Origin: Georhizobium profundi
GTDB lineage: Bacteria; Pseudomonadota; Alphaproteobacteria; Rhizobiales; Rhizobiaceae
NCBI RefSeq assembly: GCF_003952725.1
Contig: NZ_CP032509.1
Location: 3,186,001 to 3,250,000 of the forward strand
Reading direction: 5' to 3'
Length of the DNA stretch: 64,000 nt
Below are positions 1 through 64,000 of this stretch, one piece after another (the first letter of the stretch is position 1; each line of letters begins with the position of its first letter). The notes under the pieces are model-generated. The model worked only from the letters and a program-made list of their open reading frames with translations, ran no database searches and had not been told where the DNA came from. The translations under genes were made by a program, and so were the position numbers.

Positions 1-135
1 GGCGAGTTTTCGCCGGATCGCGCGCTCCAGTAGAACTCGGCCTTCTTCGACCACCACTCTGTCACCCTTGCAGGGCCGCTGACCGAACGCTACCTGTGCC
101 GAGCGCCAAGAGATTTTGACGGGAGCTCCGCCCTC

Positions 136-987
136 ATGCCGATCGTCACCCTGGAAGATCGCGCCGTTCTTCGCTTTACCGGACCGGATGCCCAGCGGCT
201 TCTTCAGGACGTCCTGACGCCTGATCTCGATGGGCTCGCCGCCGGCGATGCCGTGGCGGGCGCACTCTTGACGCCGCAAGGCAAGATCATGTTCGATTTC
301 GTGATTGCTCGCGACGCGGATACCGGCTTCCTGATCGATATCGATGCCGCTTACGCCGACGATTTCGCGCGCCGCATGACACTTTACCGGCTGCGCGCCA
401 AGCTCGAGATGGCGCGAGCGGACGACCTGCATGTCGCGGCGATCTGGCAGGAAGAGCGGCCGGCAGGTGCACTGCGCGATACACGCTTTCGGGGCACAGA
501 GACGGTCTATCGCCTCTACGCGCCACGGCACGAGCGGGCGACGGGGCCGGCGGAAGATTACGTGAAGCTTCGCATCGCCAATTCCGTCGCGGAGCTTGGT
601 GCCGACTTTCCACCTTCCGATGCCTTCCCGCACGACGTGTTGATGGACCGCAATGGCGGGGTCTCGTTCAAGAAGGGCTGCTTTGTCGGCCAGGAGGTCG
701 TCTCGCGCATGCAGCACCGGGCGACCGCGCGTCGGCGACTGGTGCAGGTTTTCGGGTCGCAGGATCTGCCGGCGGGCGATATCGACATCACCGTCGACGA
801 CCGTTCGATCGGTACGCTTGGCAGCCGTTCCGGCAGCGAGGGGCTTGCGATCGTGCGCATCGACAAGACCGGGGCTGCGATTGCCGCCGGTAAGGCGATT
901 CTCGCAGGCGACCAGCCGGTGGACATCCGCCTGGCAGACTGGACCGGCCTCAGCTTTCCGACGGACCTGCAGGCGAGCGAGGCATAA
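136..987 (+). CDS. ygfZ: YgfZ/GcvT-family folate-binding protein
   Basis: Cytoplasmic tetrahydrofolate-dependent protein of the YgfZ family, which helps keep certain Fe-S enzymes active. The family signature KGCFVGQE is at residues 180-187 with the invariant Cys182, and the GcvT-like opening FTGPDAQRLLQD is at 14-25. The length of 283 residues is normal. The ATG has GGGAG ten bases upstream. It opens a close run of four genes (HD hydrolase, phosphatase, NadQ). NadA, encoded about 8 kb away, is itself an Fe-S enzyme, but any functional link is only an inference. Confidence 0.93.
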   Translation: MPIVTLEDRAVLRFTGPDAQRLLQDVLTPDLDGLAAGDAVAGALLTPQGKIMFDFVIARDADTGFLIDIDAAYADDFARRMTLYRLRAKLEMARADDLHVAAIWQEERPAGALRDTRFRGTETVYRLYAPRHERATGPAEDYVKLRIANSVAELGADFPPSDAFPHDVLMDRNGGVSFKKGCFVGQEVVSRMQHRATARRRLVQVFGSQDLPAGDIDITVDDRSIGTLGSRSGSEGLAIVRIDKTGAAIAAGKAILAGDQPVDIRLADWTGLSFPTDLQASEA

Positions 988-992
988 CGCCC

Positions 993-1607
993 GTGAACGC
1001 ACGCCGCGACGGCCGGGCCTGGCAACGCATGCTCTCCGGCCGCCGGCTGGATCTGATCGACCCCTCTCCGCTCGATATTGAGATCTCCGACATCGCCCAT
1101 GGACTGGCGCGCGTGGCGCGCTGGAACGGTCAGACGATCGGGCGGCATGCGTTTTCGGTCGCGCAGCACGCGGTGCTGGTCGAGGAGATCGCCACACGCA
1201 TCAACCTCACGCTCGATCCGGCCACGCGGATGCTGGTGCTTCTCCACGATGCACCAGAATATGTGATCGGCGACATGATCTCGCCCTTCAAGGCGGTTCT
1301 TGGCGGCCATTACAAGGAGATAGAAGCCCGTCTTCAGAGCGCGATTCACCTCAGATTCTCTTTGCCCTCGGTGCCGTCCGCGGCGACCAAGGCCATGATC
1401 AAGCGGGCCGATACCATTGCGGCCTATTTCGAGGCGACGCGGCTTGCCGGCTTCAGCGAAAGCGAGGCGCGTCTCTATTTCGGCACGCCGCGCGGTGTTT
1501 CGCCAGATATGCTGTCGATCGAGCCGCTGGCGACGGAAGACGCGCAGACGCTCTTTCTCGAACGGTTCGCGGTGGCTGAAGCCGCGCGTCGGGCGGAGGC
1601 CGGTTGA
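993..1607 (+). CDS. HD-domain phosphohydrolase, YfbR-like
   Basis: Metal-dependent phosphohydrolase of 204 residues. The HD-fold metal ligands are visible as His52 (RHAF), the pair His85-Asp86 (LLHDAPEY) and Asp94 (IGDM). The arrangement resembles the 5'-deoxynucleotidase YfbR and other nucleotide phosphohydrolases, so a nucleotide monophosphate is a likely substrate, but the specificity cannot be read from sequence. The start is GTG, five bases after the ygfZ stop, with GAGG at 979-982. The phosphatase gene begins two bases after its stop, so translational coupling is likely. Confidence 0.85.
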   Translation: MNARRDGRAWQRMLSGRRLDLIDPSPLDIEISDIAHGLARVARWNGQTIGRHAFSVAQHAVLVEEIATRINLTLDPATRMLVLLHDAPEYVIGDMISPFKAVLGGHYKEIEARLQSAIHLRFSLPSVPSAATKAMIKRADTIAAYFEATRLAGFSESEARLYFGTPRGVSPDMLSIEPLATEDAQTLFLERFAVAEAARRAEAG

Positions 1608-1608
1608 G

Positions 1609-2142
1609 ATGCCGTTTCTGGTGGTCTGTCCGCTGAACAGGGTTGCCGAAACGGCCGTTCGCCACCGTGCCGGCGCACTGGTCAGCCTTCTCGCGGAGCA
1701 TCAGGCGCTGCACCGCCCCGGCTTGATTGCGGCGGACAATCATCTGCAGCTCGGGCTGAACGACATTGCCGTTGCCATCGATGGACTGGTTCTTGCGCAG
1801 GAAAGCCATGTGCGCCAGCTCGTCGATTTCGTGCGTGTCTGGGATCAAACGCAGCCTCTTCTCATCCATTGCTGGATGGGCGTGTCGCGTTCACCCGCCG
1901 CCGCGCTGATTGCGGCGCTAGCACTCGACCCGGATCTCGATGACGCGGAACTGGCGCAGGCGCTGCGCCGGGCGGCACCGTTCGCGACACCGAACCCGCG
2001 GCTGATCGAGATCGGCGATGCACTTCTTGGCCGCAACGGCGCGTTGATCCGGGCCGTGAAGTCGATCGGCCGTGGCGCCGACACGGCGCAAGGCATTCCC
2101 TTCGTCTTTCCGCTTCAACTTGAAGACAGTGCGCCGGCATGA
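1609..2142 (+). CDS. Tyrosine/dual-specificity protein phosphatase-like protein
   Basis: Protein of 177 residues carrying the Cys-x5-Arg phosphatase loop, HCWMGVSRS at residues 87-95, with nucleophile Cys88 and Arg94. This places it with the protein tyrosine/dual-specificity phosphatases. The substrate is unknown. The ATG at 1609 lies one base past the stop of the HD gene. A longer in-frame extension upstream runs inside the HD gene and is rejected. Its TGA overlaps the ATG of nadQ (ATGA), so the four genes are probably one transcript. Confidence 0.82.
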   Translation: MPFLVVCPLNRVAETAVRHRAGALVSLLAEHQALHRPGLIAADNHLQLGLNDIAVAIDGLVLAQESHVRQLVDFVRVWDQTQPLLIHCWMGVSRSPAAALIAALALDPDLDDAELAQALRRAAPFATPNPRLIEIGDALLGRNGALIRAVKSIGRGADTAQGIPFVFPLQLEDSAPA

Positions 2143-3113
2143 GGGGCGACGATGCCGGGCTGACGGCGATCGAGATCGGATTGACGGCGGCCATCATCAC
2201 CGTCGCCGGATCCGAACCGCGCGTTCTCACCGTCTCCGACCAGGCGGCCCTCGCCTCCCTGCCGCTTGGCCCCTTCGATCCGCGCCAGCACCGGACGCTG
2301 GAAATGGGCCTTCGCGCCTATGTGAGCGCGCAGACCGGCCTGTCGCTCGGCTATGTCGAGCAGCTCTACACGTTCGGCGATCGCGGCCGGCACAAGCAGG
2401 AGGCAGATACCGGTCCGCACATCGTCTCCGTTGGCTATCTGGCACTGACTCGTTCCACCGAGGATGACCCGGCCGATGACGGCGAAGGCTGGCACGGCAT
2501 CTATCGCTTCCTGCCCTGGGAGGACTGGCGCCAGGGCCGACCGAAGATACTGGACGCGCTGATCCTGCCGCGGCTGATTGCCTGGGCGGGTGCTCCGCAG
2601 GCCGAGAGCCGATCGGCGCGCCTGCCGGGCAAGCACTCCCGCCTGCGCCTCGCCTTCGGCCTCGATGATTTTCCTTGGGACGAGGAGCGCGTGCTGGAGC
2701 GCTACGAGTTGCTCTATGAAGCCGGCCTTCTCGAAGAAGCGGTGACGGACGGGCGGGTCGCGTCGACAGGTCTCGATCAGCCACTCGGCGTCCAGATGCG
2801 GTTCGACCACCGCCGCGTGCTGGCGACGGCCGCGTCGCGGCTGCGCAGCAAGATCAAGTATCGGCCCGTCGTGTTCGAACTGATGCCGGAGCGATTCACG
2901 CTGACGGAGCTGCAGGCAACGGTGGAAGCCATTGCCGGGCGGCATCTGCACAAGCAGAATTTCCGCCGGCTGGTTGAAGGCGCGGAACTGGTGGAACCGA
3001 CAGGTGAAACCAGTGCCCGCACCGGAGGCCGGCCAGCCGCGCTCTACCGTTTCCGGCGCAAGATCCTCGACGAGCGGCCAGCGCCCGGCCTCAAGCTCGG
3101 CGGCCGGGGCTGA
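2139..3113 (+). CDS. nadQ: Nudix-like transcriptional regulator of NAD synthesis, NadQ type
   Basis: Protein of 324 residues. The N-terminal half is a Nudix-like domain whose catalytic box is degenerate: where active enzymes have RExxEExG it reads RAYVSAQTG, so hydrolysis is not expected. The C-terminal segment (about 245-312) has the winged-helix layout of NrtR/NadQ proteins, including TLTELQATVEAI and GRPAALYRF. From family knowledge, NadQ (COG4111) is a Nudix-like, nucleotide-responsive repressor of NAD synthesis in alphaproteobacteria. nadA, nadB and nadC lie 2.4-6.7 kb away, and a perfect palindrome precedes nadA. NrtR proper is the main alternative. The start overlaps the phosphatase stop. 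Confidence 0.75.
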   Translation: MRGDDAGLTAIEIGLTAAIITVAGSEPRVLTVSDQAALASLPLGPFDPRQHRTLEMGLRAYVSAQTGLSLGYVEQLYTFGDRGRHKQEADTGPHIVSVGYLALTRSTEDDPADDGEGWHGIYRFLPWEDWRQGRPKILDALILPRLIAWAGAPQAESRSARLPGKHSRLRLAFGLDDFPWDEERVLERYELLYEAGLLEEAVTDGRVASTGLDQPLGVQMRFDHRRVLATAASRLRSKIKYRPVVFELMPERFTLTELQATVEAIAGRHLHKQNFRRLVEGAELVEPTGETSARTGGRPAALYRFRRKILDERPAPGLKLGGRG

Positions 3114-3132
3114 TCATGCATTTGGAAACGCT

Positions 3133-3855
3133 TTATAGCGGCCGCTTGGCAAAGCCTTTGCCGACGATCGGTCCGGTTGGCCGTCCCGTCGGCGAGCCGC
3201 CCTCCTGCTCGATCGTGATCTCGTAGAGCTGATCCGGCTGCGGCAGCGGCAATGACGGACCGTTATCCAGCAAAGTCGTTTCCGACTGGTCGATAAGGCC
3301 CAGCGACACAGGGCCGAGATCTTCGTTCGGCAATGTCCAGACCTGCATCGTACGGTCTGCCGGAACGGCGATTTCGGCAAGCGGCGTGACCCGGCTTGTG
3401 CGATCGCCGTAATCCTCGACGATTGCAAGCGGTTCGCCCGCATCGTCGATCAGCACCGCGACCACCTGCGCCTGCGGCTGCTGCGATGGTGTCACGAGAA
3501 GCGCCGCGGCAAGGATGCCGGCCGCCGCCATGCCTGAGAGTGCAGCAATGCGCCAGCGTCGCACCGCATTGTCGTTTGCGGCCCGTGCCGGGGCGGCCGT
3601 GATGGTCGGCGCGCTCGACCCGGTTGTCGGCAGCGCGCTCTCGATGCGCTGCCACAGGCCTGGTGTGACCGCGACGGGTTGAGCGGCAAGATCAAGTTCG
3701 TGGAAGCGGTCGCGCGCCCTCGCAATGGCGGCGCGCAAATCTGGATCGCGCTCGATCTCATCCTCGACCGCGGCTTCTTCGCGCGCATCGAGCAGACCGA
3801 GCACATAGTCTTCGGCCCGGTCGACTGCGCTGGGGCTGAGAGGCGTGCTGGTCAT
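3133..3855 (-). CDS. Anti-sigma factor, RskA-like
   Basis: Membrane anti-sigma factor of 240 residues. The N-terminal cytoplasmic segment (DYVLGLLDAREEAAVE, about 16-31) is the RskA/zinc-finger-like anti-sigma type, without obvious Cys/His zinc ligands. One transmembrane helix spans about 103-121, followed by a periplasmic RskA domain with 'MQVWTLPNEDLGPVSLG'. The ATG at 3855 overlaps the sigma-factor TGA (ATGA). An upstream in-frame extension would lie inside the sigma gene. It should bind and silence the sigma factor encoded just upstream. Confidence 0.9.
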   Translation of the reverse strand: MTSTPLSPSAVDRAEDYVLGLLDAREEAAVEDEIERDPDLRAAIARARDRFHELDLAAQPVAVTPGLWQRIESALPTTGSSAPTITAAPARAANDNAVRRWRIAALSGMAAAGILAAALLVTPSQQPQAQVVAVLIDDAGEPLAIVEDYGDRTSRVTPLAEIAVPADRTMQVWTLPNEDLGPVSLGLIDQSETTLLDNGPSLPLPQPDQLYEITIEQEGGSPTGRPTGPIVGKGFAKRPL

Positions 3856-4466
3856 TCCATGCACCCCCGCAGCGTGGTGAGGCCACGGCGCACCCACGCC
3901 TTGGCGGTTCCAAGCGGGACCCCGAGCCGGCCGGCGATCTCTCCATGGGTGTATCCTGAGATATACGCCATCAGGATGCTACGGCGTTTCTGCTCATCCA
4001 GTGCCTCAAGACATTGGCGCAGGCGGCTTTCCTGGTCGAGCCGCGAGAGCACGTCGTCGGCCGCATGAACGGTCGCCGTTTCGCGCAGTGCGTCCAGATC
4101 GGTTTCTTCCGCCAGTTCCTCCCGGCCGCCGTCACGCAGGACATTGAGCGCGCGATTGCGCACCACCGCATAGATCCAACCCCGAGCGGAGCCGCGATCG
4201 GGCGAATACTGGTGCGCCTTGCGCCAGATCTGGATGAAGGCCTCCTGCACGATCTCCTCGGCAAGATCACGTCGACGGACGATGCGCTGCGCGATGGCCA
4301 CAAGCCGCCCTGCTTCGGTGTCGAACAGGCTCTTCAGAGCCTGGCGATCTCCGCGCGCACAGCCTGCCAAGGCGTCGGCATGGTTCAATGTCACGATGCT
4401 ACCTGCACGGTCTCTTCCCAATCCGACCCCACTCGCGCTGTCCGGCGCAACCATCAAGTGCCACAT
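3852..4466 (-). CDS. ECF RNA polymerase sigma factor, SigK/RpoE-like
   Basis: Sigma factor of 204 residues with region 2 (AEEIVQEAFIQIWRKA, then RGWIYAVVRNRALNVLR) and region 4 (GYTHGEIAGRLGVPLGTAKAW), and no region 3. The chosen ATG at 4466 has GAGAGG seven bases upstream. A GTG at 4394 would give 180 residues and is the main alternative. It is coupled to an RskA-like anti-sigma gene and divergent from a DUF4394 gene, a pairing seen in SigK-type systems. The motif CATCC-N14-CGGGTA sits 36 bases upstream of the start and suggests that it transcribes its own gene. Confidence 0.92.
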   Translation of the reverse strand: MWHLMVAPDSASGVGLGRDRAGSIVTLNHADALAGCARGDRQALKSLFDTEAGRLVAIAQRIVRRRDLAEEIVQEAFIQIWRKAHQYSPDRGSARGWIYAVVRNRALNVLRDGGREELAEETDLDALRETATVHAADDVLSRLDQESRLRQCLEALDEQKRRSILMAYISGYTHGEIAGRLGVPLGTAKAWVRRGLTTLRGCME

Positions 4467-4501
4467 CGAAATGCCTCTCGTAAAGCAGTGTGCCCTCCCG
4501 A

Positions 4502-4526
4502 TACCCGTGGGTGCGACAAACGGATG
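4502..4526 (-). promoter_or_regulatory. Putative ECF-type promoter of the sigma/anti-sigma operon
   Basis: On the minus strand TGCATCC is followed, after exactly 14 bases counted from CATCC, by CGGGTA. The same arrangement faces the other way at 4551-4575. CATCC resembles the -35 element known for SigK-type ECF factors and CG-starting elements are typical ECF -10 sites. The distance to the sigma ATG fits a promoter. Confidence 0.6.
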
Positions 4527-4550
4527 CAAAAAATAATTCGTCTCAGGGTG

Positions 4551-4575
4551 CATCCAAACGGTCCGACCCCGTGTC
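4551..4575 (+). promoter_or_regulatory. Putative ECF-type promoter of the DUF4394 gene
   Basis: TGCATCC (4549-4555), a 14-base spacer, then CGTGTC (4570-4575), about 57 bases before the DUF4394 ATG. The spacer length equals that of the oppositely oriented copy at 4502-4526, so both divergent genes are probably read by the same ECF sigma factor. Confidence 0.6.
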
Positions 4576-4632
4576 TTGACCATGAACGGGGCTTCCCCGC
4601 CTCTTCGCAACCAACAACGGGAGTTTACGATC

Positions 4633-5424
4633 ATGCAGGGTTTCAAGACAGCACTTGCAGCTTCGACAGTCCTTCTTCTGACCGGCGCAACCGGCTTCGC
4701 AGCCCCTGTGCTCGGCCTCACCGGCGACAAGACGCTCGTCCTCTTCGATAGCGAAACGCTGGAAGTCTCCGAGACGATGGACGTCACCGGCGTCGATTCG
4801 CTGGTCGGCATCGACTACCGCCCCGCCAACAGCACGATCGTCGGCGTCACGCCTGAGAGCGTTGTCGTGACGATCGATCTGGAAACCGGCGAAGCAACCG
4901 AGCTTTCCACGATGAACACGCCACTCGAAATCGGTGATGCACCGGTCGTCGTCGACTTCAACCCGATGGCCGACCGTCTGCGTTACATGACCGGCACCAC
5001 CAATTACCGCGTCAACATCGACACGGGTGAAGTGACGGTCGACGGCGAACTGGCCTTCGAAGACAGCGACATGCATGCCGGCGAAGCGCCGAACATCGTG
5101 GCTGCTGCCTACATCAACTCGTTCGGCTCGCCCGAAGCGACCGCGATGTACGACATCGACGCCACGATTGGTGCGCTGATCCAGCAGACATCGCCGAATG
5201 ACGGCACGCTCGCAGCCATCGGCAAGCTCGGCATCGAAAGCGCAGGCGACACCTTCGCCTTCGACGTCCAGACCACCGAAGACGGCACGAACACCGCCTG
5301 GCTCGCCACCGGTGGCACGCTCTACACGGTCGATCTCGAAACCGGTGCCGCCACTGAAGCCGGTGCGATCACCGGCGTCGATGGCGATCTGCGTGACCTG
5401 ACAGTTCTGCCGGAAGGCATGTAA
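4633..5424 (+). CDS. Secreted DUF4394 protein
   Basis: Exported protein of 263 residues. An N-terminal signal peptide (MQGFKTALAASTVLLL, cleavage near GFA/A at about 23) is followed by a beta-propeller-like DUF4394 body with repeated short units such as LVGIDYRP, VVVDFNPMADRLRY and DLRDLTVLP. The molecular function of DUF4394 is not known. The ATG has GGGAG upstream; an in-frame ATG at 4576 lacks one and would bury the signal peptide. It is divergent from the ECF sigma operon, shares its promoter motif and is the likely output of that sigma factor. Confidence 0.85.
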   Translation: MQGFKTALAASTVLLLTGATGFAAPVLGLTGDKTLVLFDSETLEVSETMDVTGVDSLVGIDYRPANSTIVGVTPESVVVTIDLETGEATELSTMNTPLEIGDAPVVVDFNPMADRLRYMTGTTNYRVNIDTGEVTVDGELAFEDSDMHAGEAPNIVAAAYINSFGSPEATAMYDIDATIGALIQQTSPNDGTLAAIGKLGIESAGDTFAFDVQTTEDGTNTAWLATGGTLYTVDLETGAATEAGAITGVDGDLRDLTVLPEGM

Positions 5425-5456
5425 TACCCGAAGTCTCCCCGTGGACGGGTCAACTT

Positions 5457-5485
5457 GCCGCCGGCTTTTTCGCCGGCGGCTTTTT
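5457..5485 (+). terminator. Rho-independent terminator after DUF4394
   Basis: Perfect 9-bp stem GCCGCCGGC/GCCGGCGGC with loop TTTTTC, followed by TTTTT. It begins 32 bases after the DUF4394 stop and lies in the convergent gap with nadC. Confidence 0.88.
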
Positions 5486-5531
5486 CATGGCGTTGGCGGC
5501 TTCATCGCCGGCGACTTTTTTGCTTTTTGAC

Positions 5532-6410
5532 TCAAGCGCCGAGCTGGATATCGAGTCCGATGTCGAGCGGAGCCGTGGCCATCGTGATCTTCGATGTCGA
5601 GATGAGGTCGACGCCCGTTGCGGCGATTGCGGCGATCGTCTCGATGCTGATGCCGCCTGAAGCTTCGAGACGGGTGGGCGGACGCATCTCGTTCTTCAGC
5701 CGCACAGCTTTTTCAAGCGTTTGCGGGCCCATGTTGTCGAGCAGAATCACATCCGCACCGGCCGTCAGCGCTTCGGCGAGCTGATCGAGTGTGTCCACCT
5801 CGATCTCGATGCAAACCAGGTGCCCGACATAGGCCCGGGCGCGTTCGATTGCAGCCGTCAGACCGCCGGCGACGGCGATGTGGTTGTCCTTGATGAGAAC
5901 GGCGTCATCCAGCCCGAAGCGATGGTTGGCACCGCCACCGCAACGCACCGCATATTTCTGGAAGGCCCTAAGACCCGGAACAGTCTTGCGTGTACAACAG
6001 ACCCGCGCGCCTGAGCCTTGGATCGCATTCACGTAATGCGATGTCGCCGTCGCGATGCCCGAGAGGTGCATCAGATAGTTGAGAGCCGTGCGTTCGGCAG
6101 ACAGGATGGCGCGCGCCTTGCCTGATACGCGGGCAATTGCCGTGCCCGGCTCGACCCGATCACCATCATGGGCGAGCTGCTCGAACGAGATGTCCAGGTC
6201 CATCAGCCGAAATGCAGCCTTGGCCATGGGCAGGCCGCAGATCACGCCGCCATCCCGTGCATTGAAGGTCGCAGTCGCCTCCCTGTCAGGCGCGATGGTC
6301 GCCGCGGCCGTCAGGTCGCCGGCGCGGCCGAGGTCTTCCTGTAGAGCGGCGCGAACCGCATCCTCGATCAGGAGACCGGGCAATTCGGGCCAGTAGGGTC
6401 TGTCGGTCAT
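5532..6410 (-). CDS. nadC: Nicotinate-nucleotide pyrophosphorylase (carboxylating)
   Basis: Quinolinate phosphoribosyltransferase, 292 residues: converts quinolinate and PRPP to nicotinate mononucleotide, the last of the three de novo NAD steps encoded here. Family motifs are CTRKTVPGLR, RCGGGANHRFGL, LIKDNHI and LLDNMGP, and the C-terminal ASGGI with the phosphate-binding end is present. It starts 12 bases after the nadB stop, so nadB and nadC are one operon. Confidence 0.97.
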   Translation of the reverse strand: MTDRPYWPELPGLLIEDAVRAALQEDLGRAGDLTAAATIAPDREATATFNARDGGVICGLPMAKAAFRLMDLDISFEQLAHDGDRVEPGTAIARVSGKARAILSAERTALNYLMHLSGIATATSHYVNAIQGSGARVCCTRKTVPGLRAFQKYAVRCGGGANHRFGLDDAVLIKDNHIAVAGGLTAAIERARAYVGHLVCIEIEVDTLDQLAEALTAGADVILLDNMGPQTLEKAVRLKNEMRPPTRLEASGGISIETIAAIAATGVDLISTSKITMATAPLDIGLDIQLGA

Positions 6411-6422
6411 GGCTCTCGTCCT

Positions 6423-7973
6423 TCAGATGATATCCGCGATCATTGTTTCGGCATCGGCTAACTTCAGCGCGCTTCGCCGTTCGAACGCCTGCTCCTCGGC
6501 CGGCCAATCGCTCCGGAAGTGTCCACCGCGACTTTCCTCGCGCAACAGCGCGCCGAGCGTGACCAGACGTGCGACCGCCAGGCTGTTCTCGATGCTGTCA
6601 CCGCCGCGCATCGTAGCCATGGCTCTCAGCGCACCCGTCAGGCCGGCGGACTCGCGCAGCACGCCGACATTGCGGTTCATGATGTCGCGGAGATCGGCCA
6701 TGATCCGCCGATCGGCTTCGTGGTCGTCCGCCGACGCACCCTCTTCCACGATCGGTTCGGCCGGCGCGCCCCCGGCATTGCCGGACGCGATCGACAGGGC
6801 GATCCGCGCTGCGAAGACCACCGCTTCCAGAAGCGAGTTTGAGGCCAGCCGGTTGGCCCCATGCACACCGGTACAGGCGGCTTCTCCGGCCGCGTAGAGA
6901 CCTGTCAGAGACGTGCGACCATCCGCATCGGTCCAGATGCCGCCCATGTGATAGTGGGCGGCGGGCGCGACCGGAATGGGCGCCGTCACCGGATCGATGC
7001 CGGCCTCCATGCAGTGCCGATAGACCGTCGGGAACATCTGAGGAAAATGATCGCCGATGGCCTGCCGGCAATCGAGAAAGGCGCCCCTGCCCGCCTGGAT
7101 CTCGGCGAAGATGCCGCGGGCGACGATATCGCGCGGGGCGAGTTCCGCATCCGGGTGGATCGCCTGCATGAACCGGTCGCCGGCACGGTTGATCAACGTC
7201 GCGCCATCGCCGCGCAGGGCTTCGGTCGCAAGCGGCGCAGGATCGCGGCTAACATCGAGCGCGGTCGGGTGAAACTGCACGAATTCCGCATCGGCAATCA
7301 CCGCGCCGGCGCGCGCCGCCATGCCGGTGCCGGTTCCCGAGGCCTCCGAAGGATTGGTCGTGAGCCGATAGAGGTGGCCGATGCCACCGGTGCAGATGGC
7401 AACGGCACGCGCAGGAAATCTCAGCCGCGCACCCTGCCCGCGATCGGCATGGGCGACGACCCCGCAGACGGCACCATCTTCCACGAGAAGCCGCTCGGCC
7501 TGAAGGTTTTCGATCACGGTGATCGACGGCGTGCGCCTCACTGCAGCGATCAACGCCTCCATGATCGCACGGCCCGCCATGTCGCCACCGACGCGCACGA
7601 TCCTGCGCTGGGAATGGGCCGCCTCGCGGGAAAGCGCCAGCCGCCCTTCCAGATCGCGGTCGAATGGCACGCCATAGGCGAGCAGGTCGTGCACGCGCTC
7701 CGGGCCCTCCCGCACCATCAGACGCGCCATGTCGACATCGACGATCCCGGCACCGGCGGCAATCGTATCAGCCAGATGCTCCTCGGCACTGTCCTCGTCG
7801 CTGACGGCAGCGGCGATGCCGCCTTGCGCCCAGGCGGACGATGCTCCCTCACCGATCGGTGCTGATGCCAGCACCGTCACGGGACGCGGGCTCAGCTTCA
7901 GAGCGCAAAAGAGCCCGGCGAGGCCGCCGCCGATGATGACGATGCCGCCCTTTTCCACTCGGTTGGTACTCAT
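6423..7973 (-). CDS. nadB: L-aspartate oxidase
   Basis: FAD enzyme of 516 residues that oxidises aspartate to iminoaspartate, the substrate of NadA. It has the N-terminal dinucleotide-binding GGGLAGL, the family motif [12 protein letters not shown], and the succinate-dehydrogenase-like HPTAL and [13 protein letters not shown] segments. Length is normal. In many alphaproteobacteria nadA, nadB and nadC are contiguous. Here an oppositely oriented LysM gene begins about 77 bases upstream, so nadBC need their own promoter or antisense read-through from nadA. No copy of the nadA palindrome is seen in front of it. Confidence 0.97.
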
Positions 7974-8050
7974 GCGGTGACACCGGGCACAGCAAGTGTA
8001 TCGCCAAGCCGTGATTGGACGATGGGCAGGTGAGCACCTATCTTCATGGG

Positions 8051-8620
8051 ATGAGCATTCTGAACAAACCGATGATGCGGCCGGTCAACAGGAGAATCGG
8101 CGGGGCCTTCGTCGCCGCCGCGATGGTTTTCAGCGCCGCGCCTCTTCCAGGCTTCGGCACCGATGCACTCGCCCAATGCACTGCGCGAACCCAGACGGGG
8201 GTCGGCACCAACGCGGTTGCGCTTGCGCAGCGCTGCGGCACGACGGTCGGCGATCTGCGCCGCGCCAATCCGGGGCGCGATCTCAATCAACCGGGCCTGC
8301 TTCGCATCCCCGGCGGTCGCACGAGTGCCGTTCCCGATTCTCTGAACAACGAGATCGCGCCGCGCCAAGGCCTCAACGCCACGCGCCAGGCGCCCGTCGT
8401 GCAGCCGTCGCCGACGTTCCGTCAGCCGGGCGAAGCGCCGATGCGCCGCAGCAGTCCCGATGCTGGCGGCAATGGCAGCTACGCGATCCGGCGCGGCGAT
8501 ACGTTGAGCGGCATCGCCGCATCGGCCGGCGTTCCCTTGAACGCCCTGATGCGGGCCAATCCCGGCATTCAGCCGAACCGGCTGTCCGTCGGCCAAGCGA
8601 TCGTCATCCCGGCGAGCTAG
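8051..8620 (+). CDS. Secreted LysM-domain protein
   Basis: Protein of 189 residues. A signal-like N terminus (hydrophobic stretch about 15-30, end near DALAQ) precedes a degenerate LysM-like unit ([18 protein letters not shown]) and a clear C-terminal LysM domain ([14 protein letters not shown] to [10 protein letters not shown]). LysM binds peptidoglycan N-acetylglucosamine, so it probably acts in the periplasm or envelope; no catalytic domain is present. The start is uncertain: ATG at 8051 is chosen, while in-frame GTG 8030 and TTG 8015 would add residues, and none has a strong Shine-Dalgarno. It lies between nadA and nadB on the opposite strand. Confidence 0.75.
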
Positions 8621-8687
8621 GCTTCCCGCGAGCCGGGTCGATCGATGCAGCGGCAGCATCGGCACTATCCGTGTCATCGGATTGATA

Positions 8688-9767
8688 TCAGCTGACGAGA
8701 TCGATCATGCGCTCGACGGCAAGGCGTGCGCGAGCGGCTATGACAGGATCCACGGTCACTTCCTCGCGCATGTCGACGAGGCAATCGAGGATCTTCGGCA
8801 GCGTGATGCGCTTCATGTGCGGGCACAGATTGCACGGCTTGACGAATTCGACCCCCGGCACCTCGGCCTCGACATTGGATGCCATCGAGCATTCGGTCAC
8901 AAGCAGTACGCGGCCGGGCAGATTGGTCTTGACGTAATCGATCATGCCCGAGGTCGAACCGGCGAAGTCGGCAACGGCGATGACGTCTGGATGGCATTCA
9001 GGGTGCGCGATGATCTGGATCGACGGATCGGCCTCGCGATAGGCGATCAGTTCTTCCGCCGAGAAGCGCTCATGCACCTCGCAGCGACCTTTCCACGTGA
9101 TGATCTTCTTCTTGGTCTGCTTGGCGACGTTCATCGCCAGATATTCGTCGGGAATGCAGAGAACCGTATCGGACTCCAGGCTCTCGACGACCGCGAGGAC
9201 GTTCGAGGAGGTGCAGCAGATGTCGGTCTCGGCCTTCACGTCGGCAGAGGTGTTCACGTAGGTGACGACCGGCACGCCAGGGTACCGCTCCTTCAGCAGG
9301 CGCACATCGGCGCCCGTGATGGACTCCGACAGCGAGCACCCTGCACGCATGTCCGGGATCAGCACCGTCTTTTCCGGATTGAGCAGCTTCGACGTCTCGG
9401 CCATGAAATGCACGCCGCACTGGACGATGATCTCGGCATCCACCTTCGCCGCCTCGCGCGCCAATTGCAGGCTGTCACCGACGATATCGGCCACGCAGTG
9501 GAAGATCTCCGGCGTCTGGTAGTTGTGGGCCAGGATGACTGCGCCGCGTTCGGCCTTCAGGCGATTGATGGCGTAGACATAGGGCGCGTGGATCGGCCAC
9601 TCGATGGCCGGGATGTGGTGGTTCACCCGGTCGTACAGATGCTCCGTCGCTCTCGCGACTTCCGGCGTGAAGGCGAGCGACGGGCGCTCGGCGACGCCGA
9701 ACCGCTCGGCTGCAGTCGTCGGAAATCCGTCCGTCTTGATGGCGAGTGCTGCGGGTGACATGGGCAC
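8688..9767 (-). CDS. nadA: Quinolinate synthase
   Basis: [4Fe-4S] enzyme of 359 residues that condenses iminoaspartate with dihydroxyacetone phosphate to quinolinate. The cluster Cys candidates are in [18 protein letters not shown] and the C-terminal CNLCPHMKR. Motifs AHNYQTPEI and AHPECHPDV are typical of the family. It faces the LysM gene convergently at its 3' end. A perfect 17-bp palindrome lies 24 bases upstream of its ATG, the expected place for a repressor operator. Confidence 0.97.
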
Positions 9768-9790
9768 ATCCTCCGGTCCCCGGCCGCATA

Positions 9791-9807
9791 ATGCTCAATT
9801 TGAGCAT
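9791..9807. promoter_or_regulatory. Palindromic operator upstream of nadA, probably NadQ site
   Basis: ATGCTCAATTTGAGCAT is a perfect inverted repeat with 8-bp arms (ATGCTCAA/TTGAGCAT) around a single central T. It sits 24 bp upstream of the nadA start in a 278-bp gap. Its position and symmetry fit a dimeric repressor site, and the NadQ-like regulator encoded at 2139-3113 is the obvious candidate. The family assignment of the site is inferred. Confidence 0.7.
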
Positions 9808-10045
9808 AAGGGCGACAAAAAGAAAATCGGCAGCGCCGACAAGAAGCGATTTAGGCGCTCGCCGATCCGAATGCAAGCCGGTGACGCTCCTCGAGCCATT
9901 GCGAAATCATCAATTCGCTTGAAGGTGGCATGTGAAAAAGTCGCTTCCAGCGGCCCTGGCACTGGCCTAAAAGTGTCGAGCGCAATGGCGCATGTCCAAA
10001 CCCGTCACCGCCCGATAGAGCCGTGCGAACCGAGCGGAGCCTTCG

Positions 10046-11287
10046 ATGAGCGACCAAGCCAAGAGCGCGGTGCACAAGCCAGCCGCATTCCCTTGGCTGA
10101 TCATCGCCTCCGGCTGCCTGATCGCCATGATCGGCTTCGGTCCCCGCTCCGTCATGGGCTTTTTCCAGTTGCCCATGCTGCAGGACACCGGCTGGGATCG
10201 AACCACCTTCGGTCTTGCCATGGCGCTGCAGAACCTCTTTTGGGGATTGGGCCAGCCCTTCTTCGGCGCGATCGCCGATAAATACGGCACGTGGCGCGTG
10301 CTGCTCCTTTCCGCGATTCTCTACGCTCTCGGGCTCGTCACCATGGCGACGGCCGATGCGCCGGTCTGGCTGCATATCGGCGGCGGCGTGCTCGTCGGCC
10401 TTGCGGTAGCGGCCGGCTCGTTCGGCGTCATCCTCGCCGCGTTCGCCCGCAATGTGGAACCGCAACAGCGTTCCTTCGCGTTCGGACTCGGCACTGCGGC
10501 CGGTTCGGCCGGCATGTTCGTCTTCGCCCCGATCAGCCAGGGCCTGATCGATTCGCTCGGATGGTCCGACGCGCTGGTGGTGCTGGCGATCATCATGCTC
10601 GCCATTCCCGTGCTTGCCGTGCCGCTACGCGGAAACTCCTCGTCGGGCTCGCAAAAGCAGACTGATGTCGACCAGTCGATCGCCGCCGCTCTGCGCGAGG
10701 CGTTCGGGCACCAGAGCTATCTGCTCTTGACCGCCGGTTTTTTTGTCTGCGGTTTCCAGGTCGCGTTCATTACCGCGCATTTCCCAGCCTATATCGGGGA
10801 TATCGGCGTCGATGCGTCCTACGCCGTAACGGCCATCGCCCTCATCGGCTTTTTCAACATCATCGGCTCGATCGCCTCCGGCATCATCGGCCAGCGCTAT
10901 TCCAAGCCGATCTTCCTGGCGCTGATCTACATCGGCCGGTCGATCGCGGTCACCGCGTTCCTGTTGCTGCCCCAGACGGGCTTTTCAGTGATTGTCTTCT
11001 CGATCGTGATGGGGCTGTTGTGGCTTTCCACCGTGCCCCCGACGAATTCGCTGGTCGCGATCATGTTCGGCACGCGCTATCTCGGCATGCTCGGCGGCAT
11101 CGTATTCTTTTCGCACCAGATCGGCTCGTTCCTCGGCGTCTGGCTGGGCGGTTATCTCTATGACCGCTTCGGCACCTACGATCCGGTTTGGTGGCTCGGC
11201 GTCGCGCTCGGCCTTTTCGCAGCCGTGGTCCATCTGCCGATTGCCGAAAAGCCTGTGGCACGGCCGGTGCTCGCGCCGGCCGAATAG
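10046..11287 (+). CDS. MFS transporter
   Basis: Major facilitator superfamily permease of 413 residues with about 12 hydrophobic segments, a cytoplasmic loop near 205-220 and the loop 2-3 signature GAIADKYGTWR at about 75-85. It resembles the OFA/monocarboxylate branch, but the substrate cannot be read from sequence. The ATG has GGAG six bases upstream. The gene ends six bases before the converging HprK-PqqD gene. The 278-bp region upstream is shared with nadA. Confidence 0.85.
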   Translation: MSDQAKSAVHKPAAFPWLIIASGCLIAMIGFGPRSVMGFFQLPMLQDTGWDRTTFGLAMALQNLFWGLGQPFFGAIADKYGTWRVLLLSAILYALGLVTMATADAPVWLHIGGGVLVGLAVAAGSFGVILAAFARNVEPQQRSFAFGLGTAAGSAGMFVFAPISQGLIDSLGWSDALVVLAIIMLAIPVLAVPLRGNSSSGSQKQTDVDQSIAAALREAFGHQSYLLLTAGFFVCGFQVAFITAHFPAYIGDIGVDASYAVTAIALIGFFNIIGSIASGIIGQRYSKPIFLALIYIGRSIAVTAFLLLPQTGFSVIVFSIVMGLLWLSTVPPTNSLVAIMFGTRYLGMLGGIVFFSHQIGSFLGVWLGGYLYDRFGTYDPVWWLGVALGLFAAVVHLPIAEKPVARPVLAPAE

Positions 11288-11293
11288 GCGTCG

Positions 11294-12523
11294 TCACGCA
11301 CTGACGGCAAGCGGCGGCTCTAGCACGGCAAGACCGGATTTCAGAAACCTGTCGACGGCTGCGGCGAGATCTGCGCGCAGTTGCGCCTCTGGCGTATCAG
11401 GGAACGCTTCCTGGAAGATATCGACGATCGTCTCGACATCGAGCGGTTTGGCAATGAGGTTCCAGAGCGCCAAGCCGACCTGGTTGAGGTGGTGGATGTC
11501 GTTGCTGTCGAGGTCGACGAGGAAGGCCGCTTGGCCCACGACCCGTGCCACCACATGGGGCGCGCGTGCGATCAGCGCCTGACCCGGCTTCGGCGCAAAA
11601 GCGAAATCATCATCGTCTGCGTCTTCATCCGGCTCCGCCGCGCGCGCGATCTGCAAAGCGCGTTGCTCTTGTTCTGGCCAGGAGGCGAAATTTGCCTGGA
11701 GGCAGGTGACCGCGTCGTCCACACGGCTGTAGACCAGACGATAGATGCCGATCGTGCCGACAAGCGCGAGATAGCGGTCGAGGGTCCAGGTGCCGAGACC
11801 GTTTTTCGTGTCCTGCAGCAGCACACGCAACAGGGCCTCGTCGGGTTCGATTGCTTCGATAGATGGCGTGATGTCGCCTTCGCGGCGGTCGAGCAGCACG
11901 AGTGCGCCGAGTTTCGACCGGTCGCCATGGGCAACCGCGAGCTGCGCATCGGCCGCCGGGAGATAGGTGTAGTAGCCGTCGTTCAGCAGGGCATTGGCGG
12001 CGACGTGGATCTTCAGTGTGTCAGGCGCGCTTTCCGGCAGCGGCAGGCGCAGGCGCGGAAGGCAGCCCGATGCGATCGCCTCGAGACGCACGAGGTCTAT
12101 GGGCAGAAGATCGTCGGCGAAAACGCGATGCCCATGAGAGGCGAGAGCCCCTACGAGGGTCGATTTTCCCGCGCGGTTCGTGGCCGGGAAAACCACCAGC
12201 CTGTCCGCGAACTCGACGGCTCCGGCATGCAGGTTGCCGAGGCTGTCGTCGCCATCCACGAAGTCGGCCATCAGTTCGACGATCAGCGAACAAATGGCGC
12301 TTGTGGGTGACGGTTCGATCCGCGGCGTATCCATATAGCGATGGTTGAGAAGAACCGCGTCGGGAGTGCCGGAAACAGTCATCAACGGCTCGCGCGACGA
12401 AAGCTCATCGCACGCGACTTCCGGCCACCCAACCAGCACGCGCTTCACATCGTCGGCGACGAATTCAAGAGGCGAAGCGAACTCGATCGGTCCCGGCAGA
12501 CCCTTCAGACAGAGTGAGCGCAC
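11294..12523 (-). CDS. HprK-related kinase fused to a PqqD-like peptide-binding domain
   Basis: Protein of 409 residues with two parts. Residues about 95-310 resemble HPr kinase: a Walker A at PATNRAGKST (Lys120, Ser121) and the downstream GHRVFADD (Asp137, Asp138), matching the HprK ADD motif. Residues about 320-405 are PqqD-like (FLVDLDSNDIHHLNQVGLALW, then a helical end). PqqD domains bind leader peptides in peptide-modification systems, and HprK homologues phosphorylate the C-terminal Ser of some lasso precursors. GTG 12523 is chosen because GGAGG lies six bases upstream; a TTG at 12535 overlaps that site. It follows the Gly/Ser-rich gene on the same strand. Confidence 0.8.
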   Translation of the reverse strand: MRSLCLKGLPGPIEFASPLEFVADDVKRVLVGWPEVACDELSSREPLMTVSGTPDAVLLNHRYMDTPRIEPSPTSAICSLIVELMADFVDGDDSLGNLHAGAVEFADRLVVFPATNRAGKSTLVGALASHGHRVFADDLLPIDLVRLEAIASGCLPRLRLPLPESAPDTLKIHVAANALLNDGYYTYLPAADAQLAVAHGDRSKLGALVLLDRREGDITPSIEAIEPDEALLRVLLQDTKNGLGTWTLDRYLALVGTIGIYRLVYSRVDDAVTCLQANFASWPEQEQRALQIARAAEPDEDADDDDFAFAPKPGQALIARAPHVVARVVGQAAFLVDLDSNDIHHLNQVGLALWNLIAKPLDVETIVDIFQEAFPDTPEAQLRADLAAAVDRFLKSGLAVLEPPLAVSA

Positions 12524-12560
12524 CGCGACCTCCAAAACTGCATGTACATTAGCATAAGCG

Positions 12561-12587
12561 AAAAAGCGTCGCCCGAACAGGCGACGC
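12561..12587 (-). terminator. Intrinsic terminator between the Gly/Ser-rich gene and the kinase gene
   Basis: Minus strand: GCGTCGCC, loop TGTTCG, GGCGACGC, then TTTTT. The 8-bp stem is perfect. It begins 20 bases after the Gly/Ser-rich gene stop and ends 38 bases before the kinase start, so the kinase would be expressed only by read-through or from a separate promoter. Confidence 0.85.
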
Positions 12588-12606
12588 CTCCTTCATTCTG
12601 GAAAAC

Positions 12607-12981
12607 TTACCAGCGCATATCGTCGCGCATGCCGCGGAAGAAGCCACCGAGATTCTGCGGACCACGACGGCCCGACCCGCTGCGGCCACCCCAGTTGCCA
12701 CGGCCGCCAGAGCCACGCGATCCGCGGGAACCGCCACGTCCACCAGAACCGCCACGTCCACCCGAACCGCCGCGGCCACCAGAGCCACCGCCCGAACCAC
12801 CGCCCGAGCCACCGCCTGAACCGCCAGAGGCGCGTGCTTCACGGATGCTCAGAAGTGTTGGTGCGACGTAAGCGGCAGCAGCGGTGAGGCCGAGCATTGC
12901 GAGCATTTTCCGGCGGCCGACATTGGGCTGATCGTCTTCGACCGCTGCAGCAACCTTGCCATTCGTGTTTTGATCCGACAT
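12607..12981 (-). CDS. Small Gly/Ser/Arg-rich exported protein with Tat-like leader
   Basis: Protein of 124 residues with unusual composition. Residues 1-51 form a leader with twin arginine (VGRRKMLAML, Arg23-Arg24), a hydrophobic stretch to about 45 and an Ala-Arg-Ala cleavage site (49-51). The mature part (52-124) is low-complexity: five Ser-Gly2-3 units, then Arg-Gly-Gly-Ser-Gly-Gly repeats, then an Arg/Trp-rich tail ending FFRGMRDDMRW. It holds about 12 serines. The second of two close ATGs (12981) is chosen because AGGAG is six bases upstream. No known family was recognised. A terminator and the HprK-PqqD gene follow, suggesting a substrate-modifier pair. Confidence 0.75.
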   Translation of the reverse strand: MSDQNTNGKVAAAVEDDQPNVGRRKMLAMLGLTAAAAYVAPTLLSIREARASGGSGGGSGGGSGGGSGGRGGSGGRGGSGGRGGSRGSRGSGGRGNWGGRSGSGRRGPQNLGGFFRGMRDDMRW

Positions 12982-13170
12982 TGTCATCTCCTATCGTTTT
13001 TCGCAGTGTTGCCCGGTGTCGTTGGGGTCGCCCTGAGAAGCCTGTCCCCCGCGTCGCCGCGGCATACTGGGAAAACGGAAGATCAGGCCGGCTATTCCCG
13101 GCCAGCGCAAAAAAGCGCCGATTTTCTCATAAGCCCTTGTTCTCGTTTCAAATTTATTTCGACGCTCGGT

Positions 13171-13917
13171 TCAGTCCGACGGGTTTGCCGCGCGCGCTGC
13201 CTTCAATGCGGCCTGGATGAACCCCTCGCGCGCCTCGGGCGGCTTCAGCCTGCGCGGCCCGTAAATGTCGCGATCGAGGAAATACCCCGTCATTCGAAAT
13301 GCTTCGGCGAGCGTGACCTCATCGGCTGCCGCAGCGCCCTGCCGTGCGAGAAAATCCGGGTAGGAAAACAGGCGGTCCGCCCAGCCCTGCCCGACCGTGC
13401 GCGACACGGCGCGGCCGGTCTTCGGCGATACGAATGCGAGGTCGGCAGTCGTTCCGGTGACCGCGCAAGCCGAGAGATCGAGGCCAAAGCCCAGCTCGTC
13501 CAGCATGGCCAGCTCGAACCGGGCAAAGAGCTCGCCCGCTTCGTGCGGCGCATGCAGGCTGTCGAGAATGATGTCGAGCGCGTTGTAAAGCCGCAGATGC
13601 GGGTCACGCTCGGGAAGTAGGCGCAACAGCGCAGCCATCGCCTGGACGCCGTATACGGATGTCGCCGATTCCATCAGCCGCGCCGCCCTCAGCGACACGG
13701 GCTCTACCTGAAACTGGCCGAGATGCTCGTCGAGGCGCGCGCGCCAGGTCACTTCGACGCGGTTGCCTGGCTGCAGCACGGGCTGCATGCGCCTGGACCG
13801 ACCGCCGCGCACCATGCCGAGATGACGGCCACGCGTCTGCGTCATCACCTCGGCAATGACACTCGTCTCACCGTGCCGGCGCACGCCCAGAACGATGGCC
13901 TGATCCTGCCACTCCAT
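13171..13917 (-). CDS. recO: DNA repair protein RecO
   Basis: Recombination mediator that helps load RecA through the RecFOR pathway, 248 residues. The N-terminal OB fold opens [17 protein letters not shown] and continues with [12 protein letters not shown]; the C-terminal helical part follows ([17 protein letters not shown]). It is the last gene of the acpS-lepB-rnc-era-recO series, 67 bases after era. The 189-bp gap after it carries a 6-bp GC hairpin at 13086-13103 and presumably the promoter of the Gly/Ser-rich gene. Confidence 0.95.
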
Positions 13918-13984
13918 GGCGTGAGCGGTTCCTCACTCGGAAAGATGCCGGGCAACACCGGCGATGGTAGAAGAGGTCGGGAGG

Positions 13985-14926
13985 TCAGCTTGGGAATTCA
14001 AGACCGATCTCGCGGTAGCGCTCGGGATCGTCGCCCCAGTTCTCGCGCACCTTCACGAACAGAAACAAATGCACCTTCTGATCGAGGATGCCGCCGATTT
14101 CCTTGCGGGCGGACTGGCCGATCGACTTGACCGTCTCGCCGCCCTTCCCGAGCACGATCTTCTTCTGGCTGTCGCGCTCGACATAAATGACCTGCTCGAT
14201 GCGCACGCTGCCATCGGGTTTCTCTTCCCAGCCTTCCGTCTCCACGTGGGAGGAATAGGGAAGCTCCTGGTGCAGCCTCAGGTACAGCTTCTCGCGGGTT
14301 ATCTCGGCTGCCAGCTGGCGCATTGGGAGATCGGAAATCTGGTCCTCCGGATAATACCAGGGCCCCTCGGGCAGCGCGTCTGCCAGAAACTTCAGCACGT
14401 CCTTGCAGCCGGAACCGCCAAGCGCGGAAATCATGAAGGTCTCGTCGAACTGCACCACCGCGTTGGCGGCAGCCGCCAGCTCCAGCAGCTTTTCGCGCTT
14501 CACCTGATCGATCTTGTTCAGGATCAGGATCTTGCGATGATGAATATCCTTCATGCCCTCGAGGATAGTGGCCGCATCGCCTACAATGCCTCTCTCGGCA
14601 TCGATCATGAACAGGACGATGTCGGCATCCTTGGCATTGCCCCATGCGGTCGTGACCATGGCACGGTCGAGCCGGCGCCGTGGCTTGAAGATGCCCGGCG
14701 TGTCCACGAACACAATTTGAGTGACGCCCTCGATGACGATGCCGCGCACGATGGCGCGCGTCGTCTGGACCTTGTGGCTGACGATCGACACCTTGGCGCC
14801 GACCAGTTGATTCAGCAAAGTCGACTTGCCAGCATTGGGCGCACCGATGAGCGCCACGAAGCCGGAACGCGTCGCTGCCGGGGGCGTCCCGCTTTCGGCA
14901 ACCCGCTCGTCGATCTCTTCGCTCAT
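13985..14926 (-). CDS. era: GTPase Era
   Basis: Ribosome-assembly GTPase, 313 residues, acting on 16S rRNA of the small subunit. The G1 loop GAPNAGKST (28-36, Lys34), the G3 motif DTPG, the G4 motif NKID and the C-terminal KH domain with VLGKGGETVKSIG are present. It starts 13 bases after the rnc stop, as usual for rnc-era pairs. Confidence 0.97.
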   Translation of the reverse strand: MSEEIDERVAESGTPPAATRSGFVALIGAPNAGKSTLLNQLVGAKVSIVSHKVQTTRAIVRGIVIEGVTQIVFVDTPGIFKPRRRLDRAMVTTAWGNAKDADIVLFMIDAERGIVGDAATILEGMKDIHHRKILILNKIDQVKREKLLELAAAANAVVQFDETFMISALGGSGCKDVLKFLADALPEGPWYYPEDQISDLPMRQLAAEITREKLYLRLHQELPYSSHVETEGWEEKPDGSVRIEQVIYVERDSQKKIVLGKGGETVKSIGQSARKEIGGILDQKVHLFLFVKVRENWGDDPERYREIGLEFPS

Positions 14927-14939
14927 GGATAGTTCTTCC

Positions 14940-15656
14940 TTATGATTTTTGTGGCCAGACGCCTTCGCGTTCCAGCATGCGCGTGGCCGCTTCCTGTTCA
15001 GCCGTGCGTTTCGATCTGCTTACACCCGTTTCGGGCTCAAGTCCCTCAATCTCGACACGGACCGTGAATTGCGGATCGTGATCCGGCCCCGATCGATCCA
15101 AAATGCGGTAGAGCGGGGTCGAGCCCGAGCGCGCGTGGGACCATTCCTGCAGTTCCGTCTTCGCGTCGCGACGCGCGGCGTTCTCGCGCCGTGCACGCTC
15201 GCCCCACAGCCTCTCGATGAAGGCGCGCGCCGGCTCAAGTCCGCCATCGAGATAGATCGCCGCAATCAGGGACTCGATGACGTCGGCGCGCACGCTTGCC
15301 ATGCGCTTGCCCTTCACCGACTTGATGTCGCTGCCGGTACGGATGAACTCGTGCAGTTCCAGATCGTCGGCGACGGCTGCGCAGGTCTGCGCGCTCACCA
15401 GCTGATTGAGACGCACGGAAAGCTCGCCCTCCGCCGCCGAGCGGAAAGCCGTGAACAGCATCTCGGCCACGCAAAGCCCGAGCACGCGGTCGCCCAGAAA
15501 TTCCAGCCGCTCGTAATTGGCGGGCTTGCCCGATTTTCCGGCCAACGAGCTGGAATGGGTCAATGCCCGCTCCAGCCGTTCGGGCTCGGCGAACCTGTAG
15601 CCGATCCGGTCTTCGAGACGTTCGATCTCGCCTTTGGACAGCGCCTTCGATTTCAT
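14940..15656 (-). CDS. rnc: Ribonuclease III
   Basis: Double-strand-specific endoribonuclease for rRNA processing, 238 residues. The RNase III signature ERLEFLGDRVLGL is intact, and a C-terminal double-stranded RNA-binding domain ends in RSKRTAEQEAATRML. It starts 16 bases after the lepB stop. Confidence 0.97.
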   Translation of the reverse strand: MKSKALSKGEIERLEDRIGYRFAEPERLERALTHSSSLAGKSGKPANYERLEFLGDRVLGLCVAEMLFTAFRSAAEGELSVRLNQLVSAQTCAAVADDLELHEFIRTGSDIKSVKGKRMASVRADVIESLIAAIYLDGGLEPARAFIERLWGERARRENAARRDAKTELQEWSHARSGSTPLYRILDRSGPDHDPQFTVRVEIEGLEPETGVSRSKRTAEQEAATRMLEREGVWPQKS

Positions 15657-15672
15657 GGCGCGGGCCTGAGGA

Positions 15673-16428
15673 TCATTGCTGCGCGGACTGGAAGAGGCGG
15701 TCGAACCTCAGATCGCTCGGCCAGTTCCAGAGCTCCAGAGGCGACGTGCCGGCATCCATGGAGAAGAAGATGATGTTGGCGCGGCCGACGAAATTCTCGA
15801 ACGGCACGAAGCCGACTTCGAAGCGGCTGTCGGCGGAGTTGTCGCGATTGTCGCCCATCATGAAGTAATGGCCGGGAGGCACGAGGAACTCGCGCGTGTT
15901 GTCTCCGGGCGAATTCGGCGTGAGATCGAGCGTGTTGTAGGAGACGCCGTTTGGCAGTGTCTCGCGATAAAGCGGCACTTCCTCGCCGCGGTCATAGCGC
16001 CCTTCCGGCCGATAGGTGCCCACCTGCTCGCGTTCGACAGCCTCGTCATTGATGAAGAGGACGCCGTTGCGCATCTGAACCGTGTCACCCGGCAGGCCGA
16101 TCACGCGCTTGATGTAGTCGAGATCGGGATTGGGCGGATAGCGGAACACCGCGACATCGCCACGCTCGGGCTCGGCACCCCAGATGCGGCCTTCGAAGAG
16201 GTCCGGGGACAGCGGGAGCGAGTATTTCGAGTAGCCATAGGCGTATTTGGAAACGAAAAGATAATCGCCGACGAGCAACGTCGGCATCATGGAACCGGAC
16301 GGAATCGAAAAGGGCTGAAACAGCAGCGTGCGGATGACGAGCGCCAGAGCCAGCGCTTGGAGGATGACCTTGATGTTCTCGCCAAGGGCGCCGGATTTTT
16401 GTTTCTTGCCAGTGTCGGACACGCTCAT
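15673..16428 (-). CDS. lepB: Signal peptidase I
   Basis: Inner-membrane serine protease of 251 residues that removes Sec signal peptides. One N-terminal transmembrane helix (about 21-38) precedes the catalytic PSGSMMPTL with Ser46 and the general base Lys107 in DYIKRVIGLPGD. The C-terminal GDNRDNSADSR box is complete. It belongs to the acpS-lepB-rnc-era-recO series; the 200-bp gap upstream, after acpS, shows no gene. Confidence 0.97.
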   Translation of the reverse strand: MSVSDTGKKQKSGALGENIKVILQALALALVIRTLLFQPFSIPSGSMMPTLLVGDYLFVSKYAYGYSKYSLPLSPDLFEGRIWGAEPERGDVAVFRYPPNPDLDYIKRVIGLPGDTVQMRNGVLFINDEAVEREQVGTYRPEGRYDRGEEVPLYRETLPNGVSYNTLDLTPNSPGDNTREFLVPPGHYFMMGDNRDNSADSRFEVGFVPFENFVGRANIIFFSMDAGTSPLELWNWPSDLRFDRLFQSAQQ

Positions 16429-16628
16429 CGGTTCCCCTGGACCGCACCTCCAGCAACGTGGAACCGGTCAATATCTTTCAATTCCCGACAAGTGCCCGCA
16501 TAAAGCTCAAGGCTTGTCGCGCACAGGCGGCGTGGCGGCTGCTCAAGTGCCTCCGGGCGACTTCTTTAACCTCTTCGCTTGAGACCGGCAACAAAGCGAT
16601 GCAGGCTTCGCGGCAGCATGTCGCGGGC

Positions 16629-17033
16629 CTAACTGCCGGAAGGGCGGGCTTCGATGACCACGAAGGCCTGTGCGAGAGGGTAGTCGTCGGTGATGGTCAG
16701 GTGAACGACGGGTTCGTGACCTTCCGGCAGAAGATCGGCAAGACGTTTGGCAGCGCCGCCCAGCAATTCCATCGTCGGCTTGCCGCCCGGCAAGTTCACC
16801 ACGCCCATTTCCCGCCAGTTCACGCCCATAGAAAGCCCGGTACCGAGTGCCTTCGAGCAAGCCTCCTTGGCGGCAAAGCGCTTCGCGTAGGAAGCTGCAC
16901 GCTCCTTCCGGCGCTCGGAACGGACCTGCTCCACCTCGGTGAAGCAACGCTGGACGAACCTGTCGCCGAAACGTTCGAGTGTCTTTTCGATCCGACGGAT
17001 GTCGATCAGGTCGCTGCCGATGCCAACGATCAC
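16629..17033 (-). CDS. acpS: Holo-[acyl-carrier-protein] synthase
   Basis: Transfers 4'-phosphopantetheine from CoA to acyl carrier proteins, 134 residues. The Mg-binding motifs are [13 protein letters not shown] (Asp8) and [15 protein letters not shown]. The start is GTG and overlaps the stop of the DUF2062 gene (GTGA). AcpS or a Sfp-type enzyme elsewhere would be needed to activate Ser2420 of the RkpA-like synthase in this window. Confidence 0.95.
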
Positions 17034-17620
17034 AGAGGCGCTCCTGCCGTCGAACGCGCACTCGCCCGCGCCTCAGCCTTTTCGGCGAGCACGCGCTTGC
17101 GACGCTTCTGAAAGGCGCGAACGCTGTAGAAGGTCAGCCCATAGAAAAAGAGGCCCGATACGAACGCCGGTGGGATGCTTCCGATCAGCATGGGTTTGAG
17201 GATCGGCTGCCAGAGATGGGCCCAATCGATACGGCTCAAGAGATCACCGAGATTGATCGAGACATGCTCGACCTCCTGCTTGCCGCGATCGAGGATGATG
17301 TGACCGAGCTTGAATGTGGACGCCCAGATGAAGGGAAAGGTCAGCGGATTGCCGAACGCCGTGCCGATGCCAGCGGCGATCATGTTGCCGGCGAAAACAT
17401 AGGCGAGCGCGAAGGACAGCACGAAGTGGAAGCCGATCAGCGGTGTCCAGGAGGCGATGACGCCTGCTGCGACACCGGCTGCAATGGCGTGCGGCGTCGC
17501 GTTCAGCCGAAGCACGCGCTTGCCGAGATAGCGCATGGAGCGGGCGAAGGACTTCTGCGGCCATACGAACAGGCGCAACCGTTCCAAAAGGCTGAGCTTC
17601 TTGCGTCTACGAAAGAGCAT
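17030..17620 (-). CDS. DUF2062 membrane protein
   Basis: Protein of 196 residues with a basic N terminus ([21 protein letters not shown]) and about three hydrophobic segments, including [21 protein letters not shown], which matches DUF2062. Function unknown. It is coupled to acpS by a four-base overlap. In several rhizobia pdxJ occupies this place, so this order is a local variant. Confidence 0.85.
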
Positions 17621-17716
17621 GTGGCGTCTTGAAGTCCCTATGCATGGCTTCTTGCACCAATGCCATGCCGCTGTCCGACCTCGCGGCAGCTGCTTCCTGA
17701 AAGGAAGCGCGCACCG

Positions 17717-19966
17717 CTACTCATACACGCGCGCAGCAGTCGAAACGCACGCGGTTTCCTTAAGCTGCATCAAAAGCTGATTCAACTGCTTGAGATCCCA
17801 GACCTCGATATCCATGAGAAGCTCGGTGATGTCGGACGCGACCCTGACGGTGGACAATGTCCGAATGTTGGCATCGCGGCCGGCGATTACCTCGGCCATC
17901 TCCGCCAGCGAGCCTGGCTCGTTCAGTGCATTGACGAGAATGCGGACCGGAAACCGGACTTTTCGCACCTCGTCGATGTCCCAGCGGATATCGATCCAGC
18001 GCTCCGGCTGGTCGTCGAACCGGGTCAGCATGGGCGACTGGATTGGGAAGATCGTGATTTCTTTGTCGTCGTTCATGATGCCGACGATTCGATCGCCCGG
18101 GACGGCCCCGGCCGGTGCGAACACCACGCGGGCATTCTGGTCGACGCCGCGGATCGGGAGCGGCTCGTTGGTCCCCTCGCCTTCCCCACCCGATGCCGAC
18201 GGGCCGTTGGCCGAGGCACCGTTGAGGCGGCGCGCACCGGGGACACGGAAGATGACGCCTGCGGCGCTGCGCAGGTTGAACCAGCCTTCATCCGCTGCCG
18301 CCTTGGTGATGGCGGTACGATCTTCGATGTGTTCCGGATAAATGGCCTTCAGGACGTCCTGCGACGACAATTCTCCACGACCGACGGCGGCAATCGCGTC
18401 CTCGACATCCTTGTGGCCGACGCGGTGGACCACAGGTTTGAAGAGTTCGCGGGTGAACTGCTTGTTGGCCCGAGCGAAATTGCGCTCGATGATACGGAAG
18501 CCGAGGCCGGCATATTGCTTGCGCACGGCAGCACGGGTCGCCCGGCGGATGGCCGCGCGGGCCTTGCCCGTGACCACGATCTCTTCCCAGGCCGGCGGTG
18601 GCACCTGAACGCCGGACCGGATGATCTCGACTTCGTCGCCGTTGTTCAGGCGGGTGACGAGCGGCATGATACGCCCGTTGATCTTGCAGCCGACGCAGGT
18701 ATCGCCGACATCGGTGTGGACGGCATAGGCGAAATCGATCGGCGTCGCACCGCGCGGCAGCGCGATCAGGCGTCCCTTTGGCGTGAAGCAGAAGACCTGG
18801 TCCTGGAAAAGCTCGAGCTTGGTGTGTTCGAGGAATTCTTCCGGATTGTCGCCTTCGGACAGCTGCTCGATCGTGTGGCGGAGCCAGGAATAGGCGCGGC
18901 TGTCGCGTGTCAGAAGATCGCCACCGCCCTTCAGATTGTCCTTGTAGAGTGCGTGCGCCGCAACGCCGTATTCGGCGATCTCATGCATGCGGTAGGTGCG
19001 AATCTGCAGTTCGATGCGCTGGCGCGATGGCCCGACGATCGTCGTGTGAATGGAGCGATAGTCGTTCTGCTTCGGCGTAGAAATATAGTCCTTGAACCGG
19101 CCAGGCACGACCGACCAGCGGGTATGGACGACGCCGAGCGCCTGGTAACAGGAGGCAATGTCGTCGACCAGGATGCGGAAGCCATAGATGTCCGACAGCT
19201 GCTCGAAAGAGAGCGACTTCGACTGCATCTTTCGGAATACCGAATAGGGCTTCTTCTGCCGGCCGGTGACCGTTGCCTTCAACTGGTTGTTCGTGAACAG
19301 CGCCGTGAAGTCCTGCTCGATGGTGCGGATCAGGTCGCGGTTCTTCGCAGAAAGCTCCGACAAGCGCTTGGTGACGGTGTCGTGGGCTTCCGGATTGATG
19401 TGGCGGAACGCCAGCTCCTCCAGCTCGTCGCGCATGTCCTGCATACCCATGCGGCCGGCAAGCGGCGCATAGATATCCATCGTCTCCTCGGCGATGCGCG
19501 CGCGCTTTTCAGGCGGCACATGGTCGAGGGTGCGCATGTTGTGGAGGCGGTCGGCCAGCTTGACGAGAAGAACGCGGACGTCGTCGGAAATGGCCAGCAG
19601 CAGCTTGCGCAGGTTTTCGGCCTGCTTGGCGCGCTTGGAGACGAGATCGAGTTTCTTGATCTTCGTCAGGCCTTCGACCAGCGCGCCGATATCCTCGCCG
19701 AACAGGCCGTCGATTTCGTCGCGCGTGGCAGTCGTATCCTCGATCGTATCGTGGAGCAGCGCCACGGCGATGGTCGATTCGTCGAGACGCATATCGGTGA
19801 GGATCGCGGCGACTTCGAGAGGATGGGAGATGTAGGGATCGCCGCTTGCCCGCTTCTGCTTGCCATGCTTCTGCATCGCGTAAACATAAGCCTTGTTGAG
19901 CAAGGCCTCGTTGACGTCAGGCTTGTAGCGTTGCACGCGCTCGACGAGCTCGTACTGGCGCATCAT
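17717..19966 (-). CDS. rsh: Bifunctional (p)ppGpp synthetase/hydrolase
   Basis: Stringent-response enzyme of 749 residues, the single long RelA/SpoT homologue usual in alphaproteobacteria. Hydrolase: HD-type His48, His72 and Asp73 (ALLHDTIEDT). Synthetase: RFKDYISTPKQNDYRSIHTT and the ELQIRT loop at about 280-335. The TGS domain (about 395-455, FTPKGRLIALPRGATPIDFAY) and the C-terminal ACT domain (about 675-745) follow. Both catalytic sites look intact. rpoZ lies 113 bp upstream on the same strand. Confidence 0.97.
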   Translation of the reverse strand: MMRQYELVERVQRYKPDVNEALLNKAYVYAMQKHGKQKRASGDPYISHPLEVAAILTDMRLDESTIAVALLHDTIEDTTATRDEIDGLFGEDIGALVEGLTKIKKLDLVSKRAKQAENLRKLLLAISDDVRVLLVKLADRLHNMRTLDHVPPEKRARIAEETMDIYAPLAGRMGMQDMRDELEELAFRHINPEAHDTVTKRLSELSAKNRDLIRTIEQDFTALFTNNQLKATVTGRQKKPYSVFRKMQSKSLSFEQLSDIYGFRILVDDIASCYQALGVVHTRWSVVPGRFKDYISTPKQNDYRSIHTTIVGPSRQRIELQIRTYRMHEIAEYGVAAHALYKDNLKGGGDLLTRDSRAYSWLRHTIEQLSEGDNPEEFLEHTKLELFQDQVFCFTPKGRLIALPRGATPIDFAYAVHTDVGDTCVGCKINGRIMPLVTRLNNGDEVEIIRSGVQVPPPAWEEIVVTGKARAAIRRATRAAVRKQYAGLGFRIIERNFARANKQFTRELFKPVVHRVGHKDVEDAIAAVGRGELSSQDVLKAIYPEHIEDRTAITKAAADEGWFNLRSAAGVIFRVPGARRLNGASANGPSASGGEGEGTNEPLPIRGVDQNARVVFAPAGAVPGDRIVGIMNDDKEITIFPIQSPMLTRFDDQPERWIDIRWDIDEVRKVRFPVRILVNALNEPGSLAEMAEVIAGRDANIRTLSTVRVASDITELLMDIEVWDLKQLNQLLMQLKETACVSTAARVYE

Positions 19967-20079
19967 CTTGGGTGCGTGCTCCGGTTAAACGATAGACGCC
20001 GGCGTAAAGAGAGATTTCCCCTCTTCCACCGGCGCCAATCCATCATGAAGAAATGGGGACGGCAAACCGTCCGCGCAAA

Positions 20080-20496
20080 TCAATAGTCGTCGTTTTTCTC
20101 CGGCGGCACAAGGCCTTCGATGCCGGCGAGCAGTTCTTCTTCCGACATCTGGTCGAAGTTGATCTTGTCTTCCTCGTCTTCGGCGGAAGCGGCATCGACG
20201 GTCTCGCCAAGGCCGGCCTCGGGCGCGACGGTCGACTGTGCGGAATGATCGGGTTCCGGCTCGTCGACTTCGACATGCTTCTGCAGCGAGTGGATGAGAT
20301 CTTCCTTCAGGTCGCCGGGCGACAGGGTCTCGTCAGCAATTTCACGGAGCGCAACGACGGGATTCTTGTCGTTGTCACGATCGATCGTGATGGGAGCGCC
20401 TTGCGAGATCAGCCGAGCGCGATGGCTGGCGAGAAGAACGAGTTCGAAGCGATTGTCGACCTTGTCGATGCAATCCTCGACTGTGACACGGGCCAT
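20080..20496 (-). CDS. rpoZ: RNA polymerase omega subunit
   Basis: Small RNA polymerase subunit of 138 residues. The omega core is [20 protein letters not shown], then [26 protein letters not shown]. The acidic C-terminal extension, with '[21 protein letters not shown]', is typical of rhizobial omega. Co-location with rsh is conserved, and omega is part of a ppGpp site in other proteobacteria. Confidence 0.95.
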
Positions 20497-20675
20497 TGCC
20501 TGTCCTTTGCGAACATGAAATTTGCGGGATCGGGGTTTCCTTACCTTCTGGGCTGTATTAATTCAAGGGAGTTATGGCTCCTGGCGTAGCGCCGGGGTCG
20601 GTCGCGTCGTTTTCAATGCCGATCTCGTTTATTTTGCCGCTGCGCTGATCATTCGTTCATTCGTTTCGAAAGCGC

Positions 20676-21263
20676 ATGCCCATGTTCGACCCCCGCGAGA
20701 AGATCGCCCTCTTCATCGACGGCGCCAATCTCTACGCAGCGTCACGCAGTCTCGGCTTCGACATCGATTACAAGAAGCTTCTCGTTGCGTTCCAGAAGCG
20801 CGGCTACCTCTTGCGCGCCTATTATTACACTGCGCTCGTGGAAGATCAGGAATATTCGTCGATCCGTCCCTTGATCGACTGGCTCGACTACAATGGCTAC
20901 AAGGTGGTGACCAAGCCGGCCAAGGAATTCACCGACGCGTCCGGGCGCCGCAAGATCAAGGGCAACATGGATATCGAACTTGCCATCGATGCCATGGAGC
21001 AGGCCGATACGGTCGATCATTTCGTCATCTTCTCGGGCGACGGCGACTTCACGTCGCTGGTCGATGCGCTCCAGCGGCGCGGCCGCAAGGTGTCGGTCGT
21101 TTCCACGCTCGCAAGCCAGCCGCCGATGATCGCCGACGATCTGCGCCGCCATGCCGATCATTTCATCGACCTCGTCTCGCTGAAAGCCGAGATAGGCCGT
21201 GCGCCATCGGAGCGGCCTGTCCGTCCGGTCGAACCCGTCCATGACGCGGACGACGACAATTGA
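20676..21263 (+). CDS. NYN-domain (LabA/DUF88-like) protein
   Basis: Protein of 195 residues with a PIN-like NYN fold. The acidic metal-site residues are in LFIDGANLY (Asp15), KGNMDIELAIDAM and VIFSGDGDFTSLV. The family is predicted to be ribonuclease-like, and the target is unknown. Either ATG 20676 or ATG 20682 could start it. Its TGA overlaps the TTG start of the uracil-DNA glycosylase gene, so the two are probably co-translated. Confidence 0.88.
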   Translation: MPMFDPREKIALFIDGANLYAASRSLGFDIDYKKLLVAFQKRGYLLRAYYYTALVEDQEYSSIRPLIDWLDYNGYKVVTKPAKEFTDASGRRKIKGNMDIELAIDAMEQADTVDHFVIFSGDGDFTSLVDALQRRGRKVSVVSTLASQPPMIADDLRRHADHFIDLVSLKAEIGRAPSERPVRPVEPVHDADDDN

Positions 21264-21928
21264 GTGCTGCCGAAGGCGGCCTCGCCTTTCCGATCGACCC
21301 GCCGCGCGACTGCCCGCGTTGCCCTCGCCTGCGCTCCTTTATTCTTGAGCAGAGAACAGTTCATTCCGACTGGTTCAACGCGCCGGTGCCGACATTCTAT
21401 CCGCCGGAGGGACCATCCGCCGTCGAGCTTCTGATCGTTGGCCTTGCACCGGGGCTTCGAGGGGCCAACAGGACCGGGCGCCCCTTCACCGGCGACTATG
21501 CCGGCGATCTTCTCTATGCGACGCTGAATGAATTCGGCTTCTCGACCGGAGAATTCCAGGCGCGGCCCGATGATGGGCTCACTCTGGTGCGGACCGCGAT
21601 CACCAACTCCGTCCGCTGCGTTCCGCCGGAAAACAAGCCGGTGGGCGCGGAGATCGCCACGTGCCGACCGTTCCTCGCCGCAAGCCTCGCCGACATGCCG
21701 GCGCTACGCGTGATCGTGACGCTCGGCAAAATAGCCCACGATTCGACTGTGCGGACCCTCGGCGCACGTGTTGCCGATCATCCGTTCGGCCACGGTGCTT
21801 GCAGCCAAATCGGCCAGGTCGACCTGCTCGCGAGCTATCACTGCTCGAGATACAACACCAACACAGGGCGTTTAACGGAGGCGATGTTCAAGGACGTCTT
21901 TCGTTCCGCCCATGATCGCTTGCGGTAG
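21260..21928 (+). CDS. Family 5 (UdgB-like) uracil-DNA glycosylase
   Basis: Fe-S uracil-DNA glycosylase of 222 residues. Four cluster cysteines are visible (Cys18, Cys21, Cys120, Cys135), and the family 5 motif GLAPGLRGANRTGRPFTGD spans 61-79. The second motif reads SYHCSRYN with Cys195 where the family usually has Pro (HPS). Start is TTG overlapping the NYN stop; no better in-frame start is near. It should remove uracil or other deaminated bases from DNA. Confidence 0.88.
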   Translation: MSAAEGGLAFPIDPPRDCPRCPRLRSFILEQRTVHSDWFNAPVPTFYPPEGPSAVELLIVGLAPGLRGANRTGRPFTGDYAGDLLYATLNEFGFSTGEFQARPDDGLTLVRTAITNSVRCVPPENKPVGAEIATCRPFLAASLADMPALRVIVTLGKIAHDSTVRTLGARVADHPFGHGACSQIGQVDLLASYHCSRYNTNTGRLTEAMFKDVFRSAHDRLR

Positions 21929-21971
21929 CAAGACAGGGCGATTTCAACGATCATTGTCGGCTGCACCGTTT

Positions 21972-21997
21972 GCCCCTGAAATTCCAGGGGCGATTTT
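21972..21997 (+). terminator. Terminator after the uracil-DNA glycosylase gene
   Basis: Perfect 7-bp stem GCCCCTG/CAGGGGC with loop AAATTC, then GATTTT. It lies 43 bases after the stop. Confidence 0.65.
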
Positions 21998-22139
21998 CGT
22001 TATGAGACGGAATCTGGCGGCAGGATTAAGAGGCGATTAATCAGCACAAGCTGTGCGTGCATGCATTCTGCAACTAATGCGCGCCGCATCGCGTCCCCTT
22101 AGCAGCGTGAATGTCCACGCGGCAAGCGGAGGTATTCTG

Positions 22140-22964
22140 ATGATCAAACCATCACGAACTGCATTCTTCGTTCCCGCCATGACGGCGGTCCTTCTGGCTT
22201 CTTCCGGTCCTCTCTCAGCACAGGGCCTCGGCGTCGGGGTCGGCGCTTCCATCGGCGGTGACAATGGTATTGGCGCTGGTGTCGGCGCTTCCATCGGTGG
22301 CGAAAACGGCATTGGAGCCGGCGTCGGTGCATCGGTGGGCGGCGACAACGGTGTGGACGCCGGTGCTGGCGCATCCGTTGGCGGCGGTGACGGGATCGGC
22401 GCAGGTGCCGGAGCTTCCGTTGGCGGAAGTGACGGGATCGGCGCAGGTGCCGGCGCCTCGATCGGCGGCGGCGACGGTATCGGCGCAGGCGCCGGTGCCT
22501 CGATCGGCGGCGGCGACGGTATTGGCGCAGGCGCCGATGCCTCGATCGGTGGCGGCAACGGCGTCGACGCTGGCGTGGGCGCCTCGATTGGCGGCGGCGG
22601 CGGGATCAATGCCGGCGGCGGCGTTTCCATTGGCGGCAATGACGGCATCGACGCCGGCGTGGATGTCGGCATCGGTGGGCCGGGTGCGCCCGGAACTCCT
22701 GGAACGCCAGGTACACCCGGCACACCCGGCACCCCTGGCACGCCAGGTACGCCAGGCACCCCTGGAACACCCGGTACGCCGGGCAGCCCTGGCGTTCCGG
22801 GCACGCCGGAAATGCAGGGCATGATCGACCGCTGGAACAACATGTCCGCGAGCGACCGGCAGAAGGTGCTCCTGACCTGCCGGCAAGTGCTTTCGCCGCG
22901 GGAAGCATATTCCCCGGACCTGGACGCGCTGTGCAACCTGGTGCAGCAGGCTGGCCTGCAGTGA
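22140..22964 (+). CDS. Secreted repeat protein with collagen-like segment
   Basis: Protein of 274 residues in four parts. A signal peptide (1-28, end PLSAQ) is followed by eleven contiguous 14-residue repeats (29-182, consensus GIGAGAGASIGGGD). A collagen-like Gly-X-Pro run (about 182-223) holds Gly-Thr-Pro ten times in a row. The C-terminal 50 residues are non-repetitive and helical, with two Cys (RWNNMSASDRQKVLLTC and LDALCNLVQQAGLQ). The ATG has GGAGG seven bases upstream. No known function; an envelope-associated or extracellular structural or adhesive role is inferred. It stands alone between terminators. Confidence 0.85.
   Translation: MIKPSRTAFFVPAMTAVLLASSGPLSAQGLGVGVGASIGGDNGIGAGVGASIGGENGIGAGVGASVGGDNGVDAGAGASVGGGDGIGAGAGASVGGSDGIGAGAGASIGGGDGIGAGAGASIGGGDGIGAGADASIGGGNGVDAGVGASIGGGGGINAGGGVSIGGNDGIDAGVDVGIGGPGAPGTPGTPGTPGTPGTPGTPGTPGTPGTPGTPGSPGVPGTPEMQGMIDRWNNMSASDRQKVLLTCRQVLSPREAYSPDLDALCNLVQQAGLQ
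22224..22685 (+). repeat. Eleven tandem 42-bp coding repeats
   Basis: In-frame 42-bp units encoding Gly-Ile-Gly-Ala-Gly-Ala-Gly-Ala-Ser-Ile-Gly-Gly-Gly-Asp variants. The middle units (4-8) are closest to one another, and the outer ones diverge, as expected if the array grows and shrinks in the centre. Confidence 0.9.
22683..22808 (+). repeat. Collagen-like Gly-X-Pro 9-bp repeats
   Basis: Fourteen consecutive triplets: GAP, GTP ten times, GSP, GVP, GTP. Synonymous codons vary between copies (ACT/ACG/ACA/ACC with CCT/CCA/CCC/CCG), so the amino-acid pattern looks maintained by selection and not merely by recent DNA slippage. Confidence 0.9.
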
Positions 22965-22981
22965 TCGCACGACAAGTGCCT

Positions 22982-23009
22982 GGGTGTCGCGGATCGAGCC
23001 GCGGCACCC
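22982..23009 (+). terminator. Hairpin after the repeat-protein gene
   Basis: 11-bp stem GGGTGTCGCGG/CCGCGGCACCC with one G-U pair and loop ATCGAG, starting 17 bases after the stop. Only a short T stretch follows (ATTT), so it is a weak or factor-dependent terminator. Confidence 0.45.
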
Positions 23010-23050
23010 CCAGATTTCGCAAGCTACGGCACAGCAAATGGTGTAACGAT

Positions 23051-23974
23051 ATGCTTGTTACATTCCCTCGAGATTTTCCCGTCATGGAAACTGCGCTCGT
23101 GGAGATAGGTCCGCGGGACCATGGGCTGCACGACAGCTACGTCGCGTTCATCACGCAGGTTTCCGGCGAACAACAATTCAGGCCCTGGGCTGATCGCGGC
23201 GGGTGGGGCGACGACTACACGGCCTTCGCGCTCATGGAAAACGACGAGATCATCGCCACCGTCGGGCGCATGTCGATGCGCTTTGTGGTCGATGGCGCGA
23301 TTTCGGCAGGTTACCAGCTCGGTGCCATCGCAACCCGGCCGGATCGGCGCAACCAAGGTCATATGCGCCGGCTCATGGAGCATATTTTGGCGCTCCCGCC
23401 GCTCGACAACCGCACGACGCTGATCTTCGCCGTTTCCGACACCGCCGCTATCTACCCGAGATTCGGTTTCGAGAGGATCACCGAGTGGCAGTTCCAGCTG
23501 CCGGTATCGGCCTTTCCCTCGCTTGTCTCAGCAGTCGATCTCGACATAGGCTCGGCCGATGACCGGGCGCTGCTCAGAAGCGCATGCCGCGAGGCGATCG
23601 AACTCAGCGAAGACTTCAGCGCGGTCGACTACTACCCGATCCTGCTTTGGCATCTCAGCCACCGCGCGCTCACGGCAAAACGTCTGATCGACGCCGAAGC
23701 CATCGTGATCGTGCAGCAGACAGGAGCAAACCTGCACATTTGCGACATCGTCACGCCCCGCAAAATCACCATCATGGACCACATTCCGATGCTGGCGAGC
23801 GGGCCGATCAAAACGGTGAGCTTCGGCTTCAACCCGCAGGGCTGGCTGACCATCGAGGATTCAGAAAAGCTTGAACGGTCGGAGACGGACGAAGCAGCCG
23901 GAATACTGTTTTCGCTCGGCCGACCATCGCCCAAGGGCAGGATCGGCCGGCTCCCGGAACTGGCCCGGATCTAG
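23051..23974 (+). CDS. GNAT-family N-acetyltransferase
   Basis: Protein of 307 residues. The N-terminal GNAT domain has the acetyl-CoA loop LGAIATRPDRRNQGHMRRLMEHIL and the following strand DTAAIYPRFGFERI. The C-terminal half (about 165-300) is reminiscent of the extra domain in Eis-like two-domain acetyltransferases. Substrate unknown. ATG 23051 is chosen by fit to the GNAT fold; no clear Shine-Dalgarno is present, and ATG 23084 is possible. It converges on smpB. Confidence 0.8.
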   Translation: MLVTFPRDFPVMETALVEIGPRDHGLHDSYVAFITQVSGEQQFRPWADRGGWGDDYTAFALMENDEIIATVGRMSMRFVVDGAISAGYQLGAIATRPDRRNQGHMRRLMEHILALPPLDNRTTLIFAVSDTAAIYPRFGFERITEWQFQLPVSAFPSLVSAVDLDIGSADDRALLRSACREAIELSEDFSAVDYYPILLWHLSHRALTAKRLIDAEAIVIVQQTGANLHICDIVTPRKITIMDHIPMLASGPIKTVSFGFNPQGWLTIEDSEKLERSETDEAAGILFSLGRPSPKGRIGRLPELARI

Positions 23975-23982
23975 ATTACGGC

Positions 23983-24456
23983 TTAGCCGTGGTCGCGCAG
24001 CAGCCTGGATTTCTGGCGCTGCCAGTCGCGCTGCTTCTGGGTTTCTCGCTTGTCGTGCAGCTTCTTGCCGCGGGCGAGCGCCAGTTCCAGCTTCGCGCGG
24101 CCCTGCTCATTGAAATAGACCTTCAGCGGCACGAGCGTCATGCCTTCCCGGTTCACCGAGGCGAACAGGCGATCGACTTCCTTCTTGTGCAGTAGCAGTT
24201 TTCGACGCCGCCTGGTCTCATGGTTGAAGCGGTTGGCCTGCAGATATTCCGGCAGGTAGGAGTTGATGAGCCACAGCTCACCGCCCTCCTCCGTGGCGTA
24301 GGATTCAGCGATGTTCGCCTTGCCTTCGCGCAGCGACTTCACCTCAGTGCCCGTCAGCACGAGCCCCGCTTCGAACGTATCGACGATTTCGTAGTTGAAA
24401 CGCGCCTTGCGATTCTCCGCAACGATCTTGCGCGCCGGCGTACCCGGCTTAGCCAT
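23983..24456 (-). CDS. smpB: SsrA-binding protein SmpB
   Basis: tmRNA partner in ribosome rescue, 157 residues. Core motifs are [29 protein letters not shown] and the C-terminal basic tail [19 protein letters not shown]. It starts 12 bases after the dapA stop. No ssrA gene was recognised in the window. Confidence 0.96.
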
Positions 24457-24468
24457 GTTCAGTCCCGA

Positions 24469-25350
24469 TCAGTTTGTAAGCCCGGCGTGACGCAGAGCTT
24501 CATCCAGACGCTCCGCCGTCGAGGCCTCGACCGGCACGAGCGGCTTGCGCTGGATATTCTTCATGCGGCCGAGCTTCGACAACGCATATTTGGCACCCGC
24601 CGGGTTCGGTTCAATGAACAGAGCCCGATGGAGCGGCATCAGCCGATCCTGCAACCCAAGCGCCTTGCGGAAATCGCCCTGAAGCATTGCCGACTGGAAA
24701 TCCGCGCATAGGCGCGGCGCGACATTGGCCGTTACCGAAATGCAGCCGACGCCACCATGGGCATTGAAGCCGAGCGCCGTCGCATCTTCACCGGACAGCT
24801 GGATGAATTCCGATCCGCAGGCGGCGCGCTGCTCGGAGACACGATCGACCTTCGCCGTCGCATCCTTGACGCCGGCGATATGCGGAAACTCCGCGTGGAG
24901 CCGCGCCATCGTCTCCGGCAGCATGTCGATGATCGAGCGGCCCGGAATGTTGTAGATGAAGATCGGCAGCGTCACGGCACGCGCGATGGCGGCATAATGT
25001 TCGTAAAGACCGCGCTGGTTGGGCTTGTTGTAATAGGGCGTGACGACGAGGATGCCATCGGCCCCTGCCTGTTCGGCGTGCCTGGCGAAATCGACGGCCT
25101 CGTGGGTGGAGTTGGACCCTGCCCCCGCCATGACCGGCACGCGCCCGGCCGCCACTTCGATGCAAAGCTCGATGACCCGCTTGTGCTCCTCATGCGAGAG
25201 CGTCGGAGACTCACCCGTGGTGCCGACCGGGACGAGGCCTGTCGAGCCCTCCTCGATCTGCCATTCGACATGGGCGCGAAAAGCCTTCTCATCGATGGCC
25301 CCATCGTCGTCGAACGGCGTCACAAGCGCTGGAATGGATCCCTTGAACAT
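24469..25350 (-). CDS. dapA: 4-hydroxy-tetrahydrodipicolinate synthase
   Basis: First committed enzyme of lysine and diaminopimelate synthesis, 293 residues. It condenses pyruvate with aspartate semialdehyde. The Schiff-base Lys161 is in [12 protein letters not shown]; the active-site Thr pair is in [10 protein letters not shown] and the Tyr in [12 protein letters not shown] 25350 has GGGAG five bases upstream; an upstream in-frame ATG at 25395 lacks one and would add residues foreign to the family. Confidence 0.96.
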
Positions 25351-25678
25351 TACGGCTCCCGGAGGCGGGCCGAAAGCATCCCATGCTTTGGCCATATTGT
25401 GCTATGCATTCTCACGAAGCGGTTGGTGCCGCCGGATCGAAGCGGCGCACCATAGTCGCCTGCGGAATGCGCCGCAAGCACGGCAAAGCCCGATTTCAGC
25501 TCCGAGGCGCCCTGTTCTCAAGGGTTTTCGGTACAATTTAAGCGTGAGACCTAACCATTGATTAACCGTTGCTTCACCGATGCCATGGCACGATCATCCA
25601 AACCCGGAAAAATGTGGTCCTGTGTGGCCACATGACGGGCAATCAGTTCCGAGTTCATCGTTAGAGACGCACCTGATC
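25351..25678. other. Divergent intergenic region dapA/slt
   Basis: 328 bp without a gene. It must hold the promoters of dapA (minus) and slt (plus). The only clear motif is the CtrA-like box at 25551-25567. Confidence 0.6.
25551..25567 (+). promoter_or_regulatory. CtrA-like binding site
   Basis: CTAA-N7-TTAACC matches the alphaproteobacterial CtrA consensus TTAA-N7-TTAAC with one mismatch. It lies 112 bp before the slt start. A single near-match can arise by chance. Confidence 0.35.
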
Positions 25679-27778
25679 ATGCCGAACAAGACGCCTATTC
25701 TCCTGGTCGCAACGCTCGTGGCTCTTTCCTCGACGGCAGCGCAAGCGCAGTTCGTGCCCCCGAGCACGGTTCCAATGCCCGTGTTCCGGCCGGATACGAC
25801 AACCGTCGCCACCGGGTATCAGGCAGTTCCGGCTCCTTCGGCAGGCGATATCACCGGTGCGATCCTGCGGCCGACAAGCCCGGCAGAAACATCCGGCACT
25901 GCGAGCGCAGCCTTGAAGCGCGGCCTCGACGCGATCGGCCGCGACGTGACGGTTTCCCGCTCGGTGCGCGACAGCATGCCCGCAGGCAGCCTCGACCGGC
26001 AGATCCTCACCTGGGCCATCGCGCTTTCCGGCGCCAAGGGCGTTCCCTCGCGCGAGATCGCGGCAGCCGCCAGCCAGCTTCAGGGCTGGCCGGGCCTCGA
26101 CGCGCTGCGCGGCCATTCCGAGCGCGCCCTTCACGAAGAGAACCCGCATCCGGACCAGGTCATCGCCGCCTTTGCCAACAGCGATCCTACGACGCCGGAG
26201 GGCGTGATCGTGCTTGCCCGCGCGCTGAAGCAGAAGGGTGATCTTGGCCGCGCCAAAGCGCTCGTATCGCGGGCGTGGCAGAACGACACGATGAACACCA
26301 ACCAGGAAAACCTCTTCCTGCGGGAGTTCGACAGCATTCTCACCGTCGCCGACCACAAGCGCCGCATGGACATGCTGCTTTATCGCGACCGCGTTTCCCA
26401 GGCCGAGCGCTTCGCGTCGAAGGGCGAAGCGAACTCGCTCTTCCGCGCACGGGCTGCCATCGCCCAACGTGCACCGAACGCAGGCGCATTGCTCAACGCG
26501 GTCGACAGATCCTGGCACCGCGATCCGAGCTATCTGCATGCGCGCATCCGCTATCTGCGCCAGCAGGACAAATATACGGAAGCCGCCGAACTGCTGCTAA
26601 GCGCTCCGCGCGACAAGGCTGCAATCATCGAACCCGATGCGTGGTGGAACGAGCAGCGCATCGTCGCGCGCGGCGTCATGGATGCGGGCAATCCAAGCCT
26701 CGCCTACCGCATCGTCAGCAACCATCTTGCCGAAGGCGCGGTCGACCGCGTCGATGCGGAGTTCCATGCGGGCTGGTACGCGCTGCGGGCGCTGAACAAC
26801 CCGTCTGCTGCCCACACGCACTTCCAGCGCATCCGCGAGATCTCCAACCGTCCGCTATCCACGTCGCGTGCCTATTACTGGCTTGGTCGCACGGCTGAGG
26901 CAGGCGGACCCGGCAACGCGCGCGAATATTACGCCGCGGCCGCACAACACCAGACGACGTTTTATGGCCAGCTTGCCGCCGCAAAGATCGGCCGCAACGC
27001 GCTGAGCGTCGCGTACCCCTCTCCCACCCAGGCCGAACGTGACCGCTTCGCCAGCCGGCAGGCAGCGACTGCCATTCGCCGTTTGCAGAATGCGGGCCAT
27101 GAGAGCCGTGCGAACCTTCTCTACCGAGCCCTTGCCGACCAGATCGACAGCCCCGGCGAACTGGCACTGCTCGCTCATATGGCCGAATCGCGTGGCGACC
27201 ACACGACCGCGCTGCGCGTCGGCAAGGCCGCGTTCTATCGCGGCGTCGATGTGGCCGCACTCGCCTTCCCGATTGGCGTGATTCCGCCGAGCGCGAACAT
27301 TTCGAGCTCAGGCAAGGCGCTCGCCTATTCGATCGCGCGCCAGGAGAGCGAGTTCAACAAGGCCGCCGTCTCGCCCGCGGATGCCCGCGGATTGCTCCAG
27401 CTTCTGCCCGGAACGGCAAAAGGCGTGGCGGCCCGCCATGGCCTGTCCTACGCACCGGCGCGTCTCACCGAAGACGCCGGCTACAACGCAACGCTCGGCG
27501 CCCACTATCTCGGCGAACAGATCGCCGACTTCGGCGGCTCCTACATCCTCACCTTCATCGGCTACAATGCCGGTCCGAGCCGCGTGCCCCAGTGGATCGC
27601 GCGTTACGGCGATCCGCGTGGCAAGTCGATCGAAGAGGTCGTGGACTGGATCGAGCGCATCCCCTTCCCGGAAACGCGCAACTACGTGCAGCGTGTCATG
27701 GAGAACTACCAAGTCTACAAGACGCGGCTCGGTGCACAAACTGACATCGTCCATGATCTGCGCTTCGGGCGCACGTGA
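25679..27778 (+). CDS. slt: Soluble lytic murein transglycosylase
   Basis: Periplasmic peptidoglycan lyase of 699 residues. A signal peptide (1-24, end AAQAQ) and a long helical superhelix (about 60-530) precede the C-terminal SLT domain, with the catalytic Glu in ARQESEFNKAAVSPADARGL and the motifs LLQLLPGTA, NATLGAHYL and FIGYNAGPSRV. ATG 25679 is chosen because it begins the signal peptide; the frame is open further upstream. The stop overlaps the hydrolase start (GTGA). Confidence 0.92.
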   Translation: MPNKTPILLVATLVALSSTAAQAQFVPPSTVPMPVFRPDTTTVATGYQAVPAPSAGDITGAILRPTSPAETSGTASAALKRGLDAIGRDVTVSRSVRDSMPAGSLDRQILTWAIALSGAKGVPSREIAAAASQLQGWPGLDALRGHSERALHEENPHPDQVIAAFANSDPTTPEGVIVLARALKQKGDLGRAKALVSRAWQNDTMNTNQENLFLREFDSILTVADHKRRMDMLLYRDRVSQAERFASKGEANSLFRARAAIAQRAPNAGALLNAVDRSWHRDPSYLHARIRYLRQQDKYTEAAELLLSAPRDKAAIIEPDAWWNEQRIVARGVMDAGNPSLAYRIVSNHLAEGAVDRVDAEFHAGWYALRALNNPSAAHTHFQRIREISNRPLSTSRAYYWLGRTAEAGGPGNAREYYAAAAQHQTTFYGQLAAAKIGRNALSVAYPSPTQAERDRFASRQAATAIRRLQNAGHESRANLLYRALADQIDSPGELALLAHMAESRGDHTTALRVGKAAFYRGVDVAALAFPIGVIPPSANISSSGKALAYSIARQESEFNKAAVSPADARGLLQLLPGTAKGVAARHGLSYAPARLTEDAGYNATLGAHYLGEQIADFGGSYILTFIGYNAGPSRVPQWIARYGDPRGKSIEEVVDWIERIPFPETRNYVQRVMENYQVYKTRLGAQTDIVHDLRFGRT

Positions 27779-28707
27779 GCCAAACGATCAAAGGCAACGC
27801 AACCTCGGCTGCCGTCCCAGACGGCTTCAAGTCCGTCGCGATCAGCGCGGCGGATGGGTTGCGCCTGCACGCGCGCGATTACAGTGGGCCAGCCGGCAGC
27901 GGACACTTGCCGATCGTCTGCCTTCCGGGTCTCACCCGTAACGCCCGCGATTTCCATCAATCTGCGACGTTGTTCAGCAATGGCTCGATGGCGCCTGCGA
28001 TCGAGCCTCGCCGCGTCATCTGCCTCGACTATCGCGGGCGTGGCGAGTCGGATCGCGATAGGAATGCCGACAATTATTCGCTCACAGTCGAGACAGACGA
28101 CGTTCAGGCCGCTCTGGCCGCACTCGACGTCCCACGGGCCATCTTCTTCGGCACGTCACGCGGTGCGCTGATCATCCACCTGCTGGCCGCAACACGGCCC
28201 ACGATGATTGCGGCTGCCATTCTCAATGATGCCGGGCCTGTGATCGAAGGCGCGGGGCTTGCGCAAATCCGCGGCTACCTGACCCGCCTTCCCCAACCGA
28301 AAGATTGGGAGCAGGCGGTCGATATCCTGAAGCAAGCGCACGGAAAGGCTTTTCCGGCGCTTGGACCAGGCGACTGGCGGGAGATGGCCGAAGCCATCTA
28401 TGTCGAACGCAAAGGCAAGATCGTTTCCGACTTCGATCAGGCGATCGTCAAGCAGCTCAATGCGATCGACTTCAACACGCAGCTTCCGACGCTGTGGCCG
28501 CAATTCGATGCGCTGGCGCACGTGCCGGTCATGACGATCCGCGGCGAGAACTCTCAGCTTTTGTCGCAGACGACCGTGACGGAGATGGAGAAGCGGCACC
28601 CGGGGATGGAAACCCTGGTCGTCGCCGGGCAAGGCCATGCCCCGCTGCCCCATAGCGCGGCCATTCCCGCCGCAATTGCACAATTCCTGGCGCGCGCCTC
28701 GCTTTAA
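27775..28707 (+). CDS. Alpha/beta hydrolase
   Basis: Cytoplasmic alpha/beta hydrolase of 310 residues with nucleophile elbow GTSRG (Ser128), the preceding DYRGRGES and the C-terminal His in GQGHAPLPH. Substrate unknown. It starts at a GTG overlapping the slt stop, so the two are probably co-transcribed. Confidence 0.85.
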   Translation: MSQTIKGNATSAAVPDGFKSVAISAADGLRLHARDYSGPAGSGHLPIVCLPGLTRNARDFHQSATLFSNGSMAPAIEPRRVICLDYRGRGESDRDRNADNYSLTVETDDVQAALAALDVPRAIFFGTSRGALIIHLLAATRPTMIAAAILNDAGPVIEGAGLAQIRGYLTRLPQPKDWEQAVDILKQAHGKAFPALGPGDWREMAEAIYVERKGKIVSDFDQAIVKQLNAIDFNTQLPTLWPQFDALAHVPVMTIRGENSQLLSQTTVTEMEKRHPGMETLVVAGQGHAPLPHSAAIPAAIAQFLARASL

Positions 28708-28758
28708 GCCCGCGTGGCGCCTTACAAGCTTTTGCGCTTTTGGGACTTGTCTTCCGAT

Positions 28759-28830
28759 TCAGCTGAACCAAAGCGTGAGCGTCACGATCAGTGCCGCGAT
28801 GACCAGTGCTGGCCAGAACCACTTTCTCAA
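28759..28830 (-). CDS. Possible 23-residue single-span membrane protein
   Basis: A short frame starting at TTG encodes a peptide with a basic N terminus (Arg-Lys) and one long hydrophobic segment WFWPALVIAALIVTLTLWF ending in Ser. A G-rich stretch (GGTGGGGGG) lies about nine bases upstream and could act as ribosome-binding site. It is 39 bases past the porin terminator. The composition is that of a real membrane mini-protein, but the frame is very short and the start is unusual. Confidence 0.35.
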   Translation of the reverse strand: MRKWFWPALVIAALIVTLTLWFS

Positions 28831-28868
28831 CGATGCTATCCCCCCACCTGTCTAAGATCAACAAACGA

Positions 28869-28896
28869 AAAGGCCCGGCATTGCTGCCGGGCCTTT
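28869..28896 (-). terminator. Terminator of the porin gene
   Basis: Perfect 12-bp inverted repeat AAAGGCCCGGCA/TGCCGGGCCTTT with a four-base loop. On the minus strand it is followed by TCGTTTGTTG. It lies 22 bases after the porin stop and could also stop transcripts from the + strand. Confidence 0.85.
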
Positions 28897-28918
28897 CCAT
28901 CAAACCGGTAGGAACCGA

Positions 28919-29971
28919 TTAGAACGTGCGCTGGAAGCGGATCGTGCCGCCGATTTCGTCGGCATCGCCTACGACAGCGAAGTCGTCAGCGTAGTAAACT
29001 TCGGTCGTGACGTCGAAGCCGCGAGCAACGTTGAATACGAGGTTACCAACAGCACCGAAGGTTTCCTGCTCATCGTAGGAAAGCTGCGTGTTGAAGGTGA
29101 TGCGCTCGGTGACCGGAGCGGACAGACCGCCCCAAACAGCCCAGTCGCCGTTCCAGTTGGCGAAGCGGTTGCCAGCTTCGTTCGTGGAGTAGCCACCCAT
29201 TACGAAGGCCGAGAAGCCGCCGAACGAACCGTCGAGGCGAGCCTTGATTGCGCCTTCGTCTTCGTTCTCGTCGTAGCCGCCGACAACCGACAGAGCGAAT
29301 GCGCCAGCTTCGTACTTAGCACCAGCAACGACGTCCGGGATGTAGCCCAGGCCCGTGGAGATGTCGTCTTCGATCGAGACCATTGCCGAGAAGCCGTTGC
29401 CGGCGTCATAGGTGTAGCTGATCAGCTGAGCGTCGAACGGGCCGAAACCAACGATACCATCGTTGATGACCGAGCCAGCGTAATCCGTCCACTGCGTGAA
29501 CATGGATTCGCTCTTGCCCATGGTCAGACCACCGAGCGAGATCGTTGCGAACGGAAGGCGTGCAACAGCCGTTGCGCCGAGGTTGCCATCGAAAGCAGCA
29601 GCGTTGTTACGGTACGTGCTGTTGTCGATCTGGAACTGCATTTCCGTGTAGGTCGTCAGCGGGCCCCACTCGGTGTCCGTTGCCGAACGGAGGTAGAGGT
29701 AAGCGCGCGAGCGCTTTGCCCAGCCTTCTTCGTCCGTGACAGCGTTCGTCAGGCCGTTGTCGCCGAAGCCGTAGTCGAGGCGAATACGACCGCCGACCGA
29801 AAGGCAGGTCTCGGTGCCGGGGATGTAGAAGTAACCAGTGCCGAAAGCGTCGCAGACGCGGACGTATTCCAGGGGCTCAGGCTCAGCAGCGATGATCGCG
29901 TCAGCAGCCTGGGCGCCAGAAACTGCGAAAAGAGCCGCAGCGGAGCCGAGAAGAAGGCTCTTAATGTTCAT
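28919..29971 (-). CDS. Outer-membrane porin (porin_2 family)
   Basis: Rhizobial-type porin of 350 residues. The signal peptide MNIKSLLLGSAAALFAVSGAQA is followed by EYVRVCDAFGTGYFYIPGTETC with the two conserved Cys and GGRIRLDYGF, then a beta-strand-rich body ending in Phe as usual for outer-membrane barrels. GGAGG lies seven bases before the ATG. An N-terminal extension to 30199 is rejected. Codon use is that of a highly expressed gene. Confidence 0.93.
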   Translation of the reverse strand: MNIKSLLLGSAAALFAVSGAQAADAIIAAEPEPLEYVRVCDAFGTGYFYIPGTETCLSVGGRIRLDYGFGDNGLTNAVTDEEGWAKRSRAYLYLRSATDTEWGPLTTYTEMQFQIDNSTYRNNAAAFDGNLGATAVARLPFATISLGGLTMGKSESMFTQWTDYAGSVINDGIVGFGPFDAQLISYTYDAGNGFSAMVSIEDDISTGLGYIPDVVAGAKYEAGAFALSVVGGYDENEDEGAIKARLDGSFGGFSAFVMGGYSTNEAGNRFANWNGDWAVWGGLSAPVTERITFNTQLSYDEQETFGAVGNLVFNVARGFDVTTEVYYADDFAVVGDADEIGGTIRFQRTF

Positions 29972-30287
29972 TTTCTGACCTCCAGTCAAAAGTTTCAAAC
30001 GGGTCTGGGTATTTTGCTGAAGGACAGCTTTCCCTGCCCCATCCCCAACAAGAGAAGTTGGACTTGCTGTCCGCGCTTCCGAGATTGAAAATACGCGGCG
30101 GCGCATTTGAAGCAATCGGCATTTCCGCTTTTGGGCATGAATGTGGCCCCTATGGAATGGCCTTGTTGCACAAAAGCCACGATTTCGCCGCGGGCCCACC
30201 GACCCCTTAAAAGATGATTAATGAAAAAAGGGAAATTGGAACGGTCTGCAACCGCGTGAGGGGCCGACAAGGGCCCTGAAAGGCCGA
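29972..30287. other. Long gene-free region upstream of the porin
   Basis: Part of a 358-bp gap between porin and glmS. It should contain the porin promoter and 5' leader. An A/T-rich patch at 30206-30240 is the lowest-GC part. No gene or conserved RNA was recognised. Confidence 0.6.
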
Positions 30288-30316
30288 GAATCGCGGGGCG
30301 CTGCGCCCCACGATTC
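30288..30316 (-). terminator. Hairpin downstream of glmS
   Basis: Inverted repeat with inner arms GGGGCGC/GCGCCCC and outer arms GAATCG/CGATTC, interrupted by one C-A mismatch, 14 bases after the glmS stop. No T run follows on the minus strand, so it may be factor-dependent. Confidence 0.5.
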
Positions 30317-30329
30317 GTGTGCTGGTCGA

Positions 30330-32156
30330 TTATTCCACGGTGACCGACTTGGCGAGATTGCGTGGCTGGTCGACATCCGTGCCCATGAATACGGCGGTGT
30401 GATAGGCGAGCAGCTGGATCGGTGCGGAGTAGACGATCGGGGCTGCGATCTCCGGAACCTTCGGCACGACGAGCGTCGCCATCGTTTCCATGTCGGCCGC
30501 GGCCGCTCCTTCGGCGTCGGTGATCAGAATGATACGCCCGCCGCGTGCCGCGACCTCCTGCATGTTGGAAACGGTCTTTGCAAACACGGCATCATAAGGC
30601 GCGATGACGATGACGGGCATCTTCTCGTCGATCAGCGCGATCGGTCCGTGCTTCAGCTCACCGGCCGCATAACCCTCGGCATGAATATAGGAGATTTCCT
30701 TGAGCTTCAGGGCTCCTTCCATGGCGAGCGGAAAGGAGGTGCCGCGGCCGAGATAGAGCACATGCTTATAATGGGACAGTTCCTGCGCCAGCTTCTCGAT
30801 CTGGGGCTGAATTTCGTTCAACGCTTTGGTCATGAGCCCGGGAATCTCGACCAAAGCCTGACAGAGCTCGGCTTCGCGCGCGTCATCAATCGTGCCGCGT
30901 TGCCGGCCGGCGATGATGGAGAGCGAGGCGAGAACGGTAAGCTGCGCCGTGAACGCCTTGGTTGATGCGACGCCGACCTCGATGCCCGCAAGCGTCGGAA
31001 AGATTGCATTGGCTTCGCGGGCGATTGTGGATTCTTGCACATTGACCACGGCGCCGATCGGCAGCCCATTGTCCTTGCAGTAGCGCAGTGAGGCGAGCGT
31101 GTCGGCGGTTTCGCCGGACTGGGAAATGAACATCGCCGCGTCGCGCGGGCCGAGCGGCATTTCGCGGTACCGGAATTCCGACGCAATATCGATTTCCACC
31201 GGCAGGCGGGCATAACGCTCGAACCAGTATTTGCCGACAACGCCGGCATAGAACGCGGTGCCGCAGGCCGACATGGTAAGGCGATCAATGGCCGAAAAGT
31301 CGATCGAGCCATCGATCGGCTTGCTCTTCAGCTCGGCAAAATCGATGTAGCGGCTCATCGTCCGGCTGATCGCTTCCGGCTGCTCGTAGATTTCCTTTTC
31401 CATGAAATGGCGGTGATTGCCGCGATCGACCGCGCTCGCCATGACCTGCGACCGGGTTTCCAAGCGCGTGACCGCGGCGCCGCTGCCGTCGTAGATGGTG
31501 GCGGTATCAGCGGTCACGACCGCCCAGTCGCCATCTTCCAGATAGGTGATGCGGTCGGTGAAAGGCGCCAGCGCGACGGAATCGGAGCCCAGGAACATCT
31601 CGCCATTGCCGTGACCGATGGCGAGCGGTGGTCCATGGCGGGCCGCCAACAGCATGCCGCCCTCGCCTTCGACCATCACGGCAATCGCATAGGCGCCCTC
31701 GAAGCGCTTCACCGCCTCGCGCATGGCCGCCACGGGATCGGCGCCTTCTGCGATCAGCGTCGAAATAAGCGCGGCGACCGTTTCGGTGTCGGTCTCGGAG
31801 TGAAAGGTGATGCCCTTGGCGCGCAACTCGCTGCGAAGCGCTGCGAAATTCTCGATGATGCCATTGTGCACGACGGCGACGCCGCCCACGAAATGCGGAT
31901 GCGCGTTATTTTCGGTCGGCGCGCCATGGGTCGCCCAGCGCGTATGGCCGATGCCGATCGTGCCGCCAAGCGGATTGCTGGCCAGCACCTTTTCCAGATT
32001 GACGAGCTTGCCTTCGGCACGGCGGCGATCGAGCTTGCCATCTTCGAGCGTCGCGACCCCGGCGGAATCATAGCCGCGATATTCAAGCCGCTTCAGCGCA
32101 TCGACCATGCGCGGTGCCACGCTCTCGGTGCCGATGATTCCAATGATTCCGCACAT
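30330..32156 (-). CDS. glmS: Glutamine-fructose-6-phosphate aminotransferase (isomerizing)
   Basis: Makes glucosamine 6-phosphate, the entry to amino-sugar and peptidoglycan precursors, 608 residues. N-terminal class II glutaminase with Cys2 exposed after Met removal (MCGIIGI), then two SIS domains (SACGTAFYAG, SQSGETADT, GRGTSFPLA), ending LAKSVTVE. ATG 32156 places Cys at position 2; upstream in-frame starts would destroy this. It follows glmU by 51 bases. Confidence 0.97.
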   Translation of the reverse strand: MCGIIGIIGTESVAPRMVDALKRLEYRGYDSAGVATLEDGKLDRRRAEGKLVNLEKVLASNPLGGTIGIGHTRWATHGAPTENNAHPHFVGGVAVVHNGIIENFAALRSELRAKGITFHSETDTETVAALISTLIAEGADPVAAMREAVKRFEGAYAIAVMVEGEGGMLLAARHGPPLAIGHGNGEMFLGSDSVALAPFTDRITYLEDGDWAVVTADTATIYDGSGAAVTRLETRSQVMASAVDRGNHRHFMEKEIYEQPEAISRTMSRYIDFAELKSKPIDGSIDFSAIDRLTMSACGTAFYAGVVGKYWFERYARLPVEIDIASEFRYREMPLGPRDAAMFISQSGETADTLASLRYCKDNGLPIGAVVNVQESTIAREANAIFPTLAGIEVGVASTKAFTAQLTVLASLSIIAGRQRGTIDDAREAELCQALVEIPGLMTKALNEIQPQIEKLAQELSHYKHVLYLGRGTSFPLAMEGALKLKEISYIHAEGYAAGELKHGPIALIDEKMPVIVIAPYDAVFAKTVSNMQEVAARGGRIILITDAEGAAAADMETMATLVVPKVPEIAAPIVYSAPIQLLAYHTAVFMGTDVDQPRNLAKSVTVE

Positions 32157-32207
32157 GATAGCTGTCCCCGCTGTCTCAATCTTCAAAGGTGCGACCGGAG
32201 CCGCGCG

Positions 32208-33566
32208 TCACTTGCCGGCGGATCGTCCCGCCTTCACTGCTTCGTTGCGGGCACGGATATCGGCTGCCCGGCCCGGCTTTTCGGTCTGGCGTGCGCGCCC
32301 TAGAGCCAGCGCATCGGCCGATACGTCTTCGGTGATGACGCTGCCCGATGCGATATAGGCACCGTCTCCGATCGCGACCGGAGCAACCAGCGACGTATTG
32401 GAACCAACGAAGACACCGGCGCCGATCGACGTCAGGTTCTTGTTGATGCCGTCGTAATTGCAGGTGATCGTACCGGCGCCGATGTTGGATTTCGCCCCGA
32501 TCTCGGCATCGCCGATATAAGTCAGGTGGTTGATCTTGGCGCCCTTGCCGATCTTGGCCTTCTTGACTTCGCAGAAATTGCCGACCTTGGCCTTTTCGGA
32601 AAGGTCCGCGCCCGGCCGCAGCCGCGCGAAAGGACCTATTTCGCAATCGGCGGCAACCGTTGCGCCTTCCAGGTGGGAGAATGCGCGGATCACGCTGCCC
32701 GCCCCGATCGTTACACCGGGACCGAAGACCACGTTCGGCTCCAGGAATGCATCGGGCTCGATCGCGGTATCATAGGCGAGGAATACCGTTTCAGGCGCCT
32801 GCATCGTCACGCCTGACAGCATCAGCTCGCGGCGTCGGCGGCGCTGCCAGGCAGCTTCAAGCTCGGCCAGTTCGACACGGGTGTTGGCACCCATGAGGTC
32901 TTCGGCGGGTGCCTCGACAACATTCACGCGCGCGCCATCGGCAACGGCGATCGCAACGATGTCGGTCAGATAATATTCGCGCTTGGCATTGTCGTTGCCG
33001 ATCCGGTCAAGCCATCCGAGTATCCGGTGGCCCGAGATCGCCATGACGCCGCCATTGCAGAGCGTGATCTTTCGCTCTTCGGGGCTTGCGTCCTTGTGCT
33101 CGCGGATGGCGGACAATGTCTCGCCTTCGACGATCAGCCGCCCATAGCCGGTAGGATCCGCGGCATGGAAGCCGACGACCGCGATATCGGCGCCTGATGC
33201 CAACGCACTTCGGGCACGTTCGATCGTCTCGGTGGAAAGCAGCGGCGTATCGCCGAAGAGCACCAGCACATCATCGAAGCCAAGCGCGATCGTATCGCGG
33301 GCGGCAAGAACAGCATGGCCCGTTCCGAGCCGCTCCGTCTGAAGATGTGTCGCCACGTCATGGGTGCTCAGTGCCGCCGAGACCGCTTCGGCGCCCCGGC
33401 CGACCACCACCGCGAGGCGATCGACGCCGGCCTGCCGCGCGGCTTCCGCGACATGGCCAACCATTGGAAGACCGGCCACCTTATGGAGCACCTTCGGCAG
33501 GTCGGAGCGCATCCGCGTGCCTTCGCCCGCTGCCAGAACCACCGCCAAGCATGATCTGCCGCTCAT
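32208..33566 (-). CDS. glmU: Bifunctional GlmU uridyltransferase/acetyltransferase
   Basis: Makes UDP-N-acetylglucosamine from glucosamine 1-phosphate, 452 residues. N-terminal nucleotidyltransferase with [19 protein letters not shown]-terminal left-handed beta-helix with [11 protein letters not shown] and [18 protein letters not shown]. It is the first of the glmU-glmS pair and supplies the surface-sugar genes. Confidence 0.97.
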
Positions 33567-33693
33567 AGTCGATCCTTGTCCCTGAAAGCCCCTCGAAAAA
33601 GCCGATCGACTGCCTGCCTAGCTTGCCGGGCTTGCCAAAAAGCAAACACCGGCATCTGTCGGCCTCTCTCGACGCAGCATGACCAATTCCCGA

Positions 33694-34854
33694 TTAACGG
33701 GCGGCTGCACTCTTTACAATTGTGGGAACTACGGTTCGCACCGCATCGATGATGCGATCCTGCGTCGCCTCGTCGAGATAGGCGTGCATGGGAAGGCTGA
33801 AGACCTCGGCTGCAAGCCTGTCGCAGACCGGCAGCGCACCACCCGCCTTGGGGTAATGCTGGTACGCAGTCTGCACGTGCATCGGCTTCGGATAATAGAT
33901 TGCCGTGGGAATGCCTTTCGCCTTGAGCGCGTCAAGAATGCTGGAGCGATCCCGACCGGGCGCCCTGATCGTGTACTGCGCCCAGGTGGACCGCGTGTCT
34001 TCCATGACGATAGGCGTGACGACGACGTCTGAAAGTCCATCGCTGTAGCGCTTCGCGACCCTGTCTCGCGCCTCGATTTCGCTGGGGAACAGCGCGAGTT
34101 TCTCGATCAGGATGGCGGCCTGGATCGAATCCAGCCGGCCATTCATGCCGATGCGGACATTGTCATAGCGCTCGCTGCCATAGCCGTGGTTGACCAGCGA
34201 CCGGATGATCTTGGCCAGTTCGTCGTCGCCGACGAAGATGGCGCCGCCATCGCCATAGCCGCCGAGCGGCTTGGCGGGAAAGAAACTGGTCGTAGCGATA
34301 TGGCCGATCGAACCGGTGACGCGGCCCTTGTAGGTCGCGCCAAACCCTTGAGCGGTGTCGCACATGATCCAGAGGGCGTTTTCCTCGGCAATCGGCTCGA
34401 TCCGATCGTAGTCGGCAGCTTGGCCGAACAGGTCGACCGGGATGATGCCGACGGGGCGATGGCCGGCAGCCTTGGCGTCCAGGATCGCCTGGCTCAGGCT
34501 TTCCGGATCCATGTTGTAGGTGTCTTCGAGGATATCGACGAAATAAGGGGTCGCGCCGAGCCAGGCGACGACTTCGCCGGTGGCGGCGAAGGTGAAGCTT
34601 GGGCAGAAGATCGCGTCGCCGGGACGCACGTCTTTCGCCATCAGACCGAGTGCCAAAGCATCGGTGCCGTTGGAGCAGGCAATGGCATGGGTCGCGCCGC
34701 AGAATTCGGCTAGTTGCTTTTCCAATTCGGCGACTTCGGGGCCCATGATGTACTGGCCGTGATCGAGGACACGCGCAATTGCAGCGTCGATCTTCGGACG
34801 AATCACGGCCTGCTGGGCTGCAAGATCGATGAATGGAATGGGTTGTTCCGACAT
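33694..34854 (-). CDS. DegT/DnrJ/EryC1-family sugar aminotransferase
   Basis: PLP-dependent nucleotide-sugar aminotransferase of 386 residues. Opening PFIDLAAQQAVIRPKIDAAI, the cofactor region CDTAQGFGATYKG (Asp166) and the Schiff-base Lys195 in SFFPAKPLGGYGDGG are intact. It resembles the WbpE/WlbC branch that makes 3-amino uronic-acid sugars, but partner genes are not adjacent. Neighbouring glmU/glmS would supply the UDP-GlcNAc starting material. ATG 34854 begins the conserved region. Confidence 0.85.
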   Translation of the reverse strand: MSEQPIPFIDLAAQQAVIRPKIDAAIARVLDHGQYIMGPEVAELEKQLAEFCGATHAIACSNGTDALALGLMAKDVRPGDAIFCPSFTFAATGEVVAWLGATPYFVDILEDTYNMDPESLSQAILDAKAAGHRPVGIIPVDLFGQAADYDRIEPIAEENALWIMCDTAQGFGATYKGRVTGSIGHIATTSFFPAKPLGGYGDGGAIFVGDDELAKIIRSLVNHGYGSERYDNVRIGMNGRLDSIQAAILIEKLALFPSEIEARDRVAKRYSDGLSDVVVTPIVMEDTRSTWAQYTIRAPGRDRSSILDALKAKGIPTAIYYPKPMHVQTAYQHYPKAGGALPVCDRLAAEVFSLPMHAYLDEATQDRIIDAVRTVVPTIVKSAAAR

Positions 34855-35165
34855 GACTGGCCTTTCATGCAATTGGGGCGACCGGCATCGCAATACCGGA
34901 TACGCGCTCATGCTGTCCAATCGCGGACAGGCGATAATGTGCGGGGAACCCGGCGCGGTACGCAGCCGATCGGGTCGATGACTGCCACAGAATCACCTGT
35001 GCAACAACCCGCCCCCGCCTGCGCGCCATGCACGAGAGATTGGGTCAGTTCATGGCGCGTGATCATCAACCATCGCCAAACATCTGTGGGTTTTGCGCCA
35101 CGAGGGGCGAACGACCGGACTTCGAGATGCTAGGTAGACGGCTTGGCTGACATCCGGGAGACCAA
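34855..35165. other. Divergent intergenic region
   Basis: 311 bp between the aminotransferase and the ATPase genes, expected to hold both promoters. A 6-bp perfect inverted repeat CTGTCC/GGACAG lies at 34914-34931. No gene was recognised. Confidence 0.55.
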
Positions 35166-36689
35166 ATGCGCGTCGACATCGACATGGGAGAGACAGGCGA
35201 GAACAAGCCGGCCTTGCTCGATCTCGAAGAGTTGCTCGCGACGCGTCTTCTCGTTCAGGGCAATTCCGGCTCCGGCAAGTCGCACCTTCTGCGGCGGCTC
35301 CTGGAGCAGAGTGCGCCCTGGGTGCAGCAGTGCATCATCGATCCTGAAGGTGACTTCGTCACGCTGGCCGACCGGTTCGGTCATGTGGTCGTGGATGCGG
35401 CCCGCTCGGAGCAGGAATTGCTGCGCATCGCCGCGCGCATCCGTCAGCACCGTGTTTCCTGCGTCCTCAATCTCGAAGGTCTCGAGGCGGACCAGCAGAT
35501 GCGGTCGGCCGCAACGTTTCTGAACGGCCTGTTCGATGCCGAGCGCGATTACTGGTACCCGGTTCTCGTGGTGGTCGACGAGGCCCAGTTGTTTGCACCG
35601 GCGGCAGCGGGCGACGTGGCCGAAGATGCGCGACGCGCTTCGCTCGGCGCCATGACCAATCTCATGTGCCGTGGCCGAAAGCGTGGGCTTGCCGGTGTGA
35701 TCGCGACGCAGCGGCTCGCCAAGCTTGCCAAGAACGTCGCCGCCGAAGCATCCAACTTCCTGATGGGCCGCACCTTTCTCGACATCGACATGGCACGCGC
35801 TGCCGACCTGCTCGGCATGGACAGGCGCCAGGCGGAAATGTTCAGAGACCTGAAGCGCGGAAAATTCGTGGCGCTTGGCCCGGCGCTTTCACGTCGTCCG
35901 CTGCCGATCGCGATCGGACGGGTCGAGACCGAGGCCCGCTCGACCAGCCCGAAATTGACGCCCCTGCCCGACGCGCCAGCACCGGAGGAAGCGCGCGATT
36001 TGATCTTTACGCCGGGTCCAGCCGAGCCGGTCGTGATGACGCGCCGAACCGCACCGCCGCCGCGACCCACGACTGATATCCTGGCCGAACTCGCCAAGGC
36101 CGCTCCGGCCGGCGCGCAGGAGGAGGACGAGGAGGAGCTGAGCGAAGCCGAGACGGAAACGGCGGCTTTCGAGCGCGACCGGATGATCGACGGGCTGCTG
36201 ACGGCCATCGTCGCCGATCCCGACGCCGCTTTCCGGAGCGACGGCGAGCTGTACCAGGATTTTCTCGTGCGGGCCCGTATCGCAAGGCTTCCCGGGCCGG
36301 CAGTCACTCTCGCTGTCTTCCGGCGGCGCTTTGCACTCGCCCGCGTCGGCATCGATGCGGAAATGGCGGCGAGCGACGACTGGAGGCAGGTCATCAATCT
36401 CGCGGAATCCCTGCCGGACGATGTTCAGGCGGTTTTCATTCTGGTCGCCAAGGCAGCGCTCACGGGTGCCGCCTGCCCGTCGGATGCGACACTGGCACGG
36501 GCCTACGGCACCCATTCCACGCGCCGAGCGCGCCGGCTGCTGGACTATTTCGAAGAGCGCGGGCTGACGGTGGTGCGGACGGATTTCGCCGGCAAGCGAA
36601 TCGTTGCTTTCCCCGATCTCGGTTGCGAAACCGGTCCCGGCGCGGCCGATGGCCCGGAAGCGAACCTGGTTTCACTATCCGCAGCCTAA
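35166..36689 (+). CDS. HerA/DUF87-like ATPase
   Basis: Protein of 507 residues with Walker A GNSGSGKS (32-39, Lys38) and Walker B VLVVVDEAQ (Asp138, Glu139), plus GLAGVIATQR further on, all typical of HerA-type DNA-pumping ATPases. The C-terminal 200 residues begin with an acidic linker (EEDEEELSEAE) and end in a winged-helix-like segment (TLARAYGTHSTRRARRLLDYF). The usual nuclease partner NurA is not adjacent. GGGAG lies five bases before the ATG. Exact role unknown. Confidence 0.8.
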   Translation: MRVDIDMGETGENKPALLDLEELLATRLLVQGNSGSGKSHLLRRLLEQSAPWVQQCIIDPEGDFVTLADRFGHVVVDAARSEQELLRIAARIRQHRVSCVLNLEGLEADQQMRSAATFLNGLFDAERDYWYPVLVVVDEAQLFAPAAAGDVAEDARRASLGAMTNLMCRGRKRGLAGVIATQRLAKLAKNVAAEASNFLMGRTFLDIDMARAADLLGMDRRQAEMFRDLKRGKFVALGPALSRRPLPIAIGRVETEARSTSPKLTPLPDAPAPEEARDLIFTPGPAEPVVMTRRTAPPPRPTTDILAELAKAAPAGAQEEDEEELSEAETETAAFERDRMIDGLLTAIVADPDAAFRSDGELYQDFLVRARIARLPGPAVTLAVFRRRFALARVGIDAEMAASDDWRQVINLAESLPDDVQAVFILVAKAALTGAACPSDATLARAYGTHSTRRARRLLDYFEERGLTVVRTDFAGKRIVAFPDLGCETGPGAADGPEANLVSLSAA

Positions 36690-36723
36690 GCTCTTACTCC
36701 AACCAACATGGCGGGTAGAAACG

Positions 36724-36749
36724 AAAAGGGCGGGCCGATGTGGCCCGCC
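36724..36749 (-). terminator. Terminator of the PRC-barrel gene
   Basis: 8-bp stem GGCGGGCC/GGCCCGCC with a five-base loop; on the minus strand CTTTTCGTTTC follows. It starts about 50 bases after the PRC gene stop. Confidence 0.65.
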
Positions 36750-36798
36750 AAGGTGGTTTCCTCTCTGATGTCGCCTCAGAGCCGGCTATGTTCGAAGA

Positions 36799-37152
36799 TC
36801 AGATGTATGGCGGAACGCCGTAATAGTCGTTGATCCGGCGGGTGCTTTCGGTATCGCCCCAGTCGAACTCGCGTTCACGCGCGTAGCGCGGTGCGCCTTC
36901 GAGCTGATCTTTGGAAAGATCGACCACATAGCTTCCCTGGCGCTCATCATAGGTGAGCTTTTCCCATGGCAGCGGGTGATATTCCTCACCGATCCCGAGG
37001 AAGCCACCGAACGACATGATGGCATACTTCACTTTGCCGTCGCGCTTCCCGATGACGAGATCGTTGACGCTGCCCAGGTGCTCGCCCGCACTATTACGGA
37101 CTTCGGTGCCCTCAACGCGTGTCGCGCGGATATTCTCAGAAGAGACGTTCAT
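36799..37152 (-). CDS. PRC-barrel domain protein, stress-induced
   Basis: Small protein of 117 residues. PRC-barrel segment at about 12-70 (RNSAGEHLGSVNDLVIG, then VKYAIMSFGGFLGIGEEYHPLPWEKL), ending with RRINDYYGVPPYI. Function unknown; this type is often under stress control. An EcfG-like promoter lies just upstream, which supports general-stress induction. ATG 37152 is chosen because it has GGAG upstream and begins the conserved part. Confidence 0.85.
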   Translation of the reverse strand: MNVSSENIRATRVEGTEVRNSAGEHLGSVNDLVIGKRDGKVKYAIMSFGGFLGIGEEYHPLPWEKLTYDERQGSYVVDLSKDQLEGAPRYAREREFDWGDTESTRRINDYYGVPPYI

Positions 37153-37183
37153 CGTTCTGCACTCCCTTTTTCGATGCAGGGGA

Positions 37184-37208
37184 AACGCGACGGCGAATCC
37201 GAGGTTCC
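37184..37208 (-). promoter_or_regulatory. EcfG-type general stress promoter
   Basis: Minus strand: GGAAC, 16 bases, CGTT, matching the alphaproteobacterial EcfG consensus. The -10 element ends 32 bases upstream of the PRC-barrel ATG, the right distance for a short leader. Confidence 0.72.
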
Positions 37209-37251
37209 TCAATTCGGCTTCACGCAACATTTACCACCGCCTTCTCGCGTG

Positions 37252-37276
37252 AACTCACGTTAAAGGTGAGTTTTTT
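37252..37276 (+). terminator. Orphan intrinsic terminator on the + strand
   Basis: Perfect 7-bp stem AACTCAC/GTGAGTT with loop GTTAAAG, then TTTT. No + strand gene ends close by: the nearest, the ATPase, stops about 560 bases earlier and the PRC gene in between runs the other way. It lies 70 bases before the next gene. It may end an unannotated small RNA, or stop a leader transcript. Confidence 0.65.
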
Positions 37277-37345
37277 GGTAGACTATTAGGTCGAGGTGCT
37301 GATAAGCGGTCGGAAACTTCCGGATCCACCCAACTCGAGATCTTC

Positions 37346-37777
37346 ATGAACCGCGCAGCGCCTTTCCTTCTCTCCGTCCTTTGCGCCATTCTCGCCGTGC
37401 CCGCGCAAGCGCAGACGGCTCCGGAGCCGCAGGGCTTATCTATGGAATTGAACGCCACTGCCGAGACGGAGAACGGCTGCATGATGACGTTCGTCGTCGA
37501 AAGCGGGCTCGGTAACGATATCTCCAAGGCTTCGTACCAGATGGTGTTCTTCAACGGTGAAGGCCTGGTCGAGCGCATGACGGTGCTCGACTTTCAGGAT
37601 GTTCCCGCAGGCCGCACGCGCGTTCGTCAGTTCAACATCGGTGGAACGGCCTGTTCTTCGCTGTCCCGCGTGCTCGTGAACGATGTGGCGACCTGCGAGA
37701 GCGCCGACCTCGGCGAAGACGCCTGCATCGTCTCACTCGCGGCCTCGAGCCGATCCGACATCGAATTGTCCAACTGA
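37346..37777 (+). CDS. Small secreted protein of the exb-tonB operon
   Basis: Protein of 143 residues with signal peptide (1-23, end PAQAQ). The mature part has four Cys (GCMMTF, GTACSSL, ATCESAD, DACIVSL), probably two disulfides. No family was recognised with certainty. It is the first gene of the run leading into exbB (16 bases apart), so a periplasmic accessory role for the TonB system is inferred. Confidence 0.78.
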   Translation: MNRAAPFLLSVLCAILAVPAQAQTAPEPQGLSMELNATAETENGCMMTFVVESGLGNDISKASYQMVFFNGEGLVERMTVLDFQDVPAGRTRVRQFNIGGTACSSLSRVLVNDVATCESADLGEDACIVSLAASSRSDIELSN

Positions 37778-37793
37778 CGCCGGAGGGCACAGC

Positions 37794-38504
37794 GTGATCA
37801 ACCAGATCATCGACATCATCGCCAATTTTCTCGAGCTCGGCGGCTGGGTCGTCGGCGTCCTGCTCGTCCTTTCGGTGTTCGCGCTCGCGCTGATCCTGAT
37901 GAAGTTGGTGCAGTTCGCCCGCGAGCGCGTCGGGGCACACGGACGGGCCCGAAAGGCGATCGAGCTGTGGAGCCAGAGAGACTATCGCGGCGCGGAAGCA
38001 GCGGTGGCAAACGACCGTTCGCTCGTCTCCGAAACCATGGTCACCGCCATGCGGCTATCCGTGCGGCGCTCGGTATCCAAAGCGGCGGTCGAGGAAGAAG
38101 TCAGCCGGATCGCCGTCGACCGTCTGCACAAGCTGCAGCGGGGCTTTCGTGCGATGGATGCCATTGCGCAGATTGCGCCGCTTCTCGGCCTTTTCGGCAC
38201 GGTTCTCGGCATGATCGAGGCTTTCCAGAGCCTGCAAGGCGCCGGCAATGCCGTCGATCCGTCCATTCTCGCCGGCGGCATCTGGGTCGCGCTTCTGACA
38301 ACGGCTGTCGGCCTCGCGGTCGCGATGCCGGTGTCGCTGCTTCTCACCTGGTTTGAGTCCCGGGTCGAAAACGAGCGCGTCGCCGTGGAGACGCTCACCG
38401 GCGCGTTCCTGTCGTCCCGCGCGCTTGGACTGCGCGATGGGCATGAGAGTGAACCGCATCGCGATTTTGCCGCCACCGTCGATGCGCGGAGCGCTGCCTA
38501 CTGA
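37794..38504 (+). CDS. exbB: MotA/TolQ/ExbB proton channel protein
   Basis: Inner-membrane proton-channel subunit of 236 residues with one N-terminal helix (about 14-40) and the family's long helical hairpin IAQIAPLLGLFGTVLGMIEAF plus VALLTTAVGLAVAMPVSLLL. The start is GTG 37794 with GGAGG seven bases upstream; earlier in-frame starts lie inside the previous gene. It is coupled to exbD by TGATG. Confidence 0.9.
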   Translation: MINQIIDIIANFLELGGWVVGVLLVLSVFALALILMKLVQFARERVGAHGRARKAIELWSQRDYRGAEAAVANDRSLVSETMVTAMRLSVRRSVSKAAVEEEVSRIAVDRLHKLQRGFRAMDAIAQIAPLLGLFGTVLGMIEAFQSLQGAGNAVDPSILAGGIWVALLTTAVGLAVAMPVSLLLTWFESRVENERVAVETLTGAFLSSRALGLRDGHESEPHRDFAATVDARSAAY

Positions 38505-38887
38505 TGCGCGTCCAGGCCTCCGTCCGAAGAGCGAGACGGCTGTCGCTCACGTCGCTGATCGACGTGATCTTCCTGCTGCTGTTGTTCTTCATGCTGTCCT
38601 CGACCTTCACCCGGTTCGCCGAGGTGGAGCTGGCAGGCGCACAGGCGACGACCGGCTCATCCGGCACGCCGGACGTGCTGGTGCGGTTGGCGGATGACGG
38701 GTGGAGCGTCAATGGCCTCGCCCATGCCGATATTGCGAGCGTCGCCGCAGAGGTCGCGCGGCTTGAAGAAAGCGGCGCGGAATCGGCCGTGCTTCTGGTG
38801 CGCGGCGAGGCGCAGTCGCAGGAATTGATCAGCGCCATCGAGGCGATCCGCGGCGCAAGCGCCATCCCCTTGAGCGTCGCGCAATGA
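38504..38887 (+). CDS. exbD: ExbD/TolR-family protein, first copy
   Basis: Single-span protein of 127 residues. The transmembrane helix SLTSLIDVIFLLLLFFML (about 14-31) has the conserved proton-pathway Asp20. A periplasmic domain follows, ending LSVAQ. Start overlaps the exbB stop. A second, variant copy follows directly. Confidence 0.9.
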   Translation: MRVQASVRRARRLSLTSLIDVIFLLLLFFMLSSTFTRFAEVELAGAQATTGSSGTPDVLVRLADDGWSVNGLAHADIASVAAEVARLEESGAESAVLLVRGEAQSQELISAIEAIRGASAIPLSVAQ

Positions 38888-38909
38888 CGATGGCGATCGG
38901 AACAAAGCG

Positions 38910-39305
38910 ATGAAACTGCCCGCCCCCAAAAAGAAGACAGCGCCCGAGAACACCATCACGCTCATCAACGTGGTGTTTCTCATGCTGATCTTCTTTCTGG
39001 TCGCCGGATCGCTCACGCCGCCGATCGACCAGGAAGTTTCGATGATCAGCACGAGCGAGGCGGAGCGGACGGCACCTGCCGACACGCTCGCGATCCGCGC
39101 CGATGGCTCGCTCTGGTATCGCGGCCAACCGGTAACGCTTGAAACCTGGGCTGCCGAATACACCGGCGGCGAAAATGCTGCGGATAGGCCGAAGCTGCTC
39201 GTCGATCGAGCACTGCCCGCATCTGATCTGATCGAGATCGCCAGCGGCTTGCGAGCGCTCGGCGTCGAGACAGTGACGGTCATGACGGAGCGCGCCGCGC
39301 CATGA
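38910..39305 (+). CDS. ExbD-like protein lacking the channel Asp
   Basis: 131 residues, same architecture as the preceding ExbD: basic Pro/Lys N terminus, one helix (TITLINVVFLMLIFFLV), then a periplasmic domain. At the position of the conserved Asp it has Asn20. It may form a mixed dimer with the first ExbD, leaving one protonatable side chain per pair. Its stop overlaps the tonB ATG. Confidence 0.88.
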   Translation: MKLPAPKKKTAPENTITLINVVFLMLIFFLVAGSLTPPIDQEVSMISTSEAERTAPADTLAIRADGSLWYRGQPVTLETWAAEYTGGENAADRPKLLVDRALPASDLIEIASGLRALGVETVTVMTERAAP

Positions 39306-40510
39306 GCCGCACCCAGCCCCTTATCGACCTGATGGCGTATGATGCCGAGCCTCCCGCCGGCGGCAGCGACTTCGAGCCTATCGATTTTGTCCCTTCCAGC
39401 GAAAGGGCGACATTGATCGAGGGGCTTGCCGATGCCCATGGATCGCTGCCTTCGACATCGACCGCCGAGCCGGATGCCATCGACCCAGCGGACATTCCAC
39501 TCATTGCACGAGGACGCCAGAGCGCCGGCCTGACGCTTCAGACGATTGCCCTTCTCGCTTCCGTCGCCATCCATCTGGGGGCAACGGCTGCCTTCATGAA
39601 CCGGACGCCGGATATTCAGATCGCTGGGGGTGGCCCCATTTCGGTTTCGATGATCGGCAGTGCGTTCGAAGACGCGGAACTGATGGGCGAAGTTACCCCC
39701 GAGCCGGTAGAGACCGCCCCCGTCGAGCCCGTGGAGACGGCCGAACAGGCCATCACGCCGCAGCAAACACCTGTGGAAACGCCAGAGTCCGAGGCAGAGA
39801 CTTTGCGGGCAACGCCGGTCGAGGAGATCGCTCCTTCGGCTGATGGCATCGTCGTTGCCGAAGAGCCGGCGCCGACCGAGCCCGAGCCATTCGAAATGGT
39901 GGAGCAGGAAACGGTGCCCGTGGAGCCAGAGCCGCTGGAAGCCGAAAGCGCGCCGGAAGAGGCGCCGATTGCGAGTGCCGAGACGATCGAGCCGCTGCCG
40001 GACCCCATTGCAAACGCGCCGATCCCGACGCCCCGTCCCGCCTATACGCCCCCGCCACCGCCGCGCCAGGTCGCGGAGCCGGCTCGCCCGGCGCCACAAG
40101 CGCAAGGCAATCAGGGGCAGCAACAGGCACAGCAGCGCCAGGGCACCAGCGATGGCCAGGCGCGATCGGGCGCGGCCACGCAAGGGTCACAGGCCAGTGC
40201 CCAGGCGCAAGCCGCCGGCAATGCTGCAGTCTCCAACTATCCGGGCCAGGTGGTGACAAGGCTCAGGCGCGCGCTACGCTACCCGGCAGCTGCGCGGCGG
40301 GACCGCCTGACCGGCGAGGTGCATGTGAGTTTCACCATCGCGGCAGGCGGCGGTGTCAGCGGCATTTCCGTCGTGCGCAGTTCGGGCTCGCCAGTGCTCG
40401 ATCAGGCAGCCATCGAAACCGTGCAGCGGGCCGCGCCCTTCCCGCAGATTCCTCAGGCGGCAGGCCGCTCCTCATGGCCTTTCTCGGTGCCGCTGGCATT
40501 CACGCGCTGA
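39302..40510 (+). CDS. tonB: TonB-family energy transducer
   Basis: Protein of 402 residues. Unusually long acidic cytoplasmic N terminus (about 1-75), one transmembrane helix (about 77-97, LTLQTIALLASVAIHLGATAA), a Pro/Glu-rich spacer (about 115-260) and a Gln-rich stretch, then the C-terminal TonB domain (RRALRYPAAARRDRLTGEV, about 325-345, to the end). It transmits the proton motive force to an outer-membrane receptor; no TonB-dependent receptor lies in the window. Confidence 0.88.
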   Translation: MSRTQPLIDLMAYDAEPPAGGSDFEPIDFVPSSERATLIEGLADAHGSLPSTSTAEPDAIDPADIPLIARGRQSAGLTLQTIALLASVAIHLGATAAFMNRTPDIQIAGGGPISVSMIGSAFEDAELMGEVTPEPVETAPVEPVETAEQAITPQQTPVETPESEAETLRATPVEEIAPSADGIVVAEEPAPTEPEPFEMVEQETVPVEPEPLEAESAPEEAPIASAETIEPLPDPIANAPIPTPRPAYTPPPPPRQVAEPARPAPQAQGNQGQQQAQQRQGTSDGQARSGAATQGSQASAQAQAAGNAAVSNYPGQVVTRLRRALRYPAAARRDRLTGEVHVSFTIAAGGGVSGISVVRSSGSPVLDQAAIETVQRAAPFPQIPQAAGRSSWPFSVPLAFTR

Positions 40511-40581
40511 GCCGCCTATAGCTCGACGCTCCATTTTCCCGCATGCCCCATCCGACATAATTCTGGCGAAGATCCCTGACC

Positions 40582-42429
40582 ATGGCCGACCGTCCGCCTC
40601 GCATCCACCTCGACAATGCCGATCTGACGCGCGGCCATCCGCTTGTGGTGCTCTTTCGCCTGATCCGCGACGAACGCCGCCGCGTGGTCATGGCGACCGC
40701 CTCCTCGATCATCAACAAGATCTTCGACGTGATGCCAGAGATCCTCATCGGCATCGCGCTCGACGTCGTGGTGCGTGGCGAGGCGTCCTTCGTGGCGCAA
40801 CTCGGCTTGAGCGACCCGACCGACCAGCTGATCGCGCTCGGCATCGCCACGTTCCTCATCTGGTTCGGCGAGTCGCTGTTCGAATATATCTACCAGGTTC
40901 TCTGGCGCGGGCTGGCGCAGGACGTGCAGCACCGCCTGCGCATCCTTTGCTACAACCACGCACAGTATCTGCCGACCCGCTTCTTCGAGGAGCAGCGCTC
41001 CGGCAACCTCGTCACCATCCTCAACGACGACATCAACCAGCTGGAGCGGTTTCTCGACGGTGGCGCCAACACGCTGATCCAGACCTTTGCCGCCGTGATC
41101 CTCGTCGGCACGGTCTTCTTCATCGTCTCACCGCTCATCGCGGTCGTCGCCTTCCTGCCGGTCCCGGCGATCATTTTCGGTGCGTTCTGGTTCCAGAAGC
41201 GCGCCCAGACGCGGTACGACACGGTGCGCGCGCGTGCCGGCCAGCTCGGCGCGAAGCTGACGACGAACCTGCAGGGTCTCGCCACAATCCGCGCCTTCGG
41301 CGCCGAAGAGCGCGAAACTGAGGCGCTGTCGCAAGAAAGCGTCGGCTATTTGACCGCCAACCGGGCCGCCATCCGCATTTCGTCGGCCTTCATACCGATC
41401 ATCCGCATGGCGATCTTGTCTGGCTTCCTGGCGACGTTTCTTATCGGCGGCTGGATGACGCTCAACGGCACGATGGAAGTCGGGGCTTACGGACTTCTCG
41501 TCTTTCTCACGCAGCGATTGCTGTGGCCGATGACCGGCCTTGCGGAAGTCATCGATCTCTACGAGCGCGCGATGGCGTCGACGCGACGCATTCTCAGCCT
41601 GCTCAACGAGCCGATCGCCAAGGACGAGGGCACCCATGACGTTGCCGTCGACGGCCGCTTCGCCCTGAAGAACGTCGCGTTCCGCTATGAGACGAGCAAT
41701 GGCGGCGTCAACGGGATTGACCTCGACATTCCAGCAGGCCACACGGTTGCGCTCGTCGGTCCGACCGGCGGCGGGAAGTCCACACTGATCAAGCTGATCG
41801 GTCGGTTCCTTGATCCTCAGTCGGGCTCGATCGCGCTCGACGACGTCACGCTCGATCGCTGGACGATCAAGGCGCTTCGGCGCTCGATGGCCTGGGTGCC
41901 GCAGGAAGTGACGCTGTTCGCCGGCTCGGTGGCAGACAACATCGCCTATGGACGCCCTGACGCAAGCCGTGACGAGGTGATTGCGGCGGCCCGGCTTGCG
42001 GAGGCAGACAGCTTCATCAGCGCCCTGCCCGATGGCTACGACACCTCCATCGGCGAATACGGCCAGAAGCTTTCCGGCGGCCAGCGTCAGCGTATCGCGC
42101 TGGCGCGCGCGCTCCTGCTCGACCCGCGCATTCTTATTCTCGATGAGGCCACCAGCGCCGTCGACAACGAGACGGAAGCCGCGATCCAGCGCTCGCTCGC
42201 CAAGATGCGCGGTCAGCGCACCGTCATCCTCGTCGCCCACCGCCTGTCGACCGTCGTCCATGCGGACACGATCCATGTGATGGAACAGGGCCGCCTCACC
42301 CAATCCGGCACACATGCCGAGCTGATCCGCCAGCCGGGCCTCTACCGCACGCTGTGGAGCATCCAGACCGGCGAGGCGCCGCGTGAAAGCGCGACCGTCG
42401 AGGACATATCGAAGGCCGCGCGGTCCTGA
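40582..42429 (+). CDS. ABC transporter, fused permease and ATPase
   Basis: Exporter-type half transporter of 615 residues: six-helix membrane domain (about 30-320) then ATPase with Walker A GPTGGGKST, signature LSGGQRQR, Walker B ILILDEATS and the His loop VAHRLS. Substrate unknown; lipid or drug exporters are close in layout. It lies 71 bases after tonB and may share its transcript. Confidence 0.92.
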   Translation: MADRPPRIHLDNADLTRGHPLVVLFRLIRDERRRVVMATASSIINKIFDVMPEILIGIALDVVVRGEASFVAQLGLSDPTDQLIALGIATFLIWFGESLFEYIYQVLWRGLAQDVQHRLRILCYNHAQYLPTRFFEEQRSGNLVTILNDDINQLERFLDGGANTLIQTFAAVILVGTVFFIVSPLIAVVAFLPVPAIIFGAFWFQKRAQTRYDTVRARAGQLGAKLTTNLQGLATIRAFGAEERETEALSQESVGYLTANRAAIRISSAFIPIIRMAILSGFLATFLIGGWMTLNGTMEVGAYGLLVFLTQRLLWPMTGLAEVIDLYERAMASTRRILSLLNEPIAKDEGTHDVAVDGRFALKNVAFRYETSNGGVNGIDLDIPAGHTVALVGPTGGGKSTLIKLIGRFLDPQSGSIALDDVTLDRWTIKALRRSMAWVPQEVTLFAGSVADNIAYGRPDASRDEVIAAARLAEADSFISALPDGYDTSIGEYGQKLSGGQRQRIALARALLLDPRILILDEATSAVDNETEAAIQRSLAKMRGQRTVILVAHRLSTVVHADTIHVMEQGRLTQSGTHAELIRQPGLYRTLWSIQTGEAPRESATVEDISKAARS

Positions 42430-42532
42430 CGTTGCGGCCCAAGGGACTGATCTTCCGCGCGGATTTGTTGTGCAGGACTTGCGCTTGGGTATAGTGCCGC
42501 TGGGGCCGACACATGACAGCGGCCCGATCAGG

Positions 42533-44389
42533 ATGGGCCGAGCAGTGAAAGTCGTGTCACCGTTGCAGCGCTGGCTGTTGCTTGGGGCGTCGTTTGCCAT
42601 CCTCGCCACGCTTATCGTAGCGCTTGGCTCACCTCTCGCCCAGCGCGCCTATCTGGACGAAGCCGAGACCCGGGCCCAGACCACCTTGCGGCTCGCGGTT
42701 GCGGCGCTTCGCGGTCATCTCAGACGCTATGAGGCGCTGCCGTCGGTCGTGGCTGACTATCCGATCATACAGGCGATGGTGATCGATGCCGACAATCAAG
42801 CGCTTAGCGACCGCGGCAACGCGTATCTGAAGCGTATCAACGCGCTGCTGAACTCCTCAGATATCTACGTCATGCTGCCGAACGGCGAGACGATCGCGGC
42901 GAGCAATTTCGATGGCGACGTTTCCTTCGTCGGGGAGAATTTCTCCTACCGCCCTTATTTCACCGAGGCTGTCGAGGGCCGGCAGGGTCGATTCTTCGCG
43001 CTCGGCACAACCTCGCTCAAACGGGGCTATTACTTCTCTGCCCCAATACGGATCGGGGCCGTGGTGCGCGGCGTCGTCGTCTTCAAGGTCGATGTCGACA
43101 TGATCGAGGCGACCTGGGCCGGTGGCGACAGTGAGATCATCGTCACCGATCCGGAGGAGATCGTCTTCATGACGAGCCGGCCGGAATGGCTTTATTCCGC
43201 GTTGGAGCCACTGACGCCGGATCGCATCGAGCGCACGCAAATTTCGCGGCGCTATGCCGATGCGGATCTTTTCGATCTGCCGATACGCCGCGCACGCTCG
43301 GTTGAAGAACACCAGTTGATCGCGATCGGCGGATCACGCGCTTCCCAAGAATTTCTCATGCTCGGTGAGCCGATGGACGAAGCCGGCTGGACCGTGCGGG
43401 TTCTTCTCGACACGACATCAGCGCGCACCCAAGCCCTCACGCTCATCGCCGCTGCGCTGATGGTGCTGGGGCTCGCAACACTTGCGGCAGCCTTCATCCT
43501 GCAGCGCAGCGCACGGCTTGAAGAGCGCACGAGACTGCAGAGTGCCGCACGCGAACAGCTGGAGCAGAGGGTCGCCGAACGCACCGCCGATCTTGCAGCC
43601 GTCAACCGGCAGCTCGAAACGGAAGTCAGCGAGCGCCGGGCGACGGAGCAGCAATTGCGCCAGACGCAGACCGATCTCGTGCAGGCCGGCAAGCTTGCGG
43701 CTCTCGGCCAGATGTCGGCAGCCCTTTCGCACGAGTTCAACCAGCCACTTGCCGCGGTCAGGAACTATGCCGACAACGCCGCCGTGCTGATCGAGCGCGG
43801 CCGGGTCGTCGAGGCGAGCGACAACATCGCCCGGATTTCCAAGCTCACCGAGCGTATGGCTTCGATCAGCAAGCATCTACGCAATTTCGCGCGCATGCCG
43901 AACCGGCAACTGCGCGCCGTTCCGCTCGAGCAGGTGGTCGCCGACACGATGGAAGTCATCGCATGGCGGCTGAAGGCTGCAGACGCGGAGATCCACATCG
44001 ACCTCGGCCCGGTACCGCCCATCGTCCGCGCCGGTCCGGTCAGGCTGCAGCAGGTGCTGGTCAACATCATCTCCAACGCGGCCGATGCCGTCGAAGGGCT
44101 GGACGACCGTCGCATAGATCTGACGGCTCGCAGCTCCGGTTCGCGGGTGCTGATCACTGTCCGCGACCGCGGTCCCGGCGTACCGGAGGGCATTGTCGGG
44201 CGCGTGTTCGACCCCTTCTTCTCGACCAAGGGCGTAGGCAAGGGCCTCGGTCTTGGGCTCTCGATTTCCTATAACATCGTCAAGGACTTCGGCGGGAACT
44301 TGAGTGTGGAGCGTCATCAGGAAGGCGGCGCGGTCTTCACCATCGCGCTCGATGCCGCCGAGCTCACTTTGAACGAGGCAGCCGAATGA
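42533..44389 (+). CDS. dctB: DctB-type sensor histidine kinase
   Basis: Membrane sensor of 618 residues. Transmembrane helices at about 13-32 and 302-323 flank a periplasmic double-Cache sensor, followed by a coiled-coil (about 330-380) and the kinase core: His400 in SHEFNQPLAAVRNYADN, N box ISNAADAV, G boxes DRGPGVP and GKGLGLGLS. This matches DctB, which senses C4-dicarboxylates in rhizobia. Start choice between ATG 42533 and GTG 42545 is uncertain. Its stop overlaps dctD. Confidence 0.88.
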   Translation: MGRAVKVVSPLQRWLLLGASFAILATLIVALGSPLAQRAYLDEAETRAQTTLRLAVAALRGHLRRYEALPSVVADYPIIQAMVIDADNQALSDRGNAYLKRINALLNSSDIYVMLPNGETIAASNFDGDVSFVGENFSYRPYFTEAVEGRQGRFFALGTTSLKRGYYFSAPIRIGAVVRGVVVFKVDVDMIEATWAGGDSEIIVTDPEEIVFMTSRPEWLYSALEPLTPDRIERTQISRRYADADLFDLPIRRARSVEEHQLIAIGGSRASQEFLMLGEPMDEAGWTVRVLLDTTSARTQALTLIAAALMVLGLATLAAAFILQRSARLEERTRLQSAAREQLEQRVAERTADLAAVNRQLETEVSERRATEQQLRQTQTDLVQAGKLAALGQMSAALSHEFNQPLAAVRNYADNAAVLIERGRVVEASDNIARISKLTERMASISKHLRNFARMPNRQLRAVPLEQVVADTMEVIAWRLKAADAEIHIDLGPVPPIVRAGPVRLQQVLVNIISNAADAVEGLDDRRIDLTARSSGSRVLITVRDRGPGVPEGIVGRVFDPFFSTKGVGKGLGLGLSISYNIVKDFGGNLSVERHQEGGAVFTIALDAAELTLNEAAE

Positions 44390-45723
44390 AGGCGCCGCTC
44401 GTTCTTTTCATCGACGACGAGGAGGAAGTCCGGCGCTCAGCCGCCCAGTCGCTCGATCTTGCCGGCTTCCAGGTTCGCAGCCTCGGCCATGCGGAGGCGG
44501 CGCTGGAACTCGCGACGCAAGGCTTCAACGGCATCGTCATCACCGACATCCGCATGCCTGCCATGGACGGAATGACGCTGATGGGCCGCATCCACGAGAT
44601 CGATCCGGATATTCCCGTCATCCTCGCGACCGGCCATGGCGACGTGCAACTTGCCGTTCGAGCTATGCGAGAAGGCGCCTATGACTTCATCGAGAAGCCG
44701 TTCACGTCCCAGCATCTCGCCGATGTGGCAGCGCGCGCGATCGACCGGCGTCGGCTTGTGCTCGAGAACCGGCTGCTGCGCGCCGTCGCCGGCAAAAGCG
44801 ATGACGTGGAAGCCCGCATGCCCGGCCGAACCCAGGTGATGATCGATCTGCGCTATCGGCTGCGCGCCGTTGCCGCCACCGATGCCGACGTGCTGATCAT
44901 CGGCGAGACCGGCAGCGGCAAGGAGGTGGTGGCGCGCGCACTGCATGATTTCTCGTCGCGTGCCGGCAAGCCCTTCATCGCGATCAATTGCGCCGCGCTG
45001 CCCGAAGCGCTGATCGAAAGCGAGCTCTTCGGCCACGAGGCCGGTGCGTTTCCAGGTGCCATGCGGGCGCGATACGGCAAGTTCGAGCACGCGCGTGGCG
45101 GTACCGTGCTGCTGGACGAGATCGGCTCGATGCCAATCGGCTTGCAGGCAAAACTTCTGCGCGTCATCCAGGACCGGGTGATCAGCCGGCTTGGCTCCAA
45201 CGAGACACTGCCGCTCGACGTTCGCTTCGTGGCAACCAGCAAAACGGAACTCGACGAGGACGTGGCCGCCGGACGGTTCAGGGCCGACCTGCTCTACCGG
45301 CTGAATGTCGTGACGCTGCGGGTGCCATCGCTGCAAGCGCGGCGGGAGGACGTGCCCCTGCTCTTTCTCCAGCTCGTTCGCGAGGCGGCAGCACGGCATC
45401 GGCGTGAAGACATCGACGTGCCGCCATCCATCATGAGCGAGGTATCGAACAGGCTCTGGCCCGGCAATGTGCGGGAGTTGCGCAATGCGGCTGAACGCTA
45501 CGTCATCGGGCTTGGCCTCGCTACGGAAGCCGAGCCAGTTGCCGTTTCCAACCGGCTGTCGGAGCGCGTTTCGGAATTCGAGCGTGGCGTGATCGCCAGC
45601 CTGCTCACTGCCCATGGCGGCACCCTCAAACCGGTCTATGAAGAACTCGGGATCTCCCGCAAAACGCTTTACGAAAAGATGCAGCGCTACGGCCTCGATC
45701 GACGCGATCACAACCAGAACTGA
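44386..45723 (+). CDS. dctD: DctD-type sigma-54-dependent response regulator
   Basis: 445 residues: receiver (phosphoacceptor Asp54 in VITDIRMP), AAA+ domain (GETGSGKE, then DEIGSMP, RFRADLLYRLN) and a C-terminal Fis-type helix-turn-helix (YEELGISRKTLYEKMQRYGL). The sigma-54 contact loop reads GAFPGA instead of the common GAFTGA, which I recall for rhizobial DctD too. It should activate a sigma-54 promoter; the nearest + strand target is tctCBA, not dctA. Confidence 0.9.
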   Translation: MKAPLVLFIDDEEEVRRSAAQSLDLAGFQVRSLGHAEAALELATQGFNGIVITDIRMPAMDGMTLMGRIHEIDPDIPVILATGHGDVQLAVRAMREGAYDFIEKPFTSQHLADVAARAIDRRRLVLENRLLRAVAGKSDDVEARMPGRTQVMIDLRYRLRAVAATDADVLIIGETGSGKEVVARALHDFSSRAGKPFIAINCAALPEALIESELFGHEAGAFPGAMRARYGKFEHARGGTVLLDEIGSMPIGLQAKLLRVIQDRVISRLGSNETLPLDVRFVATSKTELDEDVAAGRFRADLLYRLNVVTLRVPSLQARREDVPLLFLQLVREAAARHRREDIDVPPSIMSEVSNRLWPGNVRELRNAAERYVIGLGLATEAEPVAVSNRLSERVSEFERGVIASLLTAHGGTLKPVYEELGISRKTLYEKMQRYGLDRRDHNQN

Positions 45724-45728
45724 TCCTG

Positions 45729-45748
45729 ATGGGTCGCCGACGACCCAT
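45729..45748. promoter_or_regulatory. Inverted repeat in the dctD-tctC gap, first
   Basis: Perfect 8-bp arms ATGGGTCG/CGACCCAT separated by CCGA, just after the dctD stop and 164 bp before tctC. No T run follows, so an activator site is more likely than a terminator. Confidence 0.5.
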
Positions 45749-45838
45749 GGCACTGCCCCTATGTTACGATTTCCACCCATTCGGACCGCCCGCCGCTTCC
45801 AATCATGCGGGATGCCCCATTGATATGTTGCCACGGGG

Positions 45839-45855
45839 TTAAGAGCCGCTCTTAA
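45839..45855. promoter_or_regulatory. Inverted repeat in the dctD-tctC gap, second
   Basis: Perfect 7-bp arms TTAAGAG/CTCTTAA around CCG, 57 bp before the tctC ATG. It could be a regulator site or a leader hairpin. No convincing -24/-12 sigma-54 promoter was found in this gap. Confidence 0.5.
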
Positions 45856-45911
45856 TGACCCACGATCTCCACTGGCGGTCTGTCAGTGGCGCTATCGTTT
45901 GGGAGGAAATC

Positions 45912-46895
45912 ATGAAAAAACTCACGACCGCTCTTCTGGCGGCGGCTGCAATGACGTCTGTCAGTGCCGGCATCGCTTTCGCGCAGGCTGACTATCCGAC
46001 CAGCCCGGTCACCATCGTCGTGCCCTTCGCGGCCGGCGGCCCCACCGACACTGTTACCCGTCTGATCGCCGAGCCCATGTCGGCTGAACTCGGTCAGCAG
46101 GTCATCGTCCAGAACGTCGCCGGAGCCGGCGGTACGCTGGCCGGCACTCAGGTGGCCAATGCGCCAGCCGATGGCTATCAGATCCTGATGCACCACATCG
46201 GCATGTCGACCGCGCCGACGCTCTACCCGGATCTCGCTTACAACCCGCTCGAAGATTTCGAGATGATCGGCCTCGTCACGAACGTCCCGATGACCGTCAT
46301 CGCCCGCAAGGATTTCGAGCCCAACACGTTCGAAGAGCTCGTCACCTACGTTCAGGAAAATGCCGATAGCGTCACCTACGCCAATGCCGGCATCGGCGCT
46401 GCATCGCACCTTTGCGGCCTGCTTTTCATGAGCGCCATCGACACGCAGGTCACGACCGTTCCCTACCAGGGCACGGGTCCTGCCATGACCGATCTTCTCG
46501 GCGGCCAGGTCGACTTCATGTGCGACCAGACCACCAACACGACCGGCCAGATCACCAGCGGCGAAGTCAAGGGCTATGCCGTGACGACGCCGGATCGCCT
46601 CGATGCACTGCCGGACCTGCCGACAACAGCTGAAGCTGGCCTTGAAGAGTTCCAGGTCGGTGTCTGGCATGGCCTCTACGCTCCGGCCGGTACGCCGCCG
46701 GAAGTCATCGAGAAGCTGACTGCCGCTCTTCAGACGGCGCTTCAGGACGAGAACGTCATCACTCGCTTTGCGGAGCTCGGCACCGTGCCGGTCTCGCTGG
46801 AAGAGGCAACGCCCGAAGCACACGAAGCTTATCTCGCAGAGCAGATCGACCTTTGGGCTCCGATCATCGAAGCTGCCGGCGAAATGGCGCAGTAA
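45912..46895 (+). CDS. tctC: Tripartite tricarboxylate transporter substrate-binding protein
   Basis: Periplasmic binding protein of 327 residues. Signal peptide (1-25, end AFAQA), then YPTSPVTIVVPFAAGGPTD, the typical TctC/Bug beginning, and ANAGIGAASHLCG. It captures a carboxylate for the TctAB permease. GGGAGGA lies just before the ATG. Substrate unknown; the DctBD neighbours hint at a di- or tricarboxylate. Confidence 0.93.
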   Translation: MKKLTTALLAAAAMTSVSAGIAFAQADYPTSPVTIVVPFAAGGPTDTVTRLIAEPMSAELGQQVIVQNVAGAGGTLAGTQVANAPADGYQILMHHIGMSTAPTLYPDLAYNPLEDFEMIGLVTNVPMTVIARKDFEPNTFEELVTYVQENADSVTYANAGIGAASHLCGLLFMSAIDTQVTTVPYQGTGPAMTDLLGGQVDFMCDQTTNTTGQITSGEVKGYAVTTPDRLDALPDLPTTAEAGLEEFQVGVWHGLYAPAGTPPEVIEKLTAALQTALQDENVITRFAELGTVPVSLEEATPEAHEAYLAEQIDLWAPIIEAAGEMAQ

Positions 46896-47033
46896 TCGGC
46901 CTCAAGCGGCTGACACAACTGACCCGGGGTGCGCCAAGCGCGCCCCGGACATCTTCTTGATCGAGGACCGCCGCTTTGCGCGGCTCAGGCTGCGGACATG
47001 AACTTTCCGCGCCACAGGGAGCGACGACTCTCC

Positions 47034-47498
47034 ATGGGCAACCAGAAATCCTTCAATGACATCGCGTCCGGCCTGATCTTCATCGGGATCGGCATCGCGT
47101 TCGGTTATGCCGCCTCCGGCTACCAGATCGGGACAGCGCTTCGCATGGGACCGGGATATTTCCCGCTCGTGCTCGCCGGCCTCATGTGCATCCTCGGCAT
47201 CGCCATCGTCGTCAAAGGCATGGCGCGTGACGCGCAGCCTTCCGAATTCGGCATCGTGCCATGGCGCGGGATGGTGCTGCTGCTTGGTGCCATCGCCTTC
47301 TTCGGCTTCACCATTCGCGGCCTTGGCCTGGTCCCGAGCCTCTTCGTCGCGCTCCTGATGGCGAGCCTCGCCAGCCGCCGAAACACGCTTTTGAGCGCGC
47401 TTGTTCTCGCGACGAGCATCACCGCTCTCTGCGTTGCAATCTTCATCTACGGGCTCAGCGTGCCGATCGCGCTCTTTGGCCCGTGGCTACCACTCTGA
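47034..47498 (+). CDS. tctB: Tripartite tricarboxylate transporter small membrane subunit
   Basis: Protein of 154 residues with four hydrophobic segments and the TctB motif MGPGYFPLVLAGLMCILG. ATG 47034 is preferred (GGGAG upstream); ATG 46998 is possible. It lies between tctC and tctA, 10 bases before tctA. Confidence 0.88.
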   Translation: MGNQKSFNDIASGLIFIGIGIAFGYAASGYQIGTALRMGPGYFPLVLAGLMCILGIAIVVKGMARDAQPSEFGIVPWRGMVLLLGAIAFFGFTIRGLGLVPSLFVALLMASLASRRNTLLSALVLATSITALCVAIFIYGLSVPIALFGPWLPL

Positions 47499-47508
47499 GG
47501 ATCAGCCG

Positions 47509-49014
47509 ATGGAACTTCTCGCCAATCTCGGTATCGGCTTTTCCGCTGCCCTCGACCCGACGAACCTGCTCTACTGTTTCGTCGGCGTGTTGCTCGGTAC
47601 GCTCGTCGGCGTTCTGCCGGGCATCGGACCCACAGCGACGATCGCCATGCTGTTGCCCATCACCTTTTCGTTCGAGCCGGTCACGGCGCTCATCATGCTC
47701 GCCGGCATCTATTATGGTGCTCAGTATGGCGGATCGACCACGGCGATCCTGATCAACCTGCCGGGCGAATCCTCTTCCGCCGTCACCGCGATCGACGGCT
47801 ACGAGATGGCCAAGCAAGGGCGAGCCGGTCCGGCGCTCGCCACCGCAGCGCTTGGCTCGTTCTTCGCAGGCACGGTGGCCACGCTGATCCTAGCGGTTGC
47901 TGCTCCACCCCTCGCCCGCGCGGCGTTGAATTTCGGGGCGCCGGAGTATTTCTCTCTGATCGTGCTCGGGCTTCTCGCCTCGATCGCTCTGGCCCATGGC
48001 TCCGTGCTCAAGGCGCTCGCGATGATCGTGCTGGGGCTGCTGCTCGGCATGGTTGGCCAGGACATTTACACCGGCACGCCGCGCTTCACCTTCGGCTTCT
48101 TCGAGCTTTATTCGGGCATCAACTTCGTCTCGGTCGCAGTCGGGGTGTTCGGCGTCGCCGAGATCCTGCGCAATCTCGAGCACGAGACCACGCGGGACGT
48201 GCTGGTGAAGAAGGTGGAGAACCTCTGGCTGACCAAAGACGATTTCAAGCGCATCATCGCGCCGGTGCTGCGTGGCACCGCGCTCGGATCGGTGCTTGGC
48301 ATTCTGCCGGGCGGCGGCCACGTCTTGTCGTCCTTTGCCTCCTACTCGCTCGAAAAGCGCGTATCCAAACACCCAGAAACCTTCGGCAAAGGCGCGATCG
48401 AGGGTGTGGCGGGCCCGGAATCGGCCAATAATGCCGGCGCGCAGACCTCGTTCATCCCCATGCTGACGCTCGGCATTCCGGCGCATCCGGTCATGGCGCT
48501 GATGATCGGCGCGTTCATCATCCAGGGCATCACACCCGGTCCGAACGTGATCAACGACGAGCCGATCCTCTTCTGGGGCATCATCGTGTCGATGTGGGTC
48601 GGCAATCTGATGCTGGTTCTGCTGAACCTGCCGCTGATCGGCCTTTGGGTAAAGCTCCTGACAATCCCCTACAAGGTGCTCTTCCCGGCCATCATCGCGT
48701 TTGCCTGCATCGGCTGCTACTCGATCAACCTCAACGTCTTCGACGTCTATGCAATCGTCGTCTTCGGCTTCATCGGCTACCTGCTGGTGAAGCTGGGGTG
48801 CGAGCCTGCGCCTCTGCTTCTGGGTTTTGTCCTCGGACCGCTTCTGGAGGAGCATCTGCGTCGCGCCATGATCATCTCGCGCGGCGATCCGATGATCTTC
48901 GTCGAACGTCCGATTTCTGCCGTCCTTCTCGCCTGCGCGGTTGCCGCCGTCATCGTCGCGGTCCTGCCGTCGGTCCGCAAAAAGCGCGAAGAAGTGTTTG
49001 TCGAAGACGATTGA
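47509..49014 (+). CDS. tctA: Tripartite tricarboxylate transporter large membrane subunit
   Basis: Permease of 501 residues with about 11-12 membrane segments. The conserved loops GVLPGIGPTATIAMLLP and GGHVLSSFASY followed by GPESANNAGAQTSFIPMLTLGIP are typical of TctA. ATG 47509 starts the first conserved segment; GAGG lies upstream. Confidence 0.95.
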   Translation: MELLANLGIGFSAALDPTNLLYCFVGVLLGTLVGVLPGIGPTATIAMLLPITFSFEPVTALIMLAGIYYGAQYGGSTTAILINLPGESSSAVTAIDGYEMAKQGRAGPALATAALGSFFAGTVATLILAVAAPPLARAALNFGAPEYFSLIVLGLLASIALAHGSVLKALAMIVLGLLLGMVGQDIYTGTPRFTFGFFELYSGINFVSVAVGVFGVAEILRNLEHETTRDVLVKKVENLWLTKDDFKRIIAPVLRGTALGSVLGILPGGGHVLSSFASYSLEKRVSKHPETFGKGAIEGVAGPESANNAGAQTSFIPMLTLGIPAHPVMALMIGAFIIQGITPGPNVINDEPILFWGIIVSMWVGNLMLVLLNLPLIGLWVKLLTIPYKVLFPAIIAFACIGCYSINLNVFDVYAIVVFGFIGYLLVKLGCEPAPLLLGFVLGPLLEEHLRRAMIISRGDPMIFVERPISAVLLACAVAAVIVAVLPSVRKKREEVFVEDD

Positions 49015-49110
49015 CGGTTTTTATCGGCGCGCGCTTGTTTCAGGCGCGCGTCGGCGTATAGGTGCGGCACCATGCCGCCCGGCGGCAACCCCTACCTCCA
49101 AGGCTTCCTC

Positions 49111-50187
49111 ATGGAAAAATCCAGTTACAGCTACTTCACCTGGGCATTCATCGTCACCGTCGTGGGTCTCGCACTTGGCGCGTGGGTGGGGTGGAACTTC
49201 ACCGGGACGATCTCCGGCACGCTCTCCATCTTCTTCATCTGCGTCGTTCTGGCCGTTCTGGAAATCTCGCTGTCCTTCGACAACGCGATCGTCAACGCCA
49301 ACAAGCTGAAGGAAATGACGCCCGTCTGGCAGCAGCGCTTCCTCACCTGGGGCATCCTGATCGCCGTTTTCGGCATGCGCATCGTCTTCCCGCTGCTGAT
49401 CGTCGTCATCGCGGCGAATGTCGGCCCGTGGGCAGCCATCCAGCTCGCGATCGCGGAGCCAGAAGAATACTCGCGCATCATGGGCGAGGCCCATCTCTCG
49501 ATCGCAGCTTTCGGCGGCACCTTCCTGATGATGGTCGCGCTCACCTACTTCTTCGATGAACACAAGGACATTCACTGGGTGCACGCAATCGAGTCGCGCG
49601 TATCCAAGTTCGCTGCGATCAAGGGTGTCGAAATCGCGTTCGTGCTGATCCTGATGCTGATCTTCGCATCCTTCCTGGACGAGACGGAGTCGGCCACGTT
49701 CATCCTTTCGGCGATCTACGGTCTCGTGACCTTCCTCGCGGTCGACGTTCTCGGCAACGTGCTGGACCAGCAGCAGGCGGCGCTGGAAGGGGCAGCCAAA
49801 GGCGGCTTCGGCGCGTTTCTCTATCTCGAAGTTCTCGATGCATCCTTTTCGTTCGATGGCGTGATCGGTGCGTTCGCCCTGACGAACAACCTCTTCATCA
49901 TCGCCATCGGCCTTGGCATCGGCGCCATGTATGTGCGTTCGATGACCATCATGCTGGTGGAGAAGGGAACACTCGCTCAGTACCGGTATCTCGAGCACGG
50001 CGCTTTCTACGCGATCCTGATCCTCTCGGTGATCATGTACGCGCAGTCGCTGACGCACATTCCGGAAGTGATCACCGGCCTTGGCGGTGCGGGCCTGATC
50101 GGTCTCTCGCTGTGGTCTTCGATCCGCTACAACCGCAAGCACGGCGTGGAAGACAGCGACGTGACGCCCGCGCCTCACGCGCACTGA
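49111..50187 (+). CDS. DUF475 (TerC-like) integral membrane protein
   Basis: Protein of 358 residues with about nine hydrophobic segments. Paired acidic motifs in membrane helices, SFDNAIVNANKLKEM and SFDGVIGAFALTNN, are the hallmark of the TerC/DUF475 group, which may handle metal ions. The His-containing tail ends PAPHAH. ATG 49111 is chosen at the first conserved segment; an in-frame ATG at 49072 would add 13 residues. Confidence 0.85.
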   Translation: MEKSSYSYFTWAFIVTVVGLALGAWVGWNFTGTISGTLSIFFICVVLAVLEISLSFDNAIVNANKLKEMTPVWQQRFLTWGILIAVFGMRIVFPLLIVVIAANVGPWAAIQLAIAEPEEYSRIMGEAHLSIAAFGGTFLMMVALTYFFDEHKDIHWVHAIESRVSKFAAIKGVEIAFVLILMLIFASFLDETESATFILSAIYGLVTFLAVDVLGNVLDQQQAALEGAAKGGFGAFLYLEVLDASFSFDGVIGAFALTNNLFIIAIGLGIGAMYVRSMTIMLVEKGTLAQYRYLEHGAFYAILILSVIMYAQSLTHIPEVITGLGGAGLIGLSLWSSIRYNRKHGVEDSDVTPAPHAH

Positions 50188-50204
50188 CGCTTTCGGCGCA
50201 GCGC

Positions 50205-50226
50205 TTTTTGATGAGCAGATCAAAAA
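50205..50226. terminator. AT-rich inverted repeat between converging genes
   Basis: Arms TTTTTGAT/ATCAAAAA with loop GAGCAG, lying between the DUF475 stop and the rkpG stop. A GC-poor stem makes it a weak terminator for either strand. Confidence 0.4.
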
Positions 50227-50227
50227 C

Positions 50228-51643
50228 CTAGAGAAACTTGGAGAGAGCGGCGAAATCGACGGAGGCGACACCAAAATTGGCCGCTTCCAGTTCGCGCAGG
50301 CGTCTTTCGGTCACGGCGATCGAATGATCGAGTTGCTCGAACGTATGGTCGCTGGTGATGAAGAAGCGTAGACGCGCCTGCCCTTCCGGAACGGCAGGGT
50401 GAATGATCGGAAGCACGTTCACGCCATCGGCGATCAAATCGTTGGATAGCCGCGCGGCGCGCACGCTGTCGCCCACCATGATCGGCACGACCGAGTAGCC
50501 AACGCTGAGCCCCGTATCCAGGCCAGCCCGAGTCGCTGCTTCCACGAAGTATTGTCCGTTGCGCTTGAGCTTTTCGACACGCTCCGGCTCGTCGCACAGT
50601 GCTTCCAGGCTTGCGCTTGCTGCCGCCGCAAGCACCGGAGCCAGACCGACGCTGTAGACGAAGCCACCGGCAGACGCCTTCAGCACATCGATGAGAGCGC
50701 TCGTCCCGGCCACGTAGCCGCCGCAGGACGACGTCGTCTTGGACAGCGTTCCCATGCGAATGTCTACGTCTTCCGGCGCAATGCCGAAATGCTCCATCGT
50801 GCCGAAGCCGCGCTGGCCGAGGACGCCAAGCGAATGCGCTTCGTCGACCATCAGCCAGAAGCCGTAGTCATGCTTCAGCTTTACCAGACCCGGCAGGTCG
50901 GCGATGTCGCCGTCCATCGAATAGACGCCTTCGACGATGACCATCGTGCGGCGATATTCGCCGGCGGTCGCCATCAGAAGCTCTTCGAGGTTTTTCAGAT
51001 CGTTGTGCTTGAAGAACCGCCGCGTGGCGCCCGAGAGGCGGATGCCGGAGACGGCGCTGTTGTGGATCAGCTCGTCATGGATGACGAGATCGTTCGGACC
51101 AAGCAGAGCGCTGATCACGGCAACGTTCGTGAGATAGCCGCTGACGAAGGTAACGGCCGCCTCCACGTCGTAAATGCGGGCGATCTGCTGCTCCAGCTGC
51201 GTATGGATCGGGCGCTCGCCACCGACCAGACGGCTGGCGGAAGCCGAGATCGCGTAGCGATCGATCGCGGCCTTGGCGGCTTCCATGACCTTCGGATGCC
51301 GGTTGAGCCCCAGATAATCATAGGACGCGAAATTGATCAGGTCCTGGCCGTCGATGCGCGTCGTGGCGCCGGCCGAGCCTTCATGCGCCCGGTAGAACGG
51401 ATTGCCCATGCCGAGCTGCTCGCCTGCCGAGCGCTGGGCCACGACCTGCTTGTACTCCGGAAGATCCTCGAAGGCCGGCGTCGCCCGCAGGCTGCGGCTG
51501 ACGGCCGCCCGCCTCGTCGATCTGTCGAAGCGGTCGGGTGCAGCCGCACTGCTGCTCTTGCGCATGTAATCGAGCACACTGGAGCGAACGGCACGACCGG
51601 TGGAGTTTCCGGTGCCGTTCGCCGACTTGGAGTCTTCACTCAT
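50228..51643 (-). CDS. rkpG: Alpha-oxoamine synthase-like acyltransferase, RkpG-like
   Basis: PLP enzyme of 471 residues in the family of 8-amino-7-oxononanoate synthase and serine palmitoyltransferase. The Schiff-base Lys302 is in GTLSKTTSSCGGYVAG and the cofactor Asp267 in VDEAHSLGVLG. About 60 extra N-terminal residues precede the fold. From family knowledge, RkpG works with RkpA in K-antigen capsule synthesis. It starts two bases after the rkpA stop. It could condense the RkpA acyl chain with an amino acid into an amino-ketone lipid; this is inference. Confidence 0.85.
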   Translation of the reverse strand: MSEDSKSANGTGNSTGRAVRSSVLDYMRKSSSAAAPDRFDRSTRRAAVSRSLRATPAFEDLPEYKQVVAQRSAGEQLGMGNPFYRAHEGSAGATTRIDGQDLINFASYDYLGLNRHPKVMEAAKAAIDRYAISASASRLVGGERPIHTQLEQQIARIYDVEAAVTFVSGYLTNVAVISALLGPNDLVIHDELIHNSAVSGIRLSGATRRFFKHNDLKNLEELLMATAGEYRRTMVIVEGVYSMDGDIADLPGLVKLKHDYGFWLMVDEAHSLGVLGQRGFGTMEHFGIAPEDVDIRMGTLSKTTSSCGGYVAGTSALIDVLKASAGGFVYSVGLAPVLAAAASASLEALCDEPERVEKLKRNGQYFVEAATRAGLDTGLSVGYSVVPIMVGDSVRAARLSNDLIADGVNVLPIIHPAVPEGQARLRFFITSDHTFEQLDHSIAVTERRLRELEAANFGVASVDFAALSKFL

Positions 51644-51645
51644 TC

Positions 51646-54600
51646 CTAGGGCGTCCCTGCCTGACGATTCTCGATGTGCTTCTGGGCCAGCGAACCGACA
51701 AGCCCCGCACCTTCCGGTGCCGGCTGCTCCTCGGCATCATCCGCGCCAGCGGCCTTTTGCACCCGATCATAGAGTTTGACCGCGATATCGCCGACCGTCG
51801 TCGTGTCCGACACGCCGCTCAGCGGCATCTCGAAACCCGTGCGCTTCTGGAAGCCCAATCCCACCTCGATCGCCATCAGACTATCGAGACCGATTTCCTT
51901 CAAGACACGGTTGCGTGAGATGCTGTCGATCGGAATGCGCAGGATGCCCGCGATCTCGCCAGCGATCAGATCGTAAAGGATCTGCTGGGCGTCATCGGAG
52001 GACTTGCCGGCGATCATCGCCACGAGATCGATCTCGCCACCATCGGCCGCCAGCGCCGACTGATCGACGGAACGCAGCACCGTTTCGAAAAGCGGCGTTT
52101 TCGACAGGGCAAGGTTGTGCGCGGTTGCCCAGTCGATCTGCGAGATCATCACGGCAGCCGCATCGACCGTCCCCGGGTCCTGCGCGACGTAGTTGGCAAC
52201 GAGTTCCAGGGCTTCGTGCGACGCAAGCGCGCTGTCACCGATGCGCTTGGCGAGCAATTCGCCGACCGCCTCGTTCTTCGACAGGAAGCCCACATCGCCG
52301 ATCGCGCCGAAGCCGATCGCCAGCGCCGGCAAGCTTTCCGCGCGTCGGGCGCGAGCGAGCCCTTCGAGGAAGCCGTTGGCTGCCACGTAGTTCGCCTGGC
52401 CGGGATTGCCGATCAGCGTCGTTGCCGACGAGAAGAGGATGAAATGATCGAGATCGTCGACCCGCGTCAGCCGGTCGAGGTTGGAGGCACCCAGTGCCTT
52501 AACCTCGATCACCGGGCGGTTGCGGCTGGGCGTCAGGTTCGAAATCAACGCGTCGTCCAGAACCATGGCGGCATGGACAACCGTTTTCAAAGGTGCGTCG
52601 CGACGCAGGCGCTGCAACAGATGATCGACCTGCGCCTCATCGGTGACGTCGCATGCATGGACGCTCGCCGTGACGCCCTTTTCGGCCCAGGCGGCGATGG
52701 CCGCTTCCGTTTCCTGATCCGCACGACCGCCACGCGAGCAGAGCGCGATCTTCTTGGCGCCCATGTCGACCAGCCACGAGGCTGCCGCAAGGCCAAAGCC
52801 GCCGATGCCGCCGACGACCAGATGGATGCCGCGCGGATCGACCGACATCTTGGCACCGGATGCCCGGCGCACTTCGTCGACGCCCGATGCGGGCGGCGTG
52901 ATGACGATCTTGCCGATGTGGCCGGAGCCCTGCATGAGGCGGAACGCACCGCGGATCTCATCGAAAGCGAACTGCCGGTAGGGCAGCGCGGTGAAATCGC
53001 CGCGTGCGAAGAACACTGAGAGATCTTTGAACAGCCGCCGCGTCAGCTCGGGCTTCGCCACCAGCAGCTGGTCGGCATCGATCCCGAAATAGCTGACATT
53101 GCGACGGAAAGGCCGCAGCCCGATCTTGCTGTCGGCATAGTAGTCGCGCTTGCCGAGCTCCAGGAAACGGCCGAACGGCCTCACGAGGCCAATGGAGAGT
53201 TCCATCGCGTCGCCGAAGAGCGAGTTGAGGACGACGTCGACGCCTTCACCACCGGTCGCCTCAAGCACTTCGTCGACAAAGTTCAGCGACCGGGAGTCGA
53301 ATACGGCATCGACGCCCAGCATTTCCAGATATCGGCGCTTTTCGACCGTGCCGGCGGTTGCGAACACGCGCGCGCCCTGCTGTTTGGCGACCTGCAGGGC
53401 AGCAAGGCCCACGCCGCCGGCTCCGCCATGGATCAGCACGGTTTCGCCTGGCTGCAGACGGCCAAGCTCGACAAGGCTGTAATAGGCCGTCAGGAACGCC
53501 ACCGGCAGCGTCGCTCCCGAGACGATGTCGATCTCGGGTGGCAGGGGTGCAACGCCGGCGGCATCGACCACCATCTGCGTCGAGAACGCAGCCGGGCCGA
53601 TGGCCATCACCGCATCTCCAGGCGCGAAGCCTTCAACTTCAGCCCCTACGGCAGCAATGCGGCCGGAGCACTCCATGCCGATCGTGGCGCCGGCAAAGCC
53701 GTCTTCGAGCGCCTCTTCCGGCAAGAGACCCATGCCCCACATGACGTCTCGGAAATTGAGGCCGGTTGCGGCGACGTCGACGACGACTTCACGCGGTCCG
53801 GGGATCTTCTCGTGCGCGACCTCTTCCCAAACGATGCTGCCGAGCTGCGAAGCAACCAGCTGACGGATCGTTGCACCAGCGAAAGAGCGGGTGCGGGAGA
53901 CGTCGGACGTCACCGGGCCCTGTACGGCGCGCAGGCGGCTGAAGGCACCCGTGGTCGCGTCCAGAACAAACTCGCGATCCTGGCCTTTGCCATCAAGCTT
54001 CGATGTGATCGACTCTGCCAGCGCGTCGTCGATTTTGGCGCCGTCGGTATCGAAACTGGTCACGTCGATGAAGCTGTATTCGTTCTTCAGAACGCGCAGG
54101 AAGGTCCAGATGCCGCTATTGGATGCGGAGAACGCATCCTGGCCAGACTTACCACCGGGCGCACCGCCCGGCATGACGACAGCGAGACGCGGCGCGGGCG
54201 TGATCCCCTCGCCGCCCAGCCGTGCAAAAGCTTCGGCCACAGCGCTCAGATAAGTGGTGTGACGAAGAAGCGTCTCGGATCCCGCCTCGGTGATTTCTTT
54301 CGAGCAGAGATAGAGAAGCGCTCTGCCCTGTTCGACGGCAGCGGTCACGGCTTGATCAACCAGCGCGATGTCATCGTCCAGCTCGCCCGTCAGCACATGG
54401 AGCGAGCCCGAGCCGAAAGACCGCGCTGCCTCTTTTGCTTCTGCGCCCGCCACGATGATCGGGGCGCCTGCATCAGCAGCCGGTACCGAGGCCATGGCGT
54501 CTGCGGCATCGGAGACTTGACCCTGAACCGCCAGAACGGGCCCTGAACCAGGCTGCAGCGTTTCGACTTGCGCACTGGGCAGGCCCGCAAGCTTGAACAG

Positions 54601-57600
54601 CCGCTGCCAGTCTTCGCTTCCACCGTAGCGGCCGACCGGGAACAGCGGGTCCTGGCTGCCGGCGAACCAATCGTCGCTCAGACCGAAGACGAAATCGACC
54701 AGCGCGTGCGGTGCGTCGCTCATGAACAGCAGACGCGCGTCTTGGCGCAGCGCGGATTTCAGCCGCTGTCGGTACTCGGCGCTGTTCTCCAGCAGGCCGT
54801 ACAGCGCGTTCGACGCGCTGACCACGATGTCGAAGCCGGCATCGGACGCGAGCGCCTGCGGCTCGATCACGTCGACGCGCGGCTCCTTCTCGAACTCGAT
54901 TTCCAGGCGGCGACGGGCGCCATCGCGGCCTTCGGCTACCACCAGGCTGCCACCATGGCGACGAACGAGATCGGCCATGCGGCGGCTAAGCGCGGTGGAA
55001 ACACTTTCCAGTTCCAGCACGCACAACTGACCGGAGGGACGCGTCGTTGCGGCTTCCAGCGATGCCGCCAGGGCGTCGATCAATGCAGCTGAGCGGAACT
55101 GGGCGCCGCCACCATGCATGTCGTAGTGCGACCGGGTGGCTTCTGCGATGAAGCTGCCATTGAGTTCGGCGATGTCGGCGCCGGCAGCGAGGCTGTCCAG
55201 CCGGTAGATGGTTTCGCGATAGGCGTCGTTGACCAGAACGGCTTCGACCGCGCGGGCCGGATCGCCTCTGACGACATCGGCCAGGATCTGGTCGAGTGGC
55301 GGCAATTCGCAATCGGGCTCGATCACCCAGCCGCGCTCGGAATTGCGGGCGAGATCGGCCTGCTCGAGAATGAACAGGCAATAGGCCAGATGGCTGCGCA
55401 GCCCGGCGTTTTCGGGCAGGCTATGCGGCATGACCAGATGGCGCGGATCGGCAAGCCGAACGGCAATATCATGACACGCGCGATAGATCGCAGCCTTCAG
55501 CATGATGGTCGTGTCGTTCTCGCCGATCGTGACGGCTGCCGGTGCGAGCGTGCCGACACGATCGTTGGCGAGTGGACCCGCAACGATGGCGGGCAGCGCC
55601 TGGTAGTGGAACGAGGTGTCGTAAAGGGTGCGATGCTGGCGCAGATAGGTGCGGCGGAACCGGCAGTCGGATGCATCCGCGATGGCGTTGCCGGCTTTAT
55701 CGAAGAATGTGAAGGAGGCGCGGATCGAGTGTTCCGATACACGGTCGATGTCGATGCGCGCCCCAGCCAGCTCGGCATCGGGCTTCAGCAGACGGATACG
55801 GCCGAAACGGACCGGGATGTAGGGTGCGCCGCCGAGAGCGCCGGTATATTCGCCGAACAGCGCCACGAGACCGTGGAAAGCCGCATCGACGGAAACCGGG
55901 TTAAGCCCGTAGCTGACATAGCGATGGGCAGGCTTCGCCGCAGCCACCAGGGTCGCAACGATGACGTTGCCCTCGAAGAGCTCGGCTCGCTTCATGAGCT
56001 GGAAGCTCGGACCGTAATCGAGGCCAAAGCGTTTTGCGGTCTTGTAGGCGTCAGCCGCCGTAAAGGTGCGCAGCGGACTGCCTTTTGGCCTTTGCGTTGC
56101 CGTCTTGATCGCACCGTCGCGCAGCGCCCGGCCGCGGGCGACCGCATGCAGCGTCCAGTCGTCATCGCTCAGACGTTCGCGCGAGCGTATTTCGATATCA
56201 CCGGTTTCCGGCGAGATCACGGTGGAAAGCTCGGTCAGCGTCGTCGCCTGCAGTTCCAGCGGCCGCATGATTTCGAGATTGGTGACCTCGACCGTATCGG
56301 TCGCATGGTACTGGCGCAGTGCGCTCAGCGCGATCTCGATAAAGCCGCTACCCGGCAGGATAGGCTTGCCGTCGACCACGTGCTCGGCAAGGTCGGGGAA
56401 GAGATGCCGGTCGACATGGTTCTTCCAATGGCCGCTCAGCGGATCGACGCGCCAGCCGGCAAGCGTGTAGGGCTCGTCGACATCGCGGCCGTAAAGGGCA
56501 ACCGCATCGCTTGTCCGGGCAGGTTTGACGATCGCCTTCTCGAACGGCAAGGACGGCAGTCGCACGAATGCGTTGCGCTCGCCAAGACATGCTTTCGCGT
56601 CGAAGGCAGCGCCATGGGCGATGGCGCGCGACAGCGAGCGTCCGACCGGATCGCCATTCTGGCCGATCGGCTCCTTGGCGAGCGTCGCGATGGCAACACC
56701 GGGGATGCCGCGCGCCTTGACGGCATCGCGCAGATAGGCCGCAAGAACCGGGCGCGGGCCGATCTCGATGAAGACCGTGCAACCCTGCTCGATGGCGGCT
56801 TCCACGCCCGACTGGAACAGCACCGGCTCGCGCACATTGCGCCACCAATAGGAGCTGTCGAGCGCCTTGCCATCGAGCTTGGCGCCGGTGACGGTCGAGA
56901 TGAAATCCACCTCCGTCGGCCGAAGCGAAATCTGCGTCAGATCGGCGAGGAACGCCTCCTGCGCCATGTCGATCATTGGGTGGTGGAAGGGATAATTGAT
57001 GTCGAGAACCGATGCCGGGATCTTGCGCGCACGCGCAGCGTCGCGGAACGCTTCGATCTCGTCTGCCGGGCCGGTCATGGTGACCGAGTTCTGGGCATTG
57101 AAAGCACCGACGCACAGGGCATCCAGGCCTTCGGCCTTAGCAAGATCCATCGCGTCATTCGCCGACAGCATGACGGCCGCCATCTTCCCGAAACCGGCAA
57201 GGCGATCCTGATGAAACGAGCGCTTGGCGACGATCGAAACGGCATCGACGAGCTGAATGGCGCCGGAGGCATAGGCAGCCGCAACTTCGCCGACCGAGTG
57301 GCCAAGAACTGCGGACGGCTTGACGCCAAGCTTGACCAGCGTATCGGCAAGCGCCGCCTGAACGGCAAACAGCAGGGGCTGTGCAATCTTGGTATCAGCA
57401 AGCCTTGCGCCAAGATCTTCGGCGAAGAGCAGGTCTGAGAGAACAACATCGGCATGCAACTGGAAAAGCGCGCTGATTGCCGTGAAGCGTTGCCGGAAAT
57501 GGATGTTCTGCTTGAAGGCGTCGATCCCCATGCCGGCCCATTGCGAGCCGTTGCCGGAGAACACGAATGCGACCTTGCCCTCGGCCAGCGGCGCATCCGC

Positions 57601-59139
57601 CACTTCGGCGGCACCAGGCCGATCGTTCAGATATTCGTCGATGGCATGGACGATGGCGTCGGGCTCGCTCGTGTTGACGACGAAACGGCTCTTCAGCATC
57701 GTGCGGTTCGCGCCGGCGGCAGCGGCGACGTTCTGCCGCTGCGTCTTGCTGCCCTTGGACAGCATGTCCCGGTAGGAGCTCAGGAGGTTGTCGAGGCTGG
57801 ATGTCGTCTGTGCAGATGCCACGAAGACGCCCCTGCCCGGTACAGCGTCCGGCCGCGGCTGGTCGTTCGCCGGATCGGAGATGACGATGTGGGCATTGGC
57901 GCCACCAAACCCGAAAGAATTGACCCCGGCGTAACGCCGACGTGTGCTTTTCAAAAGCTCGATCGGTTCGGACGCGACGCGGACATTCAACGCATCGAAA
58001 TCGATATTTTCATTCGGCACTTCGAAATGCAGTGATGCCGGCACGTAGTTGTGCTCGAGCGCGAGCACCGCCTTCATGAGGCCGAGCACACCCGATGCCG
58101 GCTCCGTATGGCCGATATTCGACTTGATCGAACCGACGGGAAGCGGAGCACTGCGCTTCTGGCCGATTTCCGTGCCGATGGACCACAGCTCAGCCGGATC
58201 GCCGACCTTGGTGCCGGTCCCGTGCCCCTCGACGAAGGCCAGCTGGCCGACATCGACGCCGTTCTCGCCATAGATCGAGCGCAGCAGCGCCGCCTGCGAG
58301 TTACGCGACGGCAGAGAGATGCCGTTGGTGCGACCGGCGGAATTCGTAGCGGATGCAACGATCGTCGCGTAGCTGCGGTCACGCTCCTTGATCGCCCGAT
58401 CGGTGCGACGCAGCACGAAGACCGCTCCACCCTCGGAGCGAACATAACCGATACCGCGGTCGTCATAGGCGCGGCACAGCCCATCGGGCGAGAGCATGCG
58501 CGCCTGGGCAAAGCCGACGAAGGGCAAAGGATGGGCAAGAATGCTGACGCCGCCAACGATGGCGGTATCGATCACACCGGCTTCCAGCGACTTCACCGCC
58601 TGATCGAGCGCAATCAGAGAGGACGAGCAAGCGGTATCAACGGTGAGGCTCGGCCCGCGCAGGCCGAAGATATGAGAGACGCGGTTAGAGACGACCGAGA
58701 GCGTGTTGCCGCTCATGAAATACGGACCGCCGGCGGCCGGATCTTCGGACAGAAGATTGGCGTGGTCGAGGCTGGATGCCCCTACATAGACGCCGATGTT
58801 CTCTCCGCGGATCGATGCGTGGTCGATGCTCGCATCTTCCAGAGCGCGCCATGCCAGTTCCAGAACAAGCCGCTGCTGCGGGTCGAGATGCATTGCCTCG
58901 CGCTGCGACATGCCGAAGACGTTGGCGTCGAACGCATAGAGGTCGCCGATCACGCCGGCCGCAAAAGTATAGGTCTTTCCAGCAGTTCCGATCTGCGGAT
59001 GCCAGTAGCGAGCATGATCCCAACGGTCGTGCGGAATCTCCGTCACCGTGCAGCGCCGGTTCTTCAGAAGATCGAACAGCTCTTCCGGGTTGCCCGCTCC
59101 AGGAACGACACAAGCGCGGCCAATTATTTCTACTGTCAT
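51646..59139 (-). CDS. rkpA: Multidomain fatty-acid/polyketide synthase, RkpA-like
   Basis: 2497 residues, a single fully reducing module. Ketosynthase with Cys171, His306, His344; acyltransferase with Ser615 (GHSVGE); dehydratase with His920 (HVVDGKPILP) and Asp1085; a degenerate methyltransferase-like region (about 1290-1520); enoylreductase (GGAGGVG near 1904); ketoreductase (GGIGGFG near 2110); acyl carrier domain with pantetheine Ser2420 (GLDSLMAIE). No thioesterase. Size and domain order match Sinorhizobium RkpA, which makes a lipid needed for K-antigen capsule. The product is expected to be a saturated chain, passed to RkpG. Confidence 0.9.
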   Translation of the reverse strand: MTVEIIGRACVVPGAGNPEELFDLLKNRRCTVTEIPHDRWDHARYWHPQIGTAGKTYTFAAGVIGDLYAFDANVFGMSQREAMHLDPQQRLVLELAWRALEDASIDHASIRGENIGVYVGASSLDHANLLSEDPAAGGPYFMSGNTLSVVSNRVSHIFGLRGPSLTVDTACSSSLIALDQAVKSLEAGVIDTAIVGGVSILAHPLPFVGFAQARMLSPDGLCRAYDDRGIGYVRSEGGAVFVLRRTDRAIKERDRSYATIVASATNSAGRTNGISLPSRNSQAALLRSIYGENGVDVGQLAFVEGHGTGTKVGDPAELWSIGTEIGQKRSAPLPVGSIKSNIGHTEPASGVLGLMKAVLALEHNYVPASLHFEVPNENIDFDALNVRVASEPIELLKSTRRRYAGVNSFGFGGANAHIVISDPANDQPRPDAVPGRGVFVASAQTTSSLDNLLSSYRDMLSKGSKTQRQNVAAAAGANRTMLKSRFVVNTSEPDAIVHAIDEYLNDRPGAAEVADAPLAEGKVAFVFSGNGSQWAGMGIDAFKQNIHFRQRFTAISALFQLHADVVLSDLLFAEDLGARLADTKIAQPLLFAVQAALADTLVKLGVKPSAVLGHSVGEVAAAYASGAIQLVDAVSIVAKRSFHQDRLAGFGKMAAVMLSANDAMDLAKAEGLDALCVGAFNAQNSVTMTGPADEIEAFRDAARARKIPASVLDINYPFHHPMIDMAQEAFLADLTQISLRPTEVDFISTVTGAKLDGKALDSSYWWRNVREPVLFQSGVEAAIEQGCTVFIEIGPRPVLAAYLRDAVKARGIPGVAIATLAKEPIGQNGDPVGRSLSRAIAHGAAFDAKACLGERNAFVRLPSLPFEKAIVKPARTSDAVALYGRDVDEPYTLAGWRVDPLSGHWKNHVDRHLFPDLAEHVVDGKPILPGSGFIEIALSALRQYHATDTVEVTNLEIMRPLELQATTLTELSTVISPETGDIEIRSRERLSDDDWTLHAVARGRALRDGAIKTATQRPKGSPLRTFTAADAYKTAKRFGLDYGPSFQLMKRAELFEGNVIVATLVAAAKPAHRYVSYGLNPVSVDAAFHGLVALFGEYTGALGGAPYIPVRFGRIRLLKPDAELAGARIDIDRVSEHSIRASFTFFDKAGNAIADASDCRFRRTYLRQHRTLYDTSFHYQALPAIVAGPLANDRVGTLAPAAVTIGENDTTIMLKAAIYRACHDIAVRLADPRHLVMPHSLPENAGLRSHLAYCLFILEQADLARNSERGWVIEPDCELPPLDQILADVVRGDPARAVEAVLVNDAYRETIYRLDSLAAGADIAELNGSFIAEATRSHYDMHGGGAQFRSAALIDALAASLEAATTRPSGQLCVLELESVSTALSRRMADLVRRHGGSLVVAEGRDGARRRLEIEFEKEPRVDVIEPQALASDAGFDIVVSASNALYGLLENSAEYRQRLKSALRQDARLLFMSDAPHALVDFVFGLSDDWFAGSQDPLFPVGRYGGSEDWQRLFKLAGLPSAQVETLQPGSGPVLAVQGQVSDAADAMASVPAADAGAPIIVAGAEAKEAARSFGSGSLHVLTGELDDDIALVDQAVTAAVEQGRALLYLCSKEITEAGSETLLRHTTYLSAVAEAFARLGGEGITPAPRLAVVMPGGAPGGKSGQDAFSASNSGIWTFLRVLKNEYSFIDVTSFDTDGAKIDDALAESITSKLDGKGQDREFVLDATTGAFSRLRAVQGPVTSDVSRTRSFAGATIRQLVASQLGSIVWEEVAHEKIPGPREVVVDVAATGLNFRDVMWGMGLLPEEALEDGFAGATIGMECSGRIAAVGAEVEGFAPGDAVMAIGPAAFSTQMVVDAAGVAPLPPEIDIVSGATLPVAFLTAYYSLVELGRLQPGETVLIHGGAGGVGLAALQVAKQQGARVFATAGTVEKRRYLEMLGVDAVFDSRSLNFVDEVLEATGGEGVDVVLNSLFGDAMELSIGLVRPFGRFLELGKRDYYADSKIGLRPFRRNVSYFGIDADQLLVAKPELTRRLFKDLSVFFARGDFTALPYRQFAFDEIRGAFRLMQGSGHIGKIVITPPASGVDEVRRASGAKMSVDPRGIHLVVGGIGGFGLAAASWLVDMGAKKIALCSRGGRADQETEAAIAAWAEKGVTASVHACDVTDEAQVDHLLQRLRRDAPLKTVVHAAMVLDDALISNLTPSRNRPVIEVKALGASNLDRLTRVDDLDHFILFSSATTLIGNPGQANYVAANGFLEGLARARRAESLPALAIGFGAIGDVGFLSKNEAVGELLAKRIGDSALASHEALELVANYVAQDPGTVDAAAVMISQIDWATAHNLALSKTPLFETVLRSVDQSALAADGGEIDLVAMIAGKSSDDAQQILYDLIAGEIAGILRIPIDSISRNRVLKEIGLDSLMAIEVGLGFQKRTGFEMPLSGVSDTTTVGDIAVKLYDRVQKAAGADDAEEQPAPEGAGLVGSLAQKHIENRQAGTP

Positions 59140-59717
59140 GTACCCGCACGCAGCATTGTGGAAGATAAGACTCCGTCAATGCCGTGAAGTCCCGGCCAAT
59201 GCAACCCTTGCAGCCGGCTCCGTCCACCACTGTGGCCGCTTGGCGCAGGAGGCGCCTGGGACAATTGAGAATGTGAGCACAGTTCGAAAATGGCGCGATT
59301 GCGGCGAAAGGATGCGACAAAATCCAGCATTCTGGTCATCCGCAGGTATCTCACCAGCCCGGTTGCATTGAGTATGCTCCGCGGAGGCACGCGTGTGGCG
59401 GGTAGGAGCCTCATGCCGCTCAACGGCCAGAGCGAACACGTCAGGTACACGTCATGCGTGTAGTGTCATATTTCTTAATTTTTGGCGGTCGTTCCACGGG
59501 CTGCGACATCACGCAACATGTGATGCATTCTTATGTATTGATCGGCTTCACTGCGGCCGAGCCGAGGTTTTACAGTCAGCATTGGCTAACGATTCCGGTT
59601 GACTTTGCCGTGCCAGGCCGTTTTTTCGCGACATCCGATAGCGGATCGCTTTACTGGAGTGCGTTAGCGCTTCGTAGGACCTTGAACGCCACACATCTCC
59701 AAGGATCGGACGGCTTC
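59140..59717. other. Divergent gap between rkpA and rfbA
   Basis: 578 bp with no recognisable gene. It must hold promoters for rkpA (minus) and the rhamnose operon (plus). The part at about 59450-59600 is clearly more AT-rich than its surroundings and includes a CATCAC/GTGATG inverted repeat at 59507-59525. A frame open through part of it into rfbA is not supported as coding. Confidence 0.55.
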
Positions 59718-60596
59718 ATGAAAGGCATCATCTTAGCAGGCGGCAGCGGGACGCGGCTGTATCCGGTGACGAGCGCGGTCTCCAAGCAGCTGCTGCCGGT
59801 CTATGACAAGCCGATGATCTATTATCCCATCTCGACGCTGATGCATGCGGGGATCCGGGATATCCTGATTATCTCGACACCGGAGGACACGCCGCGATTC
59901 GAGCAGATGTTGGGCGATGGCTCTCGCTGGGGGATCAGCTTTTCCTATGCGGTACAGCCTTCGCCCGATGGCCTGGCGCAGGCGTTCCTGATCGGGGCGG
60001 AGTTCCTCGATGGCAGCCCTTGTGCGCTGGTGCTCGGCGACAACATCTTCCATGGCGAGGATTTGCGCAGGCTGCTCGACAATGCGGCGTCGCGAGAGGC
60101 CGGAGCCAGCGTCTTTGCCTATCACGTTCAGGACCCGGAGCGGTACGGCGTCGTCGAGTTCGACCAGGACGGCAAGGTGCTGAGCCTGGAGGAGAAGCCG
60201 AAGCAGCCGAAGTCGAATTACGCTGTCACCGGGCTCTATTTTTACGATTCCACGGTTGTGGAAAAGGCAAAGCAACTGACACCGTCGCATCGCGGCGAGC
60301 TGGAGATCACCGATCTGAACCGGCTCTATCTCGACGAGGGCCTGCTCAACGTCGAGATCATGGGACGTGGCTATGCCTGGCTCGACACCGGCACCCATGA
60401 CAGCCTGCTCGATGCCGGCAACTTCATCGCCACGCTGGAGCATCGCCAGGGCCTGAAGATCGCCTGCCCCGAGGAGATCGCCTACCGCTCCGGCTGGATC
60501 GATGCGGATGAACTGAAGGCGCTTGCTGCCCCCTTGGCCAAGAACAATTACGGCCGCTACCTCATCCAGCTCCTCAGCGATCGGGTGCTTGCATGA
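59718..60596 (+). CDS. rfbA: Glucose-1-phosphate thymidylyltransferase
   Basis: First step of dTDP-L-rhamnose synthesis, 292 residues. Nucleotide-binding [13 protein letters not shown] and [15 protein letters not shown], sugar-binding VLGDNIFHG and [17 protein letters not shown] are intact. ATG 59718 begins the conserved N terminus. It is coupled to rfbC by ATGA. Confidence 0.97.
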
Positions 60597-61144
60597 AGTT
60601 CGAGGAACTTGCGCTTTCCGGCGTCTTCCTGATCGAGCCGAAGGTGTTCGGCGACGAACGCGGCTTCTTCATGGAAAGCTTCAACGCGGCCAGGTTCCGC
60701 GAGGGCACCGGTGCCGACGTCGCTTTCGTCCAGGACAACCATTCCCGTTCGTCCCGTGGCGTCTTGCGCGGCCTGCACTACCAGCTGCCACCGCATGCGC
60801 AGGGCAAGCTCGTGCGCGTCGTCTCGGGCGAGGTCTATGACGTCGCCGTCGATATCCGCCGCTCCTCTCCGACCTTCGGCCAGCATGTGGGCGCGGTGTT
60901 GTCGGCCGAGAACAAGCGGCAGCTGTGGATCCCGGCCGGTTTTGCCCATGGTTTCGTCACACTTTCCGACCATGCCGAGTTTCTCTACAAGACGACCGAC
61001 ACCTATGCGCCGGAATGCGAGGGTGCGATTGCCTGGAACGATCCGGAGCTTGGCATCGACTGGCACATCGAAGCGGATGTCATCCAAGTGTCGGAGAAGG
61101 ATGGCAAGGCTCCGCCTCTGAAGGATGCGAAGCACTTCGACTGA
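60593..61144 (+). CDS. rfbC: dTDP-4-dehydrorhamnose 3,5-epimerase
   Basis: Third enzyme of the rhamnose pathway, 183 residues. Cupin core with [20 protein letters not shown], carrying the catalytic His, and [14 protein letters not shown]. Starts inside the rfbA stop; rfbB follows after 60 bases. Confidence 0.97.
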
Positions 61145-61204
61145 TTGACGGCAGGCGGCCCTTCTTCATCGGTTGGGTCGAGAGACGACAGGACAGCTTT
61201 TTCC

Positions 61205-62257
61205 ATGACCATTCTCGTCACCGGCGGTGCCGGTTTCATCGGCAGCAATTTCGTCCTCGACTGGCTGAAGACCAGCGACGAGCCCGTCATCAATCTCGAC
61301 AAGCTCACCTATGCCGGCAACATGGACAATCTGGCGTCGCTCAAGGGCAACCCGGCCCACCGCTTCGTCCAGGCCGATATCTGCGACGCCGATGCGCTGA
61401 AGAGTATCTTCGCCTCCGACGATATCCGCGCCGTCGTCCATTTTGCCGCCGAGAGCCATGTGGATCGCTCGATCCATGGCCCGGAAGCCTTTCTCGACAC
61501 CAACGTCACCGGCACCTTCCGCCTGCTCGAAGCCGCCCGCCATGCCTGGGGACCGAACGCTGCCTCAGACGGCCGCCGCTTCATCCATGTCTCGACCGAC
61601 GAGGTCTACGGCTCGCTCGACCCCGATGCGCCGGCGTTTTCCGAGACCAACACCTACGAGCCGAACAGCCCCTATTCGGCCTCCAAGGCGGCGGCGGATC
61701 ATTTTGCCCGCGCCTATCACCACACCTATGGGCTGCCGGTGATCATCACCAACTGCTCCAACAATTACGGCCCCTATCACTTCCCCGAGAAGCTGATCCC
61801 GCTCGTCATCCACCGGGCACTCAAGGGCGAGCCCCTGCCCGTCTATGGCGACGGCACGCAGATCCGCGACTGGCTCTATGTCGGCGACCACTGCTCGGCG
61901 ATCCGCCGGGTGCTCGAAGCCGGTCGGCTCGGCGAGAAATACAATATCGGCGGCTTCAACGAGAAGACCAACATCGAGGTGGTGCGCGCCATCTGCGCGC
62001 TTCTCGATGAGCGCCGCCCACGCTCAGACGGCCAGAATTACGCCAGCCAGATCACCCATGTCCGCGACCGGCCAGGCCACGACAAGCGCTACGCCATCGA
62101 CGCCGCCAAGATCGCCACCGAACTGAACTGGCAGCCCGCCGAGACCTTCGACACCGGCATCGCCCGCACAATCGACTGGTACCTTGCCAACCAAGGCTGG
62201 GTCGACCGCATCACATCAGGCGCCTACAAGAATTGGATGGAGAAGCAATACACATGA
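61205..62257 (+). CDS. rfbB: dTDP-glucose 4,6-dehydratase
   Basis: Second enzyme of the rhamnose pathway, 350 residues, short-chain dehydrogenase fold. NAD-binding TGGAGFIGSN, active-site HVSTDEVYGS and the Tyr-x3-Lys in PYSASKAAADH, plus NNYGPYHFPEKLIPL, are complete. Its stop overlaps the rfbD start. Confidence 0.97.
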   Translation: MTILVTGGAGFIGSNFVLDWLKTSDEPVINLDKLTYAGNMDNLASLKGNPAHRFVQADICDADALKSIFASDDIRAVVHFAAESHVDRSIHGPEAFLDTNVTGTFRLLEAARHAWGPNAASDGRRFIHVSTDEVYGSLDPDAPAFSETNTYEPNSPYSASKAAADHFARAYHHTYGLPVIITNCSNNYGPYHFPEKLIPLVIHRALKGEPLPVYGDGTQIRDWLYVGDHCSAIRRVLEAGRLGEKYNIGGFNEKTNIEVVRAICALLDERRPRSDGQNYASQITHVRDRPGHDKRYAIDAAKIATELNWQPAETFDTGIARTIDWYLANQGWVDRITSGAYKNWMEKQYT

Positions 62258-63156
62258 GTGTGGTGCTGATTGGGGGAAATGGGCAGGTCGGCTACGAACT
62301 GAGGCGCGCGCTCGCGCCGTTTGGGCTCTCTGCCGTGCTCGATCGCAGCCGGCTCGATCTCAACGATCCCGATGCGGTGCGACCTGCCATCGAGGCGCTG
62401 GACGAACGACCCAAGGTCATTGTCAACGCCACCGCCTATACCGCAGTCGACAAGGCTGAGGACGATCAGGCTTCGGCAGATCGGGTCAATCATCTCAGCG
62501 TCGCCACGCTTGCGGAGACAGCCAGAGACCTGGGCGCCTGCCTGGTCCATTATTCGACCGACTACGTTTTCGACGGATCGAAGGACGGTCTTTATGGCGA
62601 GGATGATCCGACCGGGCCACTCGGTGTCTATGGCCAAACGAAGCTTGCCGGTGAGCAGGCCATTGTCCGATCGGGAGCTGCTCACCTGATCTTTCGGACA
62701 TCCTGGGTCTATGCCCGACGGGGCAAGAATTTTGCCGCCACGATGCTGAGGCTGGCCGCCGATCGCGAGGAACTCTCTGTTGTCGCCGATCAGGTTGGTG
62801 CTCCAACTTCGGCCGAACTGATTGCCGACGTGACGGCGATCGCGCTCGGTTCGACAAGCCTCGATCCGGATCGGCTGCGCACCATCTCGGGCATCTACCA
62901 TCTGGTGGCCGCGGGAGAGACGAGCTGGCATGGGTTTGCGCGCCACGTGATCGAACGCGCCAGCGCCAATGGCCGCCCTCTCAAGGCAAGCCCCGACCGG
63001 ATCAAGCCGATCGCCACGGCAGATTACCCGACCCCGGCCAAGCGTCCTGCCAATTCGCGACTGAACATTGGCAAGATCGAGCGCACCTTCGGCCTGCAGA
63101 TGCCGCGCTGGACCACCCATGTGGATCGGACGGTGGATCAATGGTGCGAGGCTTGA
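62254..63156 (+). CDS. rfbD: dTDP-4-dehydrorhamnose reductase
   Basis: Last enzyme of dTDP-L-rhamnose synthesis, 300 residues. NADPH-binding GGNGQVG, NATAYTAVDKAE, YSTDYVFDG and the Tyr-x3-Lys in VYGQTKLAGE are present. The four rfb genes form one operon with overlaps; the sulfotransferase begins inside its last codons. Confidence 0.96.
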   Translation: MSVVLIGGNGQVGYELRRALAPFGLSAVLDRSRLDLNDPDAVRPAIEALDERPKVIVNATAYTAVDKAEDDQASADRVNHLSVATLAETARDLGACLVHYSTDYVFDGSKDGLYGEDDPTGPLGVYGQTKLAGEQAIVRSGAAHLIFRTSWVYARRGKNFAATMLRLAADREELSVVADQVGAPTSAELIADVTAIALGSTSLDPDRLRTISGIYHLVAAGETSWHGFARHVIERASANGRPLKASPDRIKPIATADYPTPAKRPANSRLNIGKIERTFGLQMPRWTTHVDRTVDQWCEA

Positions 63157-64000
63157 GGCGTCGCGCCTTTGTCGTTCTCGGCATGCACCGTTCCGGCACG
63201 AGCGCGCTCACGCGCGTGCTCGCCCTGCTTGGCGCAGAACTTCCCCGCACGCTGATTGGTGCGGGTGCGGGAAATCCGCTTGGGCATTGGGAGTCGCAGC
63301 CGATCTGCGATCTCAACGACCGCATTCTGAAGGCCGCCGGCAGCACGTGGTATGATTGGCGCGCCATAGACGAGAGCTTCTTGTCCTCTTCCGAGCTGAC
63401 CGCTTTTGAGCCCGAGGCCCGCGCGATCCTTGCCGAGGAATTCGGCGATGCCAGGACCATCGTCCTCAAGGATCCGCGTATCTGCCGCCTCTATCCATTC
63501 TGGCGACAAGTGCTCGATTCGCTTGATATCCAGCCGATGCCGATCCTGCCGCTGCGGCATCCCGCCGAAGTTGCCGCTTCTCTCGAAGCGCGCGACGGGA
63601 TGCATCCGGCGCTTGGGCAGATCATCTGGCTTCGCCATGTATTGGATGCCGAGCGATTTACGCGGCATTCCCCTCGGGTCGTGACAACATTCGACAGTCT
63701 GCTGGGTGCTTGGGAAGGCGTTGCGCATCGGATTGCCGAGTGTTTCGAGGTCAGCATGGATGGGTCTGCTACCGCCGACAGCATTGGCTCATTCCTATCC
63801 GCTGATCAGCGCCATCACGCTGAGAGCGCGGCGACATCGGTGCTGCCCGAATGGGTCGACGCGAGCTATCAAGGGCTTCTGGCATTGGAGAAGGGCGTCG
63901 AGAAAGCAGACATCCTCGGGACGCTCACCGATATCGAAGCCAAGCTCCGCGCTTCAGAAGGTTGCTTCGCACCCATCACCACCGCTGCCATCGCCGTTGG
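63141..64000 (+). CDS. Sulfotransferase-like protein (3' end outside the window)
   Basis: Open frame running off the window after 286 codons. The PAPS-binding loop FVVLGMHRSGTSALTR (10-25) and the second motif TIVLKDPRICRLYPFW (about 108-123) match carbohydrate sulfotransferases of the P-loop type. Starts at ATG 63141, overlapping the rfbD end by 16 bases (GTG 63144 is possible). Being in the rhamnose operon, it probably sulfates a surface polysaccharide, though PAPS use is not proven. Confidence 0.78.
   Translation, partial: MVRGLRRRAFVVLGMHRSGTSALTRVLALLGAELPRTLIGAGAGNPLGHWESQPICDLNDRILKAAGSTWYDWRAIDESFLSSSELTAFEPEARAILAEEFGDARTIVLKDPRICRLYPFWRQVLDSLDIQPMPILPLRHPAEVAASLEARDGMHPALGQIIWLRHVLDAERFTRHSPRVVTTFDSLLGAWEGVAHRIAECFEVSMDGSATADSIGSFLSADQRHHAESAATSVLPEWVDASYQGLLALEKGVEKADILGTLTDIEAKLRASEGCFAPITTAAIAV

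Follow-up and report, generated by a model that had tools for sequence, protein, structure and literature searches.

Organization of the locus

The window analysed here, a 64,000-nucleotide stretch of the Georhizobium profundi genome (G000, C1:3186001-3250000), carries two co-directional genes, A and B, flanked by recO and a convergent MFS transporter gene (table 1). The preliminary description had placed a small Tat-leader protein rich in Gly, Ser and Arg ahead of a kinase gene, and this arrangement was borne out in protein length, twin arginine and core composition. By sequence pattern, gene A resembles a Tat substrate, with a twin arginine, a hydrophobic stretch and an AxA site, and the first Arg of the pair stands 15 residues before Tyr38. 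By reading, the core contains no Cys; its Ser residues include those at Tyr+14, +17 and +21, with none at Tyr+18 or +19. The C-terminal residue is Trp, and a C-terminal Ser was thus rejected as the phosphosite.

The hairpin and T run between the two genes occur at the identical place in two congeners (z-scores of -3.72, -5.49 and -3.65 in G000, G001 and G002, respectively). On reading, one base pair of the stem differs among the three, being C-G in G002 and T-A in the other two. A scanner for consensus promoters and terminators listed no terminator here, though the hairpin folds well. It is possible that the hairpin acts as an attenuating terminator, and a partial terminator at this place would yield more substrate than enzyme.

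Elsewhere in the window, positions 51646-59139 (-) encode a 2,497-residue polyketide synthase-like protein with matches to ketosynthase, acyltransferase, dehydratase, zinc dehydrogenase and KR domains, accompanied by an aminotransferase gene (50228-51643, -). A small LysM-domain protein (8015-8620, +) is encoded between nadA (8688-9767, -) and a FAD-binding gene (6423-7973, -) that is probably nadB.

Table 1. Positions in the window of genes A and B, their features and the flanking genes
Feature	Position	Strand	Remarks
MFS transporter gene	10046-11287	+	Convergent to genes A and B
Gene B, HprK-fold kinase fused to RRE/PqqD domain	11294..12535	-	413 aa from TTG
RRE (PqqD-family) domain, gene B residues 320-408	11312..11578	-	Includes N351 and D389
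D141-D142 of gene B	12110..12115	-	Identical in 30/30 rows of alignment A1
Walker A region PATNRAGKSTL, gene B residues 117-127	12155..12187	-	
Hairpin then T run between genes A and B	12561..12589	-	Folding z-score -3.72
Gene A, putative precursor or substrate	12607..12981	-	124 aa; Tat-type leader and Gly/Ser/Arg core
Gene A core, residues 52-124 (73 aa)	12610..12828	-	36 Gly, 12 Ser, 12 Arg; no Thr
Gene A leader, residues 1-51	12829..12981	-	RR at 23-24; ends in ARA; cleavage site predicted from AxA pattern
YVAPTL (YxxPxL motif), gene A residues 38-43	12853..12870	-	Motif meaning after the available parts of PMC13381572 and PMC10368454
recO	13171-13917	-	

Kinase and RRE Domains of Gene B

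The second element of the preliminary description, an HprK-like kinase fused to a PqqD-like domain, was likewise recovered, with the Walker A region, the Asp pair and the RRE residues given in table 1. An alternative start at GTG 12523 would give a protein of 409 residues. Judged by its predicted fold and by its His, GKS and DD residues, gene B appears to be a P-loop kinase of the HprK/PEPCK fold; it lacks the first two glycines that the BsfK set has in the P-loop. The best NCBIfam match of the kinase half was TIGR04352 (HprK-related kinase A) at 41.9 bits, far below the curated cut-off of 200 bits for that family, and phmmer of protein B alone against the PDB returned no match. Named homologues were found in Georhizobium sp. 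MAB10 (93%) and Rhizobium albus (94%).

The type of the RRE was addressed with a profile of nine unfused family members, which matched TbiB1 (2.2e-11), 9x8z chain B (8.7e-7), TfuB1 (4.5e-5) and 9x90 chain B (9.6e-4). The PQQ-type chains of the PDB appeared only at E values of 0.026 and 0.04, ranked after unrelated chains, and a PQQ-type function of gene B was rejected on these values. By sequence, the nearest relatives of the domain are therefore TbiB1, TfuB1 and LppB rather than PQQ-type PqqD. The identity of 9x8z chain B with LppB fits its residue numbers, which after subtraction of an 18-residue offset agree with N33, D70 and F74.

In LppB, the RRE of the Linear Polyphosphorylated Peptides (LPPs) described from Bacillota in 2026, D70 forms a hydrogen bond with the Tyr of the leader, and the kink at Pro is held in place by N33 (PMC13381572, available in part). 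Asn351 and Asp389 of gene B share alignment columns with N33 and D70; all 30 fused rows keep Asp389 and 25 keep Asn351, and in the nine unfused rows, by reading, Asp is kept in eight and Asn in five. The position of F74 is Leu in 19 of the 30 fused rows and Ala in the window protein. The proposal that the PqqD domain reads a leader was thus strengthened, since a lasso-type RRE seems to be paired with a leader that bears the matching YxxP motif. A predicted chain model of leader and kinase-RRE placed a helix at 15-41 and, immediately behind YxxP, a short strand at 50-53, with a pLDDT of about 50, and it neither shows nor excludes docking.

A Leader Family with a Conserved YxxP Motif

Collected loci and six database proteins gave 68 distinct parsed matches to the leader model, of which two weak ones were dropped to leave 66; two more frames, broken off, could not be parsed. 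Tyr (rather than Phe or Trp) and Pro were present in 66 of 66 parsed leaders, counts that are biased upward because the parse required an aromatic residue three before Pro. Leu at -11 occurred in 66, Gly at -7 in 63 and RR at -15/-14 in 65 of these rows, which are not independent because they include several congeners and three orthologous subtilases. The YxxPx[LIVM] motif, to which lasso and LPP RREs bind, sits within the hydrophobic stretch of the Tat-type signal. Its spacing from the twin arginine is nearly fixed, and an AxA-like site follows at about Tyr+13 or +14. Neither this motif nor the published Bacillota LPP family had figured in the preliminary description.

Pairing of Leader and Kinase across Genomes

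Among 100 relatives, nine had a kinase match, and the leader gene lay within about 1.5 kb in six of these: G000, G001, G002, G033, G075 (with the leader gene downstream) and G095 (with kinase and RRE as separate genes). A leader gene near the kinase was not seen in G061 (stop-broken) or in G069 and G094 (weak matches). Named genomes, when scanned, yielded 14 kinase loci, with the leader gene directly upstream of the kinase in 13 and the RRE on the kinase chain in each of the 13. These loci included Rhizobium albus (a genome also counted among the 100 relatives), Pararhizobium, Rhodobacter, Tabrizicola, other MAGs and Halomonas (Halomonas denitrificans); the 14th, a weak match in Mucilaginibacter (E 5e-5), had no leader.

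We then surveyed 385 genomes of the class, with thresholds of E <=1e-15 for the kinase-RRE model and E <=1e-5 for the leader model. The kinase-RRE was found in 44 genomes, the leader in 35 and both in 33. The leader model had been seeded mainly from leaders beside kinases in the genomes surveyed, and the co-occurrence test therefore omitted the 19 in which the genes are adjacent; the kinase was nevertheless present in 14 of the 16 remaining leader genomes, compared with 25/366 (Fisher 7e-17). Of the two others, G474 had no kinase match at E <=1e-3 and G213 only a 50-residue match. Conversely, 11 of the 44 kinase genomes lacked a strong leader, the best match of a relaxed leader search having an E value of 0.002. 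In 299 genomes of the phylum, the leader was found at E <=1e-6 in four, two of them outside the class (both f232) and each with a fused kinase-RRE gene next door. The conserved adjacency anticipated in the preliminary description was therefore confirmed, and leader and kinase also co-occur where they are not adjacent.

In the 14 non-adjacent pairs, the leader gene lay 25-119 kb from the kinase (eight) or on another contig (six). Reading covered 12 non-adjacent leader loci (11 of the 14 plus G474; one locus was scanned by Pfam and NCBIfam), and hldE-type motifs lay near the leader in eight and MmcB-like motifs in nine. At L070, L075, L077, L079, L081, L084, L088 and L089 the leader genes were near hldE- and MmcB-type genes; some of these eight loci were also near a TPR-methyltransferase, and their cores were mostly short with P-S/T-x-C. 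Separately, a TPR protein with a PRMT_C (arginine methyltransferase) match adjoins the kinase at L052:9214-11010, in a cluster also found at L054 and L055 (three genomes of one genus), where the substrate is rich in Ser and Pro with some Arg.

Variable Cores and Candidate Phosphosites

The cores vary greatly. The Gly/Ser/Arg type was observed in the window, L004 and L094, and Ser/Arg/Pro repeats in L020, L090 and L091; the core of L006:773-1090, which separate kinase and RRE genes adjoin, consists mostly of SR/SK dipeptide repeats, and those of L095-L104 have a Ser-rich stretch followed by a conserved PSTCSGPTDDDAGC-type end. A further type is short, with P-S/T-x-C. In the 36 rows with Cys at least four residues into the core, the residue at Cys-2 was Ser in 26 and Thr in four; three of the other six were subtilases. 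Where Cys stood at Tyr+21 (15 rows), Tyr+19 was Ser in 11 and Thr in four.

Published phosphosites lie at a similar distance from the motif: in BsfA the phosphorylated residue is Ser3 and Tyr stands at -17 (PMC10368454, available in part), and in LppA it is likewise Ser3, Tyr standing at -16 (PMC13381572). By our arithmetic, the BsfA spacing equals the Tyr+19 of the Cys cores and that of LppA is one less; the window core has Ser at neither of these two distances. BsfK tolerates Thr at the BsfA phosphosite (PMC10368454), but an exchange of Ser and Thr in the cores is no sure sign of a phosphosite because the S3T variant was not phosphorylated by LppK (PMC13381572).

Proposed Phosphorylation before Export

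Gene structure, conserved pairing, the leader motif, the RRE type, the kinase fold and the conserved residues are established here, and the parts found in the window (YxxP precursor, lasso-type RRE and HprK-type kinase) are counterparts of those of the Bsf and Lpp systems. In our proposal, genes A and B probably form a secretory phosphorylation cassette that is minimal, linear and RiPP-like, with RRE-guided phosphorylation preceding Tat export. From the sequences we infer binding of protein A by protein B, phosphorylation and its site, the order of events, export and cleavage. Protein B would use its C-terminal RRE to bind, in the cytoplasm, YxxPxL within the Tat-type signal of protein A and to keep the Gly/Ser/Arg core close to the fused HprK-type kinase, which would phosphorylate one or more core serines. 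Tat carries finished, folded cargo. The modified protein A would leave by this route, and signal peptidase I would cut after ARA to release a phosphorylated, otherwise basic low-complexity protein. The most likely modification is RRE-guided Ser/Thr phosphorylation before Tat export. In silico analysis thus favours the earlier suggestion that leader recognition and kinase activity sit on one chain as a modification cassette.

In the Bsf system, phosphorylation of the precursor BsfA by BsfK is accelerated by the RRE BsfB1; Tyr-to-Ala, Leu-to-Ala and double and triple Ala changes of the BsfA YxxPxL motif left phosphorylation unaffected, and the Pro variant precipitated (PMC10368454). YxxP need not be the kinase guide because of these results, and we held our proposal at probable because these changes were harmless and because the docking model speaks neither way. 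If the proposal is true, the export signal doubles as an RRE-binding leader, and the two-gene, single-enzyme pair allows direct assay of how the leader is read and how the kinase acts on a Ser-rich protein of low complexity.

Accessory Genes and Alternative Explanations

PF14907 (NTP_transf_5) was present in 30 of 38 cassette genomes compared with 2 of 14 controls, and a PF14907-containing gene cluster (two members scanned), the only widely recurring neighbour among 21 loci, adjoined the RRE gene in seven of them. In conjunction with the many cores bearing P-S/T-x-C, and with the role after phosphorylation that has been speculated for LppN (PMC13381572), this distribution suggests that the phosphate might be only an intermediate, phospho-Ser being further decorated (e.g., by nucleotidyl transfer) or, in Cys cores, eliminated and joined to Cys. 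We regard this as unlikely, as PF14907 had no match in the genome of the window, in the two congeners (G001 and G002) or in G033 (nor in G258, G375, G406 or G521), Cys is missing from gene A, the cassette was not seen to adjoin a lyase gene, and, in the available part of the source, lppN deletion caused no change in a heterologous host (PMC13381572).

The RRE-kinase might instead bind the export signal so as to restrain or time export, with the phosphate placed on the leader or on another protein. RRE binding would mask the export signal because the motif lies inside the Tat-type h-region, and five unfused kinase genes (L029, L034, L035, L037 and L039) adjoin an ActR/RegA-type redox response regulator, called at 308 bits in the scanned L034 and by sequence motif in the other four. 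A regulatory role of this kind is nonetheless improbable, since the parsed leaders have no invariant Ser/Thr position, yet every short core has Ser/Thr, and known homologues phosphorylate cores (PMC10368454 and PMC13381572, as far as available).

That the pair is a remnant of a lasso-peptide cluster without its cyclase and peptidase is very unlikely. The RRE type, the YxxPxL motif and the kinase also occur in lasso clusters; however, the B2 leader peptidase PF13471 was found in only 5 of 38 cassette genomes and in none of G000-G002 and G033, the cores are long and of low complexity, and the pair has been retained across many families. Identity of the gene A product as a lasso peptide was rejected on the absence of a PF13471 match from G000, and no asparagine-synthetase-like macrolactam cyclase was found among the eight window neighbours scanned. 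Finally, Tat substrates with low-complexity tails exist, but a chance neighbourhood of an ordinary exported envelope protein and an unrelated kinase is scarcely credible, being contradicted by the conserved adjacency and the co-occurrence of non-adjacent genes. Thus, phosphorylation before export remains our preferred explanation and, because PF14907 and PF13471 are absent from the genome, the window would represent a stripped-down form consisting of a substrate and one fused enzyme.

A Possible Second Client

In G000, the leader model also matched a 417-residue subtilase (PF00082; C1:1807860-1809110; leader E 7.7e-9), whose locus (L092:1474-2727) lies outside the window and is unlinked to the cassette. 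Orthologues are present in both congeners (97% and 92%), and right behind the leader, where the sequence reads SDGSAGSAGSGSGSG, comes a Ser/Gly-rich stretch. The other homologous subtilase N-termini compared did not show this leader, and a subtilase homologue about 1.4 kb from the cassette of G033 lacks it. The G000 subtilase is possibly a second substrate or a processing protease. Because of this subtilase leader and the leaders not adjacent to the kinase, we tentatively consider, at somewhat less than an even chance, that the Tat-type YxxP leader is a portable tag, by which one RRE-kinase would phosphorylate every exported bearer, the subtilase being the second client. If so, this would be a bacterial pre-export secretory phosphorylation system for which gene location is irrelevant.

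Comparison with Known Systems

The cassette resembles the LPPs, as far as the available part of their description goes, in its linear precursor, conserved YxxPx leader, variable core, HprK-like kinase and lasso-type RRE; in that system, LppK is required for phosphorylation of LppA at Ser3 and the RRE LppB binds the YxxP leader (PMC13381572). It differs in its Tat-type leader, its joining of kinase and RRE in one chain, its long Gly/Ser/Arg core and its occurrence in proteobacteria. The fold and residues of the kinase suggest the HprK-like type of LPP clusters, and the RRE agrees in type and key residues but is fused rather than discrete. Of the LPP leader consensus YxxPxVLxHQxIxFETxxS (PMC13381572), only YxxPx[LIVM] is common to the window leader, and the NTP transferase of LPP clusters, although its family recurs in most cassette genomes, is absent from G000. 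Because of the fused RRE, the unmatched long consensus and the missing NTP transferase, we liken the cassette to the LPPs without assigning it to them. The SpI-like peptidase and MsbA-like transporter of LPP clusters have no counterpart among the immediate neighbours in the window (MFS transporter and recO).

With the phosphorylated lasso peptides (BsfA/BsfK/BsfB1, in what was available of their description) the cassette has in common an RRE-aided HprK-type kinase, a YxxPxL leader and overlapping catalytic residues; it differs in having no B2 peptidase in the genome, no cyclase seen alongside, no lasso-like core and a Tat-type leader. Paeninodin is another phosphorylated lasso peptide. The RiPP-like precursors of the DUF2282 type, with DUF2063-associated RREs, also carry a bacterial export signal ahead of the leader, but the signal is Sec-dependent and followed by a variable leader, and the paper mentions no kinase (PMC12710340). 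A search of the open-access literature found no description of the Tat-leader variant. The leader was found in 35 of 385 genomes of the class of the window and in Halomonas denitrificans, and the cassette would extend phosphate-type RiPPs beyond the LPPs of Bacillota and some lasso groups. Taken together, these features suggest that the cassette is a new branch in the biosynthesis of phosphorylated peptides.
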